In this document: positions 1 through 64,000 of the stretch, in pieces
Layout of the letters: each line of letters starts with the position of its first letter
Position numbering within the stretch: the stretch's first letter is position 1
Source: Bacillota bacterium
GTDB lineage: Bacteria > Bacillota > UBA994
Direction of reading: 5' to 3'
Length of the DNA stretch: 64,000 nucleotides
NCBI GenBank assembly: GCA_009773495.1
Contig: WSXW01000001.1
Coordinates: 62,001 to 126,000, forward strand
Notes under the pieces: generated by a model
The model's input: the letters and a program-made list of their open reading frames with translations, nothing else
The model's database searches: none
What the model was told of the DNA's origin: nothing
Position numbers and translations under genes: made by a program

Positions 1-99
1 CCCGGCTTGCATAGCAACGAACAGTTCTCGCATCTTGGCATTAGTTAGAACTTGTAACTTAGCAGTGTTTACTCCGCAGATCTCTACTCGATTCAACAA
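1..99 (-). CDS. sigG: RNA polymerase sigma-G factor, N-terminal fragment (runs off the window)
   Basis: The 33 visible codons include VEICGVNTAKL and LTNAKMRELF, which match the conserved N-terminus of forespore sigma-G (SpoIIIG). The start is a TTG, with a second TTG directly after it, behind an SD of five G's. The gene follows sigE as in nearly all endospore formers. It has its own sigma-F-type promoter just upstream and is separated from sigE by a terminator. Sigma-G drives late forespore genes such as SASPs and germinant receptors, both present in this window. Only the first eighth or so of the protein is visible. Confidence 0.9.
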   Translation of the reverse strand, partial: MLNRVEICGVNTAKLQVLTNAKMRELFVAMQAG

Positions 100-129
100 T
101 CTCTCCCCCTTCGCTAATGTTACGTATAG

Positions 130-160
130 AATTATGACCCAGCTAATAGGGGGTTTATAC
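130..160 (-). promoter_or_regulatory. sigma-F (forespore) promoter of sigG
   Basis: On the minus strand a -35 GTATA lies 16 bp before GGTCATAATT. The sigma-F/G consensus is GYATA and GGNNANANTR; only the last base deviates. The position between sigE and sigG is where the B. subtilis spoIIIG promoter lies. The -10 ends about 30 bp before the sigG start. Confidence 0.75.
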
Positions 161-165
161 TGATG

Positions 166-197
166 AAAAAAAAGAAGATGGACTACTCCATCTTCTT
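166..197 (-). terminator. intrinsic terminator of spoIIGA-sigE
   Basis: A perfect 11-bp stem (AAGAAGATGGA with TCCATCTTCTT) and 4-base loop are followed on the minus strand by a run of six or more T's. The sigE stop codon lies in the loop and stem, so the terminator is built into the gene's last codons. It insulates sigG from the sigE transcript. Confidence 0.85.
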
Positions 198-917
198 AAA
201 TTCTCTCCTTAATCTTCCAATTATACGTTTCTCGAGCCGCGATATATAGGACTGTGATATGCCCAGCATATCAGCAACTTCTTTTTGAGTCCTCTCACGT
301 CCATCTCGTAACCCAAACCTCAATTGCACAATCTGCCTCTCTCGGCCATTAAGCTTTCCTAGAGCCACCTTCAGCAAGTTCCGATCAACCTCGGCCTCTA
401 ATTCTCTATGGACTTCACTACCGTCAACTGGGATCACGTCTGATAGCAGTAGCTCATTGCCGTCCCAATCAACGTTAAGCGGTTCGTCTAAAGACACTTC
501 GACCTTTATTTTCTGGTTACGACGCAGATACATGAGAATTTCATTCTCAATACAACGTGAGGCGTATGTGGCTAGCTTGATGTTGCGTTCAGGGTTGAAG
601 GTATTAACAGCCTTAATTAATCCTATGGAACCAATGGACACGAGGTCTTCTATCAGCAGACCAGTATTCTCAAACTTGCGAGCAATATAGACGACTAAAC
701 GGAGGTTCCTCTCAATCAGAACAGTCTTAACAGACAGATCACCCTGCCTCAACCTGTCAAGCAAAAAGTGCTCTTCTTCCTCACTGAGAGGAGGTGGGAG
801 TGCTTCTGAACTCCCAACAAAATAGATGGGGTTTACCCCCCCCTCAACCCCGGCGATCCGAAGAAGCCTAATGACGAACAATCGCCACCGTAGACGCCAT
901 AATACTAAATACTTCAA
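183..917 (-). CDS. sigE: pro-sigma-E, mother-cell sporulation sigma factor
   Basis: Early mother-cell sigma factor, made as an inactive pro-protein and cleaved by SpoIIGA. It is 244 aa; B. subtilis SigE is 239. The first ~30 residues are the basic, hydrophobic pro-sequence, followed by the conserved junction [10 protein letters not shown]. Region 2 contains [18 protein letters not shown] and [17 protein letters not shown]; region 4 ends in the helix-turn-helix [19 protein letters not shown]. The TTG start is set by GGGAGG 8 nt upstream. The protease gene spoIIGA ends 13 nt upstream, so protease and substrate are co-transcribed. Confidence 0.97.
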
Positions 918-930
918 TGTAATGCCTCCC

Positions 931-1815
931 CTACATACTATCTACTGGCCAGACCGTGTACGGCAGCAAAGCTGTTTTACCCACGAGTTTGGCTTCCCCT
1001 GGGGCAAATCCGATTACAGCATCTACTTTATGCCAAATTCCAGAAGCCCATAACTCACAAATTTCGGGGCGAATACCTATCATTAACCCTCTACCTGAGA
1101 CGGTGTTAAATGGTATTAAACTAATGCGCTCCATAAAGGCGTGAGGTAGCAGATCCAGCCCGTCTGTTAGACCTGCATACCAAGCCTGGATGGAAGTACA
1201 TAGCTCGGGTGGTAGCCTTTCTCGCACTGTCCAAAAGTCCACTACTACTACGGGCCTATAGGTAAGTAGTTCATGCAAGACATTTCCAGTATCGAGAATA
1301 GCTTCTTGCTCGATAAGCCGCCCCCCTACCCCGAAGCGAAAGAGCGTTGAATCGCGTGAACTACGAAAATACTTGCTAATTACAACCCAAAGGCTTCGCA
1401 CTGGGAAAGTCAAGACAAATGGGCCGCCGATTACTAAGTACCAACCGATGCGGGGTAATGCTTCACCAGTTTTTGCTGTGCCAGAAAGTGCTAAGGCATA
1501 AGTAACACCTGCTACTAATGTCGACAGTAGAGCAAAAACCGTAGTGAGTTTTACTAGGGATGTAAGCCGATCAGGCACAAAACACAACTGAACCATTGCG
1601 ATAGCCACCACTGTCTTGAAAAGTATTTCCCTAGTTAGCGTTACAGGGGTTATAAGCCAGAGGAAAGAGCAAAGGCTGCCCAGCGCTGCAGTCAGACTGA
1701 TGGTCATACTCTTTGTAGGGCGGCGCATGACTACCCCAGTGGCCCATAGCAGCCACCAATTCATACCCCAGTTTAAGAAGAATAACAAGTCAAGATAAAT
1801 GGTAATAGAAAACAC
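931..1815 (-). CDS. spoIIGA: SpoIIGA, membrane aspartic protease that activates pro-sigma-E
   Basis: Mother-cell septal-membrane protease that removes the pro-sequence of sigma-E. About five hydrophobic segments fill residues 1-145. The cytoplasmic aspartic-protease half carries the catalytic motif DTGN at 175-178. Length (~294 aa) is close to the family norm of 309. The start is unusual. The in-frame GTG at 1815 is preceded directly by a G-run and leaves almost no leader after the predicted promoter. Homology to the family N-terminus (M-x-IYLD) instead points to the ATT at 1806, which has GGGGGTG 6 nt upstream. Downstream partner is sigE. Confidence 0.93.
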
Positions 1816-1851
1816 CCCCGCTCGTAAAAATTATACCGAGCCGGGGGTGTT
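1811..1851 (-). terminator. hairpin between ftsZ and spoIIGA, possible ftsZ terminator
   Basis: AACACCCCCGGCTCG pairs with CGAGC-GGGGGTGTT around a 12-base A/T loop, followed on the minus strand by only four T's. The stem is strong but the U-tract is short, so termination after ftsZ is probably partial. The loop contains the -10 of the predicted spoIIGA promoter and the 3' arm contains the spoIIGA SD. Confidence 0.55.
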
Positions 1852-1863
1852 GAAAATTGTCAC
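1830..1863 (-). promoter_or_regulatory. spoIIG-type promoter with 22-bp spacer
   Basis: GTGACA is followed after exactly 22 bp by a perfect TATAAT on the minus strand. The B. subtilis spoIIG promoter is known for this unusual 22-bp spacing of near-consensus sigma-A boxes, which makes it dependent on Spo0A~P. I found no clear TGTCGAA Spo0A box next to it. Predicted transcription would start about 8 nt before the GTG and about 17 nt before the ATT start candidate. Confidence 0.6.
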
Positions 1864-1878
1864 AATAGGGTAACAAAT

Positions 1879-2937
1879 TTATTTGTCTAGTAGCCGCTTC
1901 TTGCGCATAAACGTTGGGATGTCCAAATGGTCATCATCAAACGGGGAAATAGTAATCCCGTCAAAAAGATTATCCCGAGATTTCCGCCCATCAAACCCTG
2001 TAGCAATAACAGTGATACGTACCTCATCACCTAATTGGTCATCAATGACTGCGCCAAAGATAAAGTTAGCGTCTGCATCTGCTGCAGCAGCTATTACTTC
2101 GGCAGCCTCATTAATCTCATGGAGACCTAGGGATGGACCTCCCGCGATACTAAGAAGAATGCCCTTAGCGCCATCAATAGATGTCTCGAGTAAGGGGCTC
2201 GAAATTGCTTGTTTAGCTGCTGCAACTGCACGCCCTTCGCCCGTTGCGCTACCGATTCCCATTAAAGCAGAACCCGCGTTGGACATGACCGTTTTTACAT
2301 CAGCAAAGTCTAGGTTAATCAGACCAGGAACCATAATCAAGTCGGAGATACCTTGCACTCCTTGGCGCAACACATCGTCAGCTATCCTAAAGGCCTCCAA
2401 AAAAGGAGTCTTCTTATCGACAACCTGAAGCAATCTGTCATTGGGAATCGTAATAATTGTATCGACTTTCTCTTTTAAGGCAGCAATGCCTTTCTCTGCT
2501 TGTCCCTGACGTCTGCGACCTTCAAACGAAAAGGGCTTGGTAACGACTCCTACTGTCAGAGCACCAAGCTCCCGGGCTACTTCTGCAACAATAGGAGCGG
2601 CCCCAGTACCGGTGCCTCCACCCATTCCCGCCGTCACGAAAACCATGTCAGCACCCTTTAGAGCCTTGACCAAAAGATCCCGACTCTCCTCTGCAGCCTT
2701 CCCTCCCACATCAGGATTGGCTCCTGCACCCAAACCACGCGTGAGCTTTTCGCCGATTTGTAACTTGTGAGTGGCCTTGGATGTGGATAGAGCTTGCACA
2801 TCAGTATTAACTGCAATAAATTCAGCGCCCTTAAGGCCAGCCTCGATCATTCTATTTACACCGTTGCTGCCGCCTCCGCCAACCCCAATGACCTTTATCT
2901 TTGCATATTGGCTAAATTCAACATCCCACTCTAGCAT
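1879..2937 (-). CDS. ftsZ: cell division GTPase FtsZ
   Basis: Tubulin-like GTPase that forms the Z-ring. [18 protein letters not shown] near the N-terminus and the tubulin signature GGGTGTG in the T4 loop are intact. The C-terminal conserved peptide [14 protein letters not shown], which binds FtsA, is present. It has 352 aa, with only a short C-terminal linker. The ATG follows GGAGAGGAG. It lies 18 nt after ftsA and is followed by spoIIGA. Confidence 0.98.
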
Positions 2938-2955
2938 AACTGGTCTCCTCTCCTG

Positions 2956-4167
2956 CTATTCCCAAAAATCCTTTAGGAAGCCTTTTACACGTGCCACCAA
3001 TCCACTGCTGCTGCCTCGACGCTGTGACCTCTGCCCGGCTACGTAGGCACTGCGAGATAACACATAAGTAATAATCCCTACTGCGGCGTTGTAACCTGGA
3101 TCATCCACCGCGCCATAAGTATCAAGTGACACGCGCACAGGGTTTGGTATGTAGCGTTTAGCTAGTCCAGCAAACCCTTTCGTCTTAGCTACGCCCCCAG
3201 TTAACACTATCCCTGCAGGAATCACATCATGATTGCTAAGATCCTTAGCTTGTTGGCGGAGCATTTTAAACAACTCTTCGTAACGAGGCTCTATGATCTC
3301 CACAAAAGCCTTACTAGATATGCGCTTGGACTCGACGTGCCCATACGCGCTCAAATCCACGACTTTTTCTTCTGTTTGACCAAACCAGTCGTTTTCAATT
3401 TTGAGTCTCTCTGCAGTAGGTGTGCTAGTTCTGAGTCCTAGGGCTAAGTCATTAGTGACACTAGCTCCGCCAATAGGAAGTACCCCAATACTTCGTAGAG
3501 TACCCTCTTCAAAGTAGGAAAGCTCTGTTGCGGACGCGCCAACATCACACAGCAGCACCCCTAGTTCTCGTTCATCTTCGGAAAGCATCAATTCACCCAA
3601 GGCTAAGGGCTTTAGCACAAAACCGTCACTGCCGTAGCCCGCTCTGTCCACACTACGGCGCAGATTAGATAGTGCCGTAAGGTTGCCAACCACGAGTAGC
3701 GCCTCAAGCTCGAGCCTCATTCCTACCATACGTACAGGATCCTTTAGTCCACCATACCCATCGACTATGTATTGCTTAGATATAATATCTAAAACTTCAC
3801 GGTTAGGAGGCAAGCTTATCATCTTCGCAGCCTGAATGGCCCGTTCCACATCCTCTGGCGATACTTCATGTTTGTCTCCTAATACAGCTACCATGCCCCT
3901 AGATCCTTGCAATGCTGCATGTAAAGGCGAAAGGCCCACATACACCGAACTTACCGTTGTACCAGCCATACGCTCGGCGAAACTGATTGTTTCCTTGATG
4001 CAAAGTGCGTTAGCCTCAAGGTCTATAATTAACCCCTTGCGCATACCTACTGAAGGCCGCGAACTCATACCTATAACGTGCACATCGCCCTTTTGGTCTA
4101 CCTCTGCAATTACACATCGAGTATTGGCGGTTCCCACATCCAAACTCGCGACTATATCCTTTGTCAA
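2956..4167 (-). CDS. ftsA: cell division actin-like ATPase FtsA
   Basis: Membrane-tethered actin homologue that anchors FtsZ. ASLDVGTANTRCVIAE is the phosphate-1 motif; LCDVGASATELSYF and VLTGGVAKTKGFAGLA are later nucleotide-binding motifs. The C-terminus VKGFLKDFWE fits the amphipathic membrane-targeting helix. I place the start at the TTG with GGGGAGGTGG 6 nt upstream, giving ~403 aa starting MTKDIVASLDVG. A longer reading from TTG at 4209 lacks an SD. Confidence 0.96.
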   Translation of the reverse strand: MTKDIVASLDVGTANTRCVIAEVDQKGDVHVIGMSSRPSVGMRKGLIIDLEANALCIKETISFAERMAGTTVSSVYVGLSPLHAALQGSRGMVAVLGDKHEVSPEDVERAIQAAKMISLPPNREVLDIISKQYIVDGYGGLKDPVRMVGMRLELEALLVVGNLTALSNLRRSVDRAGYGSDGFVLKPLALGELMLSEDERELGVLLCDVGASATELSYFEEGTLRSIGVLPIGGASVTNDLALGLRTSTPTAERLKIENDWFGQTEEKVVDLSAYGHVESKRISSKAFVEIIEPRYEELFKMLRQQAKDLSNHDVIPAGIVLTGGVAKTKGFAGLAKRYIPNPVRVSLDTYGAVDDPGYNAAVGIITYVLSRSAYVAGQRSQRRGSSSGLVARVKGFLKDFWE

Positions 4168-4239
4168 AGATTCCACCTCCCCGCCACAAATACTATTTCC
4201 ACGCGTCAAGCCATTATCCTGTATGTTTCTTAAAGTCTC

Positions 4240-4569
4240 CTATCTTGTAAACAACAACCTACGGATTATAGCAAGATTCTCAAAAATACGCACACCAAAG
4301 GCCACAAGAGCAGCTAGATATAGGTTGATGCCAATACGGTCCCCCACAAAGGCCAGCAGAGCCGCCAAAAGCGTATTACTAAGTAACCCACTGACGAAAA
4401 TTTTATCGTCAAACATTCCTTCTAAGGCAGCACGACAACCACCCAGTAAGGTATCAAACGCAGCTAGCAAAGCCACGGCTGTATACGGAGCCAAATGGCC
4501 GGGGATTGTGGCTTTAGTAACAAAACCTAAGGTCAAACCAAGGAGGAGTGCCATAGCAGGCAACAACAT
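4240..4569 (-). CDS. sbp: small basic membrane protein Sbp (DUF1290)
   Basis: About 109 aa with three or four hydrophobic segments (LLPAMALLLGLTLGFVT, LAPYTAVALLAAFDTLLGG, TLLAALLAFVGDRIGINLYLAALVAFG). This is the DUF1290 protein found beside ftsA/ftsZ in sporulating Firmicutes; its function is unknown. The start is the ATG one nucleotide after the upstream DUF881 stop, with AAAGGGGGTAAG as SD inside that gene's end, so the two are translationally coupled. Confidence 0.88.
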   Translation of the reverse strand: MLLPAMALLLGLTLGFVTKATIPGHLAPYTAVALLAAFDTLLGGCRAALEGMFDDKIFVSGLLSNTLLAALLAFVGDRIGINLYLAALVAFGVRIFENLAIIRRLLFTR

Positions 4570-4570
4570 A

Positions 4571-5290
4571 CTACTTACCCCCTTTGACAGGCTTTGCCCA
4601 TTCAAACCTAATCATTCTAGAATAACCTGGTACCGAGACTGTGCTAAGTCTTTTAATCGAAACATCAATGCCAAAATAAGTGAGTGTCTCCATTATTCCG
4701 CCACGCATGCGTAGGCTGCTCTCCATAACATCGGGATCCCCAATAGCTGTGATTACAAAGGGTGCAGCAATCCGCGTGTTATTGATAGAAATGGACGGAC
4801 CGGCACAGTGTATTTCGCTTGTTGCCAATAATCGTTGATCATTGACAGAAATGGCCTCCGCTCCAGCTGCAAACAATGCGTTCGTGAGCTTAAGGATGTC
4901 TTCATCGTGAACGATGAAGACTGAGGGATCTTCTCCTTGCGTAGCTACTTTCCTACTATCAATCATAGTTACTACGAGCCCTGGACCCTCAACATCTGCC
5001 ATCCCGGCAAGAATCCGCGCCTTGTTTAGGTCGGCTCTGAGCAACTCCAAAGCCCCCTCGCCTTGAGTCAGGGCCCCTTCGTATTGATGCAGGTGTCCCC
5101 GCAGTTCATCAATATCCTCCTGCAACTCTTGGTTCTGACGGATCGCATCCATCAGTAACACTCGCATTTCGCTAGTACGTAGGTCAGGTACAGTGGCAGT
5201 AAAATTCCCAGTACTCCTGATCTGTACCGCTAGTAGCAACCCAATAAAAAGAGAGACTAGAGCCAAAGCAAAACGCGCACGTGATTTCAT
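4571..5290 (-). CDS. DUF881 family protein (YlxW/YlxX-like)
   Basis: 239 aa: one N-terminal transmembrane segment (residues ~6-24), a predicted coiled coil (~40-90, rich in E, L and Q), then the DUF881 domain with VEGPGLVVTMIDSR and AAGAEAISVNDQRL. Related proteins lie between ftsQ/divIB and sbp in Bacillus and Clostridia and are assumed to be divisome- or envelope-associated, but no activity is established. It is followed 1 nt later by sbp. Confidence 0.88.
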   Translation of the reverse strand: MKSRARFALALVSLFIGLLLAVQIRSTGNFTATVPDLRTSEMRVLLMDAIRQNQELQEDIDELRGHLHQYEGALTQGEGALELLRADLNKARILAGMADVEGPGLVVTMIDSRKVATQGEDPSVFIVHDEDILKLTNALFAAGAEAISVNDQRLLATSEIHCAGPSISINNTRIAAPFVITAIGDPDVMESSLRMRGGIMETLTYFGIDVSIKRLSTVSVPGYSRMIRFEWAKPVKGGK

Positions 5291-5293
5291 AAT

Positions 5294-6037
5294 CTACCGT
5301 CCTTTATATACAGGGATATCTCCTGTCATGTCAATGTAGGCGATGGTAGAGCTACTGAATCCTCTAACTTCATAAGCATAAAGCACAGCTGGTAGTAAAG
5401 CAAGGCGCGGAGCAGCGTTATGTGTCGTACCAATCTTTATGTGAATCCCACCAGTCGTGGTTAGGGTTACTTCTCCCTGAATGGAAACGTTGAGTTCGGA
5501 GATGACCGTTCGAGTACTTGAAGGTAGCAGGCTCATCACTGTACGAGCAGATTCGAAGCCTACTCCTGACAGTTTTTGCCCAAGCACTACACTGTCAATA
5601 TGCACCCCACTGACTATAGGTAGGTTGACCCTACTAAAATTGCTCACTATAGAGACTACTCGTCCGCTAGGGTCGATTTCTACAAAGCCGTCATAATAAG
5701 GCAGCACCGCCATACCTATGTTTTCTTCTATTACAATCCTTACTTTATTGGGCAAAATACGGCTTATCTGAGCAGAAACTACGCGAGGGTCTGCCACTAA
5801 CCGCTTCTCCATCTCTCGCAAGTCTAGCTTGAGGAGTTGAGCACCCTTCCATAACCCGGCCACCTCTTCTACCTGTTGAGTGCTTAAGGTCTCATTACCC
5901 CTTACCTCCACAAACTCTAGGTTGAAAAACCAGGTGGCTTGTACCACTTGCCAACAAAAAAGAAGGAAGAGAGTAGCCAAAAAGGCTCCCCTTACAAAAC
6001 CATTATGTTTGGTAGGATTTTGCTGCTCTTTGGCCAT
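5294..6037 (-). CDS. ftsQ: cell division protein FtsQ/DivIB
   Basis: Bitopic divisome protein: cytoplasmic tail, one transmembrane helix (~GAFLATLFLLFCWQVVQ), then an extracytoplasmic POTRA domain (FFNLEFVEVRGNETLSTQQV) and the FtsQ beta domain. About 247 aa. The chosen ATG has AGGGGGAG just upstream; an in-frame TTG six codons earlier overlaps the murA stop and lacks an SD. Placement after murA and before DUF881-sbp-ftsA is typical. Confidence 0.93.
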   Translation of the reverse strand: MAKEQQNPTKHNGFVRGAFLATLFLLFCWQVVQATWFFNLEFVEVRGNETLSTQQVEEVAGLWKGAQLLKLDLREMEKRLVADPRVVSAQISRILPNKVRIVIEENIGMAVLPYYDGFVEIDPSGRVVSIVSNFSRVNLPIVSGVHIDSVVLGQKLSGVGFESARTVMSLLPSSTRTVISELNVSIQGEVTLTTTGGIHIKIGTTHNAAPRLALLPAVLYAYEVRGFSSSTIAYIDMTGDIPVYKGR

Positions 6038-6048
6038 ATTGCTCCCCC

Positions 6049-7308
6049 TCACCAACCCAATCGTTCTACTCTTCCGCCTAAAGCTCTAAACGTGCTATCA
6101 AGATCCACGTATCCGCGGTCAATGTGATGTACCTGCTCCACGATGGTTATACCCTCTGCGGCCAGTCCTGCTAGAACTAAGGCTGCACCAGCTCGCAGAT
6201 CCGTGGCTGCAACTACCGCGCCGGTCAACCGTTCCACACCACGGATTATTGCAGAGCGGCCCTCTACCTTGACCATAGCTCCCATCCGCCGTAGCTCGTC
6301 AACATGCTTAAATCGACTCTCAAAGACCGTCTCCGTCAATACACTGGTGCCCTGCGCCACGCACAAGGCAGCTAACATGGGTGCCTGGAGATCTGTGGGA
6401 AAGCCAGGATGGGGCAAAGTACGCAGAGCATCTACCGCTTTGGGTCGATAATCACACACTACAGTCACAGAGTTACCAGCAATGGTGACCTTTGCACCCA
6501 TTTCCCGAATTTTTGCAAGTAGTGGTTCTAAATGTTCAGGAATGACCGGCTTTACAGTTACCTGCCCCTGGGTAATTACGGCACCAAGCAGAATTGTACC
6601 AGCGGCGATTCGATCAGGTATGATGGTGTACTCTGCCCCTCGCAGCTTCTCTACACCGCGGATACGTATTTGACCAGTACCCGCGCCCGCGATGTCAGCC
6701 CCCATAACATTAAGGATATCTTGAACGTCAATAATTTCTGGTTCTTTGGCTGCGTTACGGATTAGGGTCTCACCTTGGGCTAGCGTTGCTGCCATCATGA
6801 TATTCTCCGTTGCGCCGACGCTCGGATAATCTAGATGTATATCAGCACCGACTAGTTGCTTAGCCTCAGCTGTTATGTATCCTCGGCCCTCCTCACTAAC
6901 CTTGGCCCCTAGCGCCTCAAGACCTTTGATATGGAGATCTATGGGGCGAGAGCCAATGGCACACCCCCCAGGGTAGGAAGCACTTACCTTGCCATGCCTC
7001 GCTAAGAGCGGTCCCATAATGATGACTGAGGACCTCATCTCCCTCATCAGTGCTTCTGGAATTGTATGACTATGGAGCCTTTCGGCATGGATATTTAAGC
7101 TATCCTCCACCCATTCGCACTCTGCTCCAAAGCTCTGAAGAATATGGCGCATGACGTCAATATCGGTAAGAGTTGGCATACTGCGCAATGTACAGGGCTC
7201 ATCTGTCAACAAGCATGCAGCGATTATAGGCAAGGCTGCATTCTTAGCCCCATGTATCTTTACGGTCCCCTGCAGAGGCGTCCCTCCAGCGATAACGATA
7301 CGTTCCAA
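6049..7308 (-). CDS. murA: UDP-N-acetylglucosamine 1-carboxyvinyltransferase
   Basis: First committed step of peptidoglycan synthesis: PEP plus UDP-GlcNAc gives enolpyruvyl-UDP-GlcNAc. 419 aa, normal length. KNAALP at 22-27 and the catalytic cysteine in YPGGCAIGSRPIDLHIKGL (Cys116, the fosfomycin target in this family) are intact. The C-terminal half has the conserved FPTDLQAP and FESRFKHVDELRRMGA. It lies between murG (103 nt gap) and ftsQ, where other clostridia often also carry murC and murB. Confidence 0.97.
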   Translation of the reverse strand: MERIVIAGGTPLQGTVKIHGAKNAALPIIAACLLTDEPCTLRSMPTLTDIDVMRHILQSFGAECEWVEDSLNIHAERLHSHTIPEALMREMRSSVIIMGPLLARHGKVSASYPGGCAIGSRPIDLHIKGLEALGAKVSEEGRGYITAEAKQLVGADIHLDYPSVGATENIMMAATLAQGETLIRNAAKEPEIIDVQDILNVMGADIAGAGTGQIRIRGVEKLRGAEYTIIPDRIAAGTILLGAVITQGQVTVKPVIPEHLEPLLAKIREMGAKVTIAGNSVTVVCDYRPKAVDALRTLPHPGFPTDLQAPMLAALCVAQGTSVLTETVFESRFKHVDELRRMGAMVKVEGRSAIIRGVERLTGAVVAATDLRAGAALVLAGLAAEGITIVEQVHHIDRGYVDLDSTFRALGGRVERLGW

Positions 7309-7410
7309 ACATGTTCACTCCTTCCACGCTAAGTGCATGCAATCTCTGCACCATCGTATGCTCAGGAGTAAAAAGGTGTTACAGCCGGACTCTAAGCTTG
7401 TCCCACACAC

Positions 7411-8505
7411 TTAGATGATTAGCTTTTCCATTAGGCTACAGATACTTGCTGTGGCGTGAGGGAAAGCCAGACCTCTGCTCTTGTCGGCCATCTCAGCCAA
7501 TGTTTCATCATTGGTGATCAGACGCCGCACAGCGTCAGTCAGAGCCTGACTGCTCAACGAATCCTCAGTGATTACCACAGCTCCCCCGGCGCTTTCAACC
7601 ACTCGAGCGTTGAATAACTGGTGGTCATTAGCCGCAATGGGCGAGGGAATAAGGATAGAAGGCTTACCGAGTGCTGCCAACTCGGCAGTAAAAGAACCTG
7701 ACCGCGAGATAACAAGATCAGCTGCAGCTAAAAGCTCTGGCATGTTTGTGGCGTAATCTAGCACATCGAGAGATTTCCCCCCGAACACACTAGCTCTGAC
7801 GCTGACTTCACTATAGTACTTCTTGCCGGTCACGTGAATTAGATGCACACCCAAACTAAGCAACTCTCCATAAGCATCACACACCGTCTGATTAAGCCGC
7901 AAAGCTCCCCCACTGCCCCCTACTACTAAAAGAACTTTCTGCTTACAATGTATGCCTAAACTTCTTCTCGCCTCAGAACGGTCGGCAATGAGAATTGCAG
8001 GTCTTAGGGGATTACCTGTCACATGAACCTTTTGTCGTGGGAAGTGCGCATAAACGGATTCATGGCTCACCGCAATCCTGTCTACAAAACGAGCTAACAA
8101 GCGGTTGGTTAAGCTAGGAAAAGCGTTTTGCTCATGAATTATGGTCGGGTAGCCCATAAGCGCGGCGGCAAACATCAAGGGACCAGCTGCATAGCCGCCC
8201 GTTCCCATAACAACATCGGGAGCGAATCGCTTTAATAGCCCTACTGCCTGAACAATAGCCTTCGCTGCCCGGAAAGCAGTCTTTACTTGTTCAAATGAGG
8301 GGTACCTAGGGAGGTATGTAAGGTCCAACGTCACCAGCTTAAACCCCTCTGTCGGAACAATCTGATTCTCCATCCCCCGTTTCGACCCCACAAAGAGAAT
8401 CTCGGCATCAGGATGCCGTGCGGCAAATTCCTTAGCCACTGCAACCGCAGGATAGATATGACCACCGGTGCCTCCAGCAGCAAACATAGCTCTTAGCGTG
8501 CGCAC
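7411..8505 (-). CDS. murG: MurG, lipid II-forming GlcNAc transferase
   Basis: Transfers GlcNAc to lipid I at the inner face of the membrane to give lipid II. The GT28 N-terminal loop GGTGGHIYPA (from residue 11), IIHEQNAFPSLTNRLLAR and the donor-site region SRSGSFTAELAALGKPSILIP are present. About 364 aa. The start is the GTG preceded by GAGGAGGCG, 13 nt after the ftsW stop. Confidence 0.96.
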   Translation of the reverse strand: MRTLRAMFAAGGTGGHIYPAVAVAKEFAARHPDAEILFVGSKRGMENQIVPTEGFKLVTLDLTYLPRYPSFEQVKTAFRAAKAIVQAVGLLKRFAPDVVMGTGGYAAGPLMFAAALMGYPTIIHEQNAFPSLTNRLLARFVDRIAVSHESVYAHFPRQKVHVTGNPLRPAILIADRSEARRSLGIHCKQKVLLVVGGSGGALRLNQTVCDAYGELLSLGVHLIHVTGKKYYSEVSVRASVFGGKSLDVLDYATNMPELLAAADLVISRSGSFTAELAALGKPSILIPSPIAANDHQLFNARVVESAGGAVVITEDSLSSQALTDAVRRLITNDETLAEMADKSRGLAFPHATASICSLMEKLII

Positions 8506-8518
8506 GTGTAGCGCCTCC

Positions 8519-9619
8519 TCATTCTCGGCAAAATTTTGAGATATTAAGTAATACACCAAATGACCCCATAATAATCGAGAGTGAACTACCTCCATAACTA
8601 ACTAAGGGTAATGGTATACCCGTGACAGGCATAGAGCCTGTTACAACCGCAAAATTGACTATTGCTTGGGATACTACCATAGCGGTTATCCCTGTTGCCA
8701 AGAGACTAGAAAAACGATCAGGAGCACGAACGGCTATCCGCAAACCTCGAATCGCTATGAGTAGGAACAGGATCATTACAGCAGCGCCACCTATAAAGCC
8801 CAGTTCCTCTGCAGTTACAGAAAATATAAAGTCATTGTGCGGCTCCGGTAAGAAAAATTGTTTTTGAAAGCTCTTACCAAGCCCTCTCCCGAATAACCCC
8901 CCTGGTCCGATGGCATATAGAGATTGAATTATCTGATAGCCGGTGTCACTGGGGTCTTTCCAGGGGTCGAGAAACGACATAAATCGGGCCATACGATACG
9001 GCGCTACTAGAATCGCTAGGGCAATAGCACCGAGACCAACAGACCCTGTCGCAATGATTTGGCCCCAGGGGAGGCCGGCGGCAAATAGAACTACGCAAAC
9101 AACCCAAGCTATAGCGACTGCAGTACCAAGGTCTGGCTGCAGGAGAACTAACCCACAAATTAGTCCCGTGACGGCTAAAATTGGAACCGTCCCCTTAAAG
9201 AATAGTTTAATCCGCCCTGGTTTTGTGGCGAGCATGTTAGCAGACCAGACCATCAACGTAACCTTTGCGACCTCCGACGGCTGCATTGTTGTAAAACCGA
9301 GATCTACCCATCTAGAAGACCCTTTTACCGATATCCCTAACCCTGGGACCCAGACCATCACAAGAACTAACACAGTCACTATAATTCCAAGATCAGCCAA
9401 TTGCTGCCACTTCCAGTAATTAATATGGCTAGCAAAATACATTGCTATCGACCCCACAAAGACCCACGTCAATTGCTTATGAATATAGAACCACGGGTTC
9501 CCAGTGAGCCTGTGAGAGACTGATGTACTTGCGCTAAACACCATTACTACACCCATACCTATTAGCGCCATGACAATTGCTAGCAACAGGTAGTCTGGCG
9601 CGTGGCGCTTTTCTCTCAA
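8519..9619 (-). CDS. ftsW: FtsW/SpoVE-type SEDS glycosyltransferase
   Basis: Polytopic SEDS peptidoglycan polymerase working with the class B PBP encoded upstream. About ten hydrophobic helices; conserved QPSEVAK, GPGGLFGRGLGKS, FSVTAEELGF and PLVSYGGSS are visible. The start is a TTG with GGGGAGGT 7 nt upstream; that SD contains the mraY stop codon, so the genes are tightly coupled. About 366 aa. Sporulating relatives may use such a gene as ftsW, spoVE or both; sequence alone does not decide. Confidence 0.94.
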   Translation of the reverse strand: MREKRHAPDYLLLAIVMALIGMGVVMVFSASTSVSHRLTGNPWFYIHKQLTWVFVGSIAMYFASHINYWKWQQLADLGIIVTVLVLVMVWVPGLGISVKGSSRWVDLGFTTMQPSEVAKVTLMVWSANMLATKPGRIKLFFKGTVPILAVTGLICGLVLLQPDLGTAVAIAWVVCVVLFAAGLPWGQIIATGSVGLGAIALAILVAPYRMARFMSFLDPWKDPSDTGYQIIQSLYAIGPGGLFGRGLGKSFQKQFFLPEPHNDFIFSVTAEELGFIGGAAVMILFLLIAIRGLRIAVRAPDRFSSLLATGITAMVVSQAIVNFAVVTGSMPVTGIPLPLVSYGGSSLSIIMGSFGVLLNISKFCRE

Positions 9620-9624
9620 TTGCT

Positions 9625-10608
9625 CTACCTCCCCATGTTTACCAATCCCAAGATACCTAGCACCGCACAAACCGCAGCCCCAAAACTATAGATTGCAACT
9701 ATACTCCATTCACTCCAACCACCCAGTTCCAGAGAATGGTGATATGGAGCCATGCGAAACAGCCTTCTTCCCCCAGATAGACGGAAATAAACCACTTGCA
9801 CGGTTACAGAGATAGCACTCCACACAAACACTGCCCCTACCAAAGGCAGTAACAATTCAGTTTTTGTTAGGACCCCCATGGCTACAAACCCCCCACCTAA
9901 GGCCAGGGAACCAACGTCTCCCATAAACATCCTTGCCGGATGTCGATTGTAGTACAAGAATGCAAGCAACCCGCCGGCCAGAGACGAAGAGAACAACGTA
10001 GTAATGCCCACCCCTGTGACCAAACCAATCATGATATAGGCTAGGCACGAAAAAAGCATCGTGCTCCCTGCCAGACCATCTACCCCATCAGTCAAATTTA
10101 CTGCGTTACTAAACCCGATACCAATAAAGAGTAAAAATGGCCAATACAACAGTCCTAAGTCTAAGCTGTAGCCTATAAACGGTATTGTTAACTCTGTGCT
10201 GTGGTCAATTGTATGTAGCACCAGGGAGGCAGAGACCGTCAAGATAAACTGCCAGAGCAGTTTCTCGCGAGCTAAGAGGCCTAAGGGTCGCTTAAATACT
10301 ACCTTGAGAGTATCGTCAACCAAGCCTATTAAACCAAACCCTAGAGTGAAAATAGTTATGATGGTCAGATCCAATATGCTGCCAATTCTATATTGCAGTG
10401 CCACAAACCAAGTGACTAACAGAGCCGAAACTAAAAAAATCACGCCGCCCATAGTGGGAGTACCCTTCTTTTTCAAATGGGAGCTTGGGCCGTCTGAGCG
10501 CACGATTTGACCAAATTTGAGAATCTGTAGCAATGGTATACTTACCTTGCCAATCACCAGGCCAAATATTAAAGCAGCTAGACCTGCATACGTGTACTCC
10601 CTTAACAA
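9625..10608 (-). CDS. mraY: phospho-MurNAc-pentapeptide transferase MraY
   Basis: Integral membrane enzyme joining UDP-MurNAc-pentapeptide to undecaprenyl phosphate (lipid I). Ten-helix protein with the catalytic-loop signatures GLVDDTLKVVFKRPLGL, NAVNLTDGVDGLAGS and MFMGDVGSLALGG. About 327 aa. I take the TTG after murF's GAAGGAG (spacing 8) as start; a TTG three codons earlier abuts the SD. Immediately followed by ftsW with no murD between them. Confidence 0.95.
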   Translation of the reverse strand: MLREYTYAGLAALIFGLVIGKVSIPLLQILKFGQIVRSDGPSSHLKKKGTPTMGGVIFLVSALLVTWFVALQYRIGSILDLTIITIFTLGFGLIGLVDDTLKVVFKRPLGLLAREKLLWQFILTVSASLVLHTIDHSTELTIPFIGYSLDLGLLYWPFLLFIGIGFSNAVNLTDGVDGLAGSTMLFSCLAYIMIGLVTGVGITTLFSSSLAGGLLAFLYYNRHPARMFMGDVGSLALGGGFVAMGVLTKTELLLPLVGAVFVWSAISVTVQVVYFRLSGGRRLFRMAPYHHSLELGGWSEWSIVAIYSFGAAVCAVLGILGLVNMGR

Positions 10609-10609
10609 C

Positions 10610-11965
10610 CTAGACAACTCCTTCGCGCAACGCTTGTACTATCTCTTCCATTTTTAGTCCTCTTGAGCCTTTAACTAGAATAGTGTCACCCGCCTTTACG
10701 ATGGCAACAAGCAGCTGCAAGGCGAAGGCATTATTCTCACACCAATAGGTAGGCAAACCACCTTGCTCACTCTCTACGGCGATCATTTTGGCCAAATCGC
10801 CTACAGCTACTACCAAATCGCACAATCCAAGTGCGGCCCGACCTACTTCGCGATGTCCTGCTTCAGTCCGAGGGCCTAACTCGAGCATCCCGCCAAGCAC
10901 AGCAATTCGCCGGCCGCTACTGACTTCGTCAAGGGTATGAAGAGCAGCTATCGTTGAAATCGGACTAGCGTTGTAGGTGTCATCAATGATCTGGATCCCT
11001 GATGATAGCGTAAAGAGGTTCAAGCGCTTGTCGCCTACCCCACACAAGCGCAGCGCAGCAATGGCAGACTCTATGTCAACTCCTAGTGCTGAAGCTGCTG
11101 CTACAGCCAAAGCGGCATTATACATATTATGCGCTCCCGGCCACGGGGAGACCACGTCGAATATGTCTAACCCGCTGTGCAGTTCAAAGCCATAGCAGCC
11201 GTCGCTAACAGGTCGAGGGTTTTGTATGCGAAAATCCGCATCTCTATGCTGACCTACTGAAGTAACGGGACCGCGCGCAAGAGGCACCAGATAATTGTAG
11301 AATTCATCGTCACAGTTGAGTATAGCGACGCCACCGTTTTTCATACCAAGCAGTAACTCGCCCTTGGCCTGGGCGATATTGGCACGGCTGCCCAGGAGTT
11401 CAAGATGCGACTCCCCAATATTTGTTATGACTGCGATGTCAGGGGGTGCAATTTCCGCTAATTCTGCTATTTGCCCCAAGCCACGCATGCCCATTTCAAG
11501 CACCAGAACTTCTTCATTCTCATGATTCAAGACACTGAGTGGCAAGCCAATCTCTGTGTTAAGATTGCCAAGGCTTTTACATACACTCATTTGTGCGCCA
11601 ACAGCTGCTGCAGTCATCTCCTTGGTGCTAGTCTTACCTACACTACCTGTTATCGCTACTACTTTTACTTTGTTAGTTTGAAGGTAGGCCTTTGCTAAGT
11701 TGGCCAAGGCCAGCTTAGTGTCATCGACAATTACAACCGGACAAGGGTAAATCCCGCTACGAGAAACTATAGCTCCTACGACACCTTTTGCCACCGCCTG
11801 AGCAATGTACTCATGCCCATCAACATTTTCTCCAGACAAAGCTACGAAGAGGTTCCCTTTATAAACCGTCCTACTATCGATAGCAACACCACTGACCACT
11901 GCATCGGTTCCAACCAGTAGGCCATTGACTGCTTCAGCTACAAAAGTCAGACGAAATCTACTCAT
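10610..11965 (-). CDS. murF: UDP-MurNAc-tripeptide:D-Ala-D-Ala ligase MurF
   Basis: Adds D-Ala-D-Ala to UDP-MurNAc-tripeptide. Mur-ligase layout in 451 aa: N-terminal domain with VAIDSRTVYKGNLFVAL, ATP P-loop AITGSVGKTSTKE (105-116), central VLEMGMRGLGQI, ITNIGESHLELLGS, and C-terminal DDTYNASP. Overlaps the murE stop by 8 nt and the mraY start region closely, indicating one transcript. Confidence 0.97.
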   Translation of the reverse strand: MSRFRLTFVAEAVNGLLVGTDAVVSGVAIDSRTVYKGNLFVALSGENVDGHEYIAQAVAKGVVGAIVSRSGIYPCPVVIVDDTKLALANLAKAYLQTNKVKVVAITGSVGKTSTKEMTAAAVGAQMSVCKSLGNLNTEIGLPLSVLNHENEEVLVLEMGMRGLGQIAELAEIAPPDIAVITNIGESHLELLGSRANIAQAKGELLLGMKNGGVAILNCDDEFYNYLVPLARGPVTSVGQHRDADFRIQNPRPVSDGCYGFELHSGLDIFDVVSPWPGAHNMYNAALAVAAASALGVDIESAIAALRLCGVGDKRLNLFTLSSGIQIIDDTYNASPISTIAALHTLDEVSSGRRIAVLGGMLELGPRTEAGHREVGRAALGLCDLVVAVGDLAKMIAVESEQGGLPTYWCENNAFALQLLVAIVKAGDTILVKGSRGLKMEEIVQALREGVV

Positions 11966-13430
11966 TGAGTAACCTCAAGGCTGTTCTTGCTTCTTCGCGA
12001 TCGTCGAAATAGACTGTTCCGCCCCGAAATATTTGATAATTCTCATGACCCTTACCCGTAATTAGCACAACATCATTATCCTCTGCTAAAAAAATCGCCC
12101 TTTGAATGGCATTTCTTCTATCTGGTTCTACGATGACACGGTTCGCGGCACTAGCACCGTAAAAACCGGGCAGGACATCTTCGATGATGCGCAACGGGTC
12201 TTCGCTACGCGGGTTATCTGATGTGAGTATTGCCACATCGGATAACTTAGCGGCAATTGCACCCATAAGGGGACGCTTGCCACGGTCCCTGTCGCCTCCG
12301 CACCCAAAAACCACAATGACTCGATCACAGGCAAATCCCCTAGCCGCTTGCAACACATTCTCCAGTCCATCGGGACTATGAGCGTAGTCAATAAAAACGG
12401 CGAAGCTCTGCCCCTCATTCACCTGCTCCATTCGCCCAGGGACGGGTGGCATCTGTAGCCCTTGAGCTATGGCTTGAAGGCTGCATCCCTCGGCGAGGCC
12501 GGCTCCAGCTGCTGCTAAGGCGTTGTAGATGCTATGCTTTCCGGGAGTAGAAATGGAACACTCAATTTCGCCTTGCGGTGTGACTAGTACAAAACTTGAC
12601 CCCAGTGAGCCGGATTTGATGTTCTGTGCGGTAATGTCCGCCGAGCAATCAATGGCATATGACATAACCCGGACTGAAGTAATCGAGACTAGCCTTTGCC
12701 CCCATGGGTCGTCAACATTAATAACGGCAGTCTTAGCTGGCTTTATGGCATTCACGCCGAGCCGAGTAAACAGTTGTGCCTTGGCTGCAAAGTAATCCTC
12801 CATCGTACCATGTAGATCAAGATGATCCTGAGTCAGGTTGGTAAATACAGCCGTGTCATATTCAACGTTGTCTACTCGGTGCTGCACTAGTGAGTGTGAT
12901 GAGACTTCCATAACGGCGTGGCTAATGCCACTGTCCTTCATTCGCTTCAGCAACGCCTGCAAATCATGAGCTTCAGGAGTTGTGAATTTTACCGGGATGA
13001 TTTCCTGGCCGACCTCTATTTGCACGGTGCCTATCATACCCGTCTGTAGACCTTGCTCCCGCAAGATAGCACGGATCAAAAACGCTGTGGTAGTCTTGCC
13101 ATTAGTCCCTGTTATCCCAACCAGGCGTAGACTTCGCGAGGGATGCCCATAGAAGGCTGCCGCGATAATCGATAAGACTATGCGACTATCTTCTGCTAAT
13201 GCCCAAGCTATCTGTGCCGGCAAATCTACAGGCCTTGTAGTGATTACCCCCCCTGCTCCTTGCGCTAGGGCTTGAGTGATGAAGTCGTGCCCATCTACGC
13301 GTGCACCTTTGATTGCCACAAAGATGTTACCCGGACGCACTTCGCTTGAAGAATGTGTGACCCCCGTCACCGTTGCGTCCCCACGCAGTTCCATCACGGG
13401 AGCATGCTGCAACAGGTCACGAAAATTCAT
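11958..13430 (-). CDS. murE: UDP-MurNAc-dipeptide:meso-diaminopimelate ligase MurE
   Basis: Adds the third residue of the stem peptide. 490 aa with P-loop GTNGKTTT (108-115), EVSSHSL, TNLTQDHLDLHGTMEDY and the specificity motif DNPR at 405-408. DNPR indicates meso-diaminopimelate rather than lysine, so the organism probably has m-DAP peptidoglycan. ATG start; follows the PBP gene by 23 nt. Confidence 0.97.
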   Translation of the reverse strand: MNFRDLLQHAPVMELRGDATVTGVTHSSSEVRPGNIFVAIKGARVDGHDFITQALAQGAGGVITTRPVDLPAQIAWALAEDSRIVLSIIAAAFYGHPSRSLRLVGITGTNGKTTTAFLIRAILREQGLQTGMIGTVQIEVGQEIIPVKFTTPEAHDLQALLKRMKDSGISHAVMEVSSHSLVQHRVDNVEYDTAVFTNLTQDHLDLHGTMEDYFAAKAQLFTRLGVNAIKPAKTAVINVDDPWGQRLVSITSVRVMSYAIDCSADITAQNIKSGSLGSSFVLVTPQGEIECSISTPGKHSIYNALAAAGAGLAEGCSLQAIAQGLQMPPVPGRMEQVNEGQSFAVFIDYAHSPDGLENVLQAARGFACDRVIVVFGCGGDRDRGKRPLMGAIAAKLSDVAILTSDNPRSEDPLRIIEDVLPGFYGASAANRVIVEPDRRNAIQRAIFLAEDNDVVLITGKGHENYQIFRGGTVYFDDREEARTALRLLNE

Positions 13431-13453
13431 ATGATTTCACCTACTTCTCAGAT

Positions 13454-15532
13454 TTATGGACGGAATTTTACCTTAACTGCGCTGCCGGCATCAACGTACA
13501 CTCCTGGCTCGGGATTCTGACTGACAACTATACCAGTGCCCTCGATGACTATTTTTAGCCCTAAACTTGAAAGGCGTAGACTAGCGTCGCGCATGGACAA
13601 ACCTCTGATGTCCGGCACCGCAAACTTACCCCCCTGAAGCTGATGTTCTCCTAGCTCTACTACTACGGTGGTACCGGCCATAACTTCTGCACCTGGCTTT
13701 GGTGTTTGTTCAAGAACAATTGTTCCAGCTTGTTCCATGCGCAAATTGAGACCTAGGTCACGCAGATGAGCTAAAGCGGCAGTAGTATTCAAGCCGCGCA
13801 GCTCCGGCACCATGATCGAACCCGGCGGTTGCAGCCCCGGTGCCTCAGTTGCTGGTTTTACATCAAGGTAGCGGAGAATATCTACCATCATGGACTTATA
13901 AGCAGGAGCAGCTACCATGCTACCGTAGTATCCGTAGTTACCTTTTGGATTGTTAACCATGACTAACATAACTATTTCTGGATCGTTAGCGGGAGCAAAA
14001 CCGATAAACGACGCGATGTAACGGTCTGAGTAATAACCTCCCCCTGGCTTAGGTACCTGAGCAGTGCCTGTCTTGCCGGCTACGCGGTAACCTTCGATAT
14101 AGGCATGCTTGCCAGATCCGTTAACTACCACACCCTCCAGTAGCACTCTAAGCCTCGCTGCTGTTTCCTCAGTAATCGGATTACCTACAACGGTTGGCTC
14201 ATAAGCTTCTATTAAACTACCATCTGGACTGCGGACTTCCTTGACGAGGCGAGGCTGAAATAGCTTACCGCCGTTAGCCACGGCACCCAATGCTACCACC
14301 TGCTGCAACGGCGTCACAGCCGGACCTTGACCAAAACTCGTTGTAGCAAGCTCTACAGGGCCTACCGTCTGAAACATAATCCCTGTAGCCTCGCCTGGCA
14401 AGTCTATGCCCAGTTTTTTGCCAAACCCAAAGGCATCTATATATCTAAATAGGGTGTCTTTACCTAGTTTCTGCGCAACCGATACAAAACCAGGATTACA
14501 GGAGTTCCAGATTACCTCTTCAAAGGTCTGGTCTCCATGCCCCCCGGCTTTATGACAATTTAGCCGGGCCCCCGCAACAATGATGTAGCCTGGATCAAAG
14601 AATCGATCAGACTCTGTGACTGTGCCCTCATTTAAACCTGCTGCTGCAGTCACCACTTTAAATGTGGAACCAGGCTCAAAATTATCGGATACTATAGAGT
14701 TCCGCCAGAGTTCCTGAGGATACAGATTAAAGTTGTTAGGGTCAAAATCTGGCCTATTGGCCATGGCTAGGATCTCCCCGGTCTTAGAGTTCATGGCTAC
14801 GGCCAAAGCACTCTGGGCATTGTGTAGCTTCATAATCACGTCGAGTTCTCGTTCAACTATGTGCTGAATTACTTCGTCGATAGTTAGCACGATGTTATTC
14901 CCATCCACCGGCGAAACATATTCAGGGTTCGCATTAGTGAGCGGACCGCTTCTAGCATCAGTCGGGTAACGTGTTTCACCCGGCGTGCCGCTTAGAATCT
15001 TGTCATACCTCAGTTCAATTCCGTTGAGCCCTTGGTTATCTATGCCTGCAAAGCCTAAAACATGGCTAGCAAGATTCTGGTGAGGATAATATCGCTTAGT
15101 CTCAATCTGAAATGTGATCCCCTCTAAATCCAAAACTCGCACTGCGGCGGCTTGCTCCGGGGTAACCTTCCGCGCAACATAGACCAAGGAGCGCCTTTGG
15201 GTGATGCGGTCGTAGATTGACTGATCAGATATGCCAAGGACTGCAGCCAATTTGGTAGCAGTCTGTTGAGGGTTTTGTATGCGAGCAGGAATAGCCACTA
15301 CAGTATCAGCATTTGCACTGATGGCAAGTTCTCGCAGGTTTCTGTCGTATATAATACCGCGTTTAGGTTCAACTGGCACATCACGCATCCATTGAGTCAT
15401 GGCCCAACTTTCTAGCTCAGGCCCTCGTACCAGCTGTAAATACGCCAACCGCCCAATGAGGGCGGTTAAAACTGCAACGAAAACAATCAGTAGTCCCGCT
15501 GCTCTCCGTTTGAAGCTCATAGGAGTGGACAT
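13454..15532 (-). CDS. class B penicillin-binding protein with two PASTA domains (FtsI/SpoVD type)
   Basis: Septal transpeptidase. 692 aa: N-terminal signal anchor (~10-30), pedestal domain with RGIIYDRN, transpeptidase with active site STFK (Ser289), SCN (344-346) and KTGT (487-490), then PASTA repeats at ~572-628 and ~636-690. Bacillus has separate pbpB (two PASTA) and spoVD (one PASTA) genes here; only one gene is present, so it may serve division, spore cortex, or both. ATG start behind AGGGGGAATG. Confidence 0.94.
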   Translation of the reverse strand: MSTPMSFKRRAAGLLIVFVAVLTALIGRLAYLQLVRGPELESWAMTQWMRDVPVEPKRGIIYDRNLRELAISANADTVVAIPARIQNPQQTATKLAAVLGISDQSIYDRITQRRSLVYVARKVTPEQAAAVRVLDLEGITFQIETKRYYPHQNLASHVLGFAGIDNQGLNGIELRYDKILSGTPGETRYPTDARSGPLTNANPEYVSPVDGNNIVLTIDEVIQHIVERELDVIMKLHNAQSALAVAMNSKTGEILAMANRPDFDPNNFNLYPQELWRNSIVSDNFEPGSTFKVVTAAAGLNEGTVTESDRFFDPGYIIVAGARLNCHKAGGHGDQTFEEVIWNSCNPGFVSVAQKLGKDTLFRYIDAFGFGKKLGIDLPGEATGIMFQTVGPVELATTSFGQGPAVTPLQQVVALGAVANGGKLFQPRLVKEVRSPDGSLIEAYEPTVVGNPITEETAARLRVLLEGVVVNGSGKHAYIEGYRVAGKTGTAQVPKPGGGYYSDRYIASFIGFAPANDPEIVMLVMVNNPKGNYGYYGSMVAAPAYKSMMVDILRYLDVKPATEAPGLQPPGSIMVPELRGLNTTAALAHLRDLGLNLRMEQAGTIVLEQTPKPGAEVMAGTTVVVELGEHQLQGGKFAVPDIRGLSMRDASLRLSSLGLKIVIEGTGIVVSQNPEPGVYVDAGSAVKVKFRP

Positions 15533-15549
15533 TTACATTCCCCCTATAT

Positions 15550-15921
15550 CTAGTTGCTGCCACTTACCCCTACCTTCATTATTTGACTCTCGGTCGGCCG
15601 CTCCATCCCTAGCTGACTGCGTGCAATTGCCTCAATACGGGAGCTACCCGACAGCCGTGCTACTTCAAGCTGCAAAGCCGCATTGGTTGCCTCAAGTTCG
15701 GCAATGTCAGCACTCAGCTTAGTAATGCTGCGGTGCTTGGTCACAATCTGTGCTTGGCGCGATATCAGGGAAAATGATAACGCCACCATTACTAGCAGCA
15801 CGACAAGAAGGCGAAGCATCGGCCTAATACTGGTACTAGTTTTCTGTTTTTTGGCCGGTTGAGTTGCTTCTCTACGTTGTGGCAAAGGGTAGCTAGGCAA
15901 AGGTTTGTTAGCTACTATCAC
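15550..15921 (-). CDS. ftsL: cell division protein FtsL
   Basis: 123 aa bitopic protein: basic, proline-rich cytoplasmic N-terminus, one transmembrane helix (~MLRLLVVLLVMVALSFSLI), then a leucine-zipper-like coiled coil (ITKLSADIAELEATNAALQLEVARL) and a short tail. Sequence conservation is low in this family; the call rests on topology and its place between rsmH and the class B PBP. GTG start with GGGAGTG upstream. Confidence 0.87.
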   Translation of the reverse strand: MIVANKPLPSYPLPQRREATQPAKKQKTSTSIRPMLRLLVVLLVMVALSFSLISRQAQIVTKHRSITKLSADIAELEATNAALQLEVARLSGSSRIEAIARSQLGMERPTESQIMKVGVSGSN

Positions 15922-15950
15922 AGCTATTCACTCCCAAAACTTATTAGAAC

Positions 15951-16880
15951 TCAGCAAAGTTTTTCGGCTACCCGTAGGTGTGCACTGCGTGCCCGAGGAT
16001 TCATTACTATCTCCTCAGAACTTGGCGCAATCGGTTTCTTAGTAACTACTCTAAGGGACGCTCTGTGCCCGCAGACACAGCTAGGAATACTGGAGGGGCA
16101 GATACAATCCCTCGCTCTGTCTGCAAAAAACTGCTTTACGGCACGGTCTTCAAGTGAGTGAAAGGAGATGCAACCAATTCTACCCTGTGGCCTTAAAAAC
16201 TCAATAGCTTTGGCCAGCGCATCGCTCAGCGCATCTAGCTCATCATTCACTGCTATGCGTAGCGCTTGAAAAGTTCGCCTAGCTGGATGCTGGTCTTCTT
16301 TATCTCGCACTTCCTTAGGTATAGCTGCACGGACTAAACCAACTAATTGAGCAGTAGTCTGCAGAGGTGCCTTGGTGCGCTCCGTGACGACAAACTGCGC
16401 TATGCGTTTTGCCCAACGCTCCTCGCCGTATTCCCACAAAATCTGTTGCAGTTCTTGCTCTGTACTAGTATTGAGAATATGAGCAGCACTAATTTTTTGG
16501 GAGGGGTCCATGCGCATATCTAGCGGGCCATCGAACCGATAGGAAAAACCACGTTCTCCTTGATCGAACTGAGGAGATGAAACCCCAAGGTCAAAGAACA
16601 CTTTATGGACCTGCTTGATGCCCAGTAACGTTAACGCCACGTCCACATCCCTAAAGTTTTGACGTACGAAGTGGAAGTTCCCCACTTCGGACAGTTCCTT
16701 GGCAGCTAAGACTGCTGTAGGATCCACATCAAGCGCGATCACTCGACCCTCCGGGCCTACCGCATCAAGAAAAGCCCTCGAGTGGCCTCCCCTACCAAAG
16801 GTCGCGTCCACCACAATTTCTCCTGAAGTTATTTCTAGGCCTCTGACTGATTCACTGAGCAGCACAGCTATATGCTCGAT
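15951..16880 (-). CDS. rsmH: 16S rRNA (cytosine-1402 N4)-methyltransferase RsmH
   Basis: SAM-dependent methyltransferase (MraW). Motifs: VVDATFGRGGHSRAFL, VIALDVDPTA, FFDLGVSSPQFDQGERGFSYRFDGPLDMRMD, and the C-terminal FHSLEDRAVKQFF with NPRARSAHLRVAEK. The only canonical in-frame start is GTG at 16865, which has no SD and would remove the conserved EHIAVLLSE. The reading from ATC at 16880 has AGAGGTG 7 nt upstream and restores a normal RsmH N-terminus (I/M-EHIAVLL). An upstream TGA at 16889-16887 excludes any longer form. I therefore annotate an AUC start. Confidence 0.93.
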   Translation of the reverse strand: MEHIAVLLSESVRGLEITSGEIVVDATFGRGGHSRAFLDAVGPEGRVIALDVDPTAVLAAKELSEVGNFHFVRQNFRDVDVALTLLGIKQVHKVFFDLGVSSPQFDQGERGFSYRFDGPLDMRMDPSQKISAAHILNTSTEQELQQILWEYGEERWAKRIAQFVVTERTKAPLQTTAQLVGLVRAAIPKEVRDKEDQHPARRTFQALRIAVNDELDALSDALAKAIEFLRPQGRIGCISFHSLEDRAVKQFFADRARDCICPSSIPSCVCGHRASLRVVTKKPIAPSSEEIVMNPRARSAHLRVAEKLC

Positions 16881-16898
16881 TGTGGTTCACCTCTGCAA

Positions 16899-17327
16899 TC
16901 AAAGAATAGTCTCTAAGTCTTCAGCTATCTTTTCATAATTATCTAGTGCCTGCTCACTATATTCTCGCCATTTATCTGAACTCCATACCTCTACCCGCGA
17001 GCCCACTCCTAGGATAACTGCATCCTTAATCAACATGGCGTGGTCTCGTAAGGGCTGGGGAAGGGTGATTCTGCCTTGTTTATCACACTCACACTCGGCC
17101 GCACCTGCAAAAAACATGCGCACAAAAGAGCGTGCGTCACTCTTAGTTGTGGATAACTCTCTCAATCGCCGTTCTATATTCTCCCATTCATCCTGAGGAT
17201 AGATGAACAAGCAACGATCTAAACCTTTGGTTACAACAAAAGAGGGGCCTAGCTTCTCGCGGAGCTTAACAGGTAAAGATAAACGTCCTTTATCATCAAG
17301 CATATGTTCGTATTGTCCTAAAAACAT
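16899..17327 (-). CDS. mraZ: transcriptional regulator / division protein MraZ
   Basis: 142 aa with two SpoVT/AbrB-like MraZ domains: MFLGQYEHMLDDKGRLSLPVKLRE near the N-terminus and CDKQGRITLPQPLRDHA in the second half. MraZ proteins bind repeated TGGG boxes upstream of their own gene and control the dcw operon; such boxes are present here. The ATG follows GGGAGGT by 6 nt; a start seven codons upstream would include the SD itself. Confidence 0.96.
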   Translation of the reverse strand: MFLGQYEHMLDDKGRLSLPVKLREKLGPSFVVTKGLDRCLFIYPQDEWENIERRLRELSTTKSDARSFVRMFFAGAAECECDKQGRITLPQPLRDHAMLIKDAVILGVGSRVEVWSSDKWREYSEQALDNYEKIAEDLETIL

Positions 17328-17343
17328 TTCTTTACCTCCCTTC

Positions 17344-17368
17344 CCCACTTTGCCCCACTTTTACCCAC
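17344..17368 (-). promoter_or_regulatory. MraZ operator: three GTGGG boxes at 10-bp period
   Basis: On the minus strand GTGGG occurs three times at exactly 10-bp intervals (17364-17368, 17354-17358, 17344-17348), ending 16 nt before the mraZ start. Tandem TGGGN boxes at this spacing are the known MraZ binding sites. A TATAGT that could be the -10 overlaps the upstream end of the array; no good -35 was found. Confidence 0.8.
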
Positions 17369-17406
17369 TATAATTCTCTTGACACTAGCGCTGTTCCTGC
17401 TAAAAT

Positions 17407-17446
17407 CTAAAAAAAACAAAAAAATGTAGGTATTTTTTTACCTACA
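17407..17446 (-). terminator. intrinsic terminator after the molybdopterin operon
   Basis: TGTAGGTA and TACCTACA form an 8-bp stem over a six-base A/T loop, followed on the minus strand by seven T's, a G and eight more T's. It separates the MOSC-mogA gene from the dcw cluster. Confidence 0.85.
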
Positions 17447-17497
17447 CTTGGAGCACAAGGAGTGGTAACAAATTTTGCACAGTAAGAGGGTGTTTAC

Positions 17498-18415
17498 TTA
17501 TCGGCCACAATCGAGTGTATTGCCTGTTAATACCTCTAGAGCATGGGGCAGGGCGCCGCGGAAGACATCAAAGCACTCCCTCGCACCTTTTTTGCTCCCA
17601 GGAAGGTTAACAATAAGTGTCTGCCCGCGAATTCCAGCTACAGCACGGCTAAGCATCGCATGAGGGGTTTTCATTAAACTTAATCTACGCATCTCTTCCG
17701 CTATTCCCGGTACTTCTCTCTCAATGCAGCGCAGTGTAGTTTCAGGAGTAATATCTCTTGGGGAAAGCCCCGTGCCACCTGTTGTAACAATCAGGTCAAC
17801 CGTATTATTATCAGACGACTGTATCAGCGTCTGTGCTAACAGAGTGCTGTCATCTGGTAGTAAGCAATGCGTCACTTCCGCGCCTAGCAACGACAATTCC
17901 CCCAAAAGTGCCGGCCCACTCTCGTCGGCCGTTTCTCCGCGCGAACAGCGATCGCTGAGAGTGATCACGAGGGCCCTAAAACGCGGCCATACGACCACGC
18001 CATCTCCTGGCGCAATCACGCCTCCCCTTAAGACTTCAACAAAAATCCCCTCTCGCGGCATAACACAATCTCCTGCTTGGTGGTAGATAGCGCATCTTGT
18101 GTGGCATACCTTGCCTATTTGAGTAACACTTACAACTGCATCGCCTATTGTCAACCTTGTTCCCAGCGGCAATGCAGGGAGCAATAAATTGCGGGTAGTG
18201 ATGTTTTCCGCAAATGCGCCGGGGAACACCTTTAAACCAAGCTCCTGCATTTTTTCTATGCTCTCGGCCGCAAGTAAGCTCACTTGTCGGTGCCATGGTC
18301 CAGCGTGTGCGTCACCTTGAATCCCATGACCTGGTACGAGCTCGACTTTAGGCATCGGTGTTTTCCTCACGCCCTTGGTTTCACTTATAGATACAGCTTC
18401 AATCCTGCCGCGCAT
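17498..18415 (-). CDS. MOSC domain fused to MogA/MoaB-type molybdopterin adenylyltransferase
   Basis: 305 aa fusion. Residues ~1-145 are a MOSC domain (PGHGIQGDAHAGPWHRQVSLLA, family associated with sulfur handling and metal-cofactor binding; the key Cys is in KVCHTRC). Residues ~148-305 are MogA/MoaB-like (ITLSDRCSRGETADESGP, TTGGTGLSPRD, NLPGSKKG), which adenylylates molybdopterin before metal insertion. Such fusions occur in other anaerobic Firmicutes. ATG overlaps the moaC end by 17 nt. Last gene of the operon. Confidence 0.92.
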   Translation of the reverse strand: MRGRIEAVSISETKGVRKTPMPKVELVPGHGIQGDAHAGPWHRQVSLLAAESIEKMQELGLKVFPGAFAENITTRNLLLPALPLGTRLTIGDAVVSVTQIGKVCHTRCAIYHQAGDCVMPREGIFVEVLRGGVIAPGDGVVVWPRFRALVITLSDRCSRGETADESGPALLGELSLLGAEVTHCLLPDDSTLLAQTLIQSSDNNTVDLIVTTGGTGLSPRDITPETTLRCIEREVPGIAEEMRRLSLMKTPHAMLSRAVAGIRGQTLIVNLPGSKKGARECFDVFRGALPHALEVLTGNTLDCGR

Positions 18416-18887
18416 TTTCTTCCCCCCTGCAAAAATCTCCGCTCTTGCCGCCTGTTTTCTTTAGTAAGCGTACGTCGCGAATACATAGCGTCTTATCTAC
18501 GGCTTTACACATGTCGACGGCAGTGAGTGCAGCCACAGTTACCGCCGTGAGGGCTTCCATTTCAACTCCAGTAGTGTCTAGTGCTACGACTTCGGCTGTA
18601 ATCTGAAGCTCCGTGTCCGACACCCTAACAGCACTGACGTCTACTTGCCTTATGTTGAGAGGGTGACATAGAGGTATTAATTCCGAGGTGCGCTTCGCTG
18701 CCATTATTCCCGCTAATCGGATAGTAGCCAGAGCATCCCCTTTGGGTAAACCGTTGGATTCAAGGAGTAGCATTGTCTCGGCTTGCATTGATACTACCCC
18801 GCTCGCGACTGCCGTCCGTCTGGTCACTGCCTTATCCGAAACATCGACCATATGAGCTTCTCCTCTTGTGTTAAGATGTGTGAGCAT
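18399..18887 (-). CDS. moaC: cyclic pyranopterin monophosphate synthase MoaC
   Basis: Converts the MoaA product to cyclic pyranopterin monophosphate. About 162 aa; LTHLNTRGEAHMVDVSDK, AGIMAAKRTSELIPLCHPL, TTGVEMEALTAVTVAALTAVDMCKA and LLKKTGGKSGDF are family signatures with the catalytic lysine near the end. The second ATG (18887) has AGGGGGATG at good distance; the ATG two codons earlier overlaps the SD and the moaA stop. Confidence 0.95.
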   Translation of the reverse strand: MLTHLNTRGEAHMVDVSDKAVTRRTAVASGVVSMQAETMLLLESNGLPKGDALATIRLAGIMAAKRTSELIPLCHPLNIRQVDVSAVRVSDTELQITAEVVALDTTGVEMEALTAVTVAALTAVDMCKAVDKTLCIRDVRLLKKTGGKSGDFCRGEENARQD

Positions 18888-18889
18888 AA

Positions 18890-19834
18890 TCATCCCCCTA
18901 TCTCTGCCATACGCTTAGTCTTCATACTATTCTCCCGGACTGGTTTGGAGAGAGCAGCGTCAAGCAACAGCGTCTGCAACTCTTGATGGTTCCTATTCCT
19001 AACTGCTTCCTGCAGACTGTACTCTAAATCAGAGAAAAGGCATGGCCTAATAGTGCCGACCGAAGTCACACGCAAACGACTGCAAGTTCCACAAAAGTGC
19101 TCTGTGGTGCCACTAATAAAGCCAATACTACCAAGTGCACCTGTAATCACGAAACTCTCGGCCGGGCCACCACCAGTAACCTTATCTTTGTGCGAAATAA
19201 GTGGCGCTAAGCGCTCTTTCATGGATCTTACAGAGACAAAGCTGCTATCCGGCCAGTTCGCAGCTTCTCCAAAAGGCATCAATTCGATAAACCTTACGCT
19301 TACGGGCTTTACTCTAGTCCACAGCGCAAAAGCCTCTATTTCATCATCGTTCAGACCACCCATTATCACGCAGTTGATCTTCACAGGGAACATGCCTACG
19401 TAGAGAGCCGCCTCGACTCCTTGAAGAGTTAGCTGCAATTTGCCCCCCCTAGTCAGGTAGGCATAACGCTCTGGCCGCAATGAATCAAGACTAATATTAA
19501 CCCGTGACACTCCCGCTTGATAGATAGCATCGGCCAGATTATCCAAGCCTTGCGCATTAGTAGTTAAGGCGATGTCCTGAATGCCTGGGTATTGCCTTAT
19601 CTCCGCTACAAACTCGGCGAGTCCCTGCACAAGCAATGGCTCACCACCTGTCAGCCTAACCCGACTGATACCCAAACCAGCTGCAACCTCAACTATAAAT
19701 GCAAAATCAGCAAGGGTTAACTTGCTGTGTGATACAATTCGTCCCTCCGGTAGACAGTATCGGCACCGCAGATTACACTCTGCCGTAAGTGACAAACGCA
19801 AATAATCAATTACCCTTCCTTGGCCGTCTATCAT
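18890..19834 (-). CDS. moaA: GTP 3',8-cyclase MoaA (radical SAM)
   Basis: First step of molybdopterin synthesis from GTP. Radical-SAM CX3CX2C is Cys20, Cys24 and Cys27 in AECNLRCRYC. The second [4Fe-4S] site is in the C-terminal HFCGTCSRLR...RPCLF, whose cysteines bind the substrate-binding cluster. About 314 aa. The ATG overlaps the stop of the upstream gene (TGATG) and has GGGAG before it. Confidence 0.96.
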   Translation of the reverse strand: MIDGQGRVIDYLRLSLTAECNLRCRYCLPEGRIVSHSKLTLADFAFIVEVAAGLGISRVRLTGGEPLLVQGLAEFVAEIRQYPGIQDIALTTNAQGLDNLADAIYQAGVSRVNISLDSLRPERYAYLTRGGKLQLTLQGVEAALYVGMFPVKINCVIMGGLNDDEIEAFALWTRVKPVSVRFIELMPFGEAANWPDSSFVSVRSMKERLAPLISHKDKVTGGGPAESFVITGALGSIGFISGTTEHFCGTCSRLRVTSVGTIRPCLFSDLEYSLQEAVRNRNHQELQTLLLDAALSKPVRENSMKTKRMAEIGG

Positions 19835-21729
19835 CAGCTCTCCCACACAATCTGACCACTTTTAAAGGTATCATAACCTCCTAGTGCTGCCACTTCATCC
19901 TTAAAAGACGCAGACCGAATAATATCTAGCAAAGCTGTCATGCATGGGTCTACTAGGTCTTCTTTGTGAAAGAGGAGATCAAACTGTTCTAACGCCAAAG
20001 GTACAAAATTAAGATCAAAGGCCCTTGCCGCAGGTAGAATCCCCAATCCTACATCTGCTTCACCAGCGTGTACAGCACAAGCTACCGCGAGGTGCGTAGT
20101 CTCCTCGCGGCTATACCCTGCAATTTGAGAAGCCTCAATGCCATTCTGAGCCAGATGATAATCCAGGAGCAAGCGTGTGCCTGCGCCGTGCTGTCTATTT
20201 ACAAAGCGATGGTTGGTCAGATCATGCCACGAGGTTATCGATCCTGCACTGCCTTTAGTGGTAATAAGACCCTGAACACGACCCACTAAGTTTACCAGCA
20301 CCATCTGTTTGCCCGGGAAATACCGCTCCACAAAGCTAACATTATACATGCCATCTCTACTGTCGAGCAGGTGAATCCCTGCAAAATGACATTCGCCCCG
20401 TTTCAGCGCTAGTATGCCTCCCATACTGCCTACATGGGTTGAAGATAGCCGGACACCTTCCTTAAGTCGAGCGTGATCTGCTAGGACATCTAAAGCTAGG
20501 TCATGGCTGCCTATGCACACCATTCTACCTTCAATATTGGCACTATCCCGCTGCAACGTTACTACAACTTGGTCGCCTTCAGCAAAGCCCTCTGAAGTCG
20601 CTGGCACAACCACCACACCATCAGCCTTGACGAGGGAAGTTACCACACCCGCCCCCCGGCTTAAGGGCGTCACAACATATTTAGCTCCAACTTGCCCTAC
20701 CATTACACGCACGTATTCTTGCAAGCCCATAGGCGAAATCAGACGGCGAGTCAGGTACCCCTTTAGAGTCTTCGGTTTGGGTTCCGCAATATGCCTTAGC
20801 TTATAGACCAATGGGCGTACAAATAGTTCCAGGCATAAATGCGCACTCACAGGATAACCGGGTAGGCCGACCACAGGTTTGCCTTGTACTCTCGCCAACA
20901 TGACGGGCTTACCGGGTCTCATGGCCACACCGTGAACCAACAGCTCACCGCTAGCCCTGAGAACTTCCTCTGTAAAGTCACCGCGCCCCGTAGATGAACC
21001 GGCTAACACAAGCAACATGTCGCACTGCTCAATACTCTCTTGCACCTGCTGTAACAGCCTAGATTCGTCGTCCCTGACAGGAAGAGTAACCGTAACGTCA
21101 CAGCCCCACTCTCTTAAAAAGTTTCGAAAAATATGAGAGTTAAACTCAATGATGTTCCCAGCCCTAAGCTCTATCCCTGGGGCAACCAATTCATCCCCTG
21201 TAGGCATGATGATTATATGTGGACGCTTGATAACCAAGATTTCCGCTACCGAGGCCGCCAACATCGCTCCTACATCCACCGGTCCAATTTCGTGGTACCG
21301 AGACAATAGCATCTCTGTTGCTACAATGTCCTCGCCTACTGGACGGACGTGTTGCCACGGCGCGATAGCTTGCTCAATTCCGATTGTATTCCCTGCTAAT
21401 ACCACGTGTTCTATCATGATTACGGCATCAGTTCCATTCGGCAGAGGGTCACCTGTGTCAACGGGAAAGCATTCAATCCCCACCTGCAAGTACAACGGAT
21501 AACCCGGTGCCGCTCCAACTGTAACATGGGACCGAACGGCATAGCCATCCATGGCAGACGCTGCGTAATGAGGTGATGACATACAGGCCACCACTGGCTC
21601 TGCAGTTACTCTACCTACGGAATCAACAACTGCTATTCTTTCAGTTGCTAACTCATAGTTTTTAAAGGCGTCTAGCCATCGAGACTTGGCACTTTCAACA
21701 TCGGTGCTTCGTAAATATGTCTGTCGCAT
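19834..21729 (-). CDS. MoeA fused to a periplasmic-binding-protein-like domain
   Basis: 631 aa. Residues ~1-410 are a MoeA molybdotransferase (SAMDGYAVRS, MPTGDELVAPG, LAGSSTGRGDF, RPGKPVMLARVQGKPVVGLPGYPVSA). Residues ~415-631 are a type-2 PBP-like domain (ICIGSHDLALDVLADH, THVGSMGGILALKRGECHFAGIHL, RHGAGTRLLLDYHL-like, ADVGLGILPAA), as in ModE/LysR-type molybdate or tungstate sensing modules. The domain could bind oxyanion or metal cofactor; that is inference. Start ATG behind GGAGGT; 2 nt after moeA. Confidence 0.92.
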   Translation of the reverse strand: MRQTYLRSTDVESAKSRWLDAFKNYELATERIAVVDSVGRVTAEPVVACMSSPHYAASAMDGYAVRSHVTVGAAPGYPLYLQVGIECFPVDTGDPLPNGTDAVIMIEHVVLAGNTIGIEQAIAPWQHVRPVGEDIVATEMLLSRYHEIGPVDVGAMLAASVAEILVIKRPHIIIMPTGDELVAPGIELRAGNIIEFNSHIFRNFLREWGCDVTVTLPVRDDESRLLQQVQESIEQCDMLLVLAGSSTGRGDFTEEVLRASGELLVHGVAMRPGKPVMLARVQGKPVVGLPGYPVSAHLCLELFVRPLVYKLRHIAEPKPKTLKGYLTRRLISPMGLQEYVRVMVGQVGAKYVVTPLSRGAGVVTSLVKADGVVVVPATSEGFAEGDQVVVTLQRDSANIEGRMVCIGSHDLALDVLADHARLKEGVRLSSTHVGSMGGILALKRGECHFAGIHLLDSRDGMYNVSFVERYFPGKQMVLVNLVGRVQGLITTKGSAGSITSWHDLTNHRFVNRQHGAGTRLLLDYHLAQNGIEASQIAGYSREETTHLAVACAVHAGEADVGLGILPAARAFDLNFVPLALEQFDLLFHKEDLVDPCMTALLDIIRSASFKDEVAALGGYDTFKSGQIVWES

Positions 21730-21731
21730 AG

Positions 21732-22916
21732 TTACCTCCATACCTCTACTTTTACCCTCTCACCCGCATGCAGTCCTTCGCACTGTTCATTAATCTCAAT
21801 GAAACCATCGGCATCCGCTAATACTCGTATCGCAGCTGACTTAGCGAATAGTGGGCAAATGCCGCCCTGAGTGATTTTGACAGGTACAATATCTCGCCTT
21901 CCTGGCACACTAGCTATCGGCAGCAATAAGGGCAATTCAAAGTGGGCTCTCTTCACAATCAGTGCCTCGGCAGCTGTGGCCAGAAGTGGTGCAGCTACGA
22001 CGTGAGCGGTTAGAGCACAGGAAAGAGGATGTCCAGGTAAGCCAATCATCAACTTACCCCCGGCTACCCCGAGAACTGTGGGCTTGCCGGGTTTAATGCT
22101 CAGACCGTGGGTGATGACACCTGGCGAGCCTACTCTTTGCATAGCTCGGGCTGTATAATCATACGACCCTGCAGAACTACCCCCTGATATTATTACTGCA
22201 TCATATGTCGCCAATGCGATAACCAACTTCGACACCAACAGATCCGCGTCATCGGTTATGATTCCTAGGAAATCAGCATGAAAGCCCATATCCCTGATTA
22301 ATCCCATAACTAGACTAGAGTTTATGTCTCTCACCTGGCCTATAGCGGGTACGACTGTGATTGGCACAATTTCATCGCCGCTAGACATTACAGCAACCTT
22401 AAAATCACGCACCCTCACTTGTGCATGGCCTAGGGCAGACAACACTGCGATATCCCTGATCGATAGCTTTTGCCCCCGGCGTACTAGAGCCTGATTAACT
22501 GGAACATCTTCCCCCACAGACATGATGTTCTCACCCACTGCCACAGGGCGCGATACTAAGAGAAGGCCATCCTCAAGGAGTTCAGCATATTCTAGCATTA
22601 CAACTGCATCAAACTCATCCGAAACCGCTCCACCTGTCAACACAGGGGCCGAAGCGTAAACACCAGCTCCCCCTAGGGTCAACATAGCAGGCATAGCTTC
22701 GCTAGCCCCAAAGGTCGTCCTCGCCCGGACGGCATAGCCATCCATGGTGGAACGCACAAAATGCGGTACAGGCTCACTAGCCAAAATATCCTCAGCAACT
22801 ACACGCCCCACGCTTTCTAACAACGGGACCTCTTTATAGCTACTCCGGTGTATTATCGCTCTAGACACCTCACGCAACGCATCTTCTAGACACCAAATCT
22901 CTTGTAATAAACGCAT
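21732..22916 (-). CDS. moeA: molybdopterin molybdotransferase MoeA
   Basis: Inserts molybdate (or tungstate in some anaerobes) into adenylylated molybdopterin. About 394 aa with STMDGYAVRAR, MSSGDEIVPI, SGGSSAGSYDYT, KPGKPTVLGVAGGKLMIGLPGHPLS and a C-terminal MoeA domain IV. The ATG has AAGGAGG 5 nt upstream; the ORF also extends seven codons further without an SD. First gene behind the Moco-type riboswitch. Two MoeA paralogues in one operon suggest separate Mo/W use or division of labour. Confidence 0.95.
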   Translation of the reverse strand: MRLLQEIWCLEDALREVSRAIIHRSSYKEVPLLESVGRVVAEDILASEPVPHFVRSTMDGYAVRARTTFGASEAMPAMLTLGGAGVYASAPVLTGGAVSDEFDAVVMLEYAELLEDGLLLVSRPVAVGENIMSVGEDVPVNQALVRRGQKLSIRDIAVLSALGHAQVRVRDFKVAVMSSGDEIVPITVVPAIGQVRDINSSLVMGLIRDMGFHADFLGIITDDADLLVSKLVIALATYDAVIISGGSSAGSYDYTARAMQRVGSPGVITHGLSIKPGKPTVLGVAGGKLMIGLPGHPLSCALTAHVVAAPLLATAAEALIVKRAHFELPLLLPIASVPGRRDIVPVKITQGGICPLFAKSAAIRVLADADGFIEINEQCEGLHAGERVKVEVWR

Positions 22917-22956
22917 AGATCCTCCTTGTGCAATCACTAATCACTAATCTAACTAA

Positions 22957-22998
22957 GCGCTTGCCGTTTTCTAGTACCCGACAGCATTACCGAGCAAT
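22957..22998. repeat. dispersed 42-bp repeat, copy A (inverted relative to copy B)
   Basis: The reverse complement of this segment matches 25158-25199 at 37 of 42 positions, including the shared core CTGTCGGGTACTAGAA and GGCAAGCGC. Flanking bases at 22934-22952 contain CACTAATCACTAATC, related to AGTGATTAGT near copy B. It lies between moeA and the riboswitch terminator. No protein is encoded. Confidence 0.75.
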
Positions 22999-23025
22999 AC
23001 GAATCACGTCAGTTATTGTACTACA

Positions 23026-23058
23026 CTAAGAACTAAGAACGCACCCTTAACGGGTGCG
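23026..23058 (-). terminator. terminator of the Moco-type riboswitch (expression platform)
   Basis: CGCACCC pairs with GGGTGCG over a 5-base loop on the minus strand, followed by TTCTTAGTTCTT. It starts about 8 nt after the aptamer and about 110 nt before the moeA start, as expected for premature termination. The U-tract is interrupted. Confidence 0.65.
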
Positions 23059-23065
23059 CAAATAG

Positions 23066-23170
23066 ACTACGCACTCCTTTCCAAACACGGGAGGCGAACA
23101 GATTTCTCCACCCGCCCATCGACTACCAAACCCAGGCTTCATCCCGAGGGTCTGGTCGCTCGGAGTATAG
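23066..23170 (-). ncRNA. molybdenum/tungsten cofactor (Moco-family) riboswitch aptamer
   Basis: The 3' part contains TTCGCCTCCCG then TGGAAAGG, which matches the most conserved part of the E. coli moaA leader Moco RNA (TTCGCCTCCCGTATCTGGAAAGG). The P1 helix is formed by ACTATACTCC at the 5' end and GGAGT..GTAGT at the 3' end; internal GCCTGGG and GATGGGCGGG elements fit the motif. About 105 nt, shorter than the E. coli aptamer. It directly precedes the moeA-moaA-moaC operon, so feedback control by the cofactor is expected. Compact members of this class have been proposed to sense the tungsten form. Confidence 0.82.
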
Positions 23171-23206
23171 TAAAAATCTACTTCGTCAAAATCAGGCTAA
23201 AGTCCT

Positions 23207-23731
23207 TTAATTGTAGATAGTATTACCGTGAATATCATCTGCTACAATAAGTGGCATCCTCTCTACCTTAAGCGCCAAGACCGCTTCAGGTCCGAGCTCA
23301 GGGTAACAGATAACCTCATAATCCTTTATACTCTGCGCCAGTAAAGCTCCCGCTCCACCGGTGGCTACGAGATACACTGCCCTGTGCTCAAGTGCCGCTT
23401 CCCGGACATGATTGCTTCTAGGCCCTTTCCCAATTGTGGCCCAAACCCCTAAAGCGAGTAGGCGTGGTGCATAAACATCCATTCGCCCACTAGTGGTTGG
23501 CCCTGCAGAGGTTATTGGCTTACCCACTATGCCTGGGCAAGGACCCGTATAATATATAATGCTACCTCGCAAAGGAAATGGCTCTATCCCTCTATCCAAA
23601 TCACTATGAAGGCACCGATGGGCAGCGTCACGCGCTGTGTAAATTACACCCGTGAGGTACACTCGATCCCCAACTCTCATTTCGTCTACACTCTGCGAAA
23701 AGTCGGTAGTTGTCAGCTCAAACGTTCTCAT
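23207..23731 (-). CDS. class I fumarate hydratase, beta (C-terminal) subunit
   Basis: 174 aa swivelling domain of the Fe-S fumarase/tartrate dehydratase family (TtdB/FumB C-terminal part): VGDRVYLTGVIYTARDAAH, YYTGPCPG, AGPTTSGRMD, ATGGAGALLAQSIK. It completes the active site of the alpha subunit and interconverts fumarate and malate (tartrate is an alternative substrate in the family). The ATG with AGGGTGG upstream overlaps the alpha-subunit stop by 4 nt. Confidence 0.93.
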   Translation of the reverse strand: MRTFELTTTDFSQSVDEMRVGDRVYLTGVIYTARDAAHRCLHSDLDRGIEPFPLRGSIIYYTGPCPGIVGKPITSAGPTTSGRMDVYAPRLLALGVWATIGKGPRSNHVREAALEHRAVYLVATGGAGALLAQSIKDYEVICYPELGPEAVLALKVERMPLIVADDIHGNTIYN

Positions 23732-24564
23732 AATACCACCCTGCCATGGCGAGATGAATGACACAGGATATTAACGGCCACGGGTAAGCCCGCAATATGC
23801 GTAGGATGATACTCCATGTGTACCGCTAGGGCTGTGGGACCTCCCCCTGCGCCGCCTGGTCCGATGCCCAGCTCATTTACGGCTGTGAGCAGTTCTTTCT
23901 CTCGTTCTGCCCAGACTGACTCTCTATGACGCTCACCTATGGTCCGCAGCAAAGCCTTTTTGGAGAGCATGGCGCAATAATCGAAGGTACCTCCGACTCC
24001 CACTCCGACGATAATTGGGGGACAGGGATTGCCCCCGGCGTTCTTAACAGTGCTAACAACAAAGTCCTTTAGACCCTCGTACCCCTGTGCAGGCGTTAGC
24101 ATAGCGGAGCGTGACATGTTCTCAGACCCGAACCCCTTAATCATAATGTCCAGTTTTAAAGAATTTCCGGTCACAAGCTCTACATAGACAATGGAGGGAG
24201 TATTATTGTTTGTATTTGTTCGTGCTAAGGGGTCACTAACTACAGAGGGGCGATAACCTTGACGCGGATAAATCTCAGCCACGCAAAAGTCTATGGTCTG
24301 CTGCAGGGGTTCTTCCAACGAGACTTCTACGCCTAGCTCAGCAAAAACCACCACCATCCCCGTATCCTGACACAGGGGCAAACCTCGTTTACGCGCAAGC
24401 ACCGCATTATTGATGATATCGTCCATAAATAGTGCACCTGTCCCACGTGAAAGCTCCTTTGCCTGCTCTAGGGCGCCCCAAACATCTAAGGGCAGCTTAG
24501 TGTTGATACTCACTAGTAAGGCTTGTACTGATACAGCTATGGCCTGTCTCAAAATTACCCGCAT
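23728..24564 (-). CDS. class I fumarate hydratase, alpha (Fe-S) subunit
   Basis: 278 aa. The three cluster cysteines are visible in LCQDTGM, NPCPPIIVGVGVGG and ILCHSSRH, expected to bind an oxygen-labile [4Fe-4S] as in class I fumarases. SENMSRSAMLTPAQG is also typical. Starts at the ATG after GGAGGGG. Coupled to the beta subunit. Fits an anaerobe with a reductive or partial TCA route. Confidence 0.94.
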   Translation of the reverse strand: MRVILRQAIAVSVQALLVSINTKLPLDVWGALEQAKELSRGTGALFMDDIINNAVLARKRGLPLCQDTGMVVVFAELGVEVSLEEPLQQTIDFCVAEIYPRQGYRPSVVSDPLARTNTNNNTPSIVYVELVTGNSLKLDIMIKGFGSENMSRSAMLTPAQGYEGLKDFVVSTVKNAGGNPCPPIIVGVGVGGTFDYCAMLSKKALLRTIGERHRESVWAEREKELLTAVNELGIGPGGAGGGPTALAVHMEYHPTHIAGLPVAVNILCHSSRHGRVVL

Positions 24565-24657
24565 GCTTCCCCTCCTCACATTACGTACGTGACAAGCTTA
24601 TTTTAACACAGCTAATGTTTGGACTTACTAGGAAACTCAAAGTCATGCGCATACCAT

Positions 24658-24684
24658 CAAAAAAAGCAGGGCGAATGCCCTGCT
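24658..24684 (-). terminator. intrinsic terminator of the SASP gene
   Basis: AGCAGGGC and GCCCTGCT form a perfect 8-bp stem over ATTC, followed by seven T's on the minus strand, 7 nt after the gene's stop. Confidence 0.88.
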
Positions 24685-24691
24685 CCTGCCT

Positions 24692-24868
24692 TTAGCGTCT
24701 ACCACTCATCATCTGCTCTGCTTTGGCGATAGCCAGTCTGACCATCTCTCCAGTGTCTTTTGTGGATACGGCGCCCCAACCATGCTGACGCACTGTTTCG
24801 GCGAAACCTAGCTCTTGTGCAAGTTGCATTTTAAGCTGCTCTGACATGACTTTACGTCCTCGTGCCAT
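24692..24868 (-). CDS. alpha/beta-type small acid-soluble spore protein
   Basis: 58 aa DNA-coating spore protein. VMSEQLKMQLAQELGF, ETVRQHGWGAVSTKDTGEMVRLAI and AEQMM match the two SASP signatures. The usual GPR protease site with acidic residues before IA is not obvious (MQLAQE), as in several clostridial SASPs. The start is the ATG preceded by AGGGGTGATAGTAGG; an upstream ATG nine codons earlier includes the SD. Monocistronic, with its own terminator and a forespore-type promoter. Confidence 0.93.
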   Translation of the reverse strand: MARGRKVMSEQLKMQLAQELGFAETVRQHGWGAVSTKDTGEMVRLAIAKAEQMMSGRR

Positions 24869-24908
24869 CCTACTATCACCCCTTTTCTTGGGCAAACGCC
24901 GGCATCTA

Positions 24909-24938
24909 TAATATTTGACTAAAACAATGTTGCTATGT
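24909..24938 (-). promoter_or_regulatory. probable sigma-G promoter of the SASP gene
   Basis: ACATA (consensus GHATR, 4 of 5) is followed after 15 bp by TCAAATATTA. The last six bases fit ANANTR, and AATATTA fits the sigma-G -10 CATNHTA in 6 of 7. Distance to the ATG is about 40 bp. SASP genes are the classical sigma-G regulon. Confidence 0.5.
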
Positions 24939-24979
24939 GAGTTAAATCAAGGCAAAATATAGAAGAGACAAAAACAGCG

Positions 24980-25207
24980 TAAGACGCTGGCACATAGTGT
25001 ATAGCACATAGCACATAGCACATACGGGGGCCGCTCTCCGCTTTCAGCTATCCGCTCTTAAGAAAGCGGCAAGCAGACGGCGGAAAGCGCTTAATCCCTA
25101 GTGATTTGTGTTTTGTGAGTAGTGATTAGTTCATAAAAACGCGGAGAGCGCTCTCGCATTACTCCGTAATACTGTCGGGTACTAGAAGGCGGCAAGCGCC
25201 TTCTAAA
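24980..25207. repeat. intergenic repeat-rich stretch with dispersed 42-bp repeat copy B
   Basis: No gene seen between the SASP promoter and the HAD gene. It holds three copies of TAGCACA(TAGCACA) around 25005-25023, CCGCTCTCCGC / GCGGAGAGCG inverted segments (25032 and 25141), AGTGATTAGT, and at 25158-25199 a 42-bp segment 37/42 identical in inverted orientation to 22957-22998. Similar words (AGTAGTG, GCACAT, GCGAGCGCT) recur at 25873-26036 and near 41936. Confidence 0.65.
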
Positions 25208-25233
25208 CCAAATACGTTAATAGAGGTGCTATT

Positions 25234-25872
25234 GTGAACAAAGCAGTAATCTTTGATTTGGATGGGACTCTTTGGCCAGCGACGGAGATTGCCTTACCTG
25301 CGTTTCGCCAGGTTCTCCAGGAACTTAACTTGCCTGAGCCTAACGATGAGACCTTAGCGCGAACTCTCGGATACCCCTTAGAAGAGATTTGGAATATGCT
25401 ACTTCCAAAAGATAAACGCCATTTATCGACGAGTGCAGATGAACTTATGGAGCAGGCAGAGTCGCACTTGCTGGCTACTGGCATAGGACACACATTCCCA
25501 AATGTGACAAGTATCCTAACGTACATCCGCGAGCAAGGTTTTATGACCTTCATCTGCTCGAACTGTCAGTCAGCCTATGTTGAATTTACTCCCAAGGCCT
25601 TAGGTATATCCCACTTGTTCGACCAGAAATACTGTGCAGGAATGTATCCAGGCCTGACCAAGACAGAGATGGTTGCCATAATCAAAGAGGAGCACCACAT
25701 CAACTCAGGATTTATGGTGGGCGACCGTTTTCATGATATAGAAGCCGGCAAGGCAAACGACCTATTAACCGTAGGCTGTGCCTATGGCACAGGTCATCCG
25801 GATGAGTTAAAAGGAGCAGATTTCATTATCGACTCCTTTGACCAGTTGAAGGAAATAATAGTCCGGGAGTAG
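25234..25872 (+). CDS. HAD-superfamily phosphatase (phosphoglycolate phosphatase-like)
   Basis: 212 aa. HAD motif I FDLDGTLW at the N-terminus, motif II around FICSNCQ, motif III lysine in PGLTKTEM, and motif IV VGDRFHDIEAGKAN. A helical cap lies at ~20-85. Substrate cannot be told from sequence. GTG start with AGAGGTG 4 nt upstream. It is the only plus-strand gene in the first 40 kb and stands alone between repeat-bearing spacers. Confidence 0.88.
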   Translation: MNKAVIFDLDGTLWPATEIALPAFRQVLQELNLPEPNDETLARTLGYPLEEIWNMLLPKDKRHLSTSADELMEQAESHLLATGIGHTFPNVTSILTYIREQGFMTFICSNCQSAYVEFTPKALGISHLFDQKYCAGMYPGLTKTEMVAIIKEEHHINSGFMVGDRFHDIEAGKANDLLTVGCAYGTGHPDELKGADFIIDSFDQLKEIIVRE

Positions 25873-26036
25873 CACATCGAGCATGGCGCATGGACGGTTC
25901 CTGGCTTACTGCTCCTAACTCCTAGTAGTAGTGAACCTCATTGGATTTTTGATATTGGATTTTTGTTTAACTCCCCTCTAGTGAGTAGTGTGTGATCAGT
26001 GATTCAGAAAGCGGAAAGGGGCGAGCGCTGCGCCGC
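25873..26036. other. intergenic spacer between convergent genes, repeat-like words, no gene seen
   Basis: Contains GGATTTTTGATATTGGATTTTTG (a short tandem of GGATTTTTG), AGTGAGTAGTG and AGCGGAAAGGGGCGAGCGCT, which recall the dispersed repeats upstream of the HAD gene. No clear terminator with a T-run was found for either neighbour. Confidence 0.5.
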
Positions 26037-27005
26037 TCAGTTACTCGCCACGACCCGATTATGTCCATACTTGCCACAGCGATCTCCCCAGAAGGCCACA
26101 ATTTCTCCATTCAGGGAGAACTGCACTACTTCGCAATTGTTGCCACACCCTGTGCAAGAAACGCCTGTAGCTTGGCAATCAGCATCGGCCACGTCGAAGC
26201 CTCTAAAGGTCGATACCGTTTTTATTTGCTCTGCTAAGTAGCATGCACCGAGCGCGCCCATGACACTGTAGTGTTCAGGAACATGAACTGGTAAGCCCAG
26301 CGCCTCTTCAAACGCTCGTCTTATCCCTACATTTGCCGCAACTCCCCCTTGGAACACCACGGGACTTACAATCCCCTTTCCTTTGGCTACGTTGTTGAGA
26401 TAGTTGCGGACCAAGGCCTCACACAAGCCGGCCACGATGTCCGATGTAGAGTGCCCGACCTGCTGTTTATGAACCATATCTGATTCTGCGAACACCGCAC
26501 ACCTACCTGCTATGCGGGTAGGTGTCTTTGCGTTAAGCGCCAGCTGACCCAGTTCCTCAATGGGGATTCCTAAACGGCTGGCTTGCCTGTCTAGAAAGGA
26601 CCCTGTTCCGGCAGCACAGACCGTATTCATAGCAAAGTCAGTCACGACGCCATGATTGAGGATAATAATTTTAGAGTCCTGACCGCCAATTTCTAAAATA
26701 GTACGAGTGCCTGGTACGCAACGCAATGTTGCTGTGGCGTGCGCTGTAATTTCGTTTTTCACCACATCTGCCCCGACGATTGCTGCAGCCAGCATTCTGC
26801 CACTACCAGTTGTACCTACTCCCACTATCTCTGCATCCTGTGGGATGAGGGCACTTATCTCCTTAATCCCTTGTTGTATTGCCAAAATGGGTTGCCCTTG
26901 TGTCTTTAAGTACAGCGTTCCTAATACCTCCCCCGAGGCGTTACTGGCGACTACATTCGTACTAACCGAACCGACGTCAATTCCTAAATAAACTTTACTT
27001 TGCAC
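26037..27005 (-). CDS. 2-hydroxyacyl-CoA dehydratase activase-like ATPase (HgdC/BcrAD family)
   Basis: 322 aa ASKHA-fold ATPase: YLGIDVGSVSTNVV, LEIGGQDSKII, and the two cysteines that bridge a [4Fe-4S] cluster between subunits, CAAGTGSFLD and GRCAVFAESD. A C-terminal extension carries SCTGCGNNCE, an extra cysteine group seen in large CoA-activase proteins. Classical members inject an electron into dehydratases or benzoyl-CoA reductases; the partner here is unknown. GTG start overlaps the upstream gene, with GGGTGG as SD. Confidence 0.9.
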   Translation of the reverse strand: MQSKVYLGIDVGSVSTNVVASNASGEVLGTLYLKTQGQPILAIQQGIKEISALIPQDAEIVGVGTTGSGRMLAAAIVGADVVKNEITAHATATLRCVPGTRTILEIGGQDSKIIILNHGVVTDFAMNTVCAAGTGSFLDRQASRLGIPIEELGQLALNAKTPTRIAGRCAVFAESDMVHKQQVGHSTSDIVAGLCEALVRNYLNNVAKGKGIVSPVVFQGGVAANVGIRRAFEEALGLPVHVPEHYSVMGALGACYLAEQIKTVSTFRGFDVADADCQATGVSCTGCGNNCEVVQFSLNGEIVAFWGDRCGKYGHNRVVASN

Positions 27006-28098
27006 GGTGTTCCACCCCCGTAGCTATGGCTTGCCTAGTATGCAACATATCAACAAACGCCTCTAGTCTTGTCTGTAGCCCAGCTTCACCCGAGTGCTCA
27101 TCCAAAATCAAAGTCATTATCGGAAGGCTAAAATCCTTGCTGATTCTAGGCAGTATACTCTGCGCTACGATTTCCGGCATACACGTCAGGGGAAGCACCT
27201 GGATGATGCCATCAATTCCTTCGTTAGCATAGAGAACGCTGTGGCCGATTGTCTCTAGACCGTGCCCGCCGACATGTCCTCGCAAATATGGTGCTGCTGC
27301 ACGCTTTACTTTACGCGCGTGCAGTTTTGCCCGTGGCTCTGGTAGAAGATGCTCACATACCCAATCGCTAAGATAGAGACTGCGGTGCACCTCTATTCCC
27401 ATCCTCCCCAGGCGCTTCTCAAACTCTAGGTTAACCTTAGGTTCGAGCAACATGTAGATCTCACCGACCACCCCTACCTTCAAAGGTTTCTGCTGGCGAA
27501 TAGGAAGGGTCTTGATCATCCAGTCGATATGTTGCGCGGACTCTCTAAGTTCGCGAAATGTGCGAGTTTTACCCACTGTACGTAACGTGTCGTTCCAGAT
27601 GCGGTCACACGCACCCGGTAGCATTTCTACTGCCCTCAACCTATTTAGAGTCTGCTCTACATGATCAAGCGATTTTCCCAGACGCCATGCAAAATAGAAT
27701 ATCTCCGCTACTTTTGCAAAACTATTCCCATTGGCTAAGGGCGAAAGCTTGTGCCAAATCTCTGTAATCATACCCAGCGGGGGCTCCAACACTAGCATAT
27801 TTACGTTCAGCCCCAGGTCCTGTAGGATCTCGCGCTGCAATTCGGCATAGTAACCAAATCGACAAGGCCCTATGCCGCCTGCCATAATAACTGTGTCAGC
27901 GCCATTTTCTGCGGCCTCTATATAATTGCCTATATTGACCTTAAATGGGAGACAGACGCACTCGGGTGAATATTGAGCTCCGATGGCCAATGTCTTACCC
28001 GTTATGGGTGGAGGGGGGACTACATCTAAGCCTAAGTTTTCAAGTAGTGCTTGTAGGGCGATGCTGCAAGTTCCCATGTGAGGAAATGTTACTCGCAT
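26995..28098 (-). CDS. acyl-CoA dehydratase activase-related protein (DUF2229/HgdB-like), gene 2
   Basis: 367 aa. MRVTFPHMGTCSIALQALLENLG, SPECVCLPFKVNIGNYIEA and GGIGPCRFGYYAELQ carry conserved cysteines typical of 2-hydroxyacyl-CoA-dehydratase-like double-cubane proteins; LILDEHSGEAGLQTRLEAFVDML is shared with the next upstream protein. In many Clostridia these modules form one very large protein with the activase. Overlaps the upstream gene by 59 nt and the activase by 11 nt, so one operon. Function in vivo is not known. Confidence 0.85.
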   Translation of the reverse strand: MRVTFPHMGTCSIALQALLENLGLDVVPPPPITGKTLAIGAQYSPECVCLPFKVNIGNYIEAAENGADTVIMAGGIGPCRFGYYAELQREILQDLGLNVNMLVLEPPLGMITEIWHKLSPLANGNSFAKVAEIFYFAWRLGKSLDHVEQTLNRLRAVEMLPGACDRIWNDTLRTVGKTRTFRELRESAQHIDWMIKTLPIRQQKPLKVGVVGEIYMLLEPKVNLEFEKRLGRMGIEVHRSLYLSDWVCEHLLPEPRAKLHARKVKRAAAPYLRGHVGGHGLETIGHSVLYANEGIDGIIQVLPLTCMPEIVAQSILPRISKDFSLPIMTLILDEHSGEAGLQTRLEAFVDMLHTRQAIATGVEHRAK

Positions 28099-29053
28099 GC
28101 TCTGACCTCCCTTTAACCATATCGATAAATGCTTCGACTCGTGTAACTACCCCTGCTTCACCGCTGTGCTCATCACCGATTAAGTGCATGAACGGAAACT
28201 CGCTGCGGCGCGCGTTACGTTCCAAGAGATCGGCAATAAGCGACTCTAGCCCACAACCAAAAGAAGACAAAACAATTATTCCGTCGACCTCACGGGGGGT
28301 TTTCACGAAGTATAGCCCTGCTCCCAGCACCTTTTTACTTAAGGTCCAGAATAGCTCCTTAGATAAACCCTGTAAGCCCACATCAATCTTATGCTGTGGC
28401 AACATTTCGGCAGTCACTACATCAACGCCGCTACGACGAAGTTGCTCAATAAGGCTCATGCTTAGAACTGGATCATAAACGTTGTAGGGATGACCTAAAA
28501 CAGCTACCTTCATACGTACACCAGGAGTCCTGCGCCACGCGGTTCCATGAAAAGCTTCTTCTGGGGTCAAACCAGACATCAGACGCTGCTCCACTTTGTG
28601 GTTCTCGCCTAAAGATAGGTAAAAAGCACGTAGTGTCGGCCAAACTGACTTGCCAAGCGTATGGCGGGCCTCTGACAATGCTCTCGCTATAGACATCTTG
28701 CCCCGGCTTAGATCGACATCTGGTGACAAAAGTTCCGGCATCTTATTCCCGCTATGCTTAACCATATCTGGTAGACCCATAAGTTTAGGGCAAATGTACG
28801 CCCGTGGTTCAACACTAACTAGGCGAGGCACAAACACATAGTCTACTTTATCGGCTAGGTCAAGAACATGACCAAAGGCTACTTTCACGGGCGCGCACAC
28901 CTCGTCTACGGTAGCCTGGGTGCCTAGATTGAGGATCCTTTCGTTGGTAGGTGGCGACAACACAACCTTACATCCTAAATCAGTAAGAAACCGTTGCCAC
29001 ATAGGGAAATATATATAATATAACAAGGCCCGCGGTACTCCAATTGTTACCAC
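28040..29053 (-). CDS. acyl-CoA dehydratase activase-related protein (DUF2229), gene 1
   Basis: 337 aa. VTIGVPRALLYYIYFPMWQRFLTDLG, ATVDEVCAPVKVAFGHV, FVPRLVSVEPRAYICPKLMGLPD and SSFGCGLESLIADLL are typical of the DUF2229 module; IGDEHSGEAGVVTRVEAFIDM is homologous to the end of the following protein. Several conserved cysteines suggest Fe-S binding. GTG start with GAGGTG upstream. First gene of the three-gene set. Confidence 0.87.
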   Translation of the reverse strand: MVTIGVPRALLYYIYFPMWQRFLTDLGCKVVLSPPTNERILNLGTQATVDEVCAPVKVAFGHVLDLADKVDYVFVPRLVSVEPRAYICPKLMGLPDMVKHSGNKMPELLSPDVDLSRGKMSIARALSEARHTLGKSVWPTLRAFYLSLGENHKVEQRLMSGLTPEEAFHGTAWRRTPGVRMKVAVLGHPYNVYDPVLSMSLIEQLRRSGVDVVTAEMLPQHKIDVGLQGLSKELFWTLSKKVLGAGLYFVKTPREVDGIIVLSSFGCGLESLIADLLERNARRSEFPFMHLIGDEHSGEAGVVTRVEAFIDMVKGRSEHASNISSHGNLQHRPTSTT

Positions 29054-29134
29054 TCAATCACCTCAAAAAGCAGTATACATCCCAGTATGTCCACGAATGG
29101 CCCATGAAATGCATGCACCTCTAAATTAATCCAC

Positions 29135-29821
29135 CTATTGTCTATTTTCTGACCTTCTATACTGATATTTAAAACGCTTTCCGCTATCAAGATAGGCAAA
29201 GAAAACGTCTTGAGGCTTTTCAATGCCTTTCTGGCACAACAGACGCGCGAAGTCGGCCTTTGACCAACCTGCCCCCTCTATATTTTCCCAATGCACCCGC
29301 CCGTCCGTAATTAAAGGCACAGGCAGACCGTCATACTTTACGGTCATTCCCAGGTCGGCAGGAGTAACGTAACGTTTATCAGCAACAGGAATGACACTTA
29401 ATGTGCCGGACGGTTCCAACACTGCATATTCGACATCACTCATATCTACAATCCCTTGAGTGCGCAGACCCACCAGCAAGTCGTTGATGTTATAACGTAG
29501 CCTGCGCATTTCCTTTTCCATGATTATCCCTTTGGAGATTACAATACTAGGGGTCCCATTAATCAATCCCCGGATGGTCTCCGACTTTAACGCCAGATAT
29601 GCGATACCGACTTCCGCAACCAACAAGACTACGAGAGGTACAACTCCCTCTAGCAGCGGTTTGTCCATGTTTTCTATTGGCAGAGCGGCCAACTCGGCAA
29701 TCATGATCGACACAACGAGGTCAAAGGGAGAAAGGTTACCTATCTCCCTTTTACCCATTATTCTCATCATCACCAACACCACAGCGTAGAAAAACAGTGT
29801 ACGGAGGACAATAGGAAACAT
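29135..29821 (-). CDS. DUF421 membrane protein (YetF/YrbG-like)
   Basis: About 228 aa: three N-terminal transmembrane helices (LRTLFFYAVVLVMMRIMGKREIG, FDLVVSIMIAELAALPIE, GVVPLVVLLVAEVGIAYLAL) and a soluble DUF421 domain with TPSIVISKGIIMEKEMRRLRYNINDLL and YAVLEPSGTLSVIP. Common in spore formers, several paralogues per genome, role unclear. ATG has GAGGTGAGAG upstream. Confidence 0.88.
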   Translation of the reverse strand: MFPIVLRTLFFYAVVLVMMRIMGKREIGNLSPFDLVVSIMIAELAALPIENMDKPLLEGVVPLVVLLVAEVGIAYLALKSETIRGLINGTPSIVISKGIIMEKEMRRLRYNINDLLVGLRTQGIVDMSDVEYAVLEPSGTLSVIPVADKRYVTPADLGMTVKYDGLPVPLITDGRVHWENIEGAGWSKADFARLLCQKGIEKPQDVFFAYLDSGKRFKYQYRRSENRQ

Positions 29822-29929
29822 TTCTCTCACCTCACTTGTACCCTTCCCAAGTACGAGCCGAGGTATGTTTAGCCAGCTCAGAACTGCTAGTTTCTAACTG
29901 GCAAGTGACTGTGTTGGGATTTGAGATAG

Positions 29930-29954
29930 AAAAAAGCTGACCTTTAAAGTCAGC
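29930..29954 (-). terminator. intrinsic terminator after the CotS-like gene
   Basis: GCTGAC and GTCAGC pair around a 7-base loop (extendable by T-A pairs) and are followed by six T's on the minus strand, 14 nt after the stop codon. Confidence 0.75.
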
Positions 29955-29967
29955 CTAGTTTGAGATG

Positions 29968-31188
29968 TTATTCAGGTATATCCTCATCCTCAATTGCCCG
30001 CTCTTCCACAAGAGGTTCTTCTTGATTGGCTCCCAAGGGGCGAGGGAAGGGTTTCCATACAATGCTCGCCTTGGGCTTTCTGACTTTGGGTTGAAGTTCC
30101 TCTATCTCTCCTAACTGCTCCTGTAGCACCTCAACTTCATCTACCTTTCCCTCTCCCCCCTGTTCCGCCACTGGAGTTTCCTCTACTACTACCGGCACTA
30201 CATCCAGACGCTTGTCTTCACTCTTCAATTCGCAACCTCCTTTTCCCATCCTCTTTGCAATCACAAGGTGCTCGCTCAACCAGTCTAACCATTCACGTTT
30301 GCGCTGCAGTTGCTCTAAAGTAGTCAAGCCTTTTAATAACGGACGCCCTCGCGTCATGTCATCGAGTTCTTGAGCCCACTCGTGCGGATATGTTAGATAG
30401 GCGAAAAGCATTTGACATTCTATATCTGACATTGGATGAACTGCCTGATACGCGGCTAAAAGGTGCAAGCATGTATCTCCTGTGTATCCACTATCGAGCA
30501 GTAACTCAGCCAGACCTATGTAATTAGCTTCTACAAAGCAGTCATGCGCATAGTTGAGGTGAACTGTATGGCCTTCGCTTACATATACGAATTTTCCAAA
30601 AGACAAGTGTGCAAAGGAAATTACGGGCTGGCCGTCATAGATTCGCTCTAGTTCTTCGAGTGACGATAGTGATTCTTCAGCTTCATTAAGTAACTGGCGC
30701 AAAGCTTCCCCGCGGGCGGCCTGTCGGTATTTGTGCACCGCGAGTTGCCAGTAGGCAGCACGCTCGCGGGCCCCCAAACGCCAAAGGGGAGACACCCGGC
30801 CTTCTGGTTGAGGACAAAAATACAGTATGTCTTCCGATGCCCGGTGGACATGGCCTAGCAGCCTTCCGATGGCCCTCACTTCAAATGTATTAGCCGCGTC
30901 ACAGGCTGCACCGCGAACATAATTGGTCAAAAATACCTGGTTTTTTGAAATATTTACCACTAAATCTCCCGTGTTTGTACGCAACAATGAGCCCAGGCCC
31001 TTGACTCCGCGCTTTGCCAATTCGTCTAAACAAGAACCAACCCACACAATATCGCAAGCAGCACCAACGTAGAGATGAACGGCTGCCAGCCCCTCCCGGG
31101 TGATGAGGCAGCACTCTTTGTCGACCAAGTGAGATTTGGGCTTGAGCCCATACAACGTTGAGATTTCTGCTAGGCTGGCATCTAGCAA
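29968..31188 (-). CDS. CotS-family spore coat protein with acidic C-terminal tail
   Basis: 406 aa. The first ~330 residues resemble the CotS/YutH kinase-like (aminoglycoside phosphotransferase fold) spore coat proteins: start MLDASLAEISTLYGL, LYVGAACDIV, GHVHRASEDI, FAHLSFGKFVYVSEGHTVHLNY and a DISDIECQM-like region. The canonical catalytic HGD..N..D is not evident, so it may be structural. Residues ~330-406 are a low-complexity tail rich in E, V and P (EEVLQEQLGEIEELQP). TTG start, GAGGGG upstream. Own terminator. Confidence 0.75.
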   Translation of the reverse strand: MLDASLAEISTLYGLKPKSHLVDKECCLITREGLAAVHLYVGAACDIVWVGSCLDELAKRGVKGLGSLLRTNTGDLVVNISKNQVFLTNYVRGAACDAANTFEVRAIGRLLGHVHRASEDILYFCPQPEGRVSPLWRLGARERAAYWQLAVHKYRQAARGEALRQLLNEAEESLSSLEELERIYDGQPVISFAHLSFGKFVYVSEGHTVHLNYAHDCFVEANYIGLAELLLDSGYTGDTCLHLLAAYQAVHPMSDIECQMLFAYLTYPHEWAQELDDMTRGRPLLKGLTTLEQLQRKREWLDWLSEHLVIAKRMGKGGCELKSEDKRLDVVPVVVEETPVAEQGGEGKVDEVEVLQEQLGEIEELQPKVRKPKASIVWKPFPRPLGANQEEPLVEERAIEDEDIPE

Positions 31189-31255
31189 ATCTCATCACCC
31201 CTCTCGTCAGATTAGGTCATTCTAAATCTATTCGCCACTAAGCCCGAGCTAGTAC

Positions 31256-31295
31256 TAAAAATTGAGAGTGGGGATGATGGAAATCATCCCCACTC
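31256..31295 (-). terminator. terminator of the ATP-grasp/GNAT operon
   Basis: A 13-bp perfect stem (GAGTGGGGATGAT with ATCATCCCCACTC) and a TTCC loop are followed by TCAATTTTT on the minus strand. It lies about 50 nt after the GNAT gene and before the CotS-like gene. Confidence 0.85.
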
Positions 31296-31347
31296 AATAT
31301 GTGACCTAGCACATGAAACATTAGAGGCAGTTATCAGTTCTCAGAGC

Positions 31348-31836
31348 TCAGTTCCTGGCAGGTGTATTTCGTTCCCTCAATCCTAATGCCAAGGCCTGAG
31401 GGCCATCCGTTTTCAGCCTCAACACTACCTTCCCTGTATCGCGTACAAACACGCTATGAGCTCTCAGTCCGCAGGCGAAGGCTAATTTTAGACTAGGCAC
31501 ATTATCAGAAGCTATTTCCACATGAAACTTACCCAGCTCAGCTATGGCTCGTCGTAGTAGCTCCTTGCCTACGCCTTTACTGCGCTCAGCTTTTCGAACA
31601 ACAGCTAGAGAAAAATCCTGACCGTGTTCCTTACATGCGAGAACTCCTAGAAGTCTGTTTTGCTCTGTTGCAAGCAGCACGATTGACCCTATCCCCGCTA
31701 AATCATCTCCTGTCAAAGATCTAAGCCTTGAATTGGTTTCGGGGGTAATATGGCGGTCCTTATAATTGGCCACAAAAGCTAGAACCCTTTTCCGCAGACG
31801 CGGCCAAGTTTCAGGGCTAACACTAGTAATCAACAT
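31348..31836 (-). CDS. GNAT-family N-acetyltransferase
   Basis: About 162 aa. The acetyl-CoA pyrophosphate loop is RKAERSKGVGKELLRRAI and the C-terminal region NVPSLKLAFACGLRAHSVFVRD fits the GNAT fold. Substrate unknown. It overlaps the end of the ATP-grasp gene upstream by 14 nt, so it is part of that operon. GNAT enzymes are described as partners of amidoligase gene sets. The second ATG is chosen for its spacing to GAGG. Confidence 0.82.
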   Translation of the reverse strand: MLITSVSPETWPRLRKRVLAFVANYKDRHITPETNSRLRSLTGDDLAGIGSIVLLATEQNRLLGVLACKEHGQDFSLAVVRKAERSKGVGKELLRRAIAELGKFHVEIASDNVPSLKLAFACGLRAHSVFVRDTGKVVLRLKTDGPQALALGLRERNTPARN

Positions 31837-33160
31837 GGTCATCTACCTCATGCCTCTGATACCCTGACAAATACCTACTAAACTCAACCAACCTGCGCAG
31901 CGATTTCCGGCGAATAATCGGTTCATCAAATTTCATAGGCTTGGCGTTGGCCTCAAAAAAGTAGCATTCACCATCACTAGTAATACCAATGTCCATTGAG
32001 AGTTCCCCAAAGAGGCGCTTATAGTGATTCTCAATCGCAGGGGCCACAGTTAAGGCTAGGTTTCTTAATTTTGTGTAAACTCCGCCTGGAGTATCCAGCC
32101 TCTCATGAAAGACGTCACTGATGACGGTCTCAATCGGAGCTATATAACCGCCATTGGGGACATGAGTGGTAATGCCACCCCGTGCCGCTACCCTCACCCC
32201 CGCGCCAGTTAAATCCCAAACTCCCTCCCCTGTCTTCTGCATAATAATACGTGCGTCAAAGATAGCGCCCTTGTACTTTGCTAACCGTAACCCTTGCTGG
32301 ACAAGATATATCCCTGGGTGGCGCCTAGCGCTAAACGACTGCGCTAAGCCCCTAAAATTCTCATGTGGTTCGTGCCTATAAGTCCCCCCTACTTTATAAA
32401 TCAAAATGTATTTTCCGCCCTTGTATTCGGCTCTCATAATACCGTGCCCTGCGAAGGTATCCCGTGGCTTTAGATAGACCATGCGATGCCTCTTGAGCAT
32501 CGATAGTACATCCTCTGGTCCATGGTAGAGCTTTGTATCAAGAAGATACCGCCTCAGCCCTGGCTCCTGAGAAAAGATGCGGTGTAGATCCCATTTATTA
32601 AGAAAGTGAGGATTAAATATCGCTGTACGATGACTGTGAGCGAGCTGCTCAAACCTTTTCTTTGCCATACGCACTACCTGCGCAACTTCAGACTGCCTGT
32701 CAGGTATGCGATTATAAACTACATTTGGCAATGGGTATTCATGAGCCAACCAATTCCCCGCTTTACTCTGGTGGTATCCAATAACACGCATGCGTTTAAA
32801 GTCAACATCTTCACATGCGAACACATATGCTACAGACCCCATGCTCCTCGCCATCTTAAGCAGAGCTACATAGGTTTCTCTTCTTCCACGCAGCCCTTGG
32901 AATCCCTTGGTACCCCTTGGGCGCTTGTTCGTCATAATGCCAATGTAGGGGCCTAATTGTAAGGCATCCCCCGCTTGCCAGAAACTTACCTGTTGCCTAG
33001 GCCTGATTCCTAGCCTGAGAGCGTCTCCTCTAGAAACATGTAACAAAACGCCATCTGAGCCTGTAGTCAGCTTCCCCTCACCACGCGCCAGACCACCCAT
33101 TAACCAGACTTTCTCTCCACCTATTTGATTATCTGACACGACAACACGTGCCTGTTCCAT
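31823..33160 (-). CDS. YheC/YheD-type ATP-grasp protein, paralogue 1
   Basis: About 445 aa. N-terminal ~90-residue domain ends in LQLGPYIGIMTN, then a linking region with VAYVFACEDVDF and PNVVYNRIPDR, NPHFLNKWDLHRIF, and the ATP-grasp part: VYLKPRDTFAGHGIMRA, FDARIIMQKTGEGVWDLTG and the metal-binding MDIGITSDGECYFFEANAKP. The Bacillus YheC/YheD relatives are endospore coat-associated. Start is the second of two ATGs after AGGAGGTG. The preceding paralogue ends 12 nt upstream. Confidence 0.9.
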   Translation of the reverse strand: MEQARVVVSDNQIGGEKVWLMGGLARGEGKLTTGSDGVLLHVSRGDALRLGIRPRQQVSFWQAGDALQLGPYIGIMTNKRPRGTKGFQGLRGRRETYVALLKMARSMGSVAYVFACEDVDFKRMRVIGYHQSKAGNWLAHEYPLPNVVYNRIPDRQSEVAQVVRMAKKRFEQLAHSHRTAIFNPHFLNKWDLHRIFSQEPGLRRYLLDTKLYHGPEDVLSMLKRHRMVYLKPRDTFAGHGIMRAEYKGGKYILIYKVGGTYRHEPHENFRGLAQSFSARRHPGIYLVQQGLRLAKYKGAIFDARIIMQKTGEGVWDLTGAGVRVAARGGITTHVPNGGYIAPIETVISDVFHERLDTPGGVYTKLRNLALTVAPAIENHYKRLFGELSMDIGITSDGECYFFEANAKPMKFDEPIIRRKSLRRLVEFSRYLSGYQRHEVDDHVDY

Positions 33161-33171
33161 CATGTCACCTC

Positions 33172-34503
33172 CTAACCTATGAGGCCAAATCCGGCGACGT
33201 AATGGGCGTAAGCGCATACACAGTAAAGAGAATAGGCTCCGTCCCGCCTTGCCCAAACCGGGGCAAATATCATGCGTCCAGGTTTGGCGTTAGCCTCGAA
33301 CATATACACATTGCCCTCAGGTGTAATGCCCAGATCTAGCCCAAGTTCGCCCAACTTCATTTGCGTTGACTTTTCTAAGGCTTTGGCAACCTCTTTCCCA
33401 GCCTTAACCACCTGCGCATACAGCTCATCTTCCTTGCCAGGGAAAACTTCCCTGAGCACCCGCTTTAATGGATATACACGCCCTCCATTATGAACGTGGG
33501 TGGTTATCGCGCCAGTGATTGCCACCTTAGCGGCTGGTCCTACAGCATCCCATTCACCTAGACCGTTGCGATGCATAGTAACGCGCACATCAAATGTTCG
33601 ACCGCGAAACCGTGCTAGGCTCAACCCCTGCTGCACCACATAGTTACGCCGATGCCGCGCCGAAAAAATGTCAGCTGCCGCCTGAGCAAAGTTGTGATGC
33701 TTATGCTCCAGATTTGAGTGACCTACTCGATACGCTACAACAAATCCGCTTTTGCTTCGATGCACTCTCACGATACCTTGGCCCAAGCTACCTCCCACAG
33801 GTTTAACGTAAGCGTGATTATACTTAGCCAGTATAGTTTCTATGTCGCGTGAAGATCGCAATGGCTTAGTCTCAGGCAGATACTCCTCCACCTCGGGGAC
33901 AGTAGATAACCACTTATGCACCTGCCATTTATTGAAAAACCTAGGATTAAACATGTATACATGCTTAACCTGCGCCAGCTGCCGCAAGAAATTTCGGTAG
34001 TGAGGGGTTCTCTCCAAGCCTCGGTTAGGGACACGATTATAGATTACGTCTGGAAGCGGTAGCGTGACAACTGACAGTGCCCCACTACACTCAACACTGG
34101 CCCGCACTAACCGATGCGACCAATCTACGTCATGTGATGTAAAGGCATACACCAAGGCACCAATCTGATTACCATAACGCCTCAGCCCCTTGAATAGAGC
34201 GGAGCTTCCAACGCTTGCTCTAGATCCAAAGGGCACGGTCAACAACCCAATCAAGGGTCCCAAGTGGATCTCATCGCGCTCTTTATGGTATACGACATTC
34301 CCTTTGTAGCCGGCGGGGTAATGCAACCTTGCCCGCAGTAGGGGCGACAATAAGGGAGTATCCCCTTCATTCAAGCGAACCACGGCTTTAGCGACTGCAG
34401 ATCCAAAACGAACACTTATGTGTTGTGCGTTATCTACGCCCATGCTCTGAGCGAGCTTAGTAGGTAGATACAGCACGCAAGGCTGAGCCATGCGTTTATG
34501 CAT
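33172..34503 (-). CDS. YheC/YheD-type ATP-grasp protein, paralogue 2
   Basis: About 443 aa with the same order as paralogue 1: EIHLGPLIGLLT, ALVYAFTSHDVDW, LPDVIYNRVPNR, FNPRFFNKWQVHKWL, YVKPVGGSLGQGIVRV, VQQGLSLARFRGRTFDVRV and LGLDLGITPEGNVYMFEANAKPGR. These are the glycine-rich loop, the RTFDVRV core and the E..N metal site expected of a working ATP-dependent ligase. ATG behind GAGGTG; overlaps the upstream gene's end by 8 nt. Confidence 0.91.
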   Translation of the reverse strand: MHKRMAQPCVLYLPTKLAQSMGVDNAQHISVRFGSAVAKAVVRLNEGDTPLLSPLLRARLHYPAGYKGNVVYHKERDEIHLGPLIGLLTVPFGSRASVGSSALFKGLRRYGNQIGALVYAFTSHDVDWSHRLVRASVECSGALSVVTLPLPDVIYNRVPNRGLERTPHYRNFLRQLAQVKHVYMFNPRFFNKWQVHKWLSTVPEVEEYLPETKPLRSSRDIETILAKYNHAYVKPVGGSLGQGIVRVHRSKSGFVVAYRVGHSNLEHKHHNFAQAAADIFSARHRRNYVVQQGLSLARFRGRTFDVRVTMHRNGLGEWDAVGPAAKVAITGAITTHVHNGGRVYPLKRVLREVFPGKEDELYAQVVKAGKEVAKALEKSTQMKLGELGLDLGITPEGNVYMFEANAKPGRMIFAPVWARRDGAYSLYCVCAYAHYVAGFGLIG

Positions 34504-35617
34504 TGCTTGTTTCACCTCGATTTTTCCTTTGTAAGGCCAGGAATTTACTGTATTGCATAGGGCGGAGTACACTTGTACGACGCAGGTCGTATGCCCTAAT
34601 TCTCAAGAACACGGTGCGCCCAGGCTTGCTATTTGCTTCTATTAGCCACACGTGGCCATTCTTGTCTACGCCTAAATCCAACCCGAATTCGCCAAAACGC
34701 CCCAGCTCTTTGTCTAGTGCAGTTGGAATGCTAACTCCTAGCCAGTTGATTTTCTCTAATATCTCTTGATACCTGTCGGGAAACTGCTGCTTCAGTAAGG
34801 CCTCAGTCCTAAGAGCGCTACCCCCTCCATGTAGGTTTGATGTTATGCTACCTCTCCGCCCAACTCTCGCTGCTGTACCCGTGACCTCCCATTGACCCTG
34901 TTCGTTTTTCTGGACAATGGTGCGGATATCAAAAGTGCTGCCGCGAAAGTGGTTAAGATAGAGACCCTGTTGCACCAGTAATCGTCTACGGTGGCTAACG
35001 TTTCGAACCAAGTTCAACACACCGGTAAGCGTTTGTACATTAGTGCTAAAGGGACGGTTAAGGTTATCTCTGCCTCGGCACTTGTAACCATCACGCAGTG
35101 CATGGATCTGGACAACTCCTTTTCCTTGACTCCCTGCATCAGGCTTAATAAAAATAAAACTATGTTTTTTTATCATTGACCCCAGAACTGTTGTACCTGT
35201 GAGGGGCATCGTATCAGGGATATGCGGCTTTAAGTCAGGATACTTATAGGCCGAGCGATACACCTCCCATTTCCCCCTCAGGGCCCGGCCGAAGAACACT
35301 ATACTGCGTTGTTTGCGAAGTCGTTTAGCGGCACCAAACAGCATTCCAGATATACTCCCTCCTGGAAAGAGCCGATCATATACAACATCCGGAAAGGCGT
35401 AATATTTGGCGTGCCACGAACCTTTCTCTGGGCTAAAACTATAGCCGTAAATCTTTCTACCCACCCAATCTATATCTAGCGGGCAGAAGACAAAGGCTCG
35501 GAGCCCTAAGTACCTAGCAGAACGGATAAGCTGCCTGAAGTAGCCACTTTCAGAAAATGGGGCTAGGCCACTGCGGTTACGATAGGACATAATTCCCACA
35601 GTTAACGGATAGTTCAT
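34496..35617 (-). CDS. YheC/YheD-type ATP-grasp protein, paralogue 3 (short form)
   Basis: 373 aa. It begins directly at the VGIMSYRNR motif and so lacks the ~85-residue N-terminal domain of the other three. Then FVFCPLDIDWVGRKIYGY, PDVVYDRLFP, LRGKWEVYR, IFIKPDAGSQGKGVVQI, STFDIRTIVQKNEQGQWEVTG and GLDLGVDKNGHVWLIEANSKPGR, all intact. ATG with GAGGTGAG upstream; 21 nt after the amidoligase gene. Confidence 0.9.
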   Translation of the reverse strand: MNYPLTVGIMSYRNRSGLAPFSESGYFRQLIRSARYLGLRAFVFCPLDIDWVGRKIYGYSFSPEKGSWHAKYYAFPDVVYDRLFPGGSISGMLFGAAKRLRKQRSIVFFGRALRGKWEVYRSAYKYPDLKPHIPDTMPLTGTTVLGSMIKKHSFIFIKPDAGSQGKGVVQIHALRDGYKCRGRDNLNRPFSTNVQTLTGVLNLVRNVSHRRRLLVQQGLYLNHFRGSTFDIRTIVQKNEQGQWEVTGTAARVGRRGSITSNLHGGGSALRTEALLKQQFPDRYQEILEKINWLGVSIPTALDKELGRFGEFGLDLGVDKNGHVWLIEANSKPGRTVFLRIRAYDLRRTSVLRPMQYSKFLALQRKNRGETSNA

Positions 35618-35638
35618 GTTCTCACCTCACCAATCTAT

Positions 35639-37042
35639 TTACGGTCTATAAACCCTGCCGCGCGGAATGGATAATTCCCATGTTCTACGGATGTCAGCAC
35701 GCTCGTTCCAGGTGAGCTGCCCCTTGACCATGGTCTCTATTATTTCAAGATCTGCAGCGTAGAGCTTAAAGGTAGATGTCTTGCTTAATTCGGACCAAAT
35801 GCTAGCAAAGTGCGGTACGAAGTACTCGCGGTTTGCCGCTATGAAGGCTTCTTGCGCACTAGGCAGAAGAAACAGGTCTTGAGTCAATAATTGATATTCA
35901 CTCGCCAACACCTTAGCTAGGCACATGACCGCTTTTGTCACCTGGGGTGAGACTAGCCAGCTAGCAGGCGTGCGATACTCGAATCCACCGTGTTCTTTAT
36001 GCCGAAAATCTCCCAAGTATCCATACTTCTTTCTGCGCCTTCTTGCCGTACTCGGTTCTTCTAGCAACAGCAGTGGAACGGCCAAGTAATTATCCAAGAC
36101 CCTAATTAGTTGCCCACTTAAAGGGACCCCTACAAAATGAACGTGTCCCCCAATAGGAAATTTACCAAAAGGCATGCTACCTGCGCGCCATTGCACGTTT
36201 GAGTAGGGGGCAAGTCTCAGGGCCTTGTTCATTGTAATTCTAATATTTTCTACTAACTGCAACGGTGAATAACTTGGCTCTGGACGAAGTTCTGCCAGCG
36301 GGTAGCCAGATACCGCTCCCTTCACAAACCTCGCGTCACAACCCACCAAGCCATCTCTTGGGAAAAACCTAGACGCCATTATCAAACGGCCTGTGCGTCC
36401 ATCGCGTAGCATAAATTCTGGGTCGGCACCAATGGATACGATTTTCTCTAAATACGCAGGGTTTGCTTTTTGAAATATTGGCATTGTCTGGCGCAGTTCT
36501 GCCTCCCGGAGTCGTTTCCGGATGGGCTCTGCGTAAGCTTGTGCCAGGCGCTTGGTTAATCTAGGGCCAGCCTCGACACCTACGATATACTGACGTCCTC
36601 TAGTATCTACTCCTAACTCCACTAGACCGAAGTCTAGACCTAGTACATGAAGCGTCCGGGCCGCTAATATGGAGCCATCTCGGGCTTCTTTCGATTCACT
36701 CCAGCTGACATCATGCACATTTCTCTGACCAATCTCCTTACGCAGTATCCGGACAAGTGTCATATCAAACATATAAAATCTGTACTTTCTGTAGTAAAGA
36801 GTTCCAGAGGAACTATAGGGTATGCGGTTGATCTCAAAAAACTCGTTCATACGAGCCATATTTCTAATGGCCTGGGCCCTATTGAGGACTAAAGTTGCCG
36901 TATCTGTTCCCTCCGTAACACCCCAACGCAGGACTACCTGCACCCCAGTGTCAATTGGCGGGCTCTTATGAACATCTATTTCTGGAAGTAGGCTGGGCAG
37001 CAATTTGAACGTTGTGGGCTCAGTGTGAAGGATTATCGCCAT
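35639..37042 (-). CDS. amidoligase (COOH-NH2 ligase type 2) fused to an ATP-grasp-like N-terminal half
   Basis: 467 aa. Residues ~1-175 resemble the C-terminal part of the YheC/YheD ATP-grasp fold (YYRKYRFYMFDMTLVRIL; LDFGLVELGVDTRGRQYIVGVEAGPRL replaces the usual EANSKPGR), so this half is probably degenerate. Residues ~200-467 match phage phiEco32-like COOH-NH2 ligases with a glutamine-synthetase-like fold: GADPEFML (205-212), ELRPEP (251-256), GGHVHF (298-303), GGFEYRTPASWL. Such enzymes form amide bonds between carboxylates and amines. Clear SD AGGAGG. Confidence 0.83.
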   Translation of the reverse strand: MAIILHTEPTTFKLLPSLLPEIDVHKSPPIDTGVQVVLRWGVTEGTDTATLVLNRAQAIRNMARMNEFFEINRIPYSSSGTLYYRKYRFYMFDMTLVRILRKEIGQRNVHDVSWSESKEARDGSILAARTLHVLGLDFGLVELGVDTRGRQYIVGVEAGPRLTKRLAQAYAEPIRKRLREAELRQTMPIFQKANPAYLEKIVSIGADPEFMLRDGRTGRLIMASRFFPRDGLVGCDARFVKGAVSGYPLAELRPEPSYSPLQLVENIRITMNKALRLAPYSNVQWRAGSMPFGKFPIGGHVHFVGVPLSGQLIRVLDNYLAVPLLLLEEPSTARRRRKKYGYLGDFRHKEHGGFEYRTPASWLVSPQVTKAVMCLAKVLASEYQLLTQDLFLLPSAQEAFIAANREYFVPHFASIWSELSKTSTFKLYAADLEIIETMVKGQLTWNERADIRRTWELSIPRGRVYRP

Positions 37043-37051
37043 GTTAACCTC

Positions 37052-38413
37052 CTACTGCAGCCCCCGGCTGCGCAAAAAACGTACCAGCCTCACCACAGAC
37101 ATAGATACACGCCGCTGTCCTGCTTCATTTGTTTGTCTTCCTGGGCGGGAATTCGCTTCGATTATCCATATTTTGGCGTTTATATCTACGGCTAAATCTA
37201 TCCCCACCTCTGCAAACTCATACTCGATTTCTTTCTCTATCGCTAAAGCAGCCGCTTTAGCGATTCGTCGGATGCGCAGAGTCATAAGCGATGGCTTAAT
37301 ACTGGGGCCAAATACGGCAGCTATGGCACGCCTAGGGTTAATAATCTGTCCTCCATCGGCCAAATTAGATATGACGTTGCCAGGCTGAGCTACTCTGGCC
37401 ACCATGCTCTGTACAGTCCAATGATTCCGCGTGCTCTTTTGCAGTAGCACCCGAATGTCAAAGGGTCCGCCATTTAAGTGGGCTAAGCTTAGTCCACGCT
37501 GAACAATGTACTGGTCTTGCCTGAGCAGTCTTTCGGCAACCCTCACCATCCCGGCTACGGTTGAAGCCCGCCCACGATAATCTGGGTGGTCCAAGCGAGT
37601 TAGGCGATATGCGAAGCCCTTTGAACTACGTGCGACCCGCAGTATTCCCGCGCCTAAAGAACCCTGCGTTGGCTTCACGAAGACAACGGGGTACTTTTTC
37701 AGGTAGGTCTCAAGGATTTTAGAATTAACCAATTCTTGTGTGGGCGGAAGGTGTTTTTTCAGTTCAGGGTAACTCTCTAGCATTTTGTGTACATCCCATT
37801 TATTTAAAAACACCCTGTTGTAGTACTGCAGATTACTTATCTGCAACAGATTCTCCTTTGCAGTAGTCATGCGCGTTGAAGTTTCTGACCTACGACTAGC
37901 CACCCGATCATAGACAATGTCTGGTAAGGGACAGCGCATCCTTTTGGGAACAGCCCCAGTCCAGACCCAGCCCCGCACCGACTTTGAGACCCAATCAATA
38001 TCTCTAGGACTAAACGCATAGGCCAACATGCCTCGACGTCTTGCCAGCCGAACGCAATCGCGAATTATCTCCGTGGTTTGCCCAAACACTCCACCAGTAT
38101 TGGTGCGGCGCGAGCCCATAATGCCCAAAACTGGTCCTAGTCGCAACGAACTATAGTTTTTATCCCACCACATGTACAGGCAATCTTCGGGCGAGACATA
38201 AAGGCTATCGATTAGGTCCGAACTCAGAAATAATCGCTGCGGACGGCTATCTTGCTTGCTCAGTTCTATCTGCGCACAGGCCTCACTCTGTCCGACGCGT
38301 AGCCGAGTTGTACCAGCACGCAGGCCAAGTTCGTCCGCAAGACGATGTGACAATAACATTGTTCTTACTGGAGCTTCATCCCGTAAAACCTTGATTATTA
38401 CTCTCGCTCCCAA
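37052..38413 (-). CDS. YheC/YheD-type ATP-grasp protein, paralogue 4 (first gene of the operon)
   Basis: 453 aa, full-length form: N-terminal ~95 residues ending LRLGPVLGIMGSRR, AYAFSPRDIDW, LPDIVYDRVASRR, RVFLNKWDVHKMLESYP, VFVKPTQGSLGAGILRV, VQRGLSLAHLNGGPFDIRVLLQK and GIDLAVDINAKIWIIEANSRPGR. TTG start with GAGGGGAG upstream. Leads the operon that continues with the amidoligase, three more ATP-grasp genes and the GNAT; separated from cotE by a terminator. Confidence 0.9.
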   Translation of the reverse strand: MGARVIIKVLRDEAPVRTMLLSHRLADELGLRAGTTRLRVGQSEACAQIELSKQDSRPQRLFLSSDLIDSLYVSPEDCLYMWWDKNYSSLRLGPVLGIMGSRRTNTGGVFGQTTEIIRDCVRLARRRGMLAYAFSPRDIDWVSKSVRGWVWTGAVPKRMRCPLPDIVYDRVASRRSETSTRMTTAKENLLQISNLQYYNRVFLNKWDVHKMLESYPELKKHLPPTQELVNSKILETYLKKYPVVFVKPTQGSLGAGILRVARSSKGFAYRLTRLDHPDYRGRASTVAGMVRVAERLLRQDQYIVQRGLSLAHLNGGPFDIRVLLQKSTRNHWTVQSMVARVAQPGNVISNLADGGQIINPRRAIAAVFGPSIKPSLMTLRIRRIAKAAALAIEKEIEYEFAEVGIDLAVDINAKIWIIEANSRPGRQTNEAGQRRVSMSVVRLVRFLRSRGLQ

Positions 38414-38449
38414 TTTCGCACTCCCCTCTCTATCGCGAGGTTCACTCTC

Positions 38450-38479
38450 AACATATGTTAGAAACCACTACTAAGGTGC
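38450..38479 (-). promoter_or_regulatory. possible sigma-K-like promoter of the ATP-grasp operon
   Basis: GCACC is followed after 17 bp by CATATGTTG; the sigma-K consensus is mACm-N16/17-CATANNNTA, so only the last base of the -10 deviates. It lies ~37 bp before the TTG of the first ATP-grasp gene. Weak on its own; supported by the coat-gene context. Confidence 0.4.
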
Positions 38480-38481
38480 AG

Positions 38482-38504
38482 AAAAAGCCGCCCCATTGGG
38501 CGGC
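38482..38504 (-). terminator. intrinsic terminator of cotE
   Basis: GCCGCCC and GGGCGGC pair over a 4-base loop and are followed by five T's on the minus strand. Located about 50 nt after the cotE stop. Confidence 0.85.
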
Positions 38505-38556
38505 CAAGCTAAGTATTCACGCACAGTCCTCATGCTGAGGCTGCAAGACATACTGC

Positions 38557-39123
38557 TTATGGACGGTCGTCGACGAACTCTTCGTCCTCGTCATCGATGA
38601 ACTCCTCAAAATCATCGGCATCCTCGTCGAACTCATCACCCTTCTTGTCATCGTCAGCAAAAGGTGGTTCGAAAACCTTTACCCAGAGTTTTGTCTCACC
38701 AACAATTTCGGCATAGAACTCCACATTAACTTCAATCTCTACTACGGAGCGACGAAGATGTACATCAAGGATACGAGGTTCCTTAACCAGTGTACACTTC
38801 ACACACTCGTCAACACCTAAGCGCACGCCTTCAAGATCCACCACCGGTAAGTGCTCCGTATAACATACAGTTTTCTTCTCCACACAGGTTTGGTTGCCTC
38901 CATCATACGCGTACCACACGTGGAGATCATACTGGCCAGTGATCTCTACCTTATTGTGCTTCGGGGATGCTACAAAACTATGACTCGTAACTCTGTAACC
39001 CAACACAGTCTCGGGAAGATTGGCAGTCTGCAGGGTAAACGCTTGCTTAAAGCGCTTTTGCCCCTTGGCACAGGTAGCCCTGACAAGAATATCTCTCAGT
39101 CCTCCTGAATCGCGATTCCACAT
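38557..39123 (-). CDS. cotE: outer spore coat morphogenetic protein CotE
   Basis: 188 aa (B. subtilis CotE is 181). RDILVRATCAKGQKRFKQAFTL, GYRVTSHSF, VEITGQYDLHVWYAYDGG, VCYTEHLPV and VEFYAEIVGETKLWVKV follow the CotE pattern, and the last ~30 residues are the very acidic C-terminal tail (DEDADDFEEFIDDEDEE). CotE directs assembly of the outer coat from the mother cell. The ATG is chosen for its SD (GGGGGG) and the homologous start; the longer reading has no support. A consensus sigma-K promoter lies 50 nt upstream. Confidence 0.9.
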   Translation of the reverse strand: MWNRDSGGLRDILVRATCAKGQKRFKQAFTLQTANLPETVLGYRVTSHSFVASPKHNKVEITGQYDLHVWYAYDGGNQTCVEKKTVCYTEHLPVVDLEGVRLGVDECVKCTLVKEPRILDVHLRRSVVEIEVNVEFYAEIVGETKLWVKVFEPPFADDDKKGDEFDEDADDFEEFIDDEDEEFVDDRP

Positions 39124-39173
39124 TGCAATTTCCCCCCCTTCGGTTCTGGCGTTAACTATGCCTAACGCTAGAC

Positions 39174-39202
39174 TATCGTATGACTGAGCGGGCAATGTTG
39201 TT
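39174..39202 (-). promoter_or_regulatory. sigma-K (or sigma-E) promoter of cotE
   Basis: AACA, then 16 bp, then CATACGATA: a full match to the sigma-K consensus mACm-N16-CATANNNTA. CATACGAT also fits the sigma-E -10 in 7 of 8 positions, in line with the dual sigma-E/sigma-K control known for cotE in B. subtilis. The cotE ATG is ~45 nt downstream of the expected start. Confidence 0.65.
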
Positions 39203-39248
39203 ACCCATCTGTCATGCTGCATCATATGAGGAAAGGCAGGAAGTTGTG

Positions 39249-39288
39249 AAAACGAAACAGCCACCACACAAGTAATGTGAGGTGGCTG
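39249..39288 (-). terminator. intrinsic terminator of the HtrA-like gene
   Basis: AGCCACCTCACA pairs with TGTGTGGTGGCT (one mismatch) over a short loop, followed by TTTCGTTTTC on the minus strand, ~26 nt after the stop. Confidence 0.75.
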
Positions 39289-39313
39289 GGGGGCAGAAAC
39301 ATGAAAACACTCT

Positions 39314-40624
39314 CTAAAACTCCGCCTCCCACGGATACATCGCGCCGTACTGATACGGTGAATTATCTGCGCTAGTCACTTCACCGAGCTGCACATCAAT
39401 AGTATGCACGCTACCTCCACGGCGAATGTCAAGATAAATATGATCTCCTGGCACAAAAAGCTCTAGCTCATAGCGCAACTCGATAAGCGTAGAAATAGCC
39501 CTCCCATTAATACTTAATAATGAGTCAGATTCCAGTAATCCAGCCAAAGCAGCTGGGCTACTTGGTGCAATTTCTACAATAGTTAATCCTTGCGCTCCGG
39601 GTAGGCCTAGTCCTGCAAAATAAGACTCTTCTACAACCACCCCCAAGAAGGGCCTCACTACGCCGCGCTCACTAAAACGAGCAATAATGTCCTTCGCAAG
39701 GTTTATTGGAATGGCAAAACCAAGTCCTTCAACTCCGGGAGCAACAATCTTGGATGAAGTAATAGCTATCACGCGCCCGTTGTAGTCTACCAGTGGTCCG
39801 CCACTATTGCCACCGTTAATAGCTGCATCGGTTTGAATGAGGGGGTAAGCACTCTGATCCGCCCGATTCAAACCACTTATAACCCCTGCTGTTACGGTAT
39901 TACGTAGTCCCAACGAAAGAGGATTGCCAATAGCCAAGACCTGTTGACCGACCTCCACTTTGTCCGAATTACCAAACTCCGCTACAGGTAAATCAGTAGC
40001 GGTAACCCTTACTACAGCAATGTCAGATACATAGTCGTAATTCCACAGTTCTCCTTTTAAGACCCGGCCGTCGTTTAGGATGACATAAACCTCGCCCGTC
40101 TCTAAGCCCCTTTGTTTCACAACATGGGTGTTAGTTATAACCATGCCGTCAGCTGAGAAAATCACACCCGTGCCTTGGTCTATAATCTCTTCACCGTCGG
40201 GCAAAGTTTTAATAGCTATAATACCTACTACACTTGGCTTCACTTTAGACACAACAACGACAGATGACTGTTGAGGCGAGACCAGCAACCCCCTAATTAG
40301 GCCCTCTAAACGGGCTATATCTGCCCGTAATTTGCCCACCTCAGTAATTTGAGTAGCTTCAGGTGCTGTTGTAATACTAACAACGTGTTTGTTTTCTTCC
40401 CAATGCACAGTAGCACCCATGGCCTCTGTTACGAAGCGCAATGGAACTAATAGGCGTCCCTCAGCTATATGCGCTGGAACATCGGAGCTAATCTCTTGAC
40501 CATCAACATAAACCTTGGCTACGGGATAGCCTCGGTAAGCACCCCAAGGGGCCGATACAGAACTTGCTGAGATAGGCAAGAGGATTAGAATAACCGCAAG
40601 CAGCAGCGCAAGAGTTTTTTTCAT
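39314..40624 (-). CDS. HtrA/DegP-like serine protease with copper-amine-oxidase-like N-terminal domain
   Basis: 436 aa, exported: signal peptide (MKKTLALLLAVILILLPISAS), then a copper amine oxidase N-terminal-like domain at ~35-85 (KVYVDGQEISSDVPAHIAEGRLLVPLRFVTEAMGA), found in many clostridial envelope proteins. An S1C trypsin-like domain at ~120-320 has catalytic His in ITNTHVV, Asp in SDIAVV and Ser in GGNSGGP. One PDZ domain at ~325-425 (LTIVEIAPSSPAALAGLLESDSLLSING). Probably handles misfolded envelope proteins. Confidence 0.92.
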   Translation of the reverse strand: MKKTLALLLAVILILLPISASSVSAPWGAYRGYPVAKVYVDGQEISSDVPAHIAEGRLLVPLRFVTEAMGATVHWEENKHVVSITTAPEATQITEVGKLRADIARLEGLIRGLLVSPQQSSVVVVSKVKPSVVGIIAIKTLPDGEEIIDQGTGVIFSADGMVITNTHVVKQRGLETGEVYVILNDGRVLKGELWNYDYVSDIAVVRVTATDLPVAEFGNSDKVEVGQQVLAIGNPLSLGLRNTVTAGVISGLNRADQSAYPLIQTDAAINGGNSGGPLVDYNGRVIAITSSKIVAPGVEGLGFAIPINLAKDIIARFSERGVVRPFLGVVVEESYFAGLGLPGAQGLTIVEIAPSSPAALAGLLESDSLLSINGRAISTLIELRYELELFVPGDHIYLDIRRGGSVHTIDVQLGEVTSADNSPYQYGAMYPWEAEF

Positions 40625-40793
40625 GTGAGCACCTCCACACCGTAACTTTCAACATTTGATGACTATAGTCCTGCACGAGGCGGCTCTAACGTTATTACGA
40701 AGCATTGACGAAAAAGTTGCCTATGAATAGAGGATGCTTTCCCTCATTGCAGAAATATCCTATAAGCGAAGCTCACCGAAAGGGGTTATTAAT

Positions 40794-41927
40794 TTGGAGT
40801 ACCGCACCTTTGGAGGGACATTTCTTAGACCATCATTACTGGGGTTTGGTTGCATGCGCCTACCGCTACTAGATGGAGACTCAGGCAAAATAAATGAGCC
40901 AGAGGCAATTACCATGATCCGCCATGCCATTGACTGCGGGGTAACCTATATTGATACAGCCTACCCCTACCATAAAGGCCAAAGCGAGATTGTCACTGGC
41001 AAGGCACTACGAGGTGGCTATCGAGAGAAAGTGTTGCTGGCTTCTAAGTTGCCCACCTGGCTATTGAACCAACCTAGAGACACTCCCCGCTATCTTAATG
41101 AACAGTTAGAGAAACTGCAGACTGACTGCATCGATCTCTACTTGGTCCATGCCTTAAACGCAAACACGTGGAAAAAGGCTGTGGAGCTAGATGTATGGGG
41201 GCACTTGCAAGAAGCCAAGAATAGAGGACAGGTCAGACATGTGGGTTTCTCCTTTCATGATAAGTACGAGGTCTTCGAAGAAATCCTTGAGGCCTACCCT
41301 TGGGATTTTTGTCAGATTCAGCTGAACTACATGGATGAAGACTATCAAGCCGGCCTTAGGGGCATGAAGAAGGCCTACGAAAAAGGAATAGCCGTAGTAG
41401 TTATGGAACCTCTGCGCGGTGGTAAACTTACAGGTACCCTACCCATTGACGTAGCAGCAATCTGGGCCCAAGCACCTGTTAGGCGCTCCCCAGCTGCTTG
41501 GGCCTTACGTTATGTAGCTAACCATCCTGAAGTCTCCGTAATCCTCAGCGGCATGAGCACATTAGAGCAAGTGAAGGAAAATATCGAAATACTTTCTGAA
41601 GCTAAACCGCGATCGCTCAGCGAGGCAGAAGTTACCATAATAGGAAAGGTACGCGAACTATACCATCAGAAGATTAAAGTATTGTGCACTGATTGTGGCT
41701 ATTGTCTCCCGTGCCCGCAGAGTGTAGCTATACCGCAACTGTTCTCCCTATATAACGAAGCATCGATGTACAACCTTGATATGACACGCTCCTATAGCTC
41801 TATGCAGGAGCACCAGAGCGATGCCTCGCTCTGCGTGGAGTGTGGTCAGTGCCTCACTGCTTGCCCACAAGCTCTGCCAATAACTGACCACCTTAAAGAA
41901 GCCCACGCCGCATTGAGAAAGAAGTAG
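40794..41927 (+). CDS. aldo/keto reductase with C-terminal 4Fe-4S ferredoxin domain
   Basis: About 377 aa. Residues ~1-280 form the AKR barrel: LGFGCMRLP, YIDTAYPYHKGQSE, LASKLPTW, DCIDLYLVHALN, RHVGFSFHD. Residues ~295-377 carry Cys-rich motifs: CTDCGYCLPCPQSVAIP and CVECGQCLTACPQALPI, one or two Fe-S clusters. This AKR-ferredoxin family is common in anaerobes, substrates mostly unknown. TTG start with AAAGGGG 8 nt upstream; the longer ATG reading lacks an SD. Confidence 0.9.
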   Translation: MEYRTFGGTFLRPSLLGFGCMRLPLLDGDSGKINEPEAITMIRHAIDCGVTYIDTAYPYHKGQSEIVTGKALRGGYREKVLLASKLPTWLLNQPRDTPRYLNEQLEKLQTDCIDLYLVHALNANTWKKAVELDVWGHLQEAKNRGQVRHVGFSFHDKYEVFEEILEAYPWDFCQIQLNYMDEDYQAGLRGMKKAYEKGIAVVVMEPLRGGKLTGTLPIDVAAIWAQAPVRRSPAAWALRYVANHPEVSVILSGMSTLEQVKENIEILSEAKPRSLSEAEVTIIGKVRELYHQKIKVLCTDCGYCLPCPQSVAIPQLFSLYNEASMYNLDMTRSYSSMQEHQSDASLCVECGQCLTACPQALPITDHLKEAHAALRKK

Positions 41928-41972
41928 GGGCCGGCACATGGCGCATAGCACAAAGTAGTGCTCCTTTCTTGA

Positions 41973-42022
41973 ATGGTCAACACATAGGTAACACTTTATG
42001 GTCAAGACATGGGTAACACTTT
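41973..42022. repeat. tandem 25-bp direct repeat, probable IS end
   Basis: Two adjacent 25-bp units start ATGGTCAA and end GGTAACACTTT and differ at two positions (23 of 25). On the minus strand they read AAGTGTTACCCATGTCTTGACC-like, a sequence type common at insertion-sequence ends. They directly follow the truncated transposase reading frame. Confidence 0.7.
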
Positions 42023-42268
42023 TAGGTAACATAAACGCCGACAGGCCTGCTCCAATTTCCGGCTGGTATGGATACCGTTCATGTATCCGTATACCAGTAC
42101 CATAAATAGACTTTCCGGTGACCTCTCGATTCTCCCCGGCCTGGAGCACACCGCGTGCAATCTACTATAATCCATCCTTTCTAGCACGGCGTTGAGCAGC
42201 CTCACCGAATCATCATCAGGGATCATTACACCAATATCCATCGGAATTGCCAGTTGATATACACTCCC
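42002..42268 (-). mobile_element. IS1182-like transposase 5' remnant (copy A)
   Basis: The reading frame at 42241-42002 gives MDIGVMIPDDDSVRLLNAVLERMDY...SPESLFMVLVYGYMNGIHTSRKLEQACRR and then loses similarity. This is the N-terminal DUF772 region of an IS1182-type transposase (normally over 400 aa), so the element is inactive. The upstream GGGAGTGTATATCAA and the first 110 bp recur at 55541-55691. It ends at the tandem 25-bp repeats, suggesting a second IS end was joined here. Confidence 0.8.
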
Positions 42269-42360
42269 AAATGATGCAACAGCCCATGGTCCCCACGTCT
42301 ACGCTAAAAGGGCACAGCCCTATCGCATAGCCCTGCTATGCTTGCGGGTAATACATGCCC

Positions 42361-42487
42361 TCCAGTGTAGGGGCACGGCACTGCCGTGCCCTCGTGGCCA
42401 CCTAAAAGGGCACGACATGTCGTGCCCCTACACAAAAATAGGAACGGTGCCATGCCGTGCCCCTCCAGTGTAGGGGCACGGCACTGC
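42361..42487. repeat. palindromic intergenic repeats built on GTGTAGGGGCACG
   Basis: A 24-bp unit starting TCCAGTGTAGGGGCACG occurs identically at 42361-42384 and 42464-42487. Its 13-bp core also occurs inverted at 42421-42433, forming a perfect-arm palindrome with 42365-42377. Related AAAGGGCACG...CGTGCCC hairpins fill the space between and upstream from 42306. Such REP-like elements are non-coding. Together with the IS remnant they fill the ~600 bp between the AKR gene and lgt. Confidence 0.82.
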
Positions 42488-42518
42488 TAAAAGGGGGCTG
42501 TTACTGCAACAGCCCCCT
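42488..42518 (-). terminator. intrinsic terminator of lgt
   Basis: AGGGGGCTGTT and AACAGCCCCCT form a perfect 11-bp stem over 5 bases, followed by TTTTAG on the minus strand, 10 nt after the lgt stop. Confidence 0.82.
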
Positions 42519-42528
42519 CTGTTTAGGT

Positions 42529-43260
42529 TTAATGTTGTTCTCGTTTAGACTGGTAGTAATAGAATAGACCACCCGCAGCGATTAATCCTAAGCTCACCAC
42601 TTGGGCTATGCGCCATGGTCCAAGCATGAGGCTATCGGTGCGTAGTCCTTCTATCCAGAAACGGCCTAGGGAATACCCAACAGCGTACAGGGCCGCAATC
42701 TGACCGTGAAATCTCTTATTGCGCAAGAACCACATTAGCAGACCGAATACTGCTAGGTTCCAGAGAGACTCATACAAAAACGTGGGGTGCCTATATTCTC
42801 CGGCAATATACATCGCCCAAGGCAAATTAGTAGGTACACCATAGGCCTCTTGATTAAAGAAGTTCCCCCAACGCCCTATCGCCTGCGCCAATATTAAGCT
42901 CGGAGCAACGATATCTGCCCACTTCCAAAACTTAGCGCCACGGTATCGGATGTAGAGATACCCTGCCGCAGTTCCCCCCAAAACGCCGCCATGAATAGCC
43001 ATGCCGCCTTGCCTAAAATTCAGAGCACTAGCCAGATCCCCAGCATAGCCCACCCAATTAAAGGCTACATAGTACAATCTCGCACAGAGTAATCCCACAG
43101 GGATCGCGATAAGCATCATGTCTAGGAACCACTCATCATTTTCGCCTTGGCGCCGTACTTCCCGTAGAGCTAGTAAAATACCTAGTAGCATGCCAAAAGT
43201 AATGATTAAGCCGTACCAACGAATAGGTATACCAAATACCTCGAAAGCTACTGGATCCAC
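42529..43260 (-). CDS. lgt: prolipoprotein diacylglyceryl transferase Lgt
   Basis: About 243 aa membrane enzyme transferring diacylglyceryl to lipobox cysteines. Seven hydrophobic segments; IRWYGLIITFGMLLG, LLCARLYYVAFNW, GGMAIHGGVLGG and the Lgt signature AIGRWGNFFNQEAYG are present. I choose the GTG 9 nt after GGGAGG; an in-frame GTG 22 codons upstream has no SD. Served by the lipoproteins in the window (GerAC, the lipoprotein remnant). Confidence 0.94.
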   Translation of the reverse strand: MDPVAFEVFGIPIRWYGLIITFGMLLGILLALREVRRQGENDEWFLDMMLIAIPVGLLCARLYYVAFNWVGYAGDLASALNFRQGGMAIHGGVLGGTAAGYLYIRYRGAKFWKWADIVAPSLILAQAIGRWGNFFNQEAYGVPTNLPWAMYIAGEYRHPTFLYESLWNLAVFGLLMWFLRNKRFHGQIAALYAVGYSLGRFWIEGLRTDSLMLGPWRIAQVVSLGLIAAGGLFYYYQSKREQH

Positions 43261-43348
43261 ATTTATCGACCTCCCATTTTCAGCATAGGGAATACTCCCA
43301 ATAGGTAACATAGGATAAGAAGTCACAGCTTAGACAAGGAGTTCTCTT

Positions 43349-44545
43349 ATGAAAAAGCAGATGTACCTCCCCTTTGCCTTTCTATGCGGCGTTCCTTTTG
43401 TCATGGTGCTTTCAAATTCCATGCTCATTCCCGTCCTCCCCTTAATGCAGAGTGCTATGAACCTGACCGCGTTTCAGATGGGTCTGATCATTACTGCTTT
43501 TTCAATCCCTGCAGGCCTAACCATACCATTTGCGGGCTATCTCAGTGACAGGGCCGGCAGAAAAATCGTTATGGTTCCTGCACTCATCATCTTTGGTCTC
43601 GGAGGTTTGCTAGGGGGCATTGCGGCGCTATCTAACTCCTCCCCCTTTATGTTAATACTTGCAGCTAGAGTATTGCAAGGCATTGGAGGCGGCGGCACGT
43701 ATCAAATTGCAATTGCACTGACTGGAGATATTTTTCAGACCTCTGAGCGCGCTAAGGCACTCGGGTTACTGGAGTCTTCTAATGGGCTAGGTAAGGTAAT
43801 CAGCCCCATTATCGGGGCGGCGTTGAGTATGATCGCTTGGTTTATGCCGTTCTTTATATATCCTATTATCGCTTTCCCTATAGCGGCTGGGGTGTGGTGG
43901 ATCGTCAAAGAACCTCCTTTGGAAAATAAACCTAAACATTTTAACACATATATTAGTTCGGCCTACAATACCTTCCGCAAGCAAGCAACGAGCATACTAA
44001 ACGCATTTCTCGCAGGCTTTATTGTCTTGTTTATGCTGTTTGGTGTCCTAAGCTACTGGTCTGACATTCTTGATGAGAAGTACAACATGGCGATCATGAT
44101 GCGGGCCTTGGTCATTGCCGTGCCAGTGCTTGTAATGGCGGTCACTAGCTATCTAAACGGATTGTTCTTACAGAAGTCCGTCTCTAAGTACGGCAAACTC
44201 GTCTTGGCGTCTGGAGTTATTGTCCTAGCTCTAGCACTACCCGTCGTCGCTCTCACCGACCGTCTGTATGTATTAATGATTGCCATTAGTGTGCAGGGCA
44301 TTGGATCAGGACTGGTGCTACCCGCAGTTAATACCCTGATCACTGGCGCAGCGCCGCGTGAAGAGCGCGGCATCATAACCGCATTTTATGGAACTATTCG
44401 CTTCTTTGGAGCAGCGCTAGGGCCTCCCATCTTCGGGCTATTGAGCCAGAGTCCTTTCATCCTGTTCATCGGTTCGGCCCTATTAACTTTTGGGGCAGGA
44501 ATTTTGGCCTTTATATTTATTGAGGTGCCCGAAACATGGTGCTAA
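43349..44545 (+). CDS. major facilitator superfamily transporter (drug-efflux-like)
   Basis: 398 aa, about 12 hydrophobic helices. The MFS motif A is visible as GYLSDRAGRKIVM after helix 2, and RVLQGIGGGGTYQIA fits motif C/antiporter-type sequences. AAPREERGIITAFYGTIRFFGAALGPP lies in the second half. Related to multidrug-efflux exporters of DHA1 type; substrate unknown. ATG with AAGGAG upstream; divergent from lgt. Monocistronic, followed by a strong terminator. Confidence 0.88.
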   Translation: MKKQMYLPFAFLCGVPFVMVLSNSMLIPVLPLMQSAMNLTAFQMGLIITAFSIPAGLTIPFAGYLSDRAGRKIVMVPALIIFGLGGLLGGIAALSNSSPFMLILAARVLQGIGGGGTYQIAIALTGDIFQTSERAKALGLLESSNGLGKVISPIIGAALSMIAWFMPFFIYPIIAFPIAAGVWWIVKEPPLENKPKHFNTYISSAYNTFRKQATSILNAFLAGFIVLFMLFGVLSYWSDILDEKYNMAIMMRALVIAVPVLVMAVTSYLNGLFLQKSVSKYGKLVLASGVIVLALALPVVALTDRLYVLMIAISVQGIGSGLVLPAVNTLITGAAPREERGIITAFYGTIRFFGAALGPPIFGLLSQSPFILFIGSALLTFGAGILAFIFIEVPETWC

Positions 44546-44600
44546 ACGACATAGACATCCCTCAACCAGGATGAATTAGTAAGTTAGTAAAAATCTCTAA

Positions 44601-44640
44601 AAAGAATAAAGGAGGCCCTGTGGTCTCCTTTATTCTTTTC
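44601..44640 (+). terminator. intrinsic terminator of the MFS gene
   Basis: A 14-bp stem (AAAGAATAAAGGAG with CTCCTTTATTCTTT) over a 10-base loop ends in a T-rich tail. Confidence 0.82.
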
Positions 44641-44654
44641 GATAATCATTATCA
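44640..44654 (+). promoter_or_regulatory. Fur-type 7-1-7 operator candidate
   Basis: CGATAATCATTATCA matches the Gram-positive Fur box TGATAATNATTATCA at 14 of 15 positions. It sits 130 bp upstream of the LysO-like genes and next to the MFS terminator. No convincing promoter could be placed around it, so its target is uncertain; PerR and Zur boxes are similar. Confidence 0.45.
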
Positions 44655-44785
44655 TGATGCAAACACTCTGATTCATGTTATTATATGCTAATATATCAAT
44701 CCATGTCACCATGATGTCTATAGATGAGACTCCCGATTTTCTCTGTGTGGAGAGCACTCAGACCTAGGGAGCAAGGAGGGAAAGC

Positions 44786-45049
44786 ATGCAACAGATACTA
44801 ATAGCACTAGGGATGGGAGCTCTAATTGGTAGATTTTTGCGCGGCAAACTAGTTCTGAAACACGTAAATAAGGCGACTGTAACTGGCGTGGCGGGCCTCC
44901 TTTTCGTTATGGGGGCTCAAATAGGGAGTGACCCCGATGTGTTGAGCAATCTACCTCTACTAGGATACAGAGCAACAGTCTTTGCTGTCCTTAGCATAAC
45001 AGGCGCAGTTATGCTCTCTCTGCCTCTCGGCAAAGGACAAGCCTTATGA
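44786..45049 (+). CDS. LysO-like exporter, N-terminal half (DUF340)
   Basis: 87 aa with three hydrophobic segments (ILIALGMGALIGRFL, ATVTGVAGLLFVMGAQIG, RATVFAVLSITGAVMLSL). It corresponds to the first third of LysO/YbjE, the lysine exporter family; in many clostridia the family is encoded by two adjacent genes. ATG with AAGGAGGG upstream; overlaps the next gene by 4 nt (ATGA). Confidence 0.82.
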   Translation: MQQILIALGMGALIGRFLRGKLVLKHVNKATVTGVAGLLFVMGAQIGSDPDVLSNLPLLGYRATVFAVLSITGAVMLSLPLGKGQAL

Positions 45050-45645
45050 CTGTGTTGCTGTTAAGCACAGTTGTACTGGGAATTTTTGCTGGACGATACC
45101 TAGTACCGGCGCTACTAGTTCCTCAACTCGCCGTATACGCGATGTGGTTATTGTTAGCTGTGCTCTTAGGGATAGGAATTGAACTAGGAGCTTCTACCTC
45201 TCTCTTAGAGCGCCTAAAACGCATGCGGCCAAGCAGCCTGTTGCTACCCGTTACATCGGCGCTAGGGTCGCTCCTGGGCGTTACCCTGGGCGCGATGCTT
45301 CTTGGAGTAACAATACCCGTTGGCCTCAGCATTGGTGCCGGCTTTGGATGGTATAGCCTAAGTAGTGTATTACTCTCGGAGGTAGCTGGAGCTGAAATTG
45401 CTGCAGTGGCTTTTTTAACTAACGTAGTTCGCGAGTTAATAGCTATACCCATCATCCCCCTACTATCTCGACTAAAATTTGGGCTTGCCGCCATCACTCC
45501 TGGCGGTGCCACCACTATGGACACCACTCTCGCAATTATATCTCGGGTAACCAACGAAGAGACAACCCTAGTAGCCTTCTACCACGGTATAGTGTTATCC
45601 TTACTTGTACCCGTACTAGTTACCTTTTTCGCTCGAATGATTTAG
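45046..45645 (+). CDS. LysO-like exporter, C-terminal half
   Basis: 199 aa with about six hydrophobic helices. GLSIGAGFGWYSLSSVLLSEVAGAEIAAVAFLTNVVRELIAIPIIPLLSR is the LysO/YbjE core signature, and PGGATTMDTTLAIISRVT follows. The two halves most likely form one transporter in the membrane; lysine (or a toxic analogue) as substrate follows from the family only. Confidence 0.87.
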   Translation: MTVLLLSTVVLGIFAGRYLVPALLVPQLAVYAMWLLLAVLLGIGIELGASTSLLERLKRMRPSSLLLPVTSALGSLLGVTLGAMLLGVTIPVGLSIGAGFGWYSLSSVLLSEVAGAEIAAVAFLTNVVRELIAIPIIPLLSRLKFGLAAITPGGATTMDTTLAIISRVTNEETTLVAFYHGIVLSLLVPVLVTFFARMI

Positions 45646-45670
45646 TCCAACATACATACCTGAATATGCG

Positions 45671-45705
45671 CAAAGGGAGCTGGCTCAATTGGCCAGTTCT
45701 CTTTG
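45671..45705 (+). terminator. hairpin terminator after the LysO-like genes
   Basis: CAAAGGGAGCTGGC pairs fully with GCCAGTTCTCTTTG on the plus strand if two G-U pairs are allowed (the minus-strand version has two mismatches), followed by a weak T-rich tail. It lies between the convergent LysO-like and UbiA-family genes. Confidence 0.55.
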
Positions 45706-46365
45706 CTATCTTAGGGTTCGTAGTTTGAGCCTTGCTGCTAATGTGTGTTTTCCAGCGGCAAGGTCTGTTTCGGCATCCTTCAACTCATTAATAACGAGTA
45801 CAAAACCGACTAGAGTTCCAACCACAGCGCTAAGTCCCAAAACTTCTGCATTATAGTAGCCTTTCAAAACGTAGAAGGACCCCATCATGATACCTGGTCC
45901 AAAAGAAAGTGCCACTGTAAGCTCTCCCAACCCCCTATAAGCAAGCTTTACAGGAGGCATAGTGTAGAAGAGACCCGCAAAAACGCCTCCTAGCCCCCAT
46001 AGGAGAGGGTGGTAGCTCACGCCTAGGGAAAGCCACAAAGCAACCCCTAGAGAGGATAAAAAAAGTACAGTAAATAACACTTTTGCTTCGCGCACTGTGA
46101 CAAGACCCTGTGGCAAGACTCCGCTCCCTCCTGAATACCTCCCCGCAGTCTGCGCTTTATCGGCACCAAGGACATAATCGTAACAATCATTGGCCGCATT
46201 GCTCGCTGCATGCAGTAAGACCACTCCAAACAGGCATGCGAACAGGCGTCCGTAGTTAATACTTCCGCCTCGATCAGCTACACTAGCCGCTATAACAACG
46301 GGAAAGATGGAAAGCGGCAGAAACTTTAGGCGGGTCAGAGCCAGAAAAGACCACAGACGTTTCAT
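45706..46365 (-). CDS. UbiA-superfamily prenyltransferase, short form (MenA-like)
   Basis: 219 aa membrane protein. First aspartate motif NAANDCYDYVLGAD and second motif NELKDAETDLAAGKHTLAARL are intact, so prenyl diphosphate binding is possible. MenA/UbiA proteins are normally ~290-310 aa with nine helices; this one stops right after the second motif and lacks the last three helices. No frameshifted continuation was recognised downstream. Aromatic substrate is unknown; menaquinone synthesis is only a guess. ATG after GGGAGG; divergent from gerAA. Confidence 0.82.
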   Translation of the reverse strand: MKRLWSFLALTRLKFLPLSIFPVVIAASVADRGGSINYGRLFACLFGVVLLHAASNAANDCYDYVLGADKAQTAGRYSGGSGVLPQGLVTVREAKVLFTVLFLSSLGVALWLSLGVSYHPLLWGLGGVFAGLFYTMPPVKLAYRGLGELTVALSFGPGIMMGSFYVLKGYYNAEVLGLSAVVGTLVGFVLVINELKDAETDLAAGKHTLAARLKLRTLR

Positions 46366-46411
46366 ATGGTTCCTCCCTATCGTGCATTATCGTCTTAGTC
46401 TTCGCTTAAGA

Positions 46412-46442
46412 GCAAATGAAAATACTTACAAAGGGAATAATA
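46412..46442 (+). promoter_or_regulatory. sigma-G/sigma-F promoter of the germinant receptor operon
   Basis: GCAAA (GHATR, 4 of 5) is followed after 16 bp by GGGAATAATA, a full match to GGNNANANTR. The gerAA SD (AGGAGGTGG) starts ~18 bp after the -10. gerA operons are sigma-G-dependent in Bacillus and Clostridia. Confidence 0.6.
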
Positions 46443-46471
46443 AGGTGGATGATGAGCATAGGAGGTGGACT

Positions 46472-48151
46472 ATGTCACGGCGAAAGACTCGCAAGCCCTT
46501 ACCTATATCGCGACTAGCCGAAGCCCGTGGTAAGGAGCCACAAAAGCCACAAGATGTGGAAGACGATCTAAAAGTACCACCGCCCCAGCCCTTAGAGGAC
46601 CAACATGACCAGCCCTTATCAATTGATCTGGACGAAAACATTGAGTTACTCAAGCAACGAGTGGGCGCAAGTGACGACATAGTATTCCGCAACTTCAAGA
46701 TTAACAACGCGGGTGAGCTTAACGCCACCTTAGTGTTTGTTGACGGTCTAGTTAATAAGGACCAATTGCAGCGGGATCTCATGGGTAGTCTAATGCTTTT
46801 TGCCCGCCAAACCTGTAGAGCTGAGTGGAGTACTGGAACGCATGGTTACGATGCTATCAAAAACCATTTACTCACACTAATAGAACTCAAAGATGTCACC
46901 ACTATACGCCAATGTGTCGAAGCCGTGACTGCAGCCGACGCGTTGCTGTTTATCGATGGATCAAAGAAGGCCCTAGTTCTTGGTGCAAAGAGCTGGGAAC
47001 ACCGCGGGATCTCTGAGCCAGGGACAGAACAGGTTGTGCGTGGGCCACGGGATGGTTTTAATGAGCTGTTTAAGAGCAACGTAGCCTTGGTACGGCGGCG
47101 CATCAAGAGTCCTTACTTGCGGGTTAAGTACGCAAGAATTGGGCGCAGAACACAAACAGACATGGCTATTATGTATGAGGAAAATATTGCCAACCCGTCT
47201 ATCGTGAAAGAGACTTTTCGCCGTTTGTCACTCATTGATGTCGATGCCATATTAGACTCAGGCTATATCGAGCAATACATAGAGGACAACCCCTACTCAC
47301 CATTTCCCCAAGTGCAGTTTACGGAGCGCCCAGACCGTGTCGCTGCGGCCTTACTAGAAGGGCGCGTGGCCATTCTAGTCGATGGCACTCCCTTCGCACT
47401 GCTGGTTCCTGCTGTGATGAGTAACTTCCTCCCCTCCCCTGAGGATTACTACGAGCGCTGGATTTTGACCTCTGCTACTAGGTTAGTCCGCACTCTCAGC
47501 ATTATTATTGCAATTCTGCTTCCAGCTCTTTATGTAGCAATAGTCACATTTCACCAAGAAATGATCCCCACCCGTTTAGCCATAGCGATTGCTAGCTCGC
47601 GCGAGGGTGTGCCATTTTCGGCAGTCGTGGAAGCTTTACTTATGGAAATCACTTTTGAGTTATTGCGCGAAGGTACTATCCGCGTGCCGGGCACAATTGG
47701 TTCAACCATCGGTATAGTCGGTGGTATTATCATCGGTCAAGCCGCCGTCAGTGCCGGCTTAGTCAGCCCCCTGATGATTATAATTGTTGCCCTTACCGCT
47801 ATAGGTTCTTTCGCGATACCCGCCTTTAACGTCGGCCTGTCACTCAGATTATTGCGTTTCCCCTTAATCGCACTAGCCGGTAGTTTTGGGTTATATGGAG
47901 TTTTCTCCGGCATTATTCTTATCATGCTGCATGTTGTTAGCCTACGCTCATTTGGGGTGCCTTACCTAGCCCCAGTAGCTCCGTCTAACCTTTCTGGCAT
48001 GCTAGACACTGTCATTCGTGGGCCTTTATGGGCCCTGAGTCGGCGGCCAAAAATGTTTAGACCTCGTCAAAAACAGAGAATAGACAAACCCGCATTCATT
48101 CAACACCAACAAGAGAAGGGAAGAGACGACAATGCCGAAGGTAACAGTTAG
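46472..48151 (+). CDS. spore germinant receptor A subunit (GerAA family)
   Basis: 559 aa. Soluble N-terminal region (~1-300) with RDLMGSLMLF and PYLRVKYARIGRRTQTDMAIMYEENIAN, then four to six transmembrane helices; SPEDYYERW, LPALYVAIVTFHQEMIPT and REGTIRVPGTIGSTIGIVGGIIIGQAAVSAGLVSPLMIIIV are family signatures. N-terminal extension is basic then acidic/proline-rich. Sits in the spore inner membrane and senses germinants with the B and C subunits. Start fixed by AGGAGGTGG; the ORF extends 55 codons upstream without an SD. Confidence 0.94.
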   Translation: MSRRKTRKPLPISRLAEARGKEPQKPQDVEDDLKVPPPQPLEDQHDQPLSIDLDENIELLKQRVGASDDIVFRNFKINNAGELNATLVFVDGLVNKDQLQRDLMGSLMLFARQTCRAEWSTGTHGYDAIKNHLLTLIELKDVTTIRQCVEAVTAADALLFIDGSKKALVLGAKSWEHRGISEPGTEQVVRGPRDGFNELFKSNVALVRRRIKSPYLRVKYARIGRRTQTDMAIMYEENIANPSIVKETFRRLSLIDVDAILDSGYIEQYIEDNPYSPFPQVQFTERPDRVAAALLEGRVAILVDGTPFALLVPAVMSNFLPSPEDYYERWILTSATRLVRTLSIIIAILLPALYVAIVTFHQEMIPTRLAIAIASSREGVPFSAVVEALLMEITFELLREGTIRVPGTIGSTIGIVGGIIIGQAAVSAGLVSPLMIIIVALTAIGSFAIPAFNVGLSLRLLRFPLIALAGSFGLYGVFSGIILIMLHVVSLRSFGVPYLAPVAPSNLSGMLDTVIRGPLWALSRRPKMFRPRQKQRIDKPAFIQHQQEKGRDDNAEGNS

Positions 48152-49244
48152 AATTTCTTCCCGACAGCTGATGCTCCTTAAACTCACTGGTATTACTGGC
48201 ACCATCTTCTTTGGTGCAGTTCGCCTACTAACCACTATGGCGGGGGCTCACGCCTACCTTGCTATCCTTGGAGGTGGAGTCGCTTCATGGACTGTTATTT
48301 TTCTGGCTACCCGTATTGCCCAACGCTTTCCTGCTGAAACCCCCTTTGAATACGCACAAATAATCTTTGGCAAGTGGTTTGGTAAGCTTTTTGGGTTCGC
48401 TCTCATAAGCTTTAATTTGGTCGCTGCATCACTAATCTTGCGCTCTCTAGGAGACTTCCTAATAACAGCTATCCTCCCACAGACTCCCCTCAGCGTGAAC
48501 ATCACCCTGATGCTTGTTCTCATTTGTGTAGGAACTTACCTTGGCCTTGAAGCTTTAGCCCGCTTTAATGAGGCCTTCTACCCCTTTATTTTTTTATCTT
48601 GGGTGTTAGTTCTCGCGGCTTCAGTCCCTAGACTAGACTTCGGTTGGTTCCGTCCCCTATTCGATATCGGGCCAGGGCAACTCACGTCCGCTACTATTGT
48701 GGCTGGTACATTTTTAATTGACAGCCTTGTTGTGCTTGTATTTTACCCTTTTGTCACCGATAAAAAGGTGGTGCTTAAGTACACCACATGGTCTGTAGTC
48801 ATTGGTACCATTTTGGTTTTGCTCCTGCAAGGAGCGGTAATTGGCGTATTTAGCCCTAACCTCGCTAATACGCTGACCTTTCCACTTCTTGAACTAGCAC
48901 AAGACGCCTCCCTAGGCGTTTTCTTAGAACGCATTGAAGCCTTGTACCTTGCCATTTGGGTCGTAGGTACGTTTATAAGGGTTGCTGTTGTGTTTTATGC
49001 TGCCGTTCTCGGTCTAGCGCAAACACTGGGTATAAAAGACCACCGCATTTTTATACCTCTCCTCGTAGTACCTGTGTTCTACCTTTCATTTCAAGCCGAC
49101 AACGTACCCATGAGCTTTAATTATGACTCTCTTTTTTCCCACTACGGTATCTTCATACAGTTTGGGTTTGTGATTTCGCTCCTACTTGGCGCTATGTTCC
49201 GAGGGAAAAGGGGGCGTGCTGATAGTGAAAGCAAGAGCGTCTAA
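48132..49244 (+). CDS. spore germinant receptor B subunit (GerAB, APC-type permease)
   Basis: 370 aa with ~10 helices of the endospore germination permease family: ISSRQLMLLKLTGITGTIFFGAVRLL, FPAETPFEYAQIIFGKWFGKLFGF, GLEALARFNEAFYPF. The B subunit is thought to bind the germinant. It overlaps gerAA by 20 nt and gerAC by 20 nt. Confidence 0.94.
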   Translation: MPKVTVRISSRQLMLLKLTGITGTIFFGAVRLLTTMAGAHAYLAILGGGVASWTVIFLATRIAQRFPAETPFEYAQIIFGKWFGKLFGFALISFNLVAASLILRSLGDFLITAILPQTPLSVNITLMLVLICVGTYLGLEALARFNEAFYPFIFLSWVLVLAASVPRLDFGWFRPLFDIGPGQLTSATIVAGTFLIDSLVVLVFYPFVTDKKVVLKYTTWSVVIGTILVLLLQGAVIGVFSPNLANTLTFPLLELAQDASLGVFLERIEALYLAIWVVGTFIRVAVVFYAAVLGLAQTLGIKDHRIFIPLLVVPVFYLSFQADNVPMSFNYDSLFSHYGIFIQFGFVISLLLGAMFRGKRGRADSESKSV

Positions 49245-50430
49245 ATTTGTGGCCCTGCTTATTCTACTGACCTCTGTAAGTTTGCTACTTACAAGCTGTT
49301 GGAGTGCACGCGAGATTGACCAGCTGGCCTTTGTTGCTGCCATGGGAATAGATCGAGAAGATGACACCATAAAACTTACTGTCCAAATTATAGTAGGAGG
49401 CGGTGGTGGCGAAAGCGACGGCGCACAAGCGCCTGTCTGGATAACTAGTTCTACCGGAAATTCACTTTCAGAAGCGGTATTTAACCTTAATCTAGTAGTT
49501 AGCAAGACTCCTTTCTGGTCTCACTCCTATGTAATGATAATCGGAGAAGACCTTGCACGTGAGGGCATTGCCGAGGTCCTTGAGTGGATGGGTCGGGATA
49601 GGCAGGCTAGAGACACCCTTCTAGTGGCTGTCACCTTAGGAAAGGCTGAGGACATCCTCAAAGTTGAGCCTAAGATGACACAACTCCCTGCTGAATATAT
49701 CGAAACCCTCCTGCGCCTCGGGGCAAAGACAGGGTATATTCCTAATGGACACCTCTTTAGAATACGCCTAGCCTACGCTAATCAACCTGGCATGCAGGCC
49801 ATGATGCCCCTAATTCAGCCTCAACCTCAAGAAGATACAGGCGGAAGCAGCGGTGTGGAGAACCCCGCGGCTGGGATTGGCGAAAGTGACGAAGGGGAAG
49901 AACAAAAGGCTGAAAGCATAGAACTAAAGGGTACGGCTGTGTTTCGAGACGACCGCATGGTAGGTACGCTAGACCTTCGCGAGAGTAGAGGTGTGGCATG
50001 GCTAACCGGTCAGATCTCTGATTCCCTAGTTACAATTAACCGTACAGAAGGACAAATTACCCAGCGCGCAGACTTTACTCAGGTCAAATATCGCCTTCGT
50101 AAAATAGATGGCAACGTTAAACTTGAGGCCCGTGTAACTCAAGACGGAGTACTTCAATCTTGGCCGTTGCGCGGTGTTCAAAGCATTACACCCACCATCT
50201 TGGCTCAGCTGGAAGAGGACTTGGCGCGCGAAATAGAGGGTGAAGTACGTGCAGCTCTGGCTAAGCTACAAGGTGAGTTTAACGCAGATATAGCCGGCCT
50301 TGGTGAAAGACTCCGGCGTCTCGATTCTTCGTTGTACCGCAGTCTCGACTGGGATAAAGCATTCCCCACCTTACAACTTGCTACAGAAATAGAGGCTTCG
50401 TTCAGACGAATTGGGCTTACGAAGGAATAG
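49225..50430 (+). CDS. spore germinant receptor C subunit (GerAC lipoprotein)
   Basis: About 401 aa lipoprotein: signal peptide with lipobox LLTSC, then SAREIDQLAFVAAMGIDREDD and a Ger(x)C C-terminal domain (FRDDRMVGTLDLRESRGVAWLTGQI). A low-complexity E/G/S-rich insert lies at ~215-240. Two GTG codons (49216 and 49225) can serve as start behind AAAAGGGGG; the second gives better spacing. Needs Lgt, encoded 6 kb upstream. Confidence 0.93.
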   Translation: MKARASKFVALLILLTSVSLLLTSCWSAREIDQLAFVAAMGIDREDDTIKLTVQIIVGGGGGESDGAQAPVWITSSTGNSLSEAVFNLNLVVSKTPFWSHSYVMIIGEDLAREGIAEVLEWMGRDRQARDTLLVAVTLGKAEDILKVEPKMTQLPAEYIETLLRLGAKTGYIPNGHLFRIRLAYANQPGMQAMMPLIQPQPQEDTGGSSGVENPAAGIGESDEGEEQKAESIELKGTAVFRDDRMVGTLDLRESRGVAWLTGQISDSLVTINRTEGQITQRADFTQVKYRLRKIDGNVKLEARVTQDGVLQSWPLRGVQSITPTILAQLEEDLAREIEGEVRAALAKLQGEFNADIAGLGERLRRLDSSLYRSLDWDKAFPTLQLATEIEASFRRIGLTKE

Positions 50431-50475
50431 CGCGGACGCAAAGCAGAGAGCCGCAGGCGCTTCATAATGCTAAGC

Positions 50476-50500
50476 AAAAGGCTGCCCGCGGGCAGCCCTT
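50476..50500 (-). terminator. terminator of the rubredoxin-rubrerythrin operon
   Basis: An 18-bp perfect palindrome GGCTGCCCGCGGGCAGCC is followed by TTTTGC on the minus strand, 5 nt after the rubrerythrin stop. It may also act on gerAC from the other side. Confidence 0.75.
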
Positions 50501-50504
50501 ATCT

Positions 50505-51041
50505 TTAGTATGGCTCAACAAACAATTCGTAGTGGCTCTGGGGATGTGCACAAGCGGGGCACAACTCCGGGGCTGTCTTGCCCTTGTGGATGTAACCACA
50601 GTTGCGACACTTCCAGCGTACGTCCTCAGGACGAGAGAAGACAGTGCAACATTCTAGGTTTTTCAAAAGCGCCAAAAAGCGCTTCTCATGCTCTTCCTCG
50701 ACTTCTGCTATCTCAGTGAATACCTCCGCTATTTTAAAGAAGCCCTCTGCCTTAGCTTCTGCGGCAAAGTTCTGATACATGCTGGTCCACTCATGATTTT
50801 CGCCGGCTGCTGCTTCACGCAAGTTTTGCTTGGTGTCGCCAATAGCACCGCTTAAGAACTTGAGCAAACGCTTAGCATGCTCTTTTTCATGGTCGGCTGT
50901 CTCTAGAAAAATGGCTGCGATTTGCTCGTAGCCTTCCTTTTTGGCTACAGCAGACCAGTATGTATACTTGTTGCGAGCTTGCGATTCGCCAGCAAATGCT
51001 TCCTTTATATTTGCTTCCGTACGTGTTCCTTTAAGCTCCAA
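50505..51041 (-). CDS. rbr: rubrerythrin
   Basis: 178 aa peroxide-reducing di-iron protein. ExxH pairs in the four-helix domain (AGESQARNKY, ETADHEKEHAKR, AGENHEWTSMYQNFAAEA, IAEVEEEHEKR) and a C-terminal rubredoxin-like centre CRNCGYIHKGKTAPELCPAC. TTG start with AGAGGAGGAA upstream. 23 nt after the rubredoxin gene, its likely electron donor; together they scavenge peroxide in anaerobes. Confidence 0.96.
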   Translation of the reverse strand: MELKGTRTEANIKEAFAGESQARNKYTYWSAVAKKEGYEQIAAIFLETADHEKEHAKRLLKFLSGAIGDTKQNLREAAAGENHEWTSMYQNFAAEAKAEGFFKIAEVFTEIAEVEEEHEKRFLALLKNLECCTVFSRPEDVRWKCRNCGYIHKGKTAPELCPACAHPQSHYELFVEPY

Positions 51042-51064
51042 TGCTATTCCTCCTCTTCCTTGTT

Positions 51065-51226
51065 CTAGTTTTCCTTCTCAAACTGGTCCTTACCCACACC
51101 ACATAGTGGACATACCCAGTCCTCTGGGATATCCTCATATGCTGTGCCAGGTACTACACCGCTATCAGGGTCACCTTGGGCCGGATCATAAACATAACCA
51201 CATACAACACATGCCCATTTGCTCAA
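51065..51226 (-). CDS. rubredoxin
   Basis: A 53-aa protein, too short for usual length cut-offs: [14 protein letters not shown]...[19 protein letters not shown]. The two CXXCG loops (CVVCGY, CPLCGV) coordinate one iron, and the DPDSG and DIPEDW motifs are typical. TTG start with AAGGAGGTG 6 nt upstream. First gene of the rubrerythrin operon, so it probably passes electrons to rubrerythrin. Confidence 0.96.
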
Positions 51227-51345
51227 TATTAACACCTCCTTCCAGTAGTTTTATTCTACCATTAAGAACTATCGCTCTCAAGTCCAGCATCTTGCTGACA
51301 AAGGCCTAACATGCTAATCTGTGATAGAAGAATAGGGGGATAGCT

Positions 51346-51897
51346 ATGCACACCTTTGCCCTTCAGGGAAGCCCTAGGTTAGAGAACAATACTAACACCC
51401 TGCTAGACGCAGTTCTATCTGAGATCAAACCGCACCACCTCGTCGTAAAGCACCATGTATCCCTACTCCACATACGCCCTTGCACTTCTTGTTATGCCTG
51501 CGCCTCTCGGGGCCACTGCCCTGTCGCCGACGACATGCAGGGCCTTTACCCTGCTCTGGCATCTGCTCCTGTGGTAATTCTGGCTTCACCTATCTACTTT
51601 CATGGGGTAACAGCCCAGCTTAAGACTGTTATTGATAGATGCCAGACATTCTGGACAAACCCTGCGAGCAGGACCGCTGGGCGTGTCGGTGCACTATTAC
51701 TTACAGCCGGCGCCACCGATAAGTCGGGACATGGCAGGGAAGCTGCCACTAGTACTGCTCGGATTTTCTTTGACTCTATAGGCGCTCCATTGACACATAT
51801 TATTGCAGTTGTTAACACAGACCATCAACCAACAGCTACTCAAATCGAGCTACTCGATAAGGCGAGGGAGTTAGGGAAGAAGCTTGCACAGAATTGA
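51346..51897 (+). CDS. NADPH-dependent FMN reductase-like / iron-sulfur flavoprotein
   Basis: 183 aa flavodoxin-like fold: phosphate-binding loop QGSPRLENNTNTLLD, CTSCYACASRGHCPVADDM (four cysteines, compact CX2CX2CX5C-like cluster motif of archaeal/clostridial Isf proteins), VILASPIYFHGVTAQLKTVIDR. Redox partner unknown; placed divergently next to the rubredoxin operon, which suggests oxidative-stress work. ATG with AGGGGGATAG upstream. Confidence 0.85.
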   Translation: MHTFALQGSPRLENNTNTLLDAVLSEIKPHHLVVKHHVSLLHIRPCTSCYACASRGHCPVADDMQGLYPALASAPVVILASPIYFHGVTAQLKTVIDRCQTFWTNPASRTAGRVGALLLTAGATDKSGHGREAATSTARIFFDSIGAPLTHIIAVVNTDHQPTATQIELLDKARELGKKLAQN

Positions 51898-51961
51898 ATT
51901 CGATAATTTAGACATTTAATCCTGCAAATCAATTGCGTTATACAATAGAGGAGGTAATCTT

Positions 51962-52180
51962 TTGTCCCACTGTCCGGCTTGTAATGGACTCATCAGTCTC
52001 ACCGAGACATGCCTACACTGTGGTACCCTGTTAAGCGACGCCGGGAGTCGTGAAGACTTTTACGGTCCTTATAAACCATATATGAGCAACGACAAATGTA
52101 TCGATCAAATATGCATGCATCTGCTGATCTGTGAAGATTGTGGAAGCTGTGTTGATTGGCCAGTTCCGGTGATGAGGTGA
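51962..52180 (+). CDS. small zinc-ribbon-like protein of unknown function
   Basis: 72 aa with three CXXC pairs (HCPAC, CLHC, CEDCGSC), which suggests one or two metal sites. TTG start with GAGGAGGT 6 nt upstream. It ends 5 nt before the birA start and so is likely co-transcribed with it. I do not recognise a named family; no function is implied. Confidence 0.7.
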   Translation: MSHCPACNGLISLTETCLHCGTLLSDAGSREDFYGPYKPYMSNDKCIDQICMHLLICEDCGSCVDWPVPVMR

Positions 52181-52185
52181 GACAA

Positions 52186-53145
52186 ATGCATTCTACAACT
52201 CGGCGAGTTCTGTGTGCTCTATCAGATGGCAAAGAACATTCTGGTGAAGGAATAGCAGTGCGCCTAGACATATCACGTGTAGCGGTGTGGAAGCATATTT
52301 CGGAATTACGTAAGTTAGGTTACGATATTGCCTCTGCGGCAGGCAAAGGCCATAAATTATTGCACTCCCCCAACACTCCTTACGAAGCAGAAGTCCACCG
52401 CTATCTCACGCCGGAGCGTTTGGGAACAACAATTATCTATGTAGAAGAGTGCGATTCTACCAATGCCCTATTAAAACATAAGGCTGAAATGAATGAAGCT
52501 GAAGGAACTGTAATTGTAGCCAATGTGCAAAGCGCCGGAAGAGGCCGCCGTGGACGCACATGGCTGGCACAGCCTGGCCAAGCACTGCTTTTTTCGGTCT
52601 TACTGCGCCCCCCTTTACCTCCACGAGAGTTATTTGGCTTAACTCTGATGGCGGGGGTAGCTGCCGTGGAGGCCTTACTTGCGTTAGGTTTTGAGGCAAA
52701 GGTGAAGTGGCCTAATGACATTCTCCTGACAGGAAAGAAGGTCTGCGGGATCCTAGCGGAGGTTAACGGTGAAATCGACCATACTAACTATGTGGTATTG
52801 GGCATCGGCCTAAACGTTACAGGGCACCCCCACACTCACGAATACCAGTGCACTGACTTAAGCGAGCATAGCTCTCCACCTACAAGAGCCAAACTTTTAG
52901 CCGCCCTTCTACAGGCACTAGATGAAAATTATTCCCTGTTTTTACAGGGAGAGCTGCCCTTCATTTTTGATAAATGGCGAACCTACTCGGATACGCTGGG
53001 GCGCTCGGTTACGGCTATCACACCGCGGGGGACTCACACTGGATTAGCTAAAGACATAAATAGTGAAGGAGCTTTAGTACTAGAGTTGCTGTCTGGTGAG
53101 AAACTCCTAGTTACGGCAGGAGAAGTAAGCGTGCGCCTGTCATAG
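52186..53145 (+). CDS. birA: bifunctional biotin-protein ligase / biotin repressor BirA
   Basis: 319 aa. N-terminal winged helix-turn-helix (GEGIAVRLDISRVAVWKHISELRKLGYDI), then the ligase with GRGRRGRTWLAQPG (biotinyl-AMP binding), KWPNDILL and GIGLNV, and a C-terminal SH3-like domain. The DNA-binding domain means it can repress; a matching operator precedes bioY 3 kb downstream. ATG with GAGGTGAG upstream. Confidence 0.96.
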   Translation: MHSTTRRVLCALSDGKEHSGEGIAVRLDISRVAVWKHISELRKLGYDIASAAGKGHKLLHSPNTPYEAEVHRYLTPERLGTTIIYVEECDSTNALLKHKAEMNEAEGTVIVANVQSAGRGRRGRTWLAQPGQALLFSVLLRPPLPPRELFGLTLMAGVAAVEALLALGFEAKVKWPNDILLTGKKVCGILAEVNGEIDHTNYVVLGIGLNVTGHPHTHEYQCTDLSEHSSPPTRAKLLAALLQALDENYSLFLQGELPFIFDKWRTYSDTLGRSVTAITPRGTHTGLAKDINSEGALVLELLSGEKLLVTAGEVSVRLS

Positions 53146-53174
53146 GGAGTACTGGATTAACGATTAGAGGAGAC

Positions 53175-54164
53175 GTGAATAATATGTTGCCATTGGTAAA
53201 GTTAGTGGCCACTGGGGGAACAATTGCAGGCAAGGGCGACAACCCCCTACAGACCATGGGGTATCGCGCTGGGCAACTTGGCATCGAAGAAATTACAGCT
53301 ACCATCCCCGGACTCAGTTCCTACGCTCGCATAGAGGGCGAGCAATTTGTAAATTTGCCTAGCTCCGCCCTAGTCCCCGAGGATTGGCTGAGGTTAGCTC
53401 AAAGAATAAACACTGTTTTTCAAGATCAACCGGATGTCAGCGGAGTTGTTGTGACTCACGGGACCGATACATTAGAAGAAACAGCCTACTTCCTGAGCTT
53501 AGTTTTAAAATCTGCCAAGCCGGTCGTTGTCGTAGGCTCGATGCGTCCTTCCACTGCAATTAGCCCGGACGGCCCCATGAACTTACTAAACGCAGTGCGT
53601 GTTGCCTCTAGTAGTAAGTCCATCGGCCTCGGTGTGCTGGTAGTTATGAATGATGAAATATACGCCGCTAGAGATGTCACTAAAACCAATGCTAACCGTT
53701 TGGATACATTTCGTTCATACGACCTTGGAGCTCTAGGCTCTATCGATAACGGCGAGGTTGAGTTCTATCATCGCCCCTTACGCAAGCTAGGCATACAGAC
53801 GGAATTCTCTTTAGAGAGTGTTACGACACTCCCTAGAGTCGATATTATCCTAGGGTATGTAGGCGCAGACGATGTCTTGGTCAACGCCTTGCTCGCTGCT
53901 AAGGCCGAAGGCATAGTCTTGGCAGGTACTGGCGCAGGTCATATTTCTCCCTCTGCAGAGCAGGCATTGCGTAAAGCGCATGATGCTGGTACACTAATTG
54001 TTCGCGCTAGCCGCACAGGCACAGGACGAATTCTGCAGTCCCGTACCGACGATTTTATCGCTGCCGACAATCTATCCCCGCAAAAAGCGCGTATATTGTT
54101 AATGTTAGCCTTAACCAAGACTAGAGATAAAACCGAGATCCAAAGGATGTTCTGCGAATACTAA
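53175..54164 (+). CDS. L-asparaginase (type II-like)
   Basis: 329 aa. Catalytic threonines in VATGGTIAG (near residue 13) and VVTHGTDTLEETA, with GSMRPSTAISPDGPMNLLNAV after them. No signal peptide, so it seems cytoplasmic. GTG start after GAGGAGAC; the ATG three codons later is equally possible. Followed by a strong hairpin. Confidence 0.93.
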   Translation: MNNMLPLVKLVATGGTIAGKGDNPLQTMGYRAGQLGIEEITATIPGLSSYARIEGEQFVNLPSSALVPEDWLRLAQRINTVFQDQPDVSGVVVTHGTDTLEETAYFLSLVLKSAKPVVVVGSMRPSTAISPDGPMNLLNAVRVASSSKSIGLGVLVVMNDEIYAARDVTKTNANRLDTFRSYDLGALGSIDNGEVEFYHRPLRKLGIQTEFSLESVTTLPRVDIILGYVGADDVLVNALLAAKAEGIVLAGTGAGHISPSAEQALRKAHDAGTLIVRASRTGTGRILQSRTDDFIAADNLSPQKARILLMLALTKTRDKTEIQRMFCEY

Positions 54165-54171
54165 CGATCTC

Positions 54172-54206
54172 AATAAGACGCACAGCCAGTTGCTGTGCGT
54201 CTTATT
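54172..54206 (+). terminator. hairpin terminator after the asparaginase gene
   Basis: A 15-bp perfect stem (AATAAGACGCACAGC with its complement) over CAGTT. The tail is not a clean T-run, but the stem itself is A/T at its base, so termination in either direction is plausible. Confidence 0.7.
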
Positions 54207-54389
54207 GCTACCTCTAGTATCGGTCACTATCAACTTACTACCTCTCGACAGAGAAATACGCACGCATGGTTTTCTAAAAAGGGAGAACTAATTTTCTGTA
54301 TTACATAGAGTGACATCTTTCGACATTTCACCTTTGGCATAATCACATCAGTTCTGGGCGGTAAGTAGAAATCACGCCATGTCTTACAC

Positions 54390-55013
54390 GTGAGACGAAG
54401 GGGGGTACAGAGCTCGTCTTCTCCGGGCAACGTATTTCTTTCCTCTTGTTCAGGTGAAGGCACGAGCTTTCAACAGTGGCAAATTCTAGACGCCAGCGCA
54501 ACTCTACCTCACAATCCTTTCATGACAAACCCTTATGCTTCCATGGGCTGGACGTTCATGTATGATCCATCCCTACATCAACGTATTTCTTCAGGGTACA
54601 AGAGATATCCAAGACCGGGCCACAATGGGGTAGACATTGTACACCGAACTCAAGGTTCTGCAGGCATACAAGGAGTACCAGCAAAGGCAGTGGATAACGG
54701 CACGGTTTCATTTGTCAGTTGGAGTAACTCAGCCGGATGGATGGTGATTATCCAAACCAACTCAACCGATCCTAGTAGAAATAACAGAAGAATAACAGTA
54801 AGATATTTACATCTGGAGTCTATAGACCCGGCTATAATACAGCATCAACCAGTCGCCAAAGGGCAAGCTGTAGGAAAGACAGGGAACACTGGAGAATCCT
54901 TTGGTGCCCATCTCCACTTCGACGCAAACACAGACGGCGCAGCCTCTCCCACCGCAGAAGCTGCGATCAACCCACAGAAGTTCTTCCCAGCATTTTTTGT
55001 CGGACGTACTTAC
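54390..55013 (+). pseudogene. M23-type peptidase remnant (5' truncated)
   Basis: Frame 54390-55196 holds a LytM/M23 metallopeptidase domain with PGHNGVDIVH (zinc His and Asp), VRYLHLESI and GAHLHFDAN, the usual zinc-ligand motifs. Before it lies SCSGEGTSFQQWQIL, which recalls a ricin-type QxW repeat, so this is probably the tail of a longer secreted enzyme. There is no signal peptide and no SD before the GTG at 54390. Without a stop it runs on into a lipoprotein leader at 55014. I treat it as degraded. The ~180 bp upstream (54207-54389) shows no gene. Confidence 0.65.
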
Positions 55014-55540
55014 ATGAAGATGCGTATGATCTATGTAATTGCGTTAATAGCACTTATTGCCCTGACGGGATGCTTCCCAAAAGTGCGTCAAGAACACATT
55101 GAGGTAGCCACTATGGACGCGTCCACTGTTGAACTCCGGAGACCAGAGAAAAATCAACCGGGCCTTTGTGAACAGGTTTGCACTGCTCGTGGATGATATT
55201 GTATATACCCCCGATTGGCTGGCCTCCCGTTCGGTGAGAGACTATGCCCGAGCAAGCATTCTACCACACCACATCCGCGAATACCTGAAACAGATCGATA
55301 ATTCATTCTTCCATAATGAGTATGTGGCCATAAAAGGAAACTACAACAAGATGGTTCAGCAACTATTACCATCAAGTCAGGTAGACATCTCTACGCGCGA
55401 AATGAACATCCCGTACTGTCCCGCCTATTACGGTATAGATGGTTTCTTGGAGGATTTAATTGAGATGCCAGAAGCCGTCTTTTGCTGTAAAATAGATATT
55501 AATGATACAAAATATCTTATATCAGAAGTATATACCATTC
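55014..55540 (+). pseudogene. lipoprotein gene with frameshift, cut by an IS fragment
   Basis: ATG at 55014 begins a lipoprotein signal (MKMRMIYVIALIALIALTGC). Its frame stops at 55196, but from about 55150 the +1 frame continues with protein-like sequence (FALLVDDIVYTPDWLASRSV, LKQIDNSFFHNEYVAIKGNYNKMVQQLLPSSQ, YYGIDGFLEDLIEMPEAVF). At 55541 this frame passes into the IS remnant. So one frameshift plus an IS junction. Product not recognised. Confidence 0.6.
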
Positions 55541-55691
55541 GGGAGTGTATATCAATGGCAATTCCGATGGATATTGGTGTAATGATCCCGGCAGATGATT
55601 CGGTGAGGCTGCTCAACGCCGTGCTAGAAAGGATGGATTATAGGGATTGCATGCGGCGTACTCCCGGCTGGGGAGAATCGAAAGGTCACCC
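55541..55691 (+). mobile_element. IS1182-like transposase 5' remnant (copy B)
   Basis: Same start as copy A at 42268 (GGGAGTGTATATCAA), then MDIGVMIPADDSVRLLNAVLERMDY. The first ~110 bp are nearly identical between copies, then they diverge. Only ~150 bp remain. Its last bases supply the stop codon of bioY on the other strand. Confidence 0.78.
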
Positions 55692-56225
55692 GATATGTTG
55701 GCGAAGGGTTCGCCCCAAATACACCGCTAACAATGCCTTTACCAAGTCTAGCCCGATATAGGGCAGAACTGCTACGTTAAATACCCAAGCCCAAGTAATT
55801 GAACGACCTAGATAAAAAGTAAGGATGGCATAGAAGTACGGCAACCCGACGGCGTAAAGAGTGAGTACACCGAGCAGAGTCGCGGCCATAGCGCCCACAC
55901 GGGTCCTGATATCAAATTGCCCTGCCACAACCGCTGCAGCGATAAACCCCATTAAAAACCCAAAGGTTGGCTGCAGTACGTACACTAGGCCTCCGAAAGG
56001 CGCTCTAGCAAACACAGGCAACCCGAGTAGCCCTAGCAAGGTATAAACCACTAAACTTATAGCACCCAGCCTTCCCCCTAGAGCAAAGGCGGCCAAGAAA
56101 GCCATAAAAGGCACCAGACTAAACGGCACAACCGCTTCTCCACCCAGACGTAACACTACTGCTGCTGCCACGTGCAAAGCAGCAAAGACCCCCACGCGAG
56201 CAATTTCCCTTGTTGTAAATCTCAA
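55686..56225 (-). CDS. bioY: biotin transporter substrate-binding subunit BioY
   Basis: 179 aa ECF S-component with six hydrophobic helices; GGRLGAISLVVYTLLGLLGLPVFA, GPTFGFLMGF-like (QPTFGFLMGFIAAA) and FYLGRSITWAWVFNVAVLPYIGLDLVKALLAVYLG are BioY features. TTG start with GGGAGG upstream. The stop codon (55688-55686) is inside the adjacent IS remnant, so the last residues may differ from the ancestral protein. Promoter and BirA operator directly upstream. Confidence 0.93.
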   Translation of the reverse strand: MRFTTREIARVGVFAALHVAAAVVLRLGGEAVVPFSLVPFMAFLAAFALGGRLGAISLVVYTLLGLLGLPVFARAPFGGLVYVLQPTFGFLMGFIAAAVVAGQFDIRTRVGAMAATLLGVLTLYAVGLPYFYAILTFYLGRSITWAWVFNVAVLPYIGLDLVKALLAVYLGRTLRQHIG

Positions 56226-56245
56226 GCTAGATCGCCTCCCGCCTG

Positions 56246-56274
56246 ATGTTACCCTATCAACAAGCGTCTGTCAA
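56246..56274 (-). promoter_or_regulatory. sigma-A promoter of bioY
   Basis: TTGACA, 17-bp spacer, TAACAT on the minus strand. The -35 is inside the right half of the BirA operator, so BirA-biotinyl-AMP binding would block polymerase. Confidence 0.7.
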
Positions 56275-56298
56275 CCATTGTCTACACTATGGTTTACA
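56269..56298 (-). promoter_or_regulatory. BirA operator upstream of bioY
   Basis: TGTAAACC-N14-GGTTGACA on the minus strand, an inverted repeat of the Gram-positive BirA site (TTGTTAACC-N14/15-GGTTAACAA). It overlaps the -35 of bioY and the last bases of the preceding dehydrogenase gene. Confidence 0.8.
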
Positions 56299-57271
56299 GA
56301 CCCCAGGGCTGATTGACAGCATATTGAGGTTTGTTGCCTTTGAGAACTGCACTTATGTCTTTACCTGCGACTTCTGCTAGGCGCATGAGGCATTCTTTGG
56401 ATGATCCTGCCATATGAGGCGTAAGAATTACGTTGGAAAGCTGCAAAAAAGGGCTGTAAGATGTCAGAGGTTCTTGTTCAAATACATCGAGGGCCGCCCC
56501 TGCAAACCATTGCTCCTCGAGGGCTTGAATCAAGTCGGCTTGTACTATGACTCCCCCACGAGCAGTGTTAATTAGCCAGGCATCATGCTTCATCAAAGAT
56601 AAATGGCTGCGATCAATAAAGCCTCTAGTAGAATCATTAAGACCAACATGAACACTCACAATGTCCGCAGTTTTAAATAATTCATCCTCAGTCACTAGCT
56701 TAGCTACCTCACTACCCTGGTCTACACGATCCCAATAAACTACATCCATGCCAAAAGCGTGGGCTAAGAGCGCCACGAGTTCACCAATATTCCCAAGCCC
56801 AATTATCCCTAACTTTTTCCCTCTGAGTTCTCGACCAACTGTGCGCGCTGTATCCCACTGGCCGTGTTTCACAAATTGATTCGCTCGGGGGATTTGCCGC
56901 ATAGCGCTGAGCATAAGAGCAAAGGTAAACTCGGCAACAGCTTGAGCATTCCCTCCCGGCGCATTAGTAACATAGATTCCTGCCTCCGTTGCAGCCTTCA
57001 CGTCCACTTGATCTACCCCTACGCCATGCAAGGCGATGACCTTCAGACCCCGGCACTGCCCCACTAATTCATAGGGAATAACGCCTGTACGCACAAAAAG
57101 AGCCTCAGCTCGCGCAATAAGAGTCCAGTATGCCTCTCTCTCCGCTAATGACATGTCTCCGAAAGGCAGTGGTACAATCTCCAAGTCATATTCTAGCGTC
57201 AAGTATTGCTTTAGTGTATCGACGTCTACCGGCATGTCTTTCGTTGCAGTAACTACAATGTGTTTCTTCAA
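56294..57271 (-). CDS. D-isomer-specific 2-hydroxyacid dehydrogenase
   Basis: 325 aa. NAD-binding LGIIGLGNIGELVALLAHAFGMDVVYWDR, catalytic Arg in NTARGGVIVQADLI, Glu in FEQEPL and His in NVILTPHMAGSS. Resembles phosphoglycerate/glyoxylate reductase-like enzymes without the ACT domain of SerA; substrate not determined. TTG start with AGAGGATG upstream. Confidence 0.92.
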   Translation of the reverse strand: MKKHIVVTATKDMPVDVDTLKQYLTLEYDLEIVPLPFGDMSLAEREAYWTLIARAEALFVRTGVIPYELVGQCRGLKVIALHGVGVDQVDVKAATEAGIYVTNAPGGNAQAVAEFTFALMLSAMRQIPRANQFVKHGQWDTARTVGRELRGKKLGIIGLGNIGELVALLAHAFGMDVVYWDRVDQGSEVAKLVTEDELFKTADIVSVHVGLNDSTRGFIDRSHLSLMKHDAWLINTARGGVIVQADLIQALEEQWFAGAALDVFEQEPLTSYSPFLQLSNVILTPHMAGSSKECLMRLAEVAGKDISAVLKGNKPQYAVNQPWGL

Positions 57272-57380
57272 AGCTCAACATCCTCTTTGTTCATTTCATG
57301 ACTATATCTGACGGACTTGTCCTCAAAGACGAATTAGCTCATCTCTAAATGCGCACATTATTTACGAGGAGGTGAGTCTT

Positions 57381-57581
57381 TTGCCCGAAAGAACGAGTAA
57401 CCCTATCCATAGAGTAAAGTGTGTAGTAGAAAGGTGCAAGTACTGGCAGAATGGAATTAACTGCGTAGCTACAACCATTGAAGTGCAGGGCCTGCATGCG
57501 AACAGTGTGCAATCTACAGACTGCGCTACTTTTGAGAACCATACCCATAGAAATTATCGCAGGCGGAAGCCTGCGTTTTAG
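57381..57581 (+). CDS. DUF1540 protein
   Basis: 66 aa with VKCVVERCKYWQNGINCVATTIEV...STDCATF, the four-cysteine DUF1540 pattern (CX5-6C...C...C), probably a small metal-binding protein; common in sporulating Clostridia. TTG start with GAGGAGGTG 6 nt upstream. Its last codons form the stem of a terminator. Function unknown. Confidence 0.82.
   Translation: MPERTSNPIHRVKCVVERCKYWQNGINCVATTIEVQGLHANSVQSTDCATFENHTHRNYRRRKPAF
57558..57580 (+). terminator. terminator built into the end of the DUF1540 gene
   Basis: CGCAGGC and GCCTGCG pair over GGAA and run into TTTTAG; the TAG is the stop codon of the gene. Short U-tract. Confidence 0.65.
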
Positions 57582-57611
57582 TTGACGTACACACATAGTT
57601 AGGGCTATACT
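57582..57611 (+). promoter_or_regulatory. sigma-A promoter of typA
   Basis: TTGACG, 18-bp spacer, TATACT, about 37 bp before the typA start, immediately after the DUF1540 terminator. Confidence 0.75.
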
Positions 57612-57647
57612 TCCTTGTTGGACTAAAATTAAAGGAGCCCGAGCACA

Positions 57648-59474
57648 GTGAAAAGAAACATTGCGATCATCGCCCACGTCGACCACGGCAAGACGACCCT
57701 GGTAGACGCCTTGTTGAAACAAAGCCATATCTTTCATGCCAAAGAGCATGTTCAGGAGCGTGTCATGGACTCTATGGACCTAGAGCGTGAACGTGGTATA
57801 ACTATTATGGCCAAAAACACTGGGGTTTTTTACAAGGGTCACAAGATTAACATTGTAGATACACCCGGTCATGCAGATTTTGGTGGAGAGGTAGAGCGAA
57901 CACTAAGCACAGTCGATGGAGTCTTGCTTCTGGTGGACGCTGCGGAAGGACCTTTGGCACAAACCAAGTACGTCCTGCGCAAGGCCCTCGCTCAAAAACT
58001 GCAGACGATCGTGGTCATCAATAAAATTGACCGTCATGATGCCCAACCTCTAGTAACCCTCGATAAATGCCTTGATCTATTTATTGAGCTAGGCGCAGAC
58101 AACGAACAGCTAGATTTTCCTGTACTCTTTGCATCCTCTCGCGCTGGAATAGCCAAGTATAAACTCGAGGATGACGGACAGGATTTGACCCCGTTGTTCG
58201 AAACAATTATGGACAAAATCCCCAGCCCCGTGGGCGATCCCGACGGCCCCCTTCAGCTTCTAGTAGCGACACTAGACTGGGATGACTATTTGGGACGCAT
58301 CGCTATTGGACGGGTCACACGAGGCAAGCTCTCTGTAGGGCAGACCGTGGCAGTGATTAAAGCAGACAATACTGTTGCCCAAGCGAAAATTACCAAACTA
58401 TATCAATATGTAGGCCTCAAACGAGTGGAACACGAGTCGGCAGAGATGGGTGACATCGTGGCTGTAGCCGGACTAACAGATGTAGGCCTAGGCGATACAG
58501 TCGCTGACTTTGAACACCCAGAACCACTGCCATTTGTTCCAGTAGATGAACCTACTGTTACAATGGACTTCATCATCAATGATAGCCCCTTAGCCGGTAG
58601 AGAGGGCCAATTTATAACCTCGCGGCATTTAAGAGAACGGCTTCATCGCGAGGCCTATACCAACGTAAGTATGAAAATTGAGGATGGCCCCACCCCCGAT
58701 GTATTTCACGTTTCGGGCCGTGGAGAACTCCATTTAGCGATCCTCATAGAAACCATGCGGCGCCAAGGGTACGAGTTTGCCGTCTCAAGGCCCAAGGTTA
58801 TTTTCCGACAAATTGCAGGGCAGCTCATGGAACCCATGGAGCTTCTTACTGTAGATGTGCCTGAACAGCATATGGGCGTTGTTATCGAAAAGCTAGGATC
58901 CCGTAAAGCTCAGATGTTGAATATGGAGCACACAGGAACTGGCTCGGTTCGCATTGAGTTTGAGATAACCTCGCGTGCTTTGCTTGGTTTCCGTTCAGAC
59001 TTCCTGACTGATACCCGCGGTTACGGAGTCATGAACCACCTTTTTAACGGTTATGGACCTTATCGCGGCGACCTTCCGGCCCGGGCTAACGGCGTATTGG
59101 TGGCTTACGAAGAAGGCGAGACCACCGCCTACGGCTTACAGAACGCCGAGGAACGCGGCGTATTGTTCATTGCACCAGGTGTGAAGGTTTATGAAGGTAT
59201 GGTTGTAGGTGAATCGGCTCGAGCGTCAGACCTCGATGTAAACATCTGTAAGCGCAAGCAACTTACCAACATTCGTTCTTCAGCTGCTGATGACGCCATT
59301 CGTCTTACCACACCACGCGACATGAGTTTAGATCGTGCTCTTGAGTATATCTCAGATGACGAGCTTGTGGAAGTAACACCTAAGAGTATCCGCATACGCA
59401 AGCGCGTCTTAAGGCGTGAGGATCGCTTACGGCAAATTAAAAAGCAACAGCAGCAGGAAACAACAAACCAATAG
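57648..59474 (+). CDS. typA: ribosome-associated GTPase TypA/BipA
   Basis: 608 aa translational GTPase with roles in ribosome assembly and stress. G1 AHVDHGKTTL, G2 region ERGITIMAKN, G3 DTPGHADFGGEV, G4 NKIDR, then EF-G-like domains and the TypA C-terminal domain with GRGELHLAILIETMRRQGYEF and DSLDRALEYI-like end. GTG start after AAAGGAG. Own promoter and terminator. Confidence 0.97.
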   Translation: MKRNIAIIAHVDHGKTTLVDALLKQSHIFHAKEHVQERVMDSMDLERERGITIMAKNTGVFYKGHKINIVDTPGHADFGGEVERTLSTVDGVLLLVDAAEGPLAQTKYVLRKALAQKLQTIVVINKIDRHDAQPLVTLDKCLDLFIELGADNEQLDFPVLFASSRAGIAKYKLEDDGQDLTPLFETIMDKIPSPVGDPDGPLQLLVATLDWDDYLGRIAIGRVTRGKLSVGQTVAVIKADNTVAQAKITKLYQYVGLKRVEHESAEMGDIVAVAGLTDVGLGDTVADFEHPEPLPFVPVDEPTVTMDFIINDSPLAGREGQFITSRHLRERLHREAYTNVSMKIEDGPTPDVFHVSGRGELHLAILIETMRRQGYEFAVSRPKVIFRQIAGQLMEPMELLTVDVPEQHMGVVIEKLGSRKAQMLNMEHTGTGSVRIEFEITSRALLGFRSDFLTDTRGYGVMNHLFNGYGPYRGDLPARANGVLVAYEEGETTAYGLQNAEERGVLFIAPGVKVYEGMVVGESARASDLDVNICKRKQLTNIRSSAADDAIRLTTPRDMSLDRALEYISDDELVEVTPKSIRIRKRVLRREDRLRQIKKQQQQETTNQ

Positions 59475-59480
59475 TTGCGA

Positions 59481-59518
59481 GGAGCTGGTTCAGAGTTCAA
59501 ACTGAACCAGCTCCTTTT
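59481..59518 (+). terminator. intrinsic terminator of typA
   Basis: GGAGCTGGTTCAG and CTGAACCAGCTCC form a perfect 13-bp stem over 8 bases, then TTTT. It follows the typA stop by 6 nt. The next ~135 bp to etfA show no gene. Confidence 0.88.
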
Positions 59519-59656
59519 ATGTCCCCGCATGTTTGCGCGTATCAAAATACCCAAAAACTATCAAAATGCATCCGAGGCAAAGTGAGGACTATCCATAATA
59601 AAAGGGCAAATGGCCCCAAATATCGAGAGTCGCGACAAATCGGTTTATTACTTATC

Positions 59657-60862
59657 CTAGTCTGCTCCTCGCGTCGTATTTTCCTCCAGCGCGGCAATCA
59701 GCAAGGGCAGTACTTGGTGAACATCACCGACAATGCCGTAGTCGGCTACCTTGAAAATCGGTGCGGCGGGGTTTTTATTGATGGCTACAATCATCTTGGA
59801 GCCCTGCATGCCGGCAACATGTTGAATGGCTCCAGATATGCCACAGGCTATATAGAGCTTAGGGTGGACTGTTTTACCTGTTTGACCAACTTGGTGACCA
59901 GAAGATAGCCATCCGGCATCGACTGCGCCGCGAGAAGCTCCCACTACTCCACCAAGTTTTTGCGCGAGCTTCTCTAGTAAGGCAAAGCCGGCGGCACTGC
60001 CGATGCCGCGACCGCCGCAGACTACTACTTTGGCGTCCTCGAGATTAACTACTTTACCCATTTCTTTAACGATTTCTCTTACCCTAGTGCGCACCTTAAC
60101 ATCCCGGCTATGGTACGCTTCTCGCACTAAATTGCCAGTTCTGCCGTAATCGGGGGACGTCTTTTTCATGACACCGGGGCGCACGGTGGCCATTTGCGGG
60201 CGATGCACTGGGCACAAAATAGTCGCCATTAAATTACCACCAAAAGCAGGGCGGGTTTGTAGCAGTATCCGCTCCTCAAGATCGATACCAAGCTCGGTGC
60301 AGTCGGCCGTAAGACCGGTGACCAAGCGCCCGGCCACGCGAGGGGCAAGATCCCGCCCGATATTAGTGGCCCCCATGAGGATTATCTCCGGCATATACTT
60401 CTTGGCCAGCCCGACAAAGGCCGCTGTGTAGCTCTCGGTACGGTAGAGCTCAAGTTCCTTATCTTCTACCAAGTAGACCGTATCGGCACCATAAGCATAG
60501 AGGTCCTTGGCCATCTCCGTGACATTTGCGCCGATAAGCACAGCAGACAGCGGAACTCCAAGCGAACTAGCTAGCTTTTTACCTTCGCCGAGCAGTTCGT
60601 AGGCGATGCTTAACATCTTCCCTTGGCGTTGCTCGGCAAAAACCCAGACCCCCTTATAGGACTGAGGGGAGCATTCGTCGCCTTCTACTTCATCGTCTCG
60701 ATAAATGGCTGTGACAGAACACATCTCGATGCATGCTCCGCAGAGAGTACACTGATCGTTAATAACTGCCACTCCGTTGACCATGTCAATAGCGGCAAAC
60801 GGGCAGGCAGAAACACAAAGATTACATCCGACACATTTATCTTTGTCTATGATAACAGTCAT
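59657..60862 (-). CDS. etfA: electron transfer flavoprotein alpha subunit with N-terminal 2[4Fe-4S] ferredoxin domain
   Basis: 401 aa. Residues 1-60 are a bacterial-type ferredoxin with Cys10/13/16/20 and Cys38/41/44/48. The rest is EtfA: FAEQRQGKMLSIAYELLGEG, LTADCTELGID, and the FAD-binding end GRGIGSAAGF...GASRGAVDAGWL, HQVGQTGKTVHPKLYIACGISGAIQH. The same extension occurs in CarE of the Acetobacterium caffeyl-CoA reductase, an electron-bifurcating complex. Downstream of etfB by 10 nt. Confidence 0.95.
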   Translation of the reverse strand: MTVIIDKDKCVGCNLCVSACPFAAIDMVNGVAVINDQCTLCGACIEMCSVTAIYRDDEVEGDECSPQSYKGVWVFAEQRQGKMLSIAYELLGEGKKLASSLGVPLSAVLIGANVTEMAKDLYAYGADTVYLVEDKELELYRTESYTAAFVGLAKKYMPEIILMGATNIGRDLAPRVAGRLVTGLTADCTELGIDLEERILLQTRPAFGGNLMATILCPVHRPQMATVRPGVMKKTSPDYGRTGNLVREAYHSRDVKVRTRVREIVKEMGKVVNLEDAKVVVCGGRGIGSAAGFALLEKLAQKLGGVVGASRGAVDAGWLSSGHQVGQTGKTVHPKLYIACGISGAIQHVAGMQGSKMIVAINKNPAAPIFKVADYGIVGDVHQVLPLLIAALEENTTRGAD

Positions 60863-60872
60863 CGTCTTCCTC

Positions 60873-61661
60873 CTACACTACGTGTTTGGCGCGCAGTTCC
60901 TGCACTAGCTGCTGCACGGCTTCTTTGTGGGTACCTGTCAAGATTTTGCCCGTCCCTTTTACAGAAGGGGTAAAGGTACGTTTTACTTGCGTAGGCGACC
61001 CCTTAAGCCCTATCTTTGCTGGGTCTGCCCCAACAGTCTCTGCTGTCCATACAGCCACTTTTTTCTCGTCAAACGCGGTGACGATACCGCTGGCAGAAGG
61101 ATAGCGTGGCACATTAAGCTCTTTAAGAGTGGTCAACAAGGCTGGTAGAGTGCTTTCCACAACCTCGTAACCATCTTCTAGGGCCCGCTCGACGACAACG
61201 TACTTTTCATCAAGTGAGACAATTCTCCTCACATAAGTGACATGGGGGATATCCAGATGCTCAGCCAACTCCGGGCCCACTTGTGCCGTGTCCCCATCAA
61301 TAGCTTGGCGTCCGCAAAAAATCAGAGAAAACTCGCCATGCTTTTCAATCGCCTTAGCTAAAGCATACGAAGTGGCCCAGGTGTCAGCACCGGCAAAGGC
61401 GCGGTCGGACAAGAGAACTGCTTCATGCGCCCCCATAGCTAGAGTTTCGCGCAAAGCGTAGTCAGCCTGCGCCGGTCCCATGGAAATAACCGTAACCTGC
61501 CCCCCTAGGGGCGCGGCAATGGCGAGAGCTTCTTCTAAGGCATTCTTGTCTTCCGGATTTATAATGGTGGGAAGCCCTTCACGAATAAGCGTCCCCGTCT
61601 TTGGGTCGAATTTGACTTCGGTAGTGTTCGGCACTTGCTTAATGCAGACAACAATTTTCAT
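60873..61661 (-). CDS. etfB: electron transfer flavoprotein beta subunit
   Basis: 262 aa. IVVCIKQVPNTTEVKFDPKTGTL, NALEEALAIAA, GAHEAVLLSDRAFAGADT, CGRQAIDGDTAQVGPELAE and VKRTFTP are EtfB features, typical of the clostridial Bcd-linked (bifurcating) type. Holds one FAD with EtfA. Follows bcd by 15 nt. Confidence 0.95.
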   Translation of the reverse strand: MKIVVCIKQVPNTTEVKFDPKTGTLIREGLPTIINPEDKNALEEALAIAAPLGGQVTVISMGPAQADYALRETLAMGAHEAVLLSDRAFAGADTWATSYALAKAIEKHGEFSLIFCGRQAIDGDTAQVGPELAEHLDIPHVTYVRRIVSLDEKYVVVERALEDGYEVVESTLPALLTTLKELNVPRYPSASGIVTAFDEKKVAVWTAETVGADPAKIGLKGSPTQVKRTFTPSVKGTGKILTGTHKEAVQQLVQELRAKHVV

Positions 61662-61676
61662 GCTCTTGTCCTCCGC

Positions 61677-62816
61677 CTACTTCAGGAGACTTGCTGAAAT
61701 GACCATGCGCTGCACTTCAGAAGTTCCCTCATAAATTTCAGTGATTTTGGCATCGCGCATTAAGCGCTCCACTTTATAGTCCTTCATGTAACCGTAACCG
61801 CCGTGAATCTGTATGGCCTTGACGGTATGCTTCATGGCCGTCTCGGAAGCGTAGAGCTTGGCCATCGCCGCCTCTTTGCTAAACGGACGCCGCATATCCT
61901 TGAGCCACGCCGCGCGGTAAACGAGCAGACGCGCCGCTTCGATCTCAGTTCCCATGTCGGCAATCATCCACTGCATCGCCTGAAAAGTCCCAATCGGCTT
62001 GCCAAACTGTTGACGCTCCTTGGCATAGCGCACACTTTCGTTGAGTGCCGCTTGGGCGATACCAAGAGCTTGCGCCGCAATACCGATTCTCCCGCCGTCT
62101 AAAGTTTGCATCGCTATCTTGAAGCCATCACCTTCTTTGCCCAGAATATTGCTGGCGGGAATCCGGCAATCCTCGAAAATAAGCTCCGTAGTGCTCGAAG
62201 CACGAATGCCCATTTTGTTTTCTTGCGGTCCAAAAGTAAAACCAGGCGTGCCCTTTTCCATGATAAAGGCACTGATGCCCTTGAGCCCCTTGCTTTTATC
62301 GGTCATGGCAAAAACGATATAAATATCTGCTACTTCACCGTTTGTGATAAACACCTTTGTTCCATTTAAAACGTACTCTCCACCCTCTAAGACAGCTATG
62401 GTCTGCTGCCCCGCGGCATCTGTTCCGGCGTTAGGCTCGGTTAAAGCAAAAGCTCCTAACTTCTCTCCCTTGGCTTGCGGCACCATGAAAAGAGCTTTTT
62501 GCTCAGGGGTACCAAACTGGTAAACTGGGTGCGCTCCCAAAGAAACATGTGCCGACAACACTACCCCTGTTGCCGCGCAAGCGCATGAAATCTCTTCCAC
62601 CGCCATAATGTAGGCCAGCGTGTCCGCCCCTGCCCCTCCGAGAGCCTTAGGGAAGGGAAGCCCCAGAAAACCCAGCGACGCCATCTTCTTTATTGTTACC
62701 CATGGGAATTCGCCACTTTCGTCAATCTCTGCGGCCATAGGCGCAACCTCTTGCGTAGCAAATTCCTGGAAGAGAGTCCTAAACATTTCATGCTTCTTGC
62801 TTAATGTAAAATCCAT
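61677..62816 (-). CDS. bcd: acyl-CoA dehydrogenase (butyryl-CoA dehydrogenase-like)
   Basis: 379 aa FAD enzyme. ALTEPNAGTDAAGQQT, FGPQENKMGIRASSTTELIFEDCRIP, RQQFGKPIGTFQAMQWMIADM, QIHGGYGYMKDYKVERLMRDAKITEIYEGTSEVQRMVIS. The catalytic glutamate is the E of YEGTSEVQR. Next to Etf with ferredoxin domain it could reduce an enoyl-CoA with NADH while reducing ferredoxin, or work in oxidation; chain length is not visible. Confidence 0.94.
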   Translation of the reverse strand: MDFTLSKKHEMFRTLFQEFATQEVAPMAAEIDESGEFPWVTIKKMASLGFLGLPFPKALGGAGADTLAYIMAVEEISCACAATGVVLSAHVSLGAHPVYQFGTPEQKALFMVPQAKGEKLGAFALTEPNAGTDAAGQQTIAVLEGGEYVLNGTKVFITNGEVADIYIVFAMTDKSKGLKGISAFIMEKGTPGFTFGPQENKMGIRASSTTELIFEDCRIPASNILGKEGDGFKIAMQTLDGGRIGIAAQALGIAQAALNESVRYAKERQQFGKPIGTFQAMQWMIADMGTEIEAARLLVYRAAWLKDMRRPFSKEAAMAKLYASETAMKHTVKAIQIHGGYGYMKDYKVERLMRDAKITEIYEGTSEVQRMVISASLLK

Positions 62817-62896
62817 ATCTTCATCACTCCGTGCTATATTTCACTTATCATGTTATTTTTTTCACTTTCACGGGTCCAAAAAAATAGATGGCCTGT

Positions 62897-63304
62897 CTAG
62901 CTACGTTTCGGATACATAACCAAGGCTTCTCCCTCAACCACAATGCCAGCCTGTTCAGTGCGGCCAGTTGTCTTGAGCCGGGCCCGGTTCTTGGCGGTAT
63001 CCATGTCAATCACTTCTACTTCCACTACCACAGTCTCACCAATACGCACGGGAGCCATAAATTTAAGGGACTGGCTGAGATAAATCGTGCCTTCACCCGG
63101 GAGCTGAGTGCCTAAAACGGCAGAAATGAAACCAGCAGTCATCATACCGTGGGCGATGCGCCCTTTGAAGCGTGTGTTCTTGGCATACTCTTCGTCCATA
63201 TGGACCGGGCTATAATCACCGCTCAACTTAGCAAATGCCGCAATATCTTCCTCTTTAATGAGTCGTTCCATACGAGCTACCGAACCGATTGTAAATTCTA
63301 TCAC
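62897..63304 (-). CDS. MaoC-type (R)-specific enoyl-CoA hydratase
   Basis: 135 aa hot-dog fold. DIAAFAKLSGDYSPVHMDEEYAKNTRFKGRIAHGMM contains the hydratase-2 motif with catalytic Asp and His. Short, PhaJ-like, without a second domain. GTG start after GGGAGGG. First gene of the maoC-bcd-etfBA operon, so it likely makes or uses the enoyl-CoA for the dehydrogenase. Confidence 0.92.
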   Translation of the reverse strand: MIEFTIGSVARMERLIKEEDIAAFAKLSGDYSPVHMDEEYAKNTRFKGRIAHGMMTAGFISAVLGTQLPGEGTIYLSQSLKFMAPVRIGETVVVEVEVIDMDTAKNRARLKTTGRTEQAGIVVEGEALVMYPKRS

Positions 63305-63647
63305 CGCAAACCCTCCCTAACTAAAATTTACCAAGGTCCTCTGGATAACAGCCTCTTCTTTTTCCTACTGGAAATAGACCTACACACTCTAAGTCTAAAT
63401 TGACCCACTAAAAAATGCAAGCAGGAATATCAGCTCATTCTCTGCTGGGTGGGGTGCGGTTAAAATTAGGCGATGTCCTCCGTTCTAGACACACTGCCAA
63501 AAAAGCTCTGTTAGTTGTATGACCAGTCGAACGGAAGGGGATATTTTGTTTGTCCCCACTATAGTAGCACAATAGTTGATCCTTGCCATGCAGGACACTT
63601 TTCTGAAACGGAGAAATAAAGGATTATCTAACCTAAAGGAATGGTGA
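63305..63647. other. 343-bp divergent intergenic region, no gene seen
   Basis: Separates the maoC-bcd-etf operon (minus) from the CBS-domain gene (plus). It holds a small hairpin GGGGA...TCCCC at ~63538-63558. I looked for a sigma-54 -24/-12 element (TGGCAC-N5-TTGC) on both strands and found none. A weak TTGCAT-N17-TAGACT on the minus strand is the best sigma-A candidate. Confidence 0.5.
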
Positions 63648-64000
63648 ATGATGAAAGGTAAAGACGCACTCTTTGACTCACAGGGGTTTTTTGAAAGGAA
63701 AACCTTGCTCGAAGCTAAGCTAGCTTTTGAGCTATATAGTCTTGACCAGATAGCCGTGATTGACGGGGACCGCCGCCCGGTAGGGGTTCTAACTCGGAAG
63801 CGGGTTGGGGAATTAATACAAAGCGGCTTGCCCCTTGCCACCCCGGTGTCGCAGTTAGTCGACAAGGCTGTGGTCTGTATCAGGGGCGAAGAAGAGGCAC
63901 ATCTCGTCATTGACAATAATCTTGCAGTAGCTTTTGTTGTGGACGACGCCGGAAGAGCAATTAATTTTGTAACCAAGCAGAGTTTGTTGCGCTCCTATTT
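63648..64000 (+). CDS. CBS-domain protein, N-terminal part (runs off the window)
   Basis: 117 codons visible, starting ATGATGAAAGG with AAAGGA 7 nt upstream. LAFELYSLDQIAVIDGDRRPVGVLTRKRVGELI and HLVIDNNLAVAFVVDDAGRAINFVTKQSLL are a pair of CBS motifs. Such N-termini occur in sigma-54-dependent activators next to acyl-CoA/Etf operons in Clostridia, so a regulator is likely, but the diagnostic domains lie outside the window. Confidence 0.75.
   Translation, partial: MMKGKDALFDSQGFFERKTLLEAKLAFELYSLDQIAVIDGDRRPVGVLTRKRVGELIQSGLPLATPVSQLVDKAVVCIRGEEEAHLVIDNNLAVAFVVDDAGRAINFVTKQSLLRSY

Follow-up and report, generated by a model that had tools for sequence, protein, structure and literature searches.

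What amide bond, if any, do YheC/D proteins make in the spore coat? Members of this family have so far been listed as coat proteins without a known function. In the stretch analysed here (64,000 nucleotides of contig WSXW01000001.1 from a Bacillota bacterium, assembly GCA_009773495.1; hereafter the window), YheC/D paralogues are paired with a glutamine synthetase (GS)-type amidoligase and with cotE, which makes the question testable. Cultured relatives that allow such tests include Tumebacillus, Alicyclobacillus, Paenibacillus, Thermosyntropha lipolytica and Aneurinibacillus tyrosinisolvens.

The operon and its neighbours

An earlier note on this DNA had described six head-to-tail open reading frames, all of which lie at the positions it gave on the minus strand (Table 1). 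They form one unit from 38413 to 31348 in the order ATP-grasp 1, COOH-NH2 ligase, ATP-grasps 2-4 and GNAT. With the likely starts, which were read from the sequence, the intergenic gaps or overlaps are about 8-21 nt. The note's single operon terminator also holds, with a hairpin after the GNAT gene closing the operon. The GNAT is a weak Pfam match (28 bits against a cut-off of 23.6), and its position is kept in the loci of the host's class and in a Thermaerobacter MAG (L057).

Table 1 Features of the ligase operon and its surroundings in the window
Feature	Position	Strand	Basis
cotE-type gene	38557..39267	-	PF10628 CotE 110 bits, cut-off 25; acidic C-terminal tail
Sigma-K-type promoter-like site, cotE: CACA-N16-CATATGAT	39221..39248	-	motif search
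Intrinsic terminator-like hairpin between cotE and ligase operon	38486..38505	-	
Sigma-K-type promoter-like site, ligase operon: CACC-N17-CATATGTT	38450..38478	-	motif search
ATP-grasp 1 (YheC/D-like, 453 aa)	37052..38413	-	PF14398 230 bits
COOH-NH2 ligase (amidoligase, 467 aa)	35639..37042	-	PF14395 336 bits, cut-off 25
ATP-grasp 2 (373 aa)	34496..35617	-	PF14398 256 bits; own orthologous group
ATP-grasp 3, likely start ATG 34503	33172..34572	-	PF14398 252 bits; own group
ATP-grasp 4, likely start ATG 33163	31823..33256	-	PF14398 220 bits; own group
GNAT-type acetyltransferase (164 aa)	31348..31842	-	PF13673 28 bits
Terminator-like hairpin 3' of GNAT	31266..31295	-	
CotS-derived protein, kinase motifs absent	29968..31188	-	conserved 3' neighbour in families f1 and f3

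The cotE gene, whose start is most likely ATG 39123 rather than GTG 39267, adjoins the operon upstream as previously described, and also adjoins the ligase set in members of families f1 and f3 of the host's class. As first gene of the operon transcript it is unsupported, since a terminator-like hairpin and the operon's own promoter-like site intervene; judging from these features, cotE is a neighbouring, separate transcription unit that has both a promoter-like site and a terminator of its own. The window CotE scores above the PF10628 cut-off, and its acidic tail is confirmed by composition. Such a tail is not specific to ligase-bearing genomes, as Bacillus-type CotE from genomes without the ligase is equally acidic. 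The CotS-like gene is present downstream, but the protein falls far below the cut-off of TIGR02906 (CotS/spore kinase; 42.5 bits against 172.7) and HxD/DFG-like motifs are absent from it in all six class members compared, suggesting a probable pseudokinase.

The same gene order recurs across the class, and related arrangements occur in Thermaerobacter and in other Bacillota. With the ATP-grasps abbreviated g (g1-g4 by position), cotE-g1-ligase-g2-g3-g4-GNAT-CotS-like is common to f1 and f3, family f2 has the same ligase set, and the Thermaerobacter MAG carries cotE-ligase-g1-g2-g3-g4-GNAT. Tumebacillus has cotE-g-g-ligase-g3-g4 and Alicyclobacillus cotE-g-g-ligase-g4; Paenibacillus, Ammoniphilus and Marininema have a cotE-ligase pair with ATP-grasps absent nearby. 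In other Bacillota, the ligase adjoins cotE with 0-4 ATP-grasps, and cotE is present in 53 of the 80 Bacillota loci fetched. Across the compared loci, the conserved set includes no transporter, carrier protein or amino-acid-making enzyme, and no glycosyltransferase, polymerase or exporter is conserved with it. We found no publication on exactly this operon in the open literature, a search that did not extend to Iyer et al. 2009 (doi 10.1039/b917682a). That comparative genomics study, as described in PMC4431377, reported operonic sets in which ATP-grasp, GS-like and GNAT ligases are mixed, as they are here; by the same description, the window set differs in being tied to cotE and sigma-K-type sites.

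Catalytic residues and predicted folds of the ligases

All four ATP-grasps match PF14398 (ATPgrasp_YheCD) at 220-256 bits (cut-off 26.8); the whole genome holds four PF14398 genes, every one inside the operon. In an alignment of 79 ATP-grasps that spans Bacillota and includes the four window copies, the ATP/Mg-binding residues K205, K247, Q305, D319, R321, D406, E419 and N421 are invariant, and all ten invariant ATP-grasp residues are intact in the operon copies. These residues and the PF14398 scores bear out the claim of four YheC/YheD-like proteins with intact ATP and metal motifs; the loss of catalytic residues in all paralogues, which the earlier note had named as refuting its proposal, is found in none of the four. 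The model of ATP-grasp 1 (pLDDT 93.9) has Ddl, TTL, RimK, GSHS and ArgX-LysW as its nearest solved folds. In the ATP-grasp tree, position-matched genes cluster across families, and each of the four groups includes one gene of the Thermaerobacter locus, so by phylogeny the four genes are ancient, separately conserved paralogues. The first three (g1-g3) also weakly match PF14397, a sugar-transfer-associated ATP-grasp family.

YheC and YheD of B. subtilis share the domain, the catalytic motifs and the sporulation context with the window proteins, and YheD localises to the coat as a self-associating shell around the forespore (PMC7911427). For the B. subtilis pair no substrate is known, and neither protein has a PF14395 neighbour. 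The window differs in having a single operon in which an amidoligase and a GNAT accompany four distinct paralogues of ancient origin. A PF14395 search of the B. subtilis control genome gave zero matches.

The COOH-NH2 ligase had been described as an amidoligase fusion. It does join a GS/GCS-fold catalytic domain (aa 204-457) to an ATP-grasp part, but the latter (aa 1-200) is a degenerate, inactive C-lobe: we rejected an active ATP-grasp at this N-terminus because this part lacks an ATP-binding lobe and does not retain the E..N metal ligands. In an alignment of 64 homologues, eleven invariant ligase residues are intact in the window enzyme, and D207, E209, E251, R253, H300, H302, R347, E355 and R357 are invariant. 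Its model (pLDDT 95.7) lies nearest to glutamine synthetase, YbdK, GshF and RimK among solved folds (Foldseek), and the predicted fold is thus of glutamine-synthetase/YbdK type with a degenerate ATP-grasp lobe. The full-length catalytic domain and all invariant residues are common to COOH-NH2 ligase type 2 (PF14395), the family named after phage phiEco32; unlike the phage-type ligase, the window enzyme is chromosomal, lies beside cotE and carries the additional N-terminal lobe. A GCS-fold ligase combined with an ATP-grasp ligase is also the arrangement of the glutathione enzymes (YbdK/GshF plus GSHS), although the fused window ligase has the reversed domain order and a degenerate ATP-grasp half. 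The intact catalytic residues and the predicted folds support the view that the ATP-grasps and the amidoligase are active amide-bond ligases.

Sporulation context and candidate products

Sigma-K promoters carry the motifs mACm and CATAnnnT. We searched upstream regions for this pattern with a spacer of 16-17 nt, and both window sites match. The spacer length is consistent with the legend to Fig. 4 of PMC517825. A site of this type precedes ATP-grasp 1 in 7/7 class loci (at most 2/7 in 2000 shuffles) and cotE in many loci; over all loci, it occurs before 36 of 114 unit-first genes versus 5 of 162 internal genes. SpoIVA is found in 51 of the 52 ligase-bearing genomes, while the ligase-less class members G010, G011 and G003 also lack SpoIVA and G013 has a weak SpoIVA piece only. 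CotE occurs in 30/52 ligase-positive versus 21/347 ligase-negative genomes (p 6.5e-18, uncorrected for phylogeny). The 22 of 52 ligase-bearing genomes with no detectable CotE indicate that the ligase does not strictly require it as a partner or acceptor. Our CotE matches include clostridial lineages, unlike a 2012 survey in which CotE was not seen there (PMC3533761).

Gene content and order, conservation, catalytic residues, predicted folds, the promoter motif and co-occurrence with sporulation genes were observed directly, and from them we infer the expression time, the coat as site of action, the coupling order and the nature of the product. We lean towards a late mother-cell, ATP-dependent amide-bond pathway serving the spore coat; an amide-linked product of the operon probably forms or decorates some part of the spore shell. 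Of the earlier proposal of a mother-cell pathway at the spore surface, mother-cell expression and a spore role gain support from the sigma-K-type sites, the co-occurrence with SpoIVA and CotE, and the skin-like gene interruptions described below. After forespore engulfment, sigma-K RNA polymerase would transcribe the ligase operon and the adjoining cotE. The GS/YbdK-type amidoligase would phosphorylate a carboxylate, by analogy probably on a side chain of glutamate or aspartate type, and couple an amine to it; its N-terminal lobe, having lost ATP binding, would probably position the acceptor. Up to four YheC/D ATP-grasps, kin of Ddl, RimK, TTL, GSHS and ArgX, might then attach more amines or amino acids; acylation of an amine would fall to the GNAT. 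The acceptor would most likely be a coat component: either CotE, which ends in an acidic tail, or some protein or peptide of the coat located at the CotE layer. The several successive couplings suggested earlier are plausible in view of the age and separate conservation of the four ATP-grasp paralogues, but the cotE-ligase pair without nearby ATP-grasps in Paenibacillus and others argues against a strictly linear pathway that always needs all ligases. Such loci also count against the coat-serving pathway as a whole, as do the acidic CotE tails of ligase-less genomes and the f2 operons, where a conserved -10 (CATATTATA) lacks a consensus -35.

The self-association of B. subtilis YheD (PMC7911427) is a further point against coat ligation, as the ATP-grasp fold could be structural. 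We nevertheless regard it as highly improbable that these proteins are mainly structural coat proteins with catalysis secondary or lost, given that a purely structural role would not keep the ATP- and metal-binding residues invariant in 79 Bacillota sequences. A small amide-linked metabolite or peptide (e.g. a gamma-glutamyl peptide), kept in or released by the sporulating cell with coat proteins left unmodified, seems unlikely. The combination of a GCS-fold ligase, GSHS-like ATP-grasps and a GNAT follows GSHS/GshF-like logic, and PMC4431377, citing Iyer 2009, generally assigns linked ligases of such type to peptide metabolites; yet the conserved set has none of the transporters, carrier proteins or amino-acid-making enzymes looked for, and its constant neighbour, even in two-gene units, is the coat morphogen gene cotE.

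Several same-type ATP-grasps in tandem and the weak PF14397 match of g1-g3 would suit a spore-surface polymer, either a polyamino acid or a teichuronopeptide-like, peptide-substituted polysaccharide, instead of a coat-protein modification. With no glycosyltransferase, polymerase or exporter conserved alongside, we consider this quite unlikely. Glu-Lys-type amide chemistry would also suit a cross-linking system in place of the spore transglutaminase Tgl, and 47 of 52 ligase-positive genomes lack TGL. This reading is very unlikely, since TGL is rare anyway (16/399 genomes) and five of the 16 TGL-positive genomes also carry the ligase; the two are thus not mutually exclusive, and we rejected the ligase as an exclusive TGL replacement.

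Recombinase elements within ligase and cotE genes

In two class members, G001 and G002, the ligase gene is split by elements of 5347 and 5210 bp, respectively, that encode a large serine recombinase with Resolvase, Recombinase and Zn_ribbon_recom domains. The elements are flanked by direct-repeat cores of 10 bp (G001) and 14 bp (G002). Precise removal in silico yields an intact ligase frame in both, and the rejoined frames show purifying selection similar to that of neighbouring genes. In A. tyrosinisolvens, cotE is split by a serine-recombinase element, with its halves on two contigs; a simple repeat search across these junctions found no shared attachment core. A simple pattern search detected no mother-cell-type promoter 5' of the element recombinases.

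The reference systems are skin, gin and other sporulation gene-intervening elements (PMC5595907, PMC4191935, PMC5025042). As in skin, a large-serine-recombinase element interrupts a sporulation gene between short flanking direct repeats, and the frame can be restored in silico. The hosts differ from those of skin and gin, being the amidoligase gene in the two class members and cotE in A. tyrosinisolvens. We tentatively suggest that amide ligation in the terminal mother cell may tailor the CotE layer in many Bacillota outside Bacillus, with programmed excision activating the amidoligase or cotE in some. If this is true, the amidoligase in some lineages, and cotE in another, would become functional only after sporulation-time DNA excision. 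The two genes add two candidate targets to the recombinase-split sporulation genes, and their interruption was, to us, the most surprising part of the analysis.

Composition and ancestry of the ligase operon

Pfam assigned all four ATP-grasps of the window to the YheC/YheD-like family (PF14398; 220-256 bits, cut-off 26.8), the second gene to the COOH-NH2 ligases, or amidoligases (PF14395; 336 bits), and the gene upstream of the operon to the CotE family (110 bits). The only YheC/YheD-type genes found in the genome are these four. A terminator-like hairpin separates cotE from ATP-grasp 1 and another follows the GNAT gene; the six genes, all on the minus strand, therefore form one unit with cotE as a separate neighbour. 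The Pfam matches and the hairpin after GNAT bear out the six-gene unit proposed in the earlier note, which had also placed cotE beside the operon; this holds for an upstream neighbour, not for a member of the unit. The CotS-like gene it described downstream is present and conserved after GNAT in families f1 and f3 of the window's taxonomic class, but the score of its product falls well short of the family cut-off, and none of the six class members compared has the customary kinase motifs in this protein, which is probably a spore-coat pseudokinase.

Features of the operon, its surroundings and interrupted genes (window positions unless a retrieved locus is named)
Feature	Position	Inserted element
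Six-gene run: ATP-grasp 1, COOH-NH2 ligase, ATP-grasps 2, 3 and 4, small GNAT	38413 to 31348	
Terminator-like hairpin between cotE and ATP-grasp 1	38505-38486	
Terminator-like hairpin after GNAT	31295-31266	
CotS-like gene downstream of GNAT	29968-31188	
CotE-family gene	38557-39267	
HtrA-type protease gene	39314-40624	
Three 2-hydroxyacyl-CoA dehydratase activase / DUF2229-type genes	26037-29053	
Short transposase-like ORF	42002-42241	
Split ligase gene, genome G001	L018 6488-13232	5347 bp
Split ligase gene, genome G002	L019 3608-10212	5210 bp
Split cotE, Aneurinibacillus tyrosinisolvens	L101 1810-3684, with L131	

The ATP-grasp motifs, previously described as intact, indeed are: ten residues (K205, K247, G254, Q305, D319, R321, G354, D406, E419 and N421 in ATP-grasp 1) are invariant across 79 sequences. 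Invariant residues among 64 ligases include G205, D207, E209, E251, R253, H300, H302, R336, R347, E355 and R357. By its predicted structure (pLDDT 95.7) the ligase is similar to glutamine synthetases, YbdK and the GCS part of GshF; its residues 1-200 look like an ATP-grasp C-terminal lobe (RimK, PsnB, Ddl), and the ATP-binding lobe is missing from this stretch. The predicted structure of ATP-grasp 1 (pLDDT 93.9) is similar to Ddl, tubulin tyrosine ligase, RimK, glutathione synthetase and LysW-bound ArgX. All these enzymes join a carboxylate to an amine in an amide bond, and from the models we infer that the operon ligases would do the same. In a maximum-likelihood tree of 86 ATP-grasps, with support below 95 on some deep branches, sequences cluster according to their position in the operon, not their genome, and a Thermaerobacter locus contributes one ATP-grasp to each of the four groups. 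By this pattern the four are old paralogues, each maintained separately, and not recent duplicates.

Several neighbouring features were also recorded. The HtrA-type protease gene, directly upstream of cotE, encodes an N-terminal copper amine oxidase-type domain and recurs in another locus (L026); in two Syntrophomonadaceae loci (L032, L040) an HtrA gene also stands between genes for ATP-grasps. The dehydratase activase-type trio follows a DUF421 gene and is a conserved neighbour of the operon in family f1. The short ORF resembles an N-terminal piece of an IS1182-type transposase and is probably a remnant.

Occurrence in spore formers and probable time of use

The order cotE, ATP-grasp 1, ligase, ATP-grasps 2 to 4, GNAT, CotS-like is shared by families f1 and f3 of the class; family f2 also has the ligase set, with cotE elsewhere. 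Beyond the class we found 369 candidate places for the ligase and retrieved 80 loci, 53 of which hold a cotE gene. The Thermaerobacter MAG has the full set; Tumebacillus, Alicyclobacillus and Thermincola loci have sets with two to four ATP-grasps. One Aneurinibacillus locus (L101) has a unit of just cotE and the ligase, upstream of mutS, a pair also seen in Paenibacillus and others. Locus L027 (genome G014), on a 5.3 kb contig, carries an operon copy in which ATP-grasp 3 is missing and ATP-grasps 1 and 4 are each split between frames, through decay or assembly error. CotE-family genes occur in clostridial lineages, in the window and class loci; a 2012 survey had not seen CotE there (PMC3533761).

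Among the same 399 Bacillota genomes, 52 were positive for the ligase, 51 for CotE and 336 for SpoIVA. SpoIVA is present in 51 of the genomes with the ligase, the one without it being 61% complete, and CotE in 30 of the 52 versus 21 of the other 347, in tests that ignore phylogeny. Class genomes without the ligase also lack SpoIVA (G010, G011, G003) or have only a weak piece of it (G013); thus, the ligase tracks the ability to sporulate.

A predicted mother-cell, sigma-K-type site (mACm, 16-17 nt, CATAnnnT) precedes ATP-grasp 1 in all seven class loci, compared with at most two of seven in any of 2000 dinucleotide shuffles of these upstream stretches. Across all loci, with related ones weighted equally, such sites lie within 220 nt upstream of 36/114 unit-first genes versus 5/162 internal genes (p = 6.5e-11). 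The window's cotE has its own predicted site, and the spacing agrees with reported B. subtilis sigma-K promoters (PMC517825).

Interrupted ligase and cotE genes

In G001 and G002, both of family f2, the ligase gene is interrupted at the same codon, next to the catalytic GGHxH motif. Each element encodes one large serine recombinase and an epimerase, with an NlpC/P60 gene in G002, and is flanked by a direct repeat (10-bp in G001, 14-bp in G002); neither genome was found to have a further close copy of the recombinase gene. Joining the flanks in silico gives a complete ligase reading frame in both. The two split ligases are 67% identical as proteins and saturated at synonymous sites, like their uninterrupted neighbours, and have therefore been kept under selection. 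The cotE gene of A. tyrosinisolvens is likewise split: its 5' part terminates near the end of one contig (C11), and its 3' part starts immediately after the gene for a serine recombinase on another (C30).

As read from sequence, these elements are comparable to those in sigK, gerE, spsM and other sporulation genes, whose removal in the mother cell restores the gene (PMC5595907, PMC4191935, PMC5025042). Programmed excision would explain why both halves remain intact and, if it takes place, would support use in a cell without descendants.

Proposed pathway, product and acceptor

The operon may encode an amide-ligation pathway that acts on the spore coat late in the mother cell, a reading that we consider reasonably probable as a whole. 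Its parts differ in strength. Active ligases and late mother-cell use are very probable, and the mother-cell part of the spore-surface pathway suggested earlier is supported by the sigma-K-type sites (7/7) and SpoIVA (51/52). That the acceptor is a coat component is only slightly favoured; in the main rival readings the product would be a small metabolite or else a polymer of the surface. ArgX and LysX use the acidic C-terminus of LysW as their acceptor, and by analogy the acidic tail of CotE makes that protein a candidate acceptor. Acidic CotE tails also occur in genomes without the ligase, so the CotE tail is only a lead, and an unlikely one.

A search of open literature turned up neither the link to cotE nor the sigma-K sites nor the interrupted genes. 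Iyer and colleagues (2009), as cited in PMC4431377, described operons that combine ATP-grasp, GS-like and GNAT ligases, the same mix as in the window.
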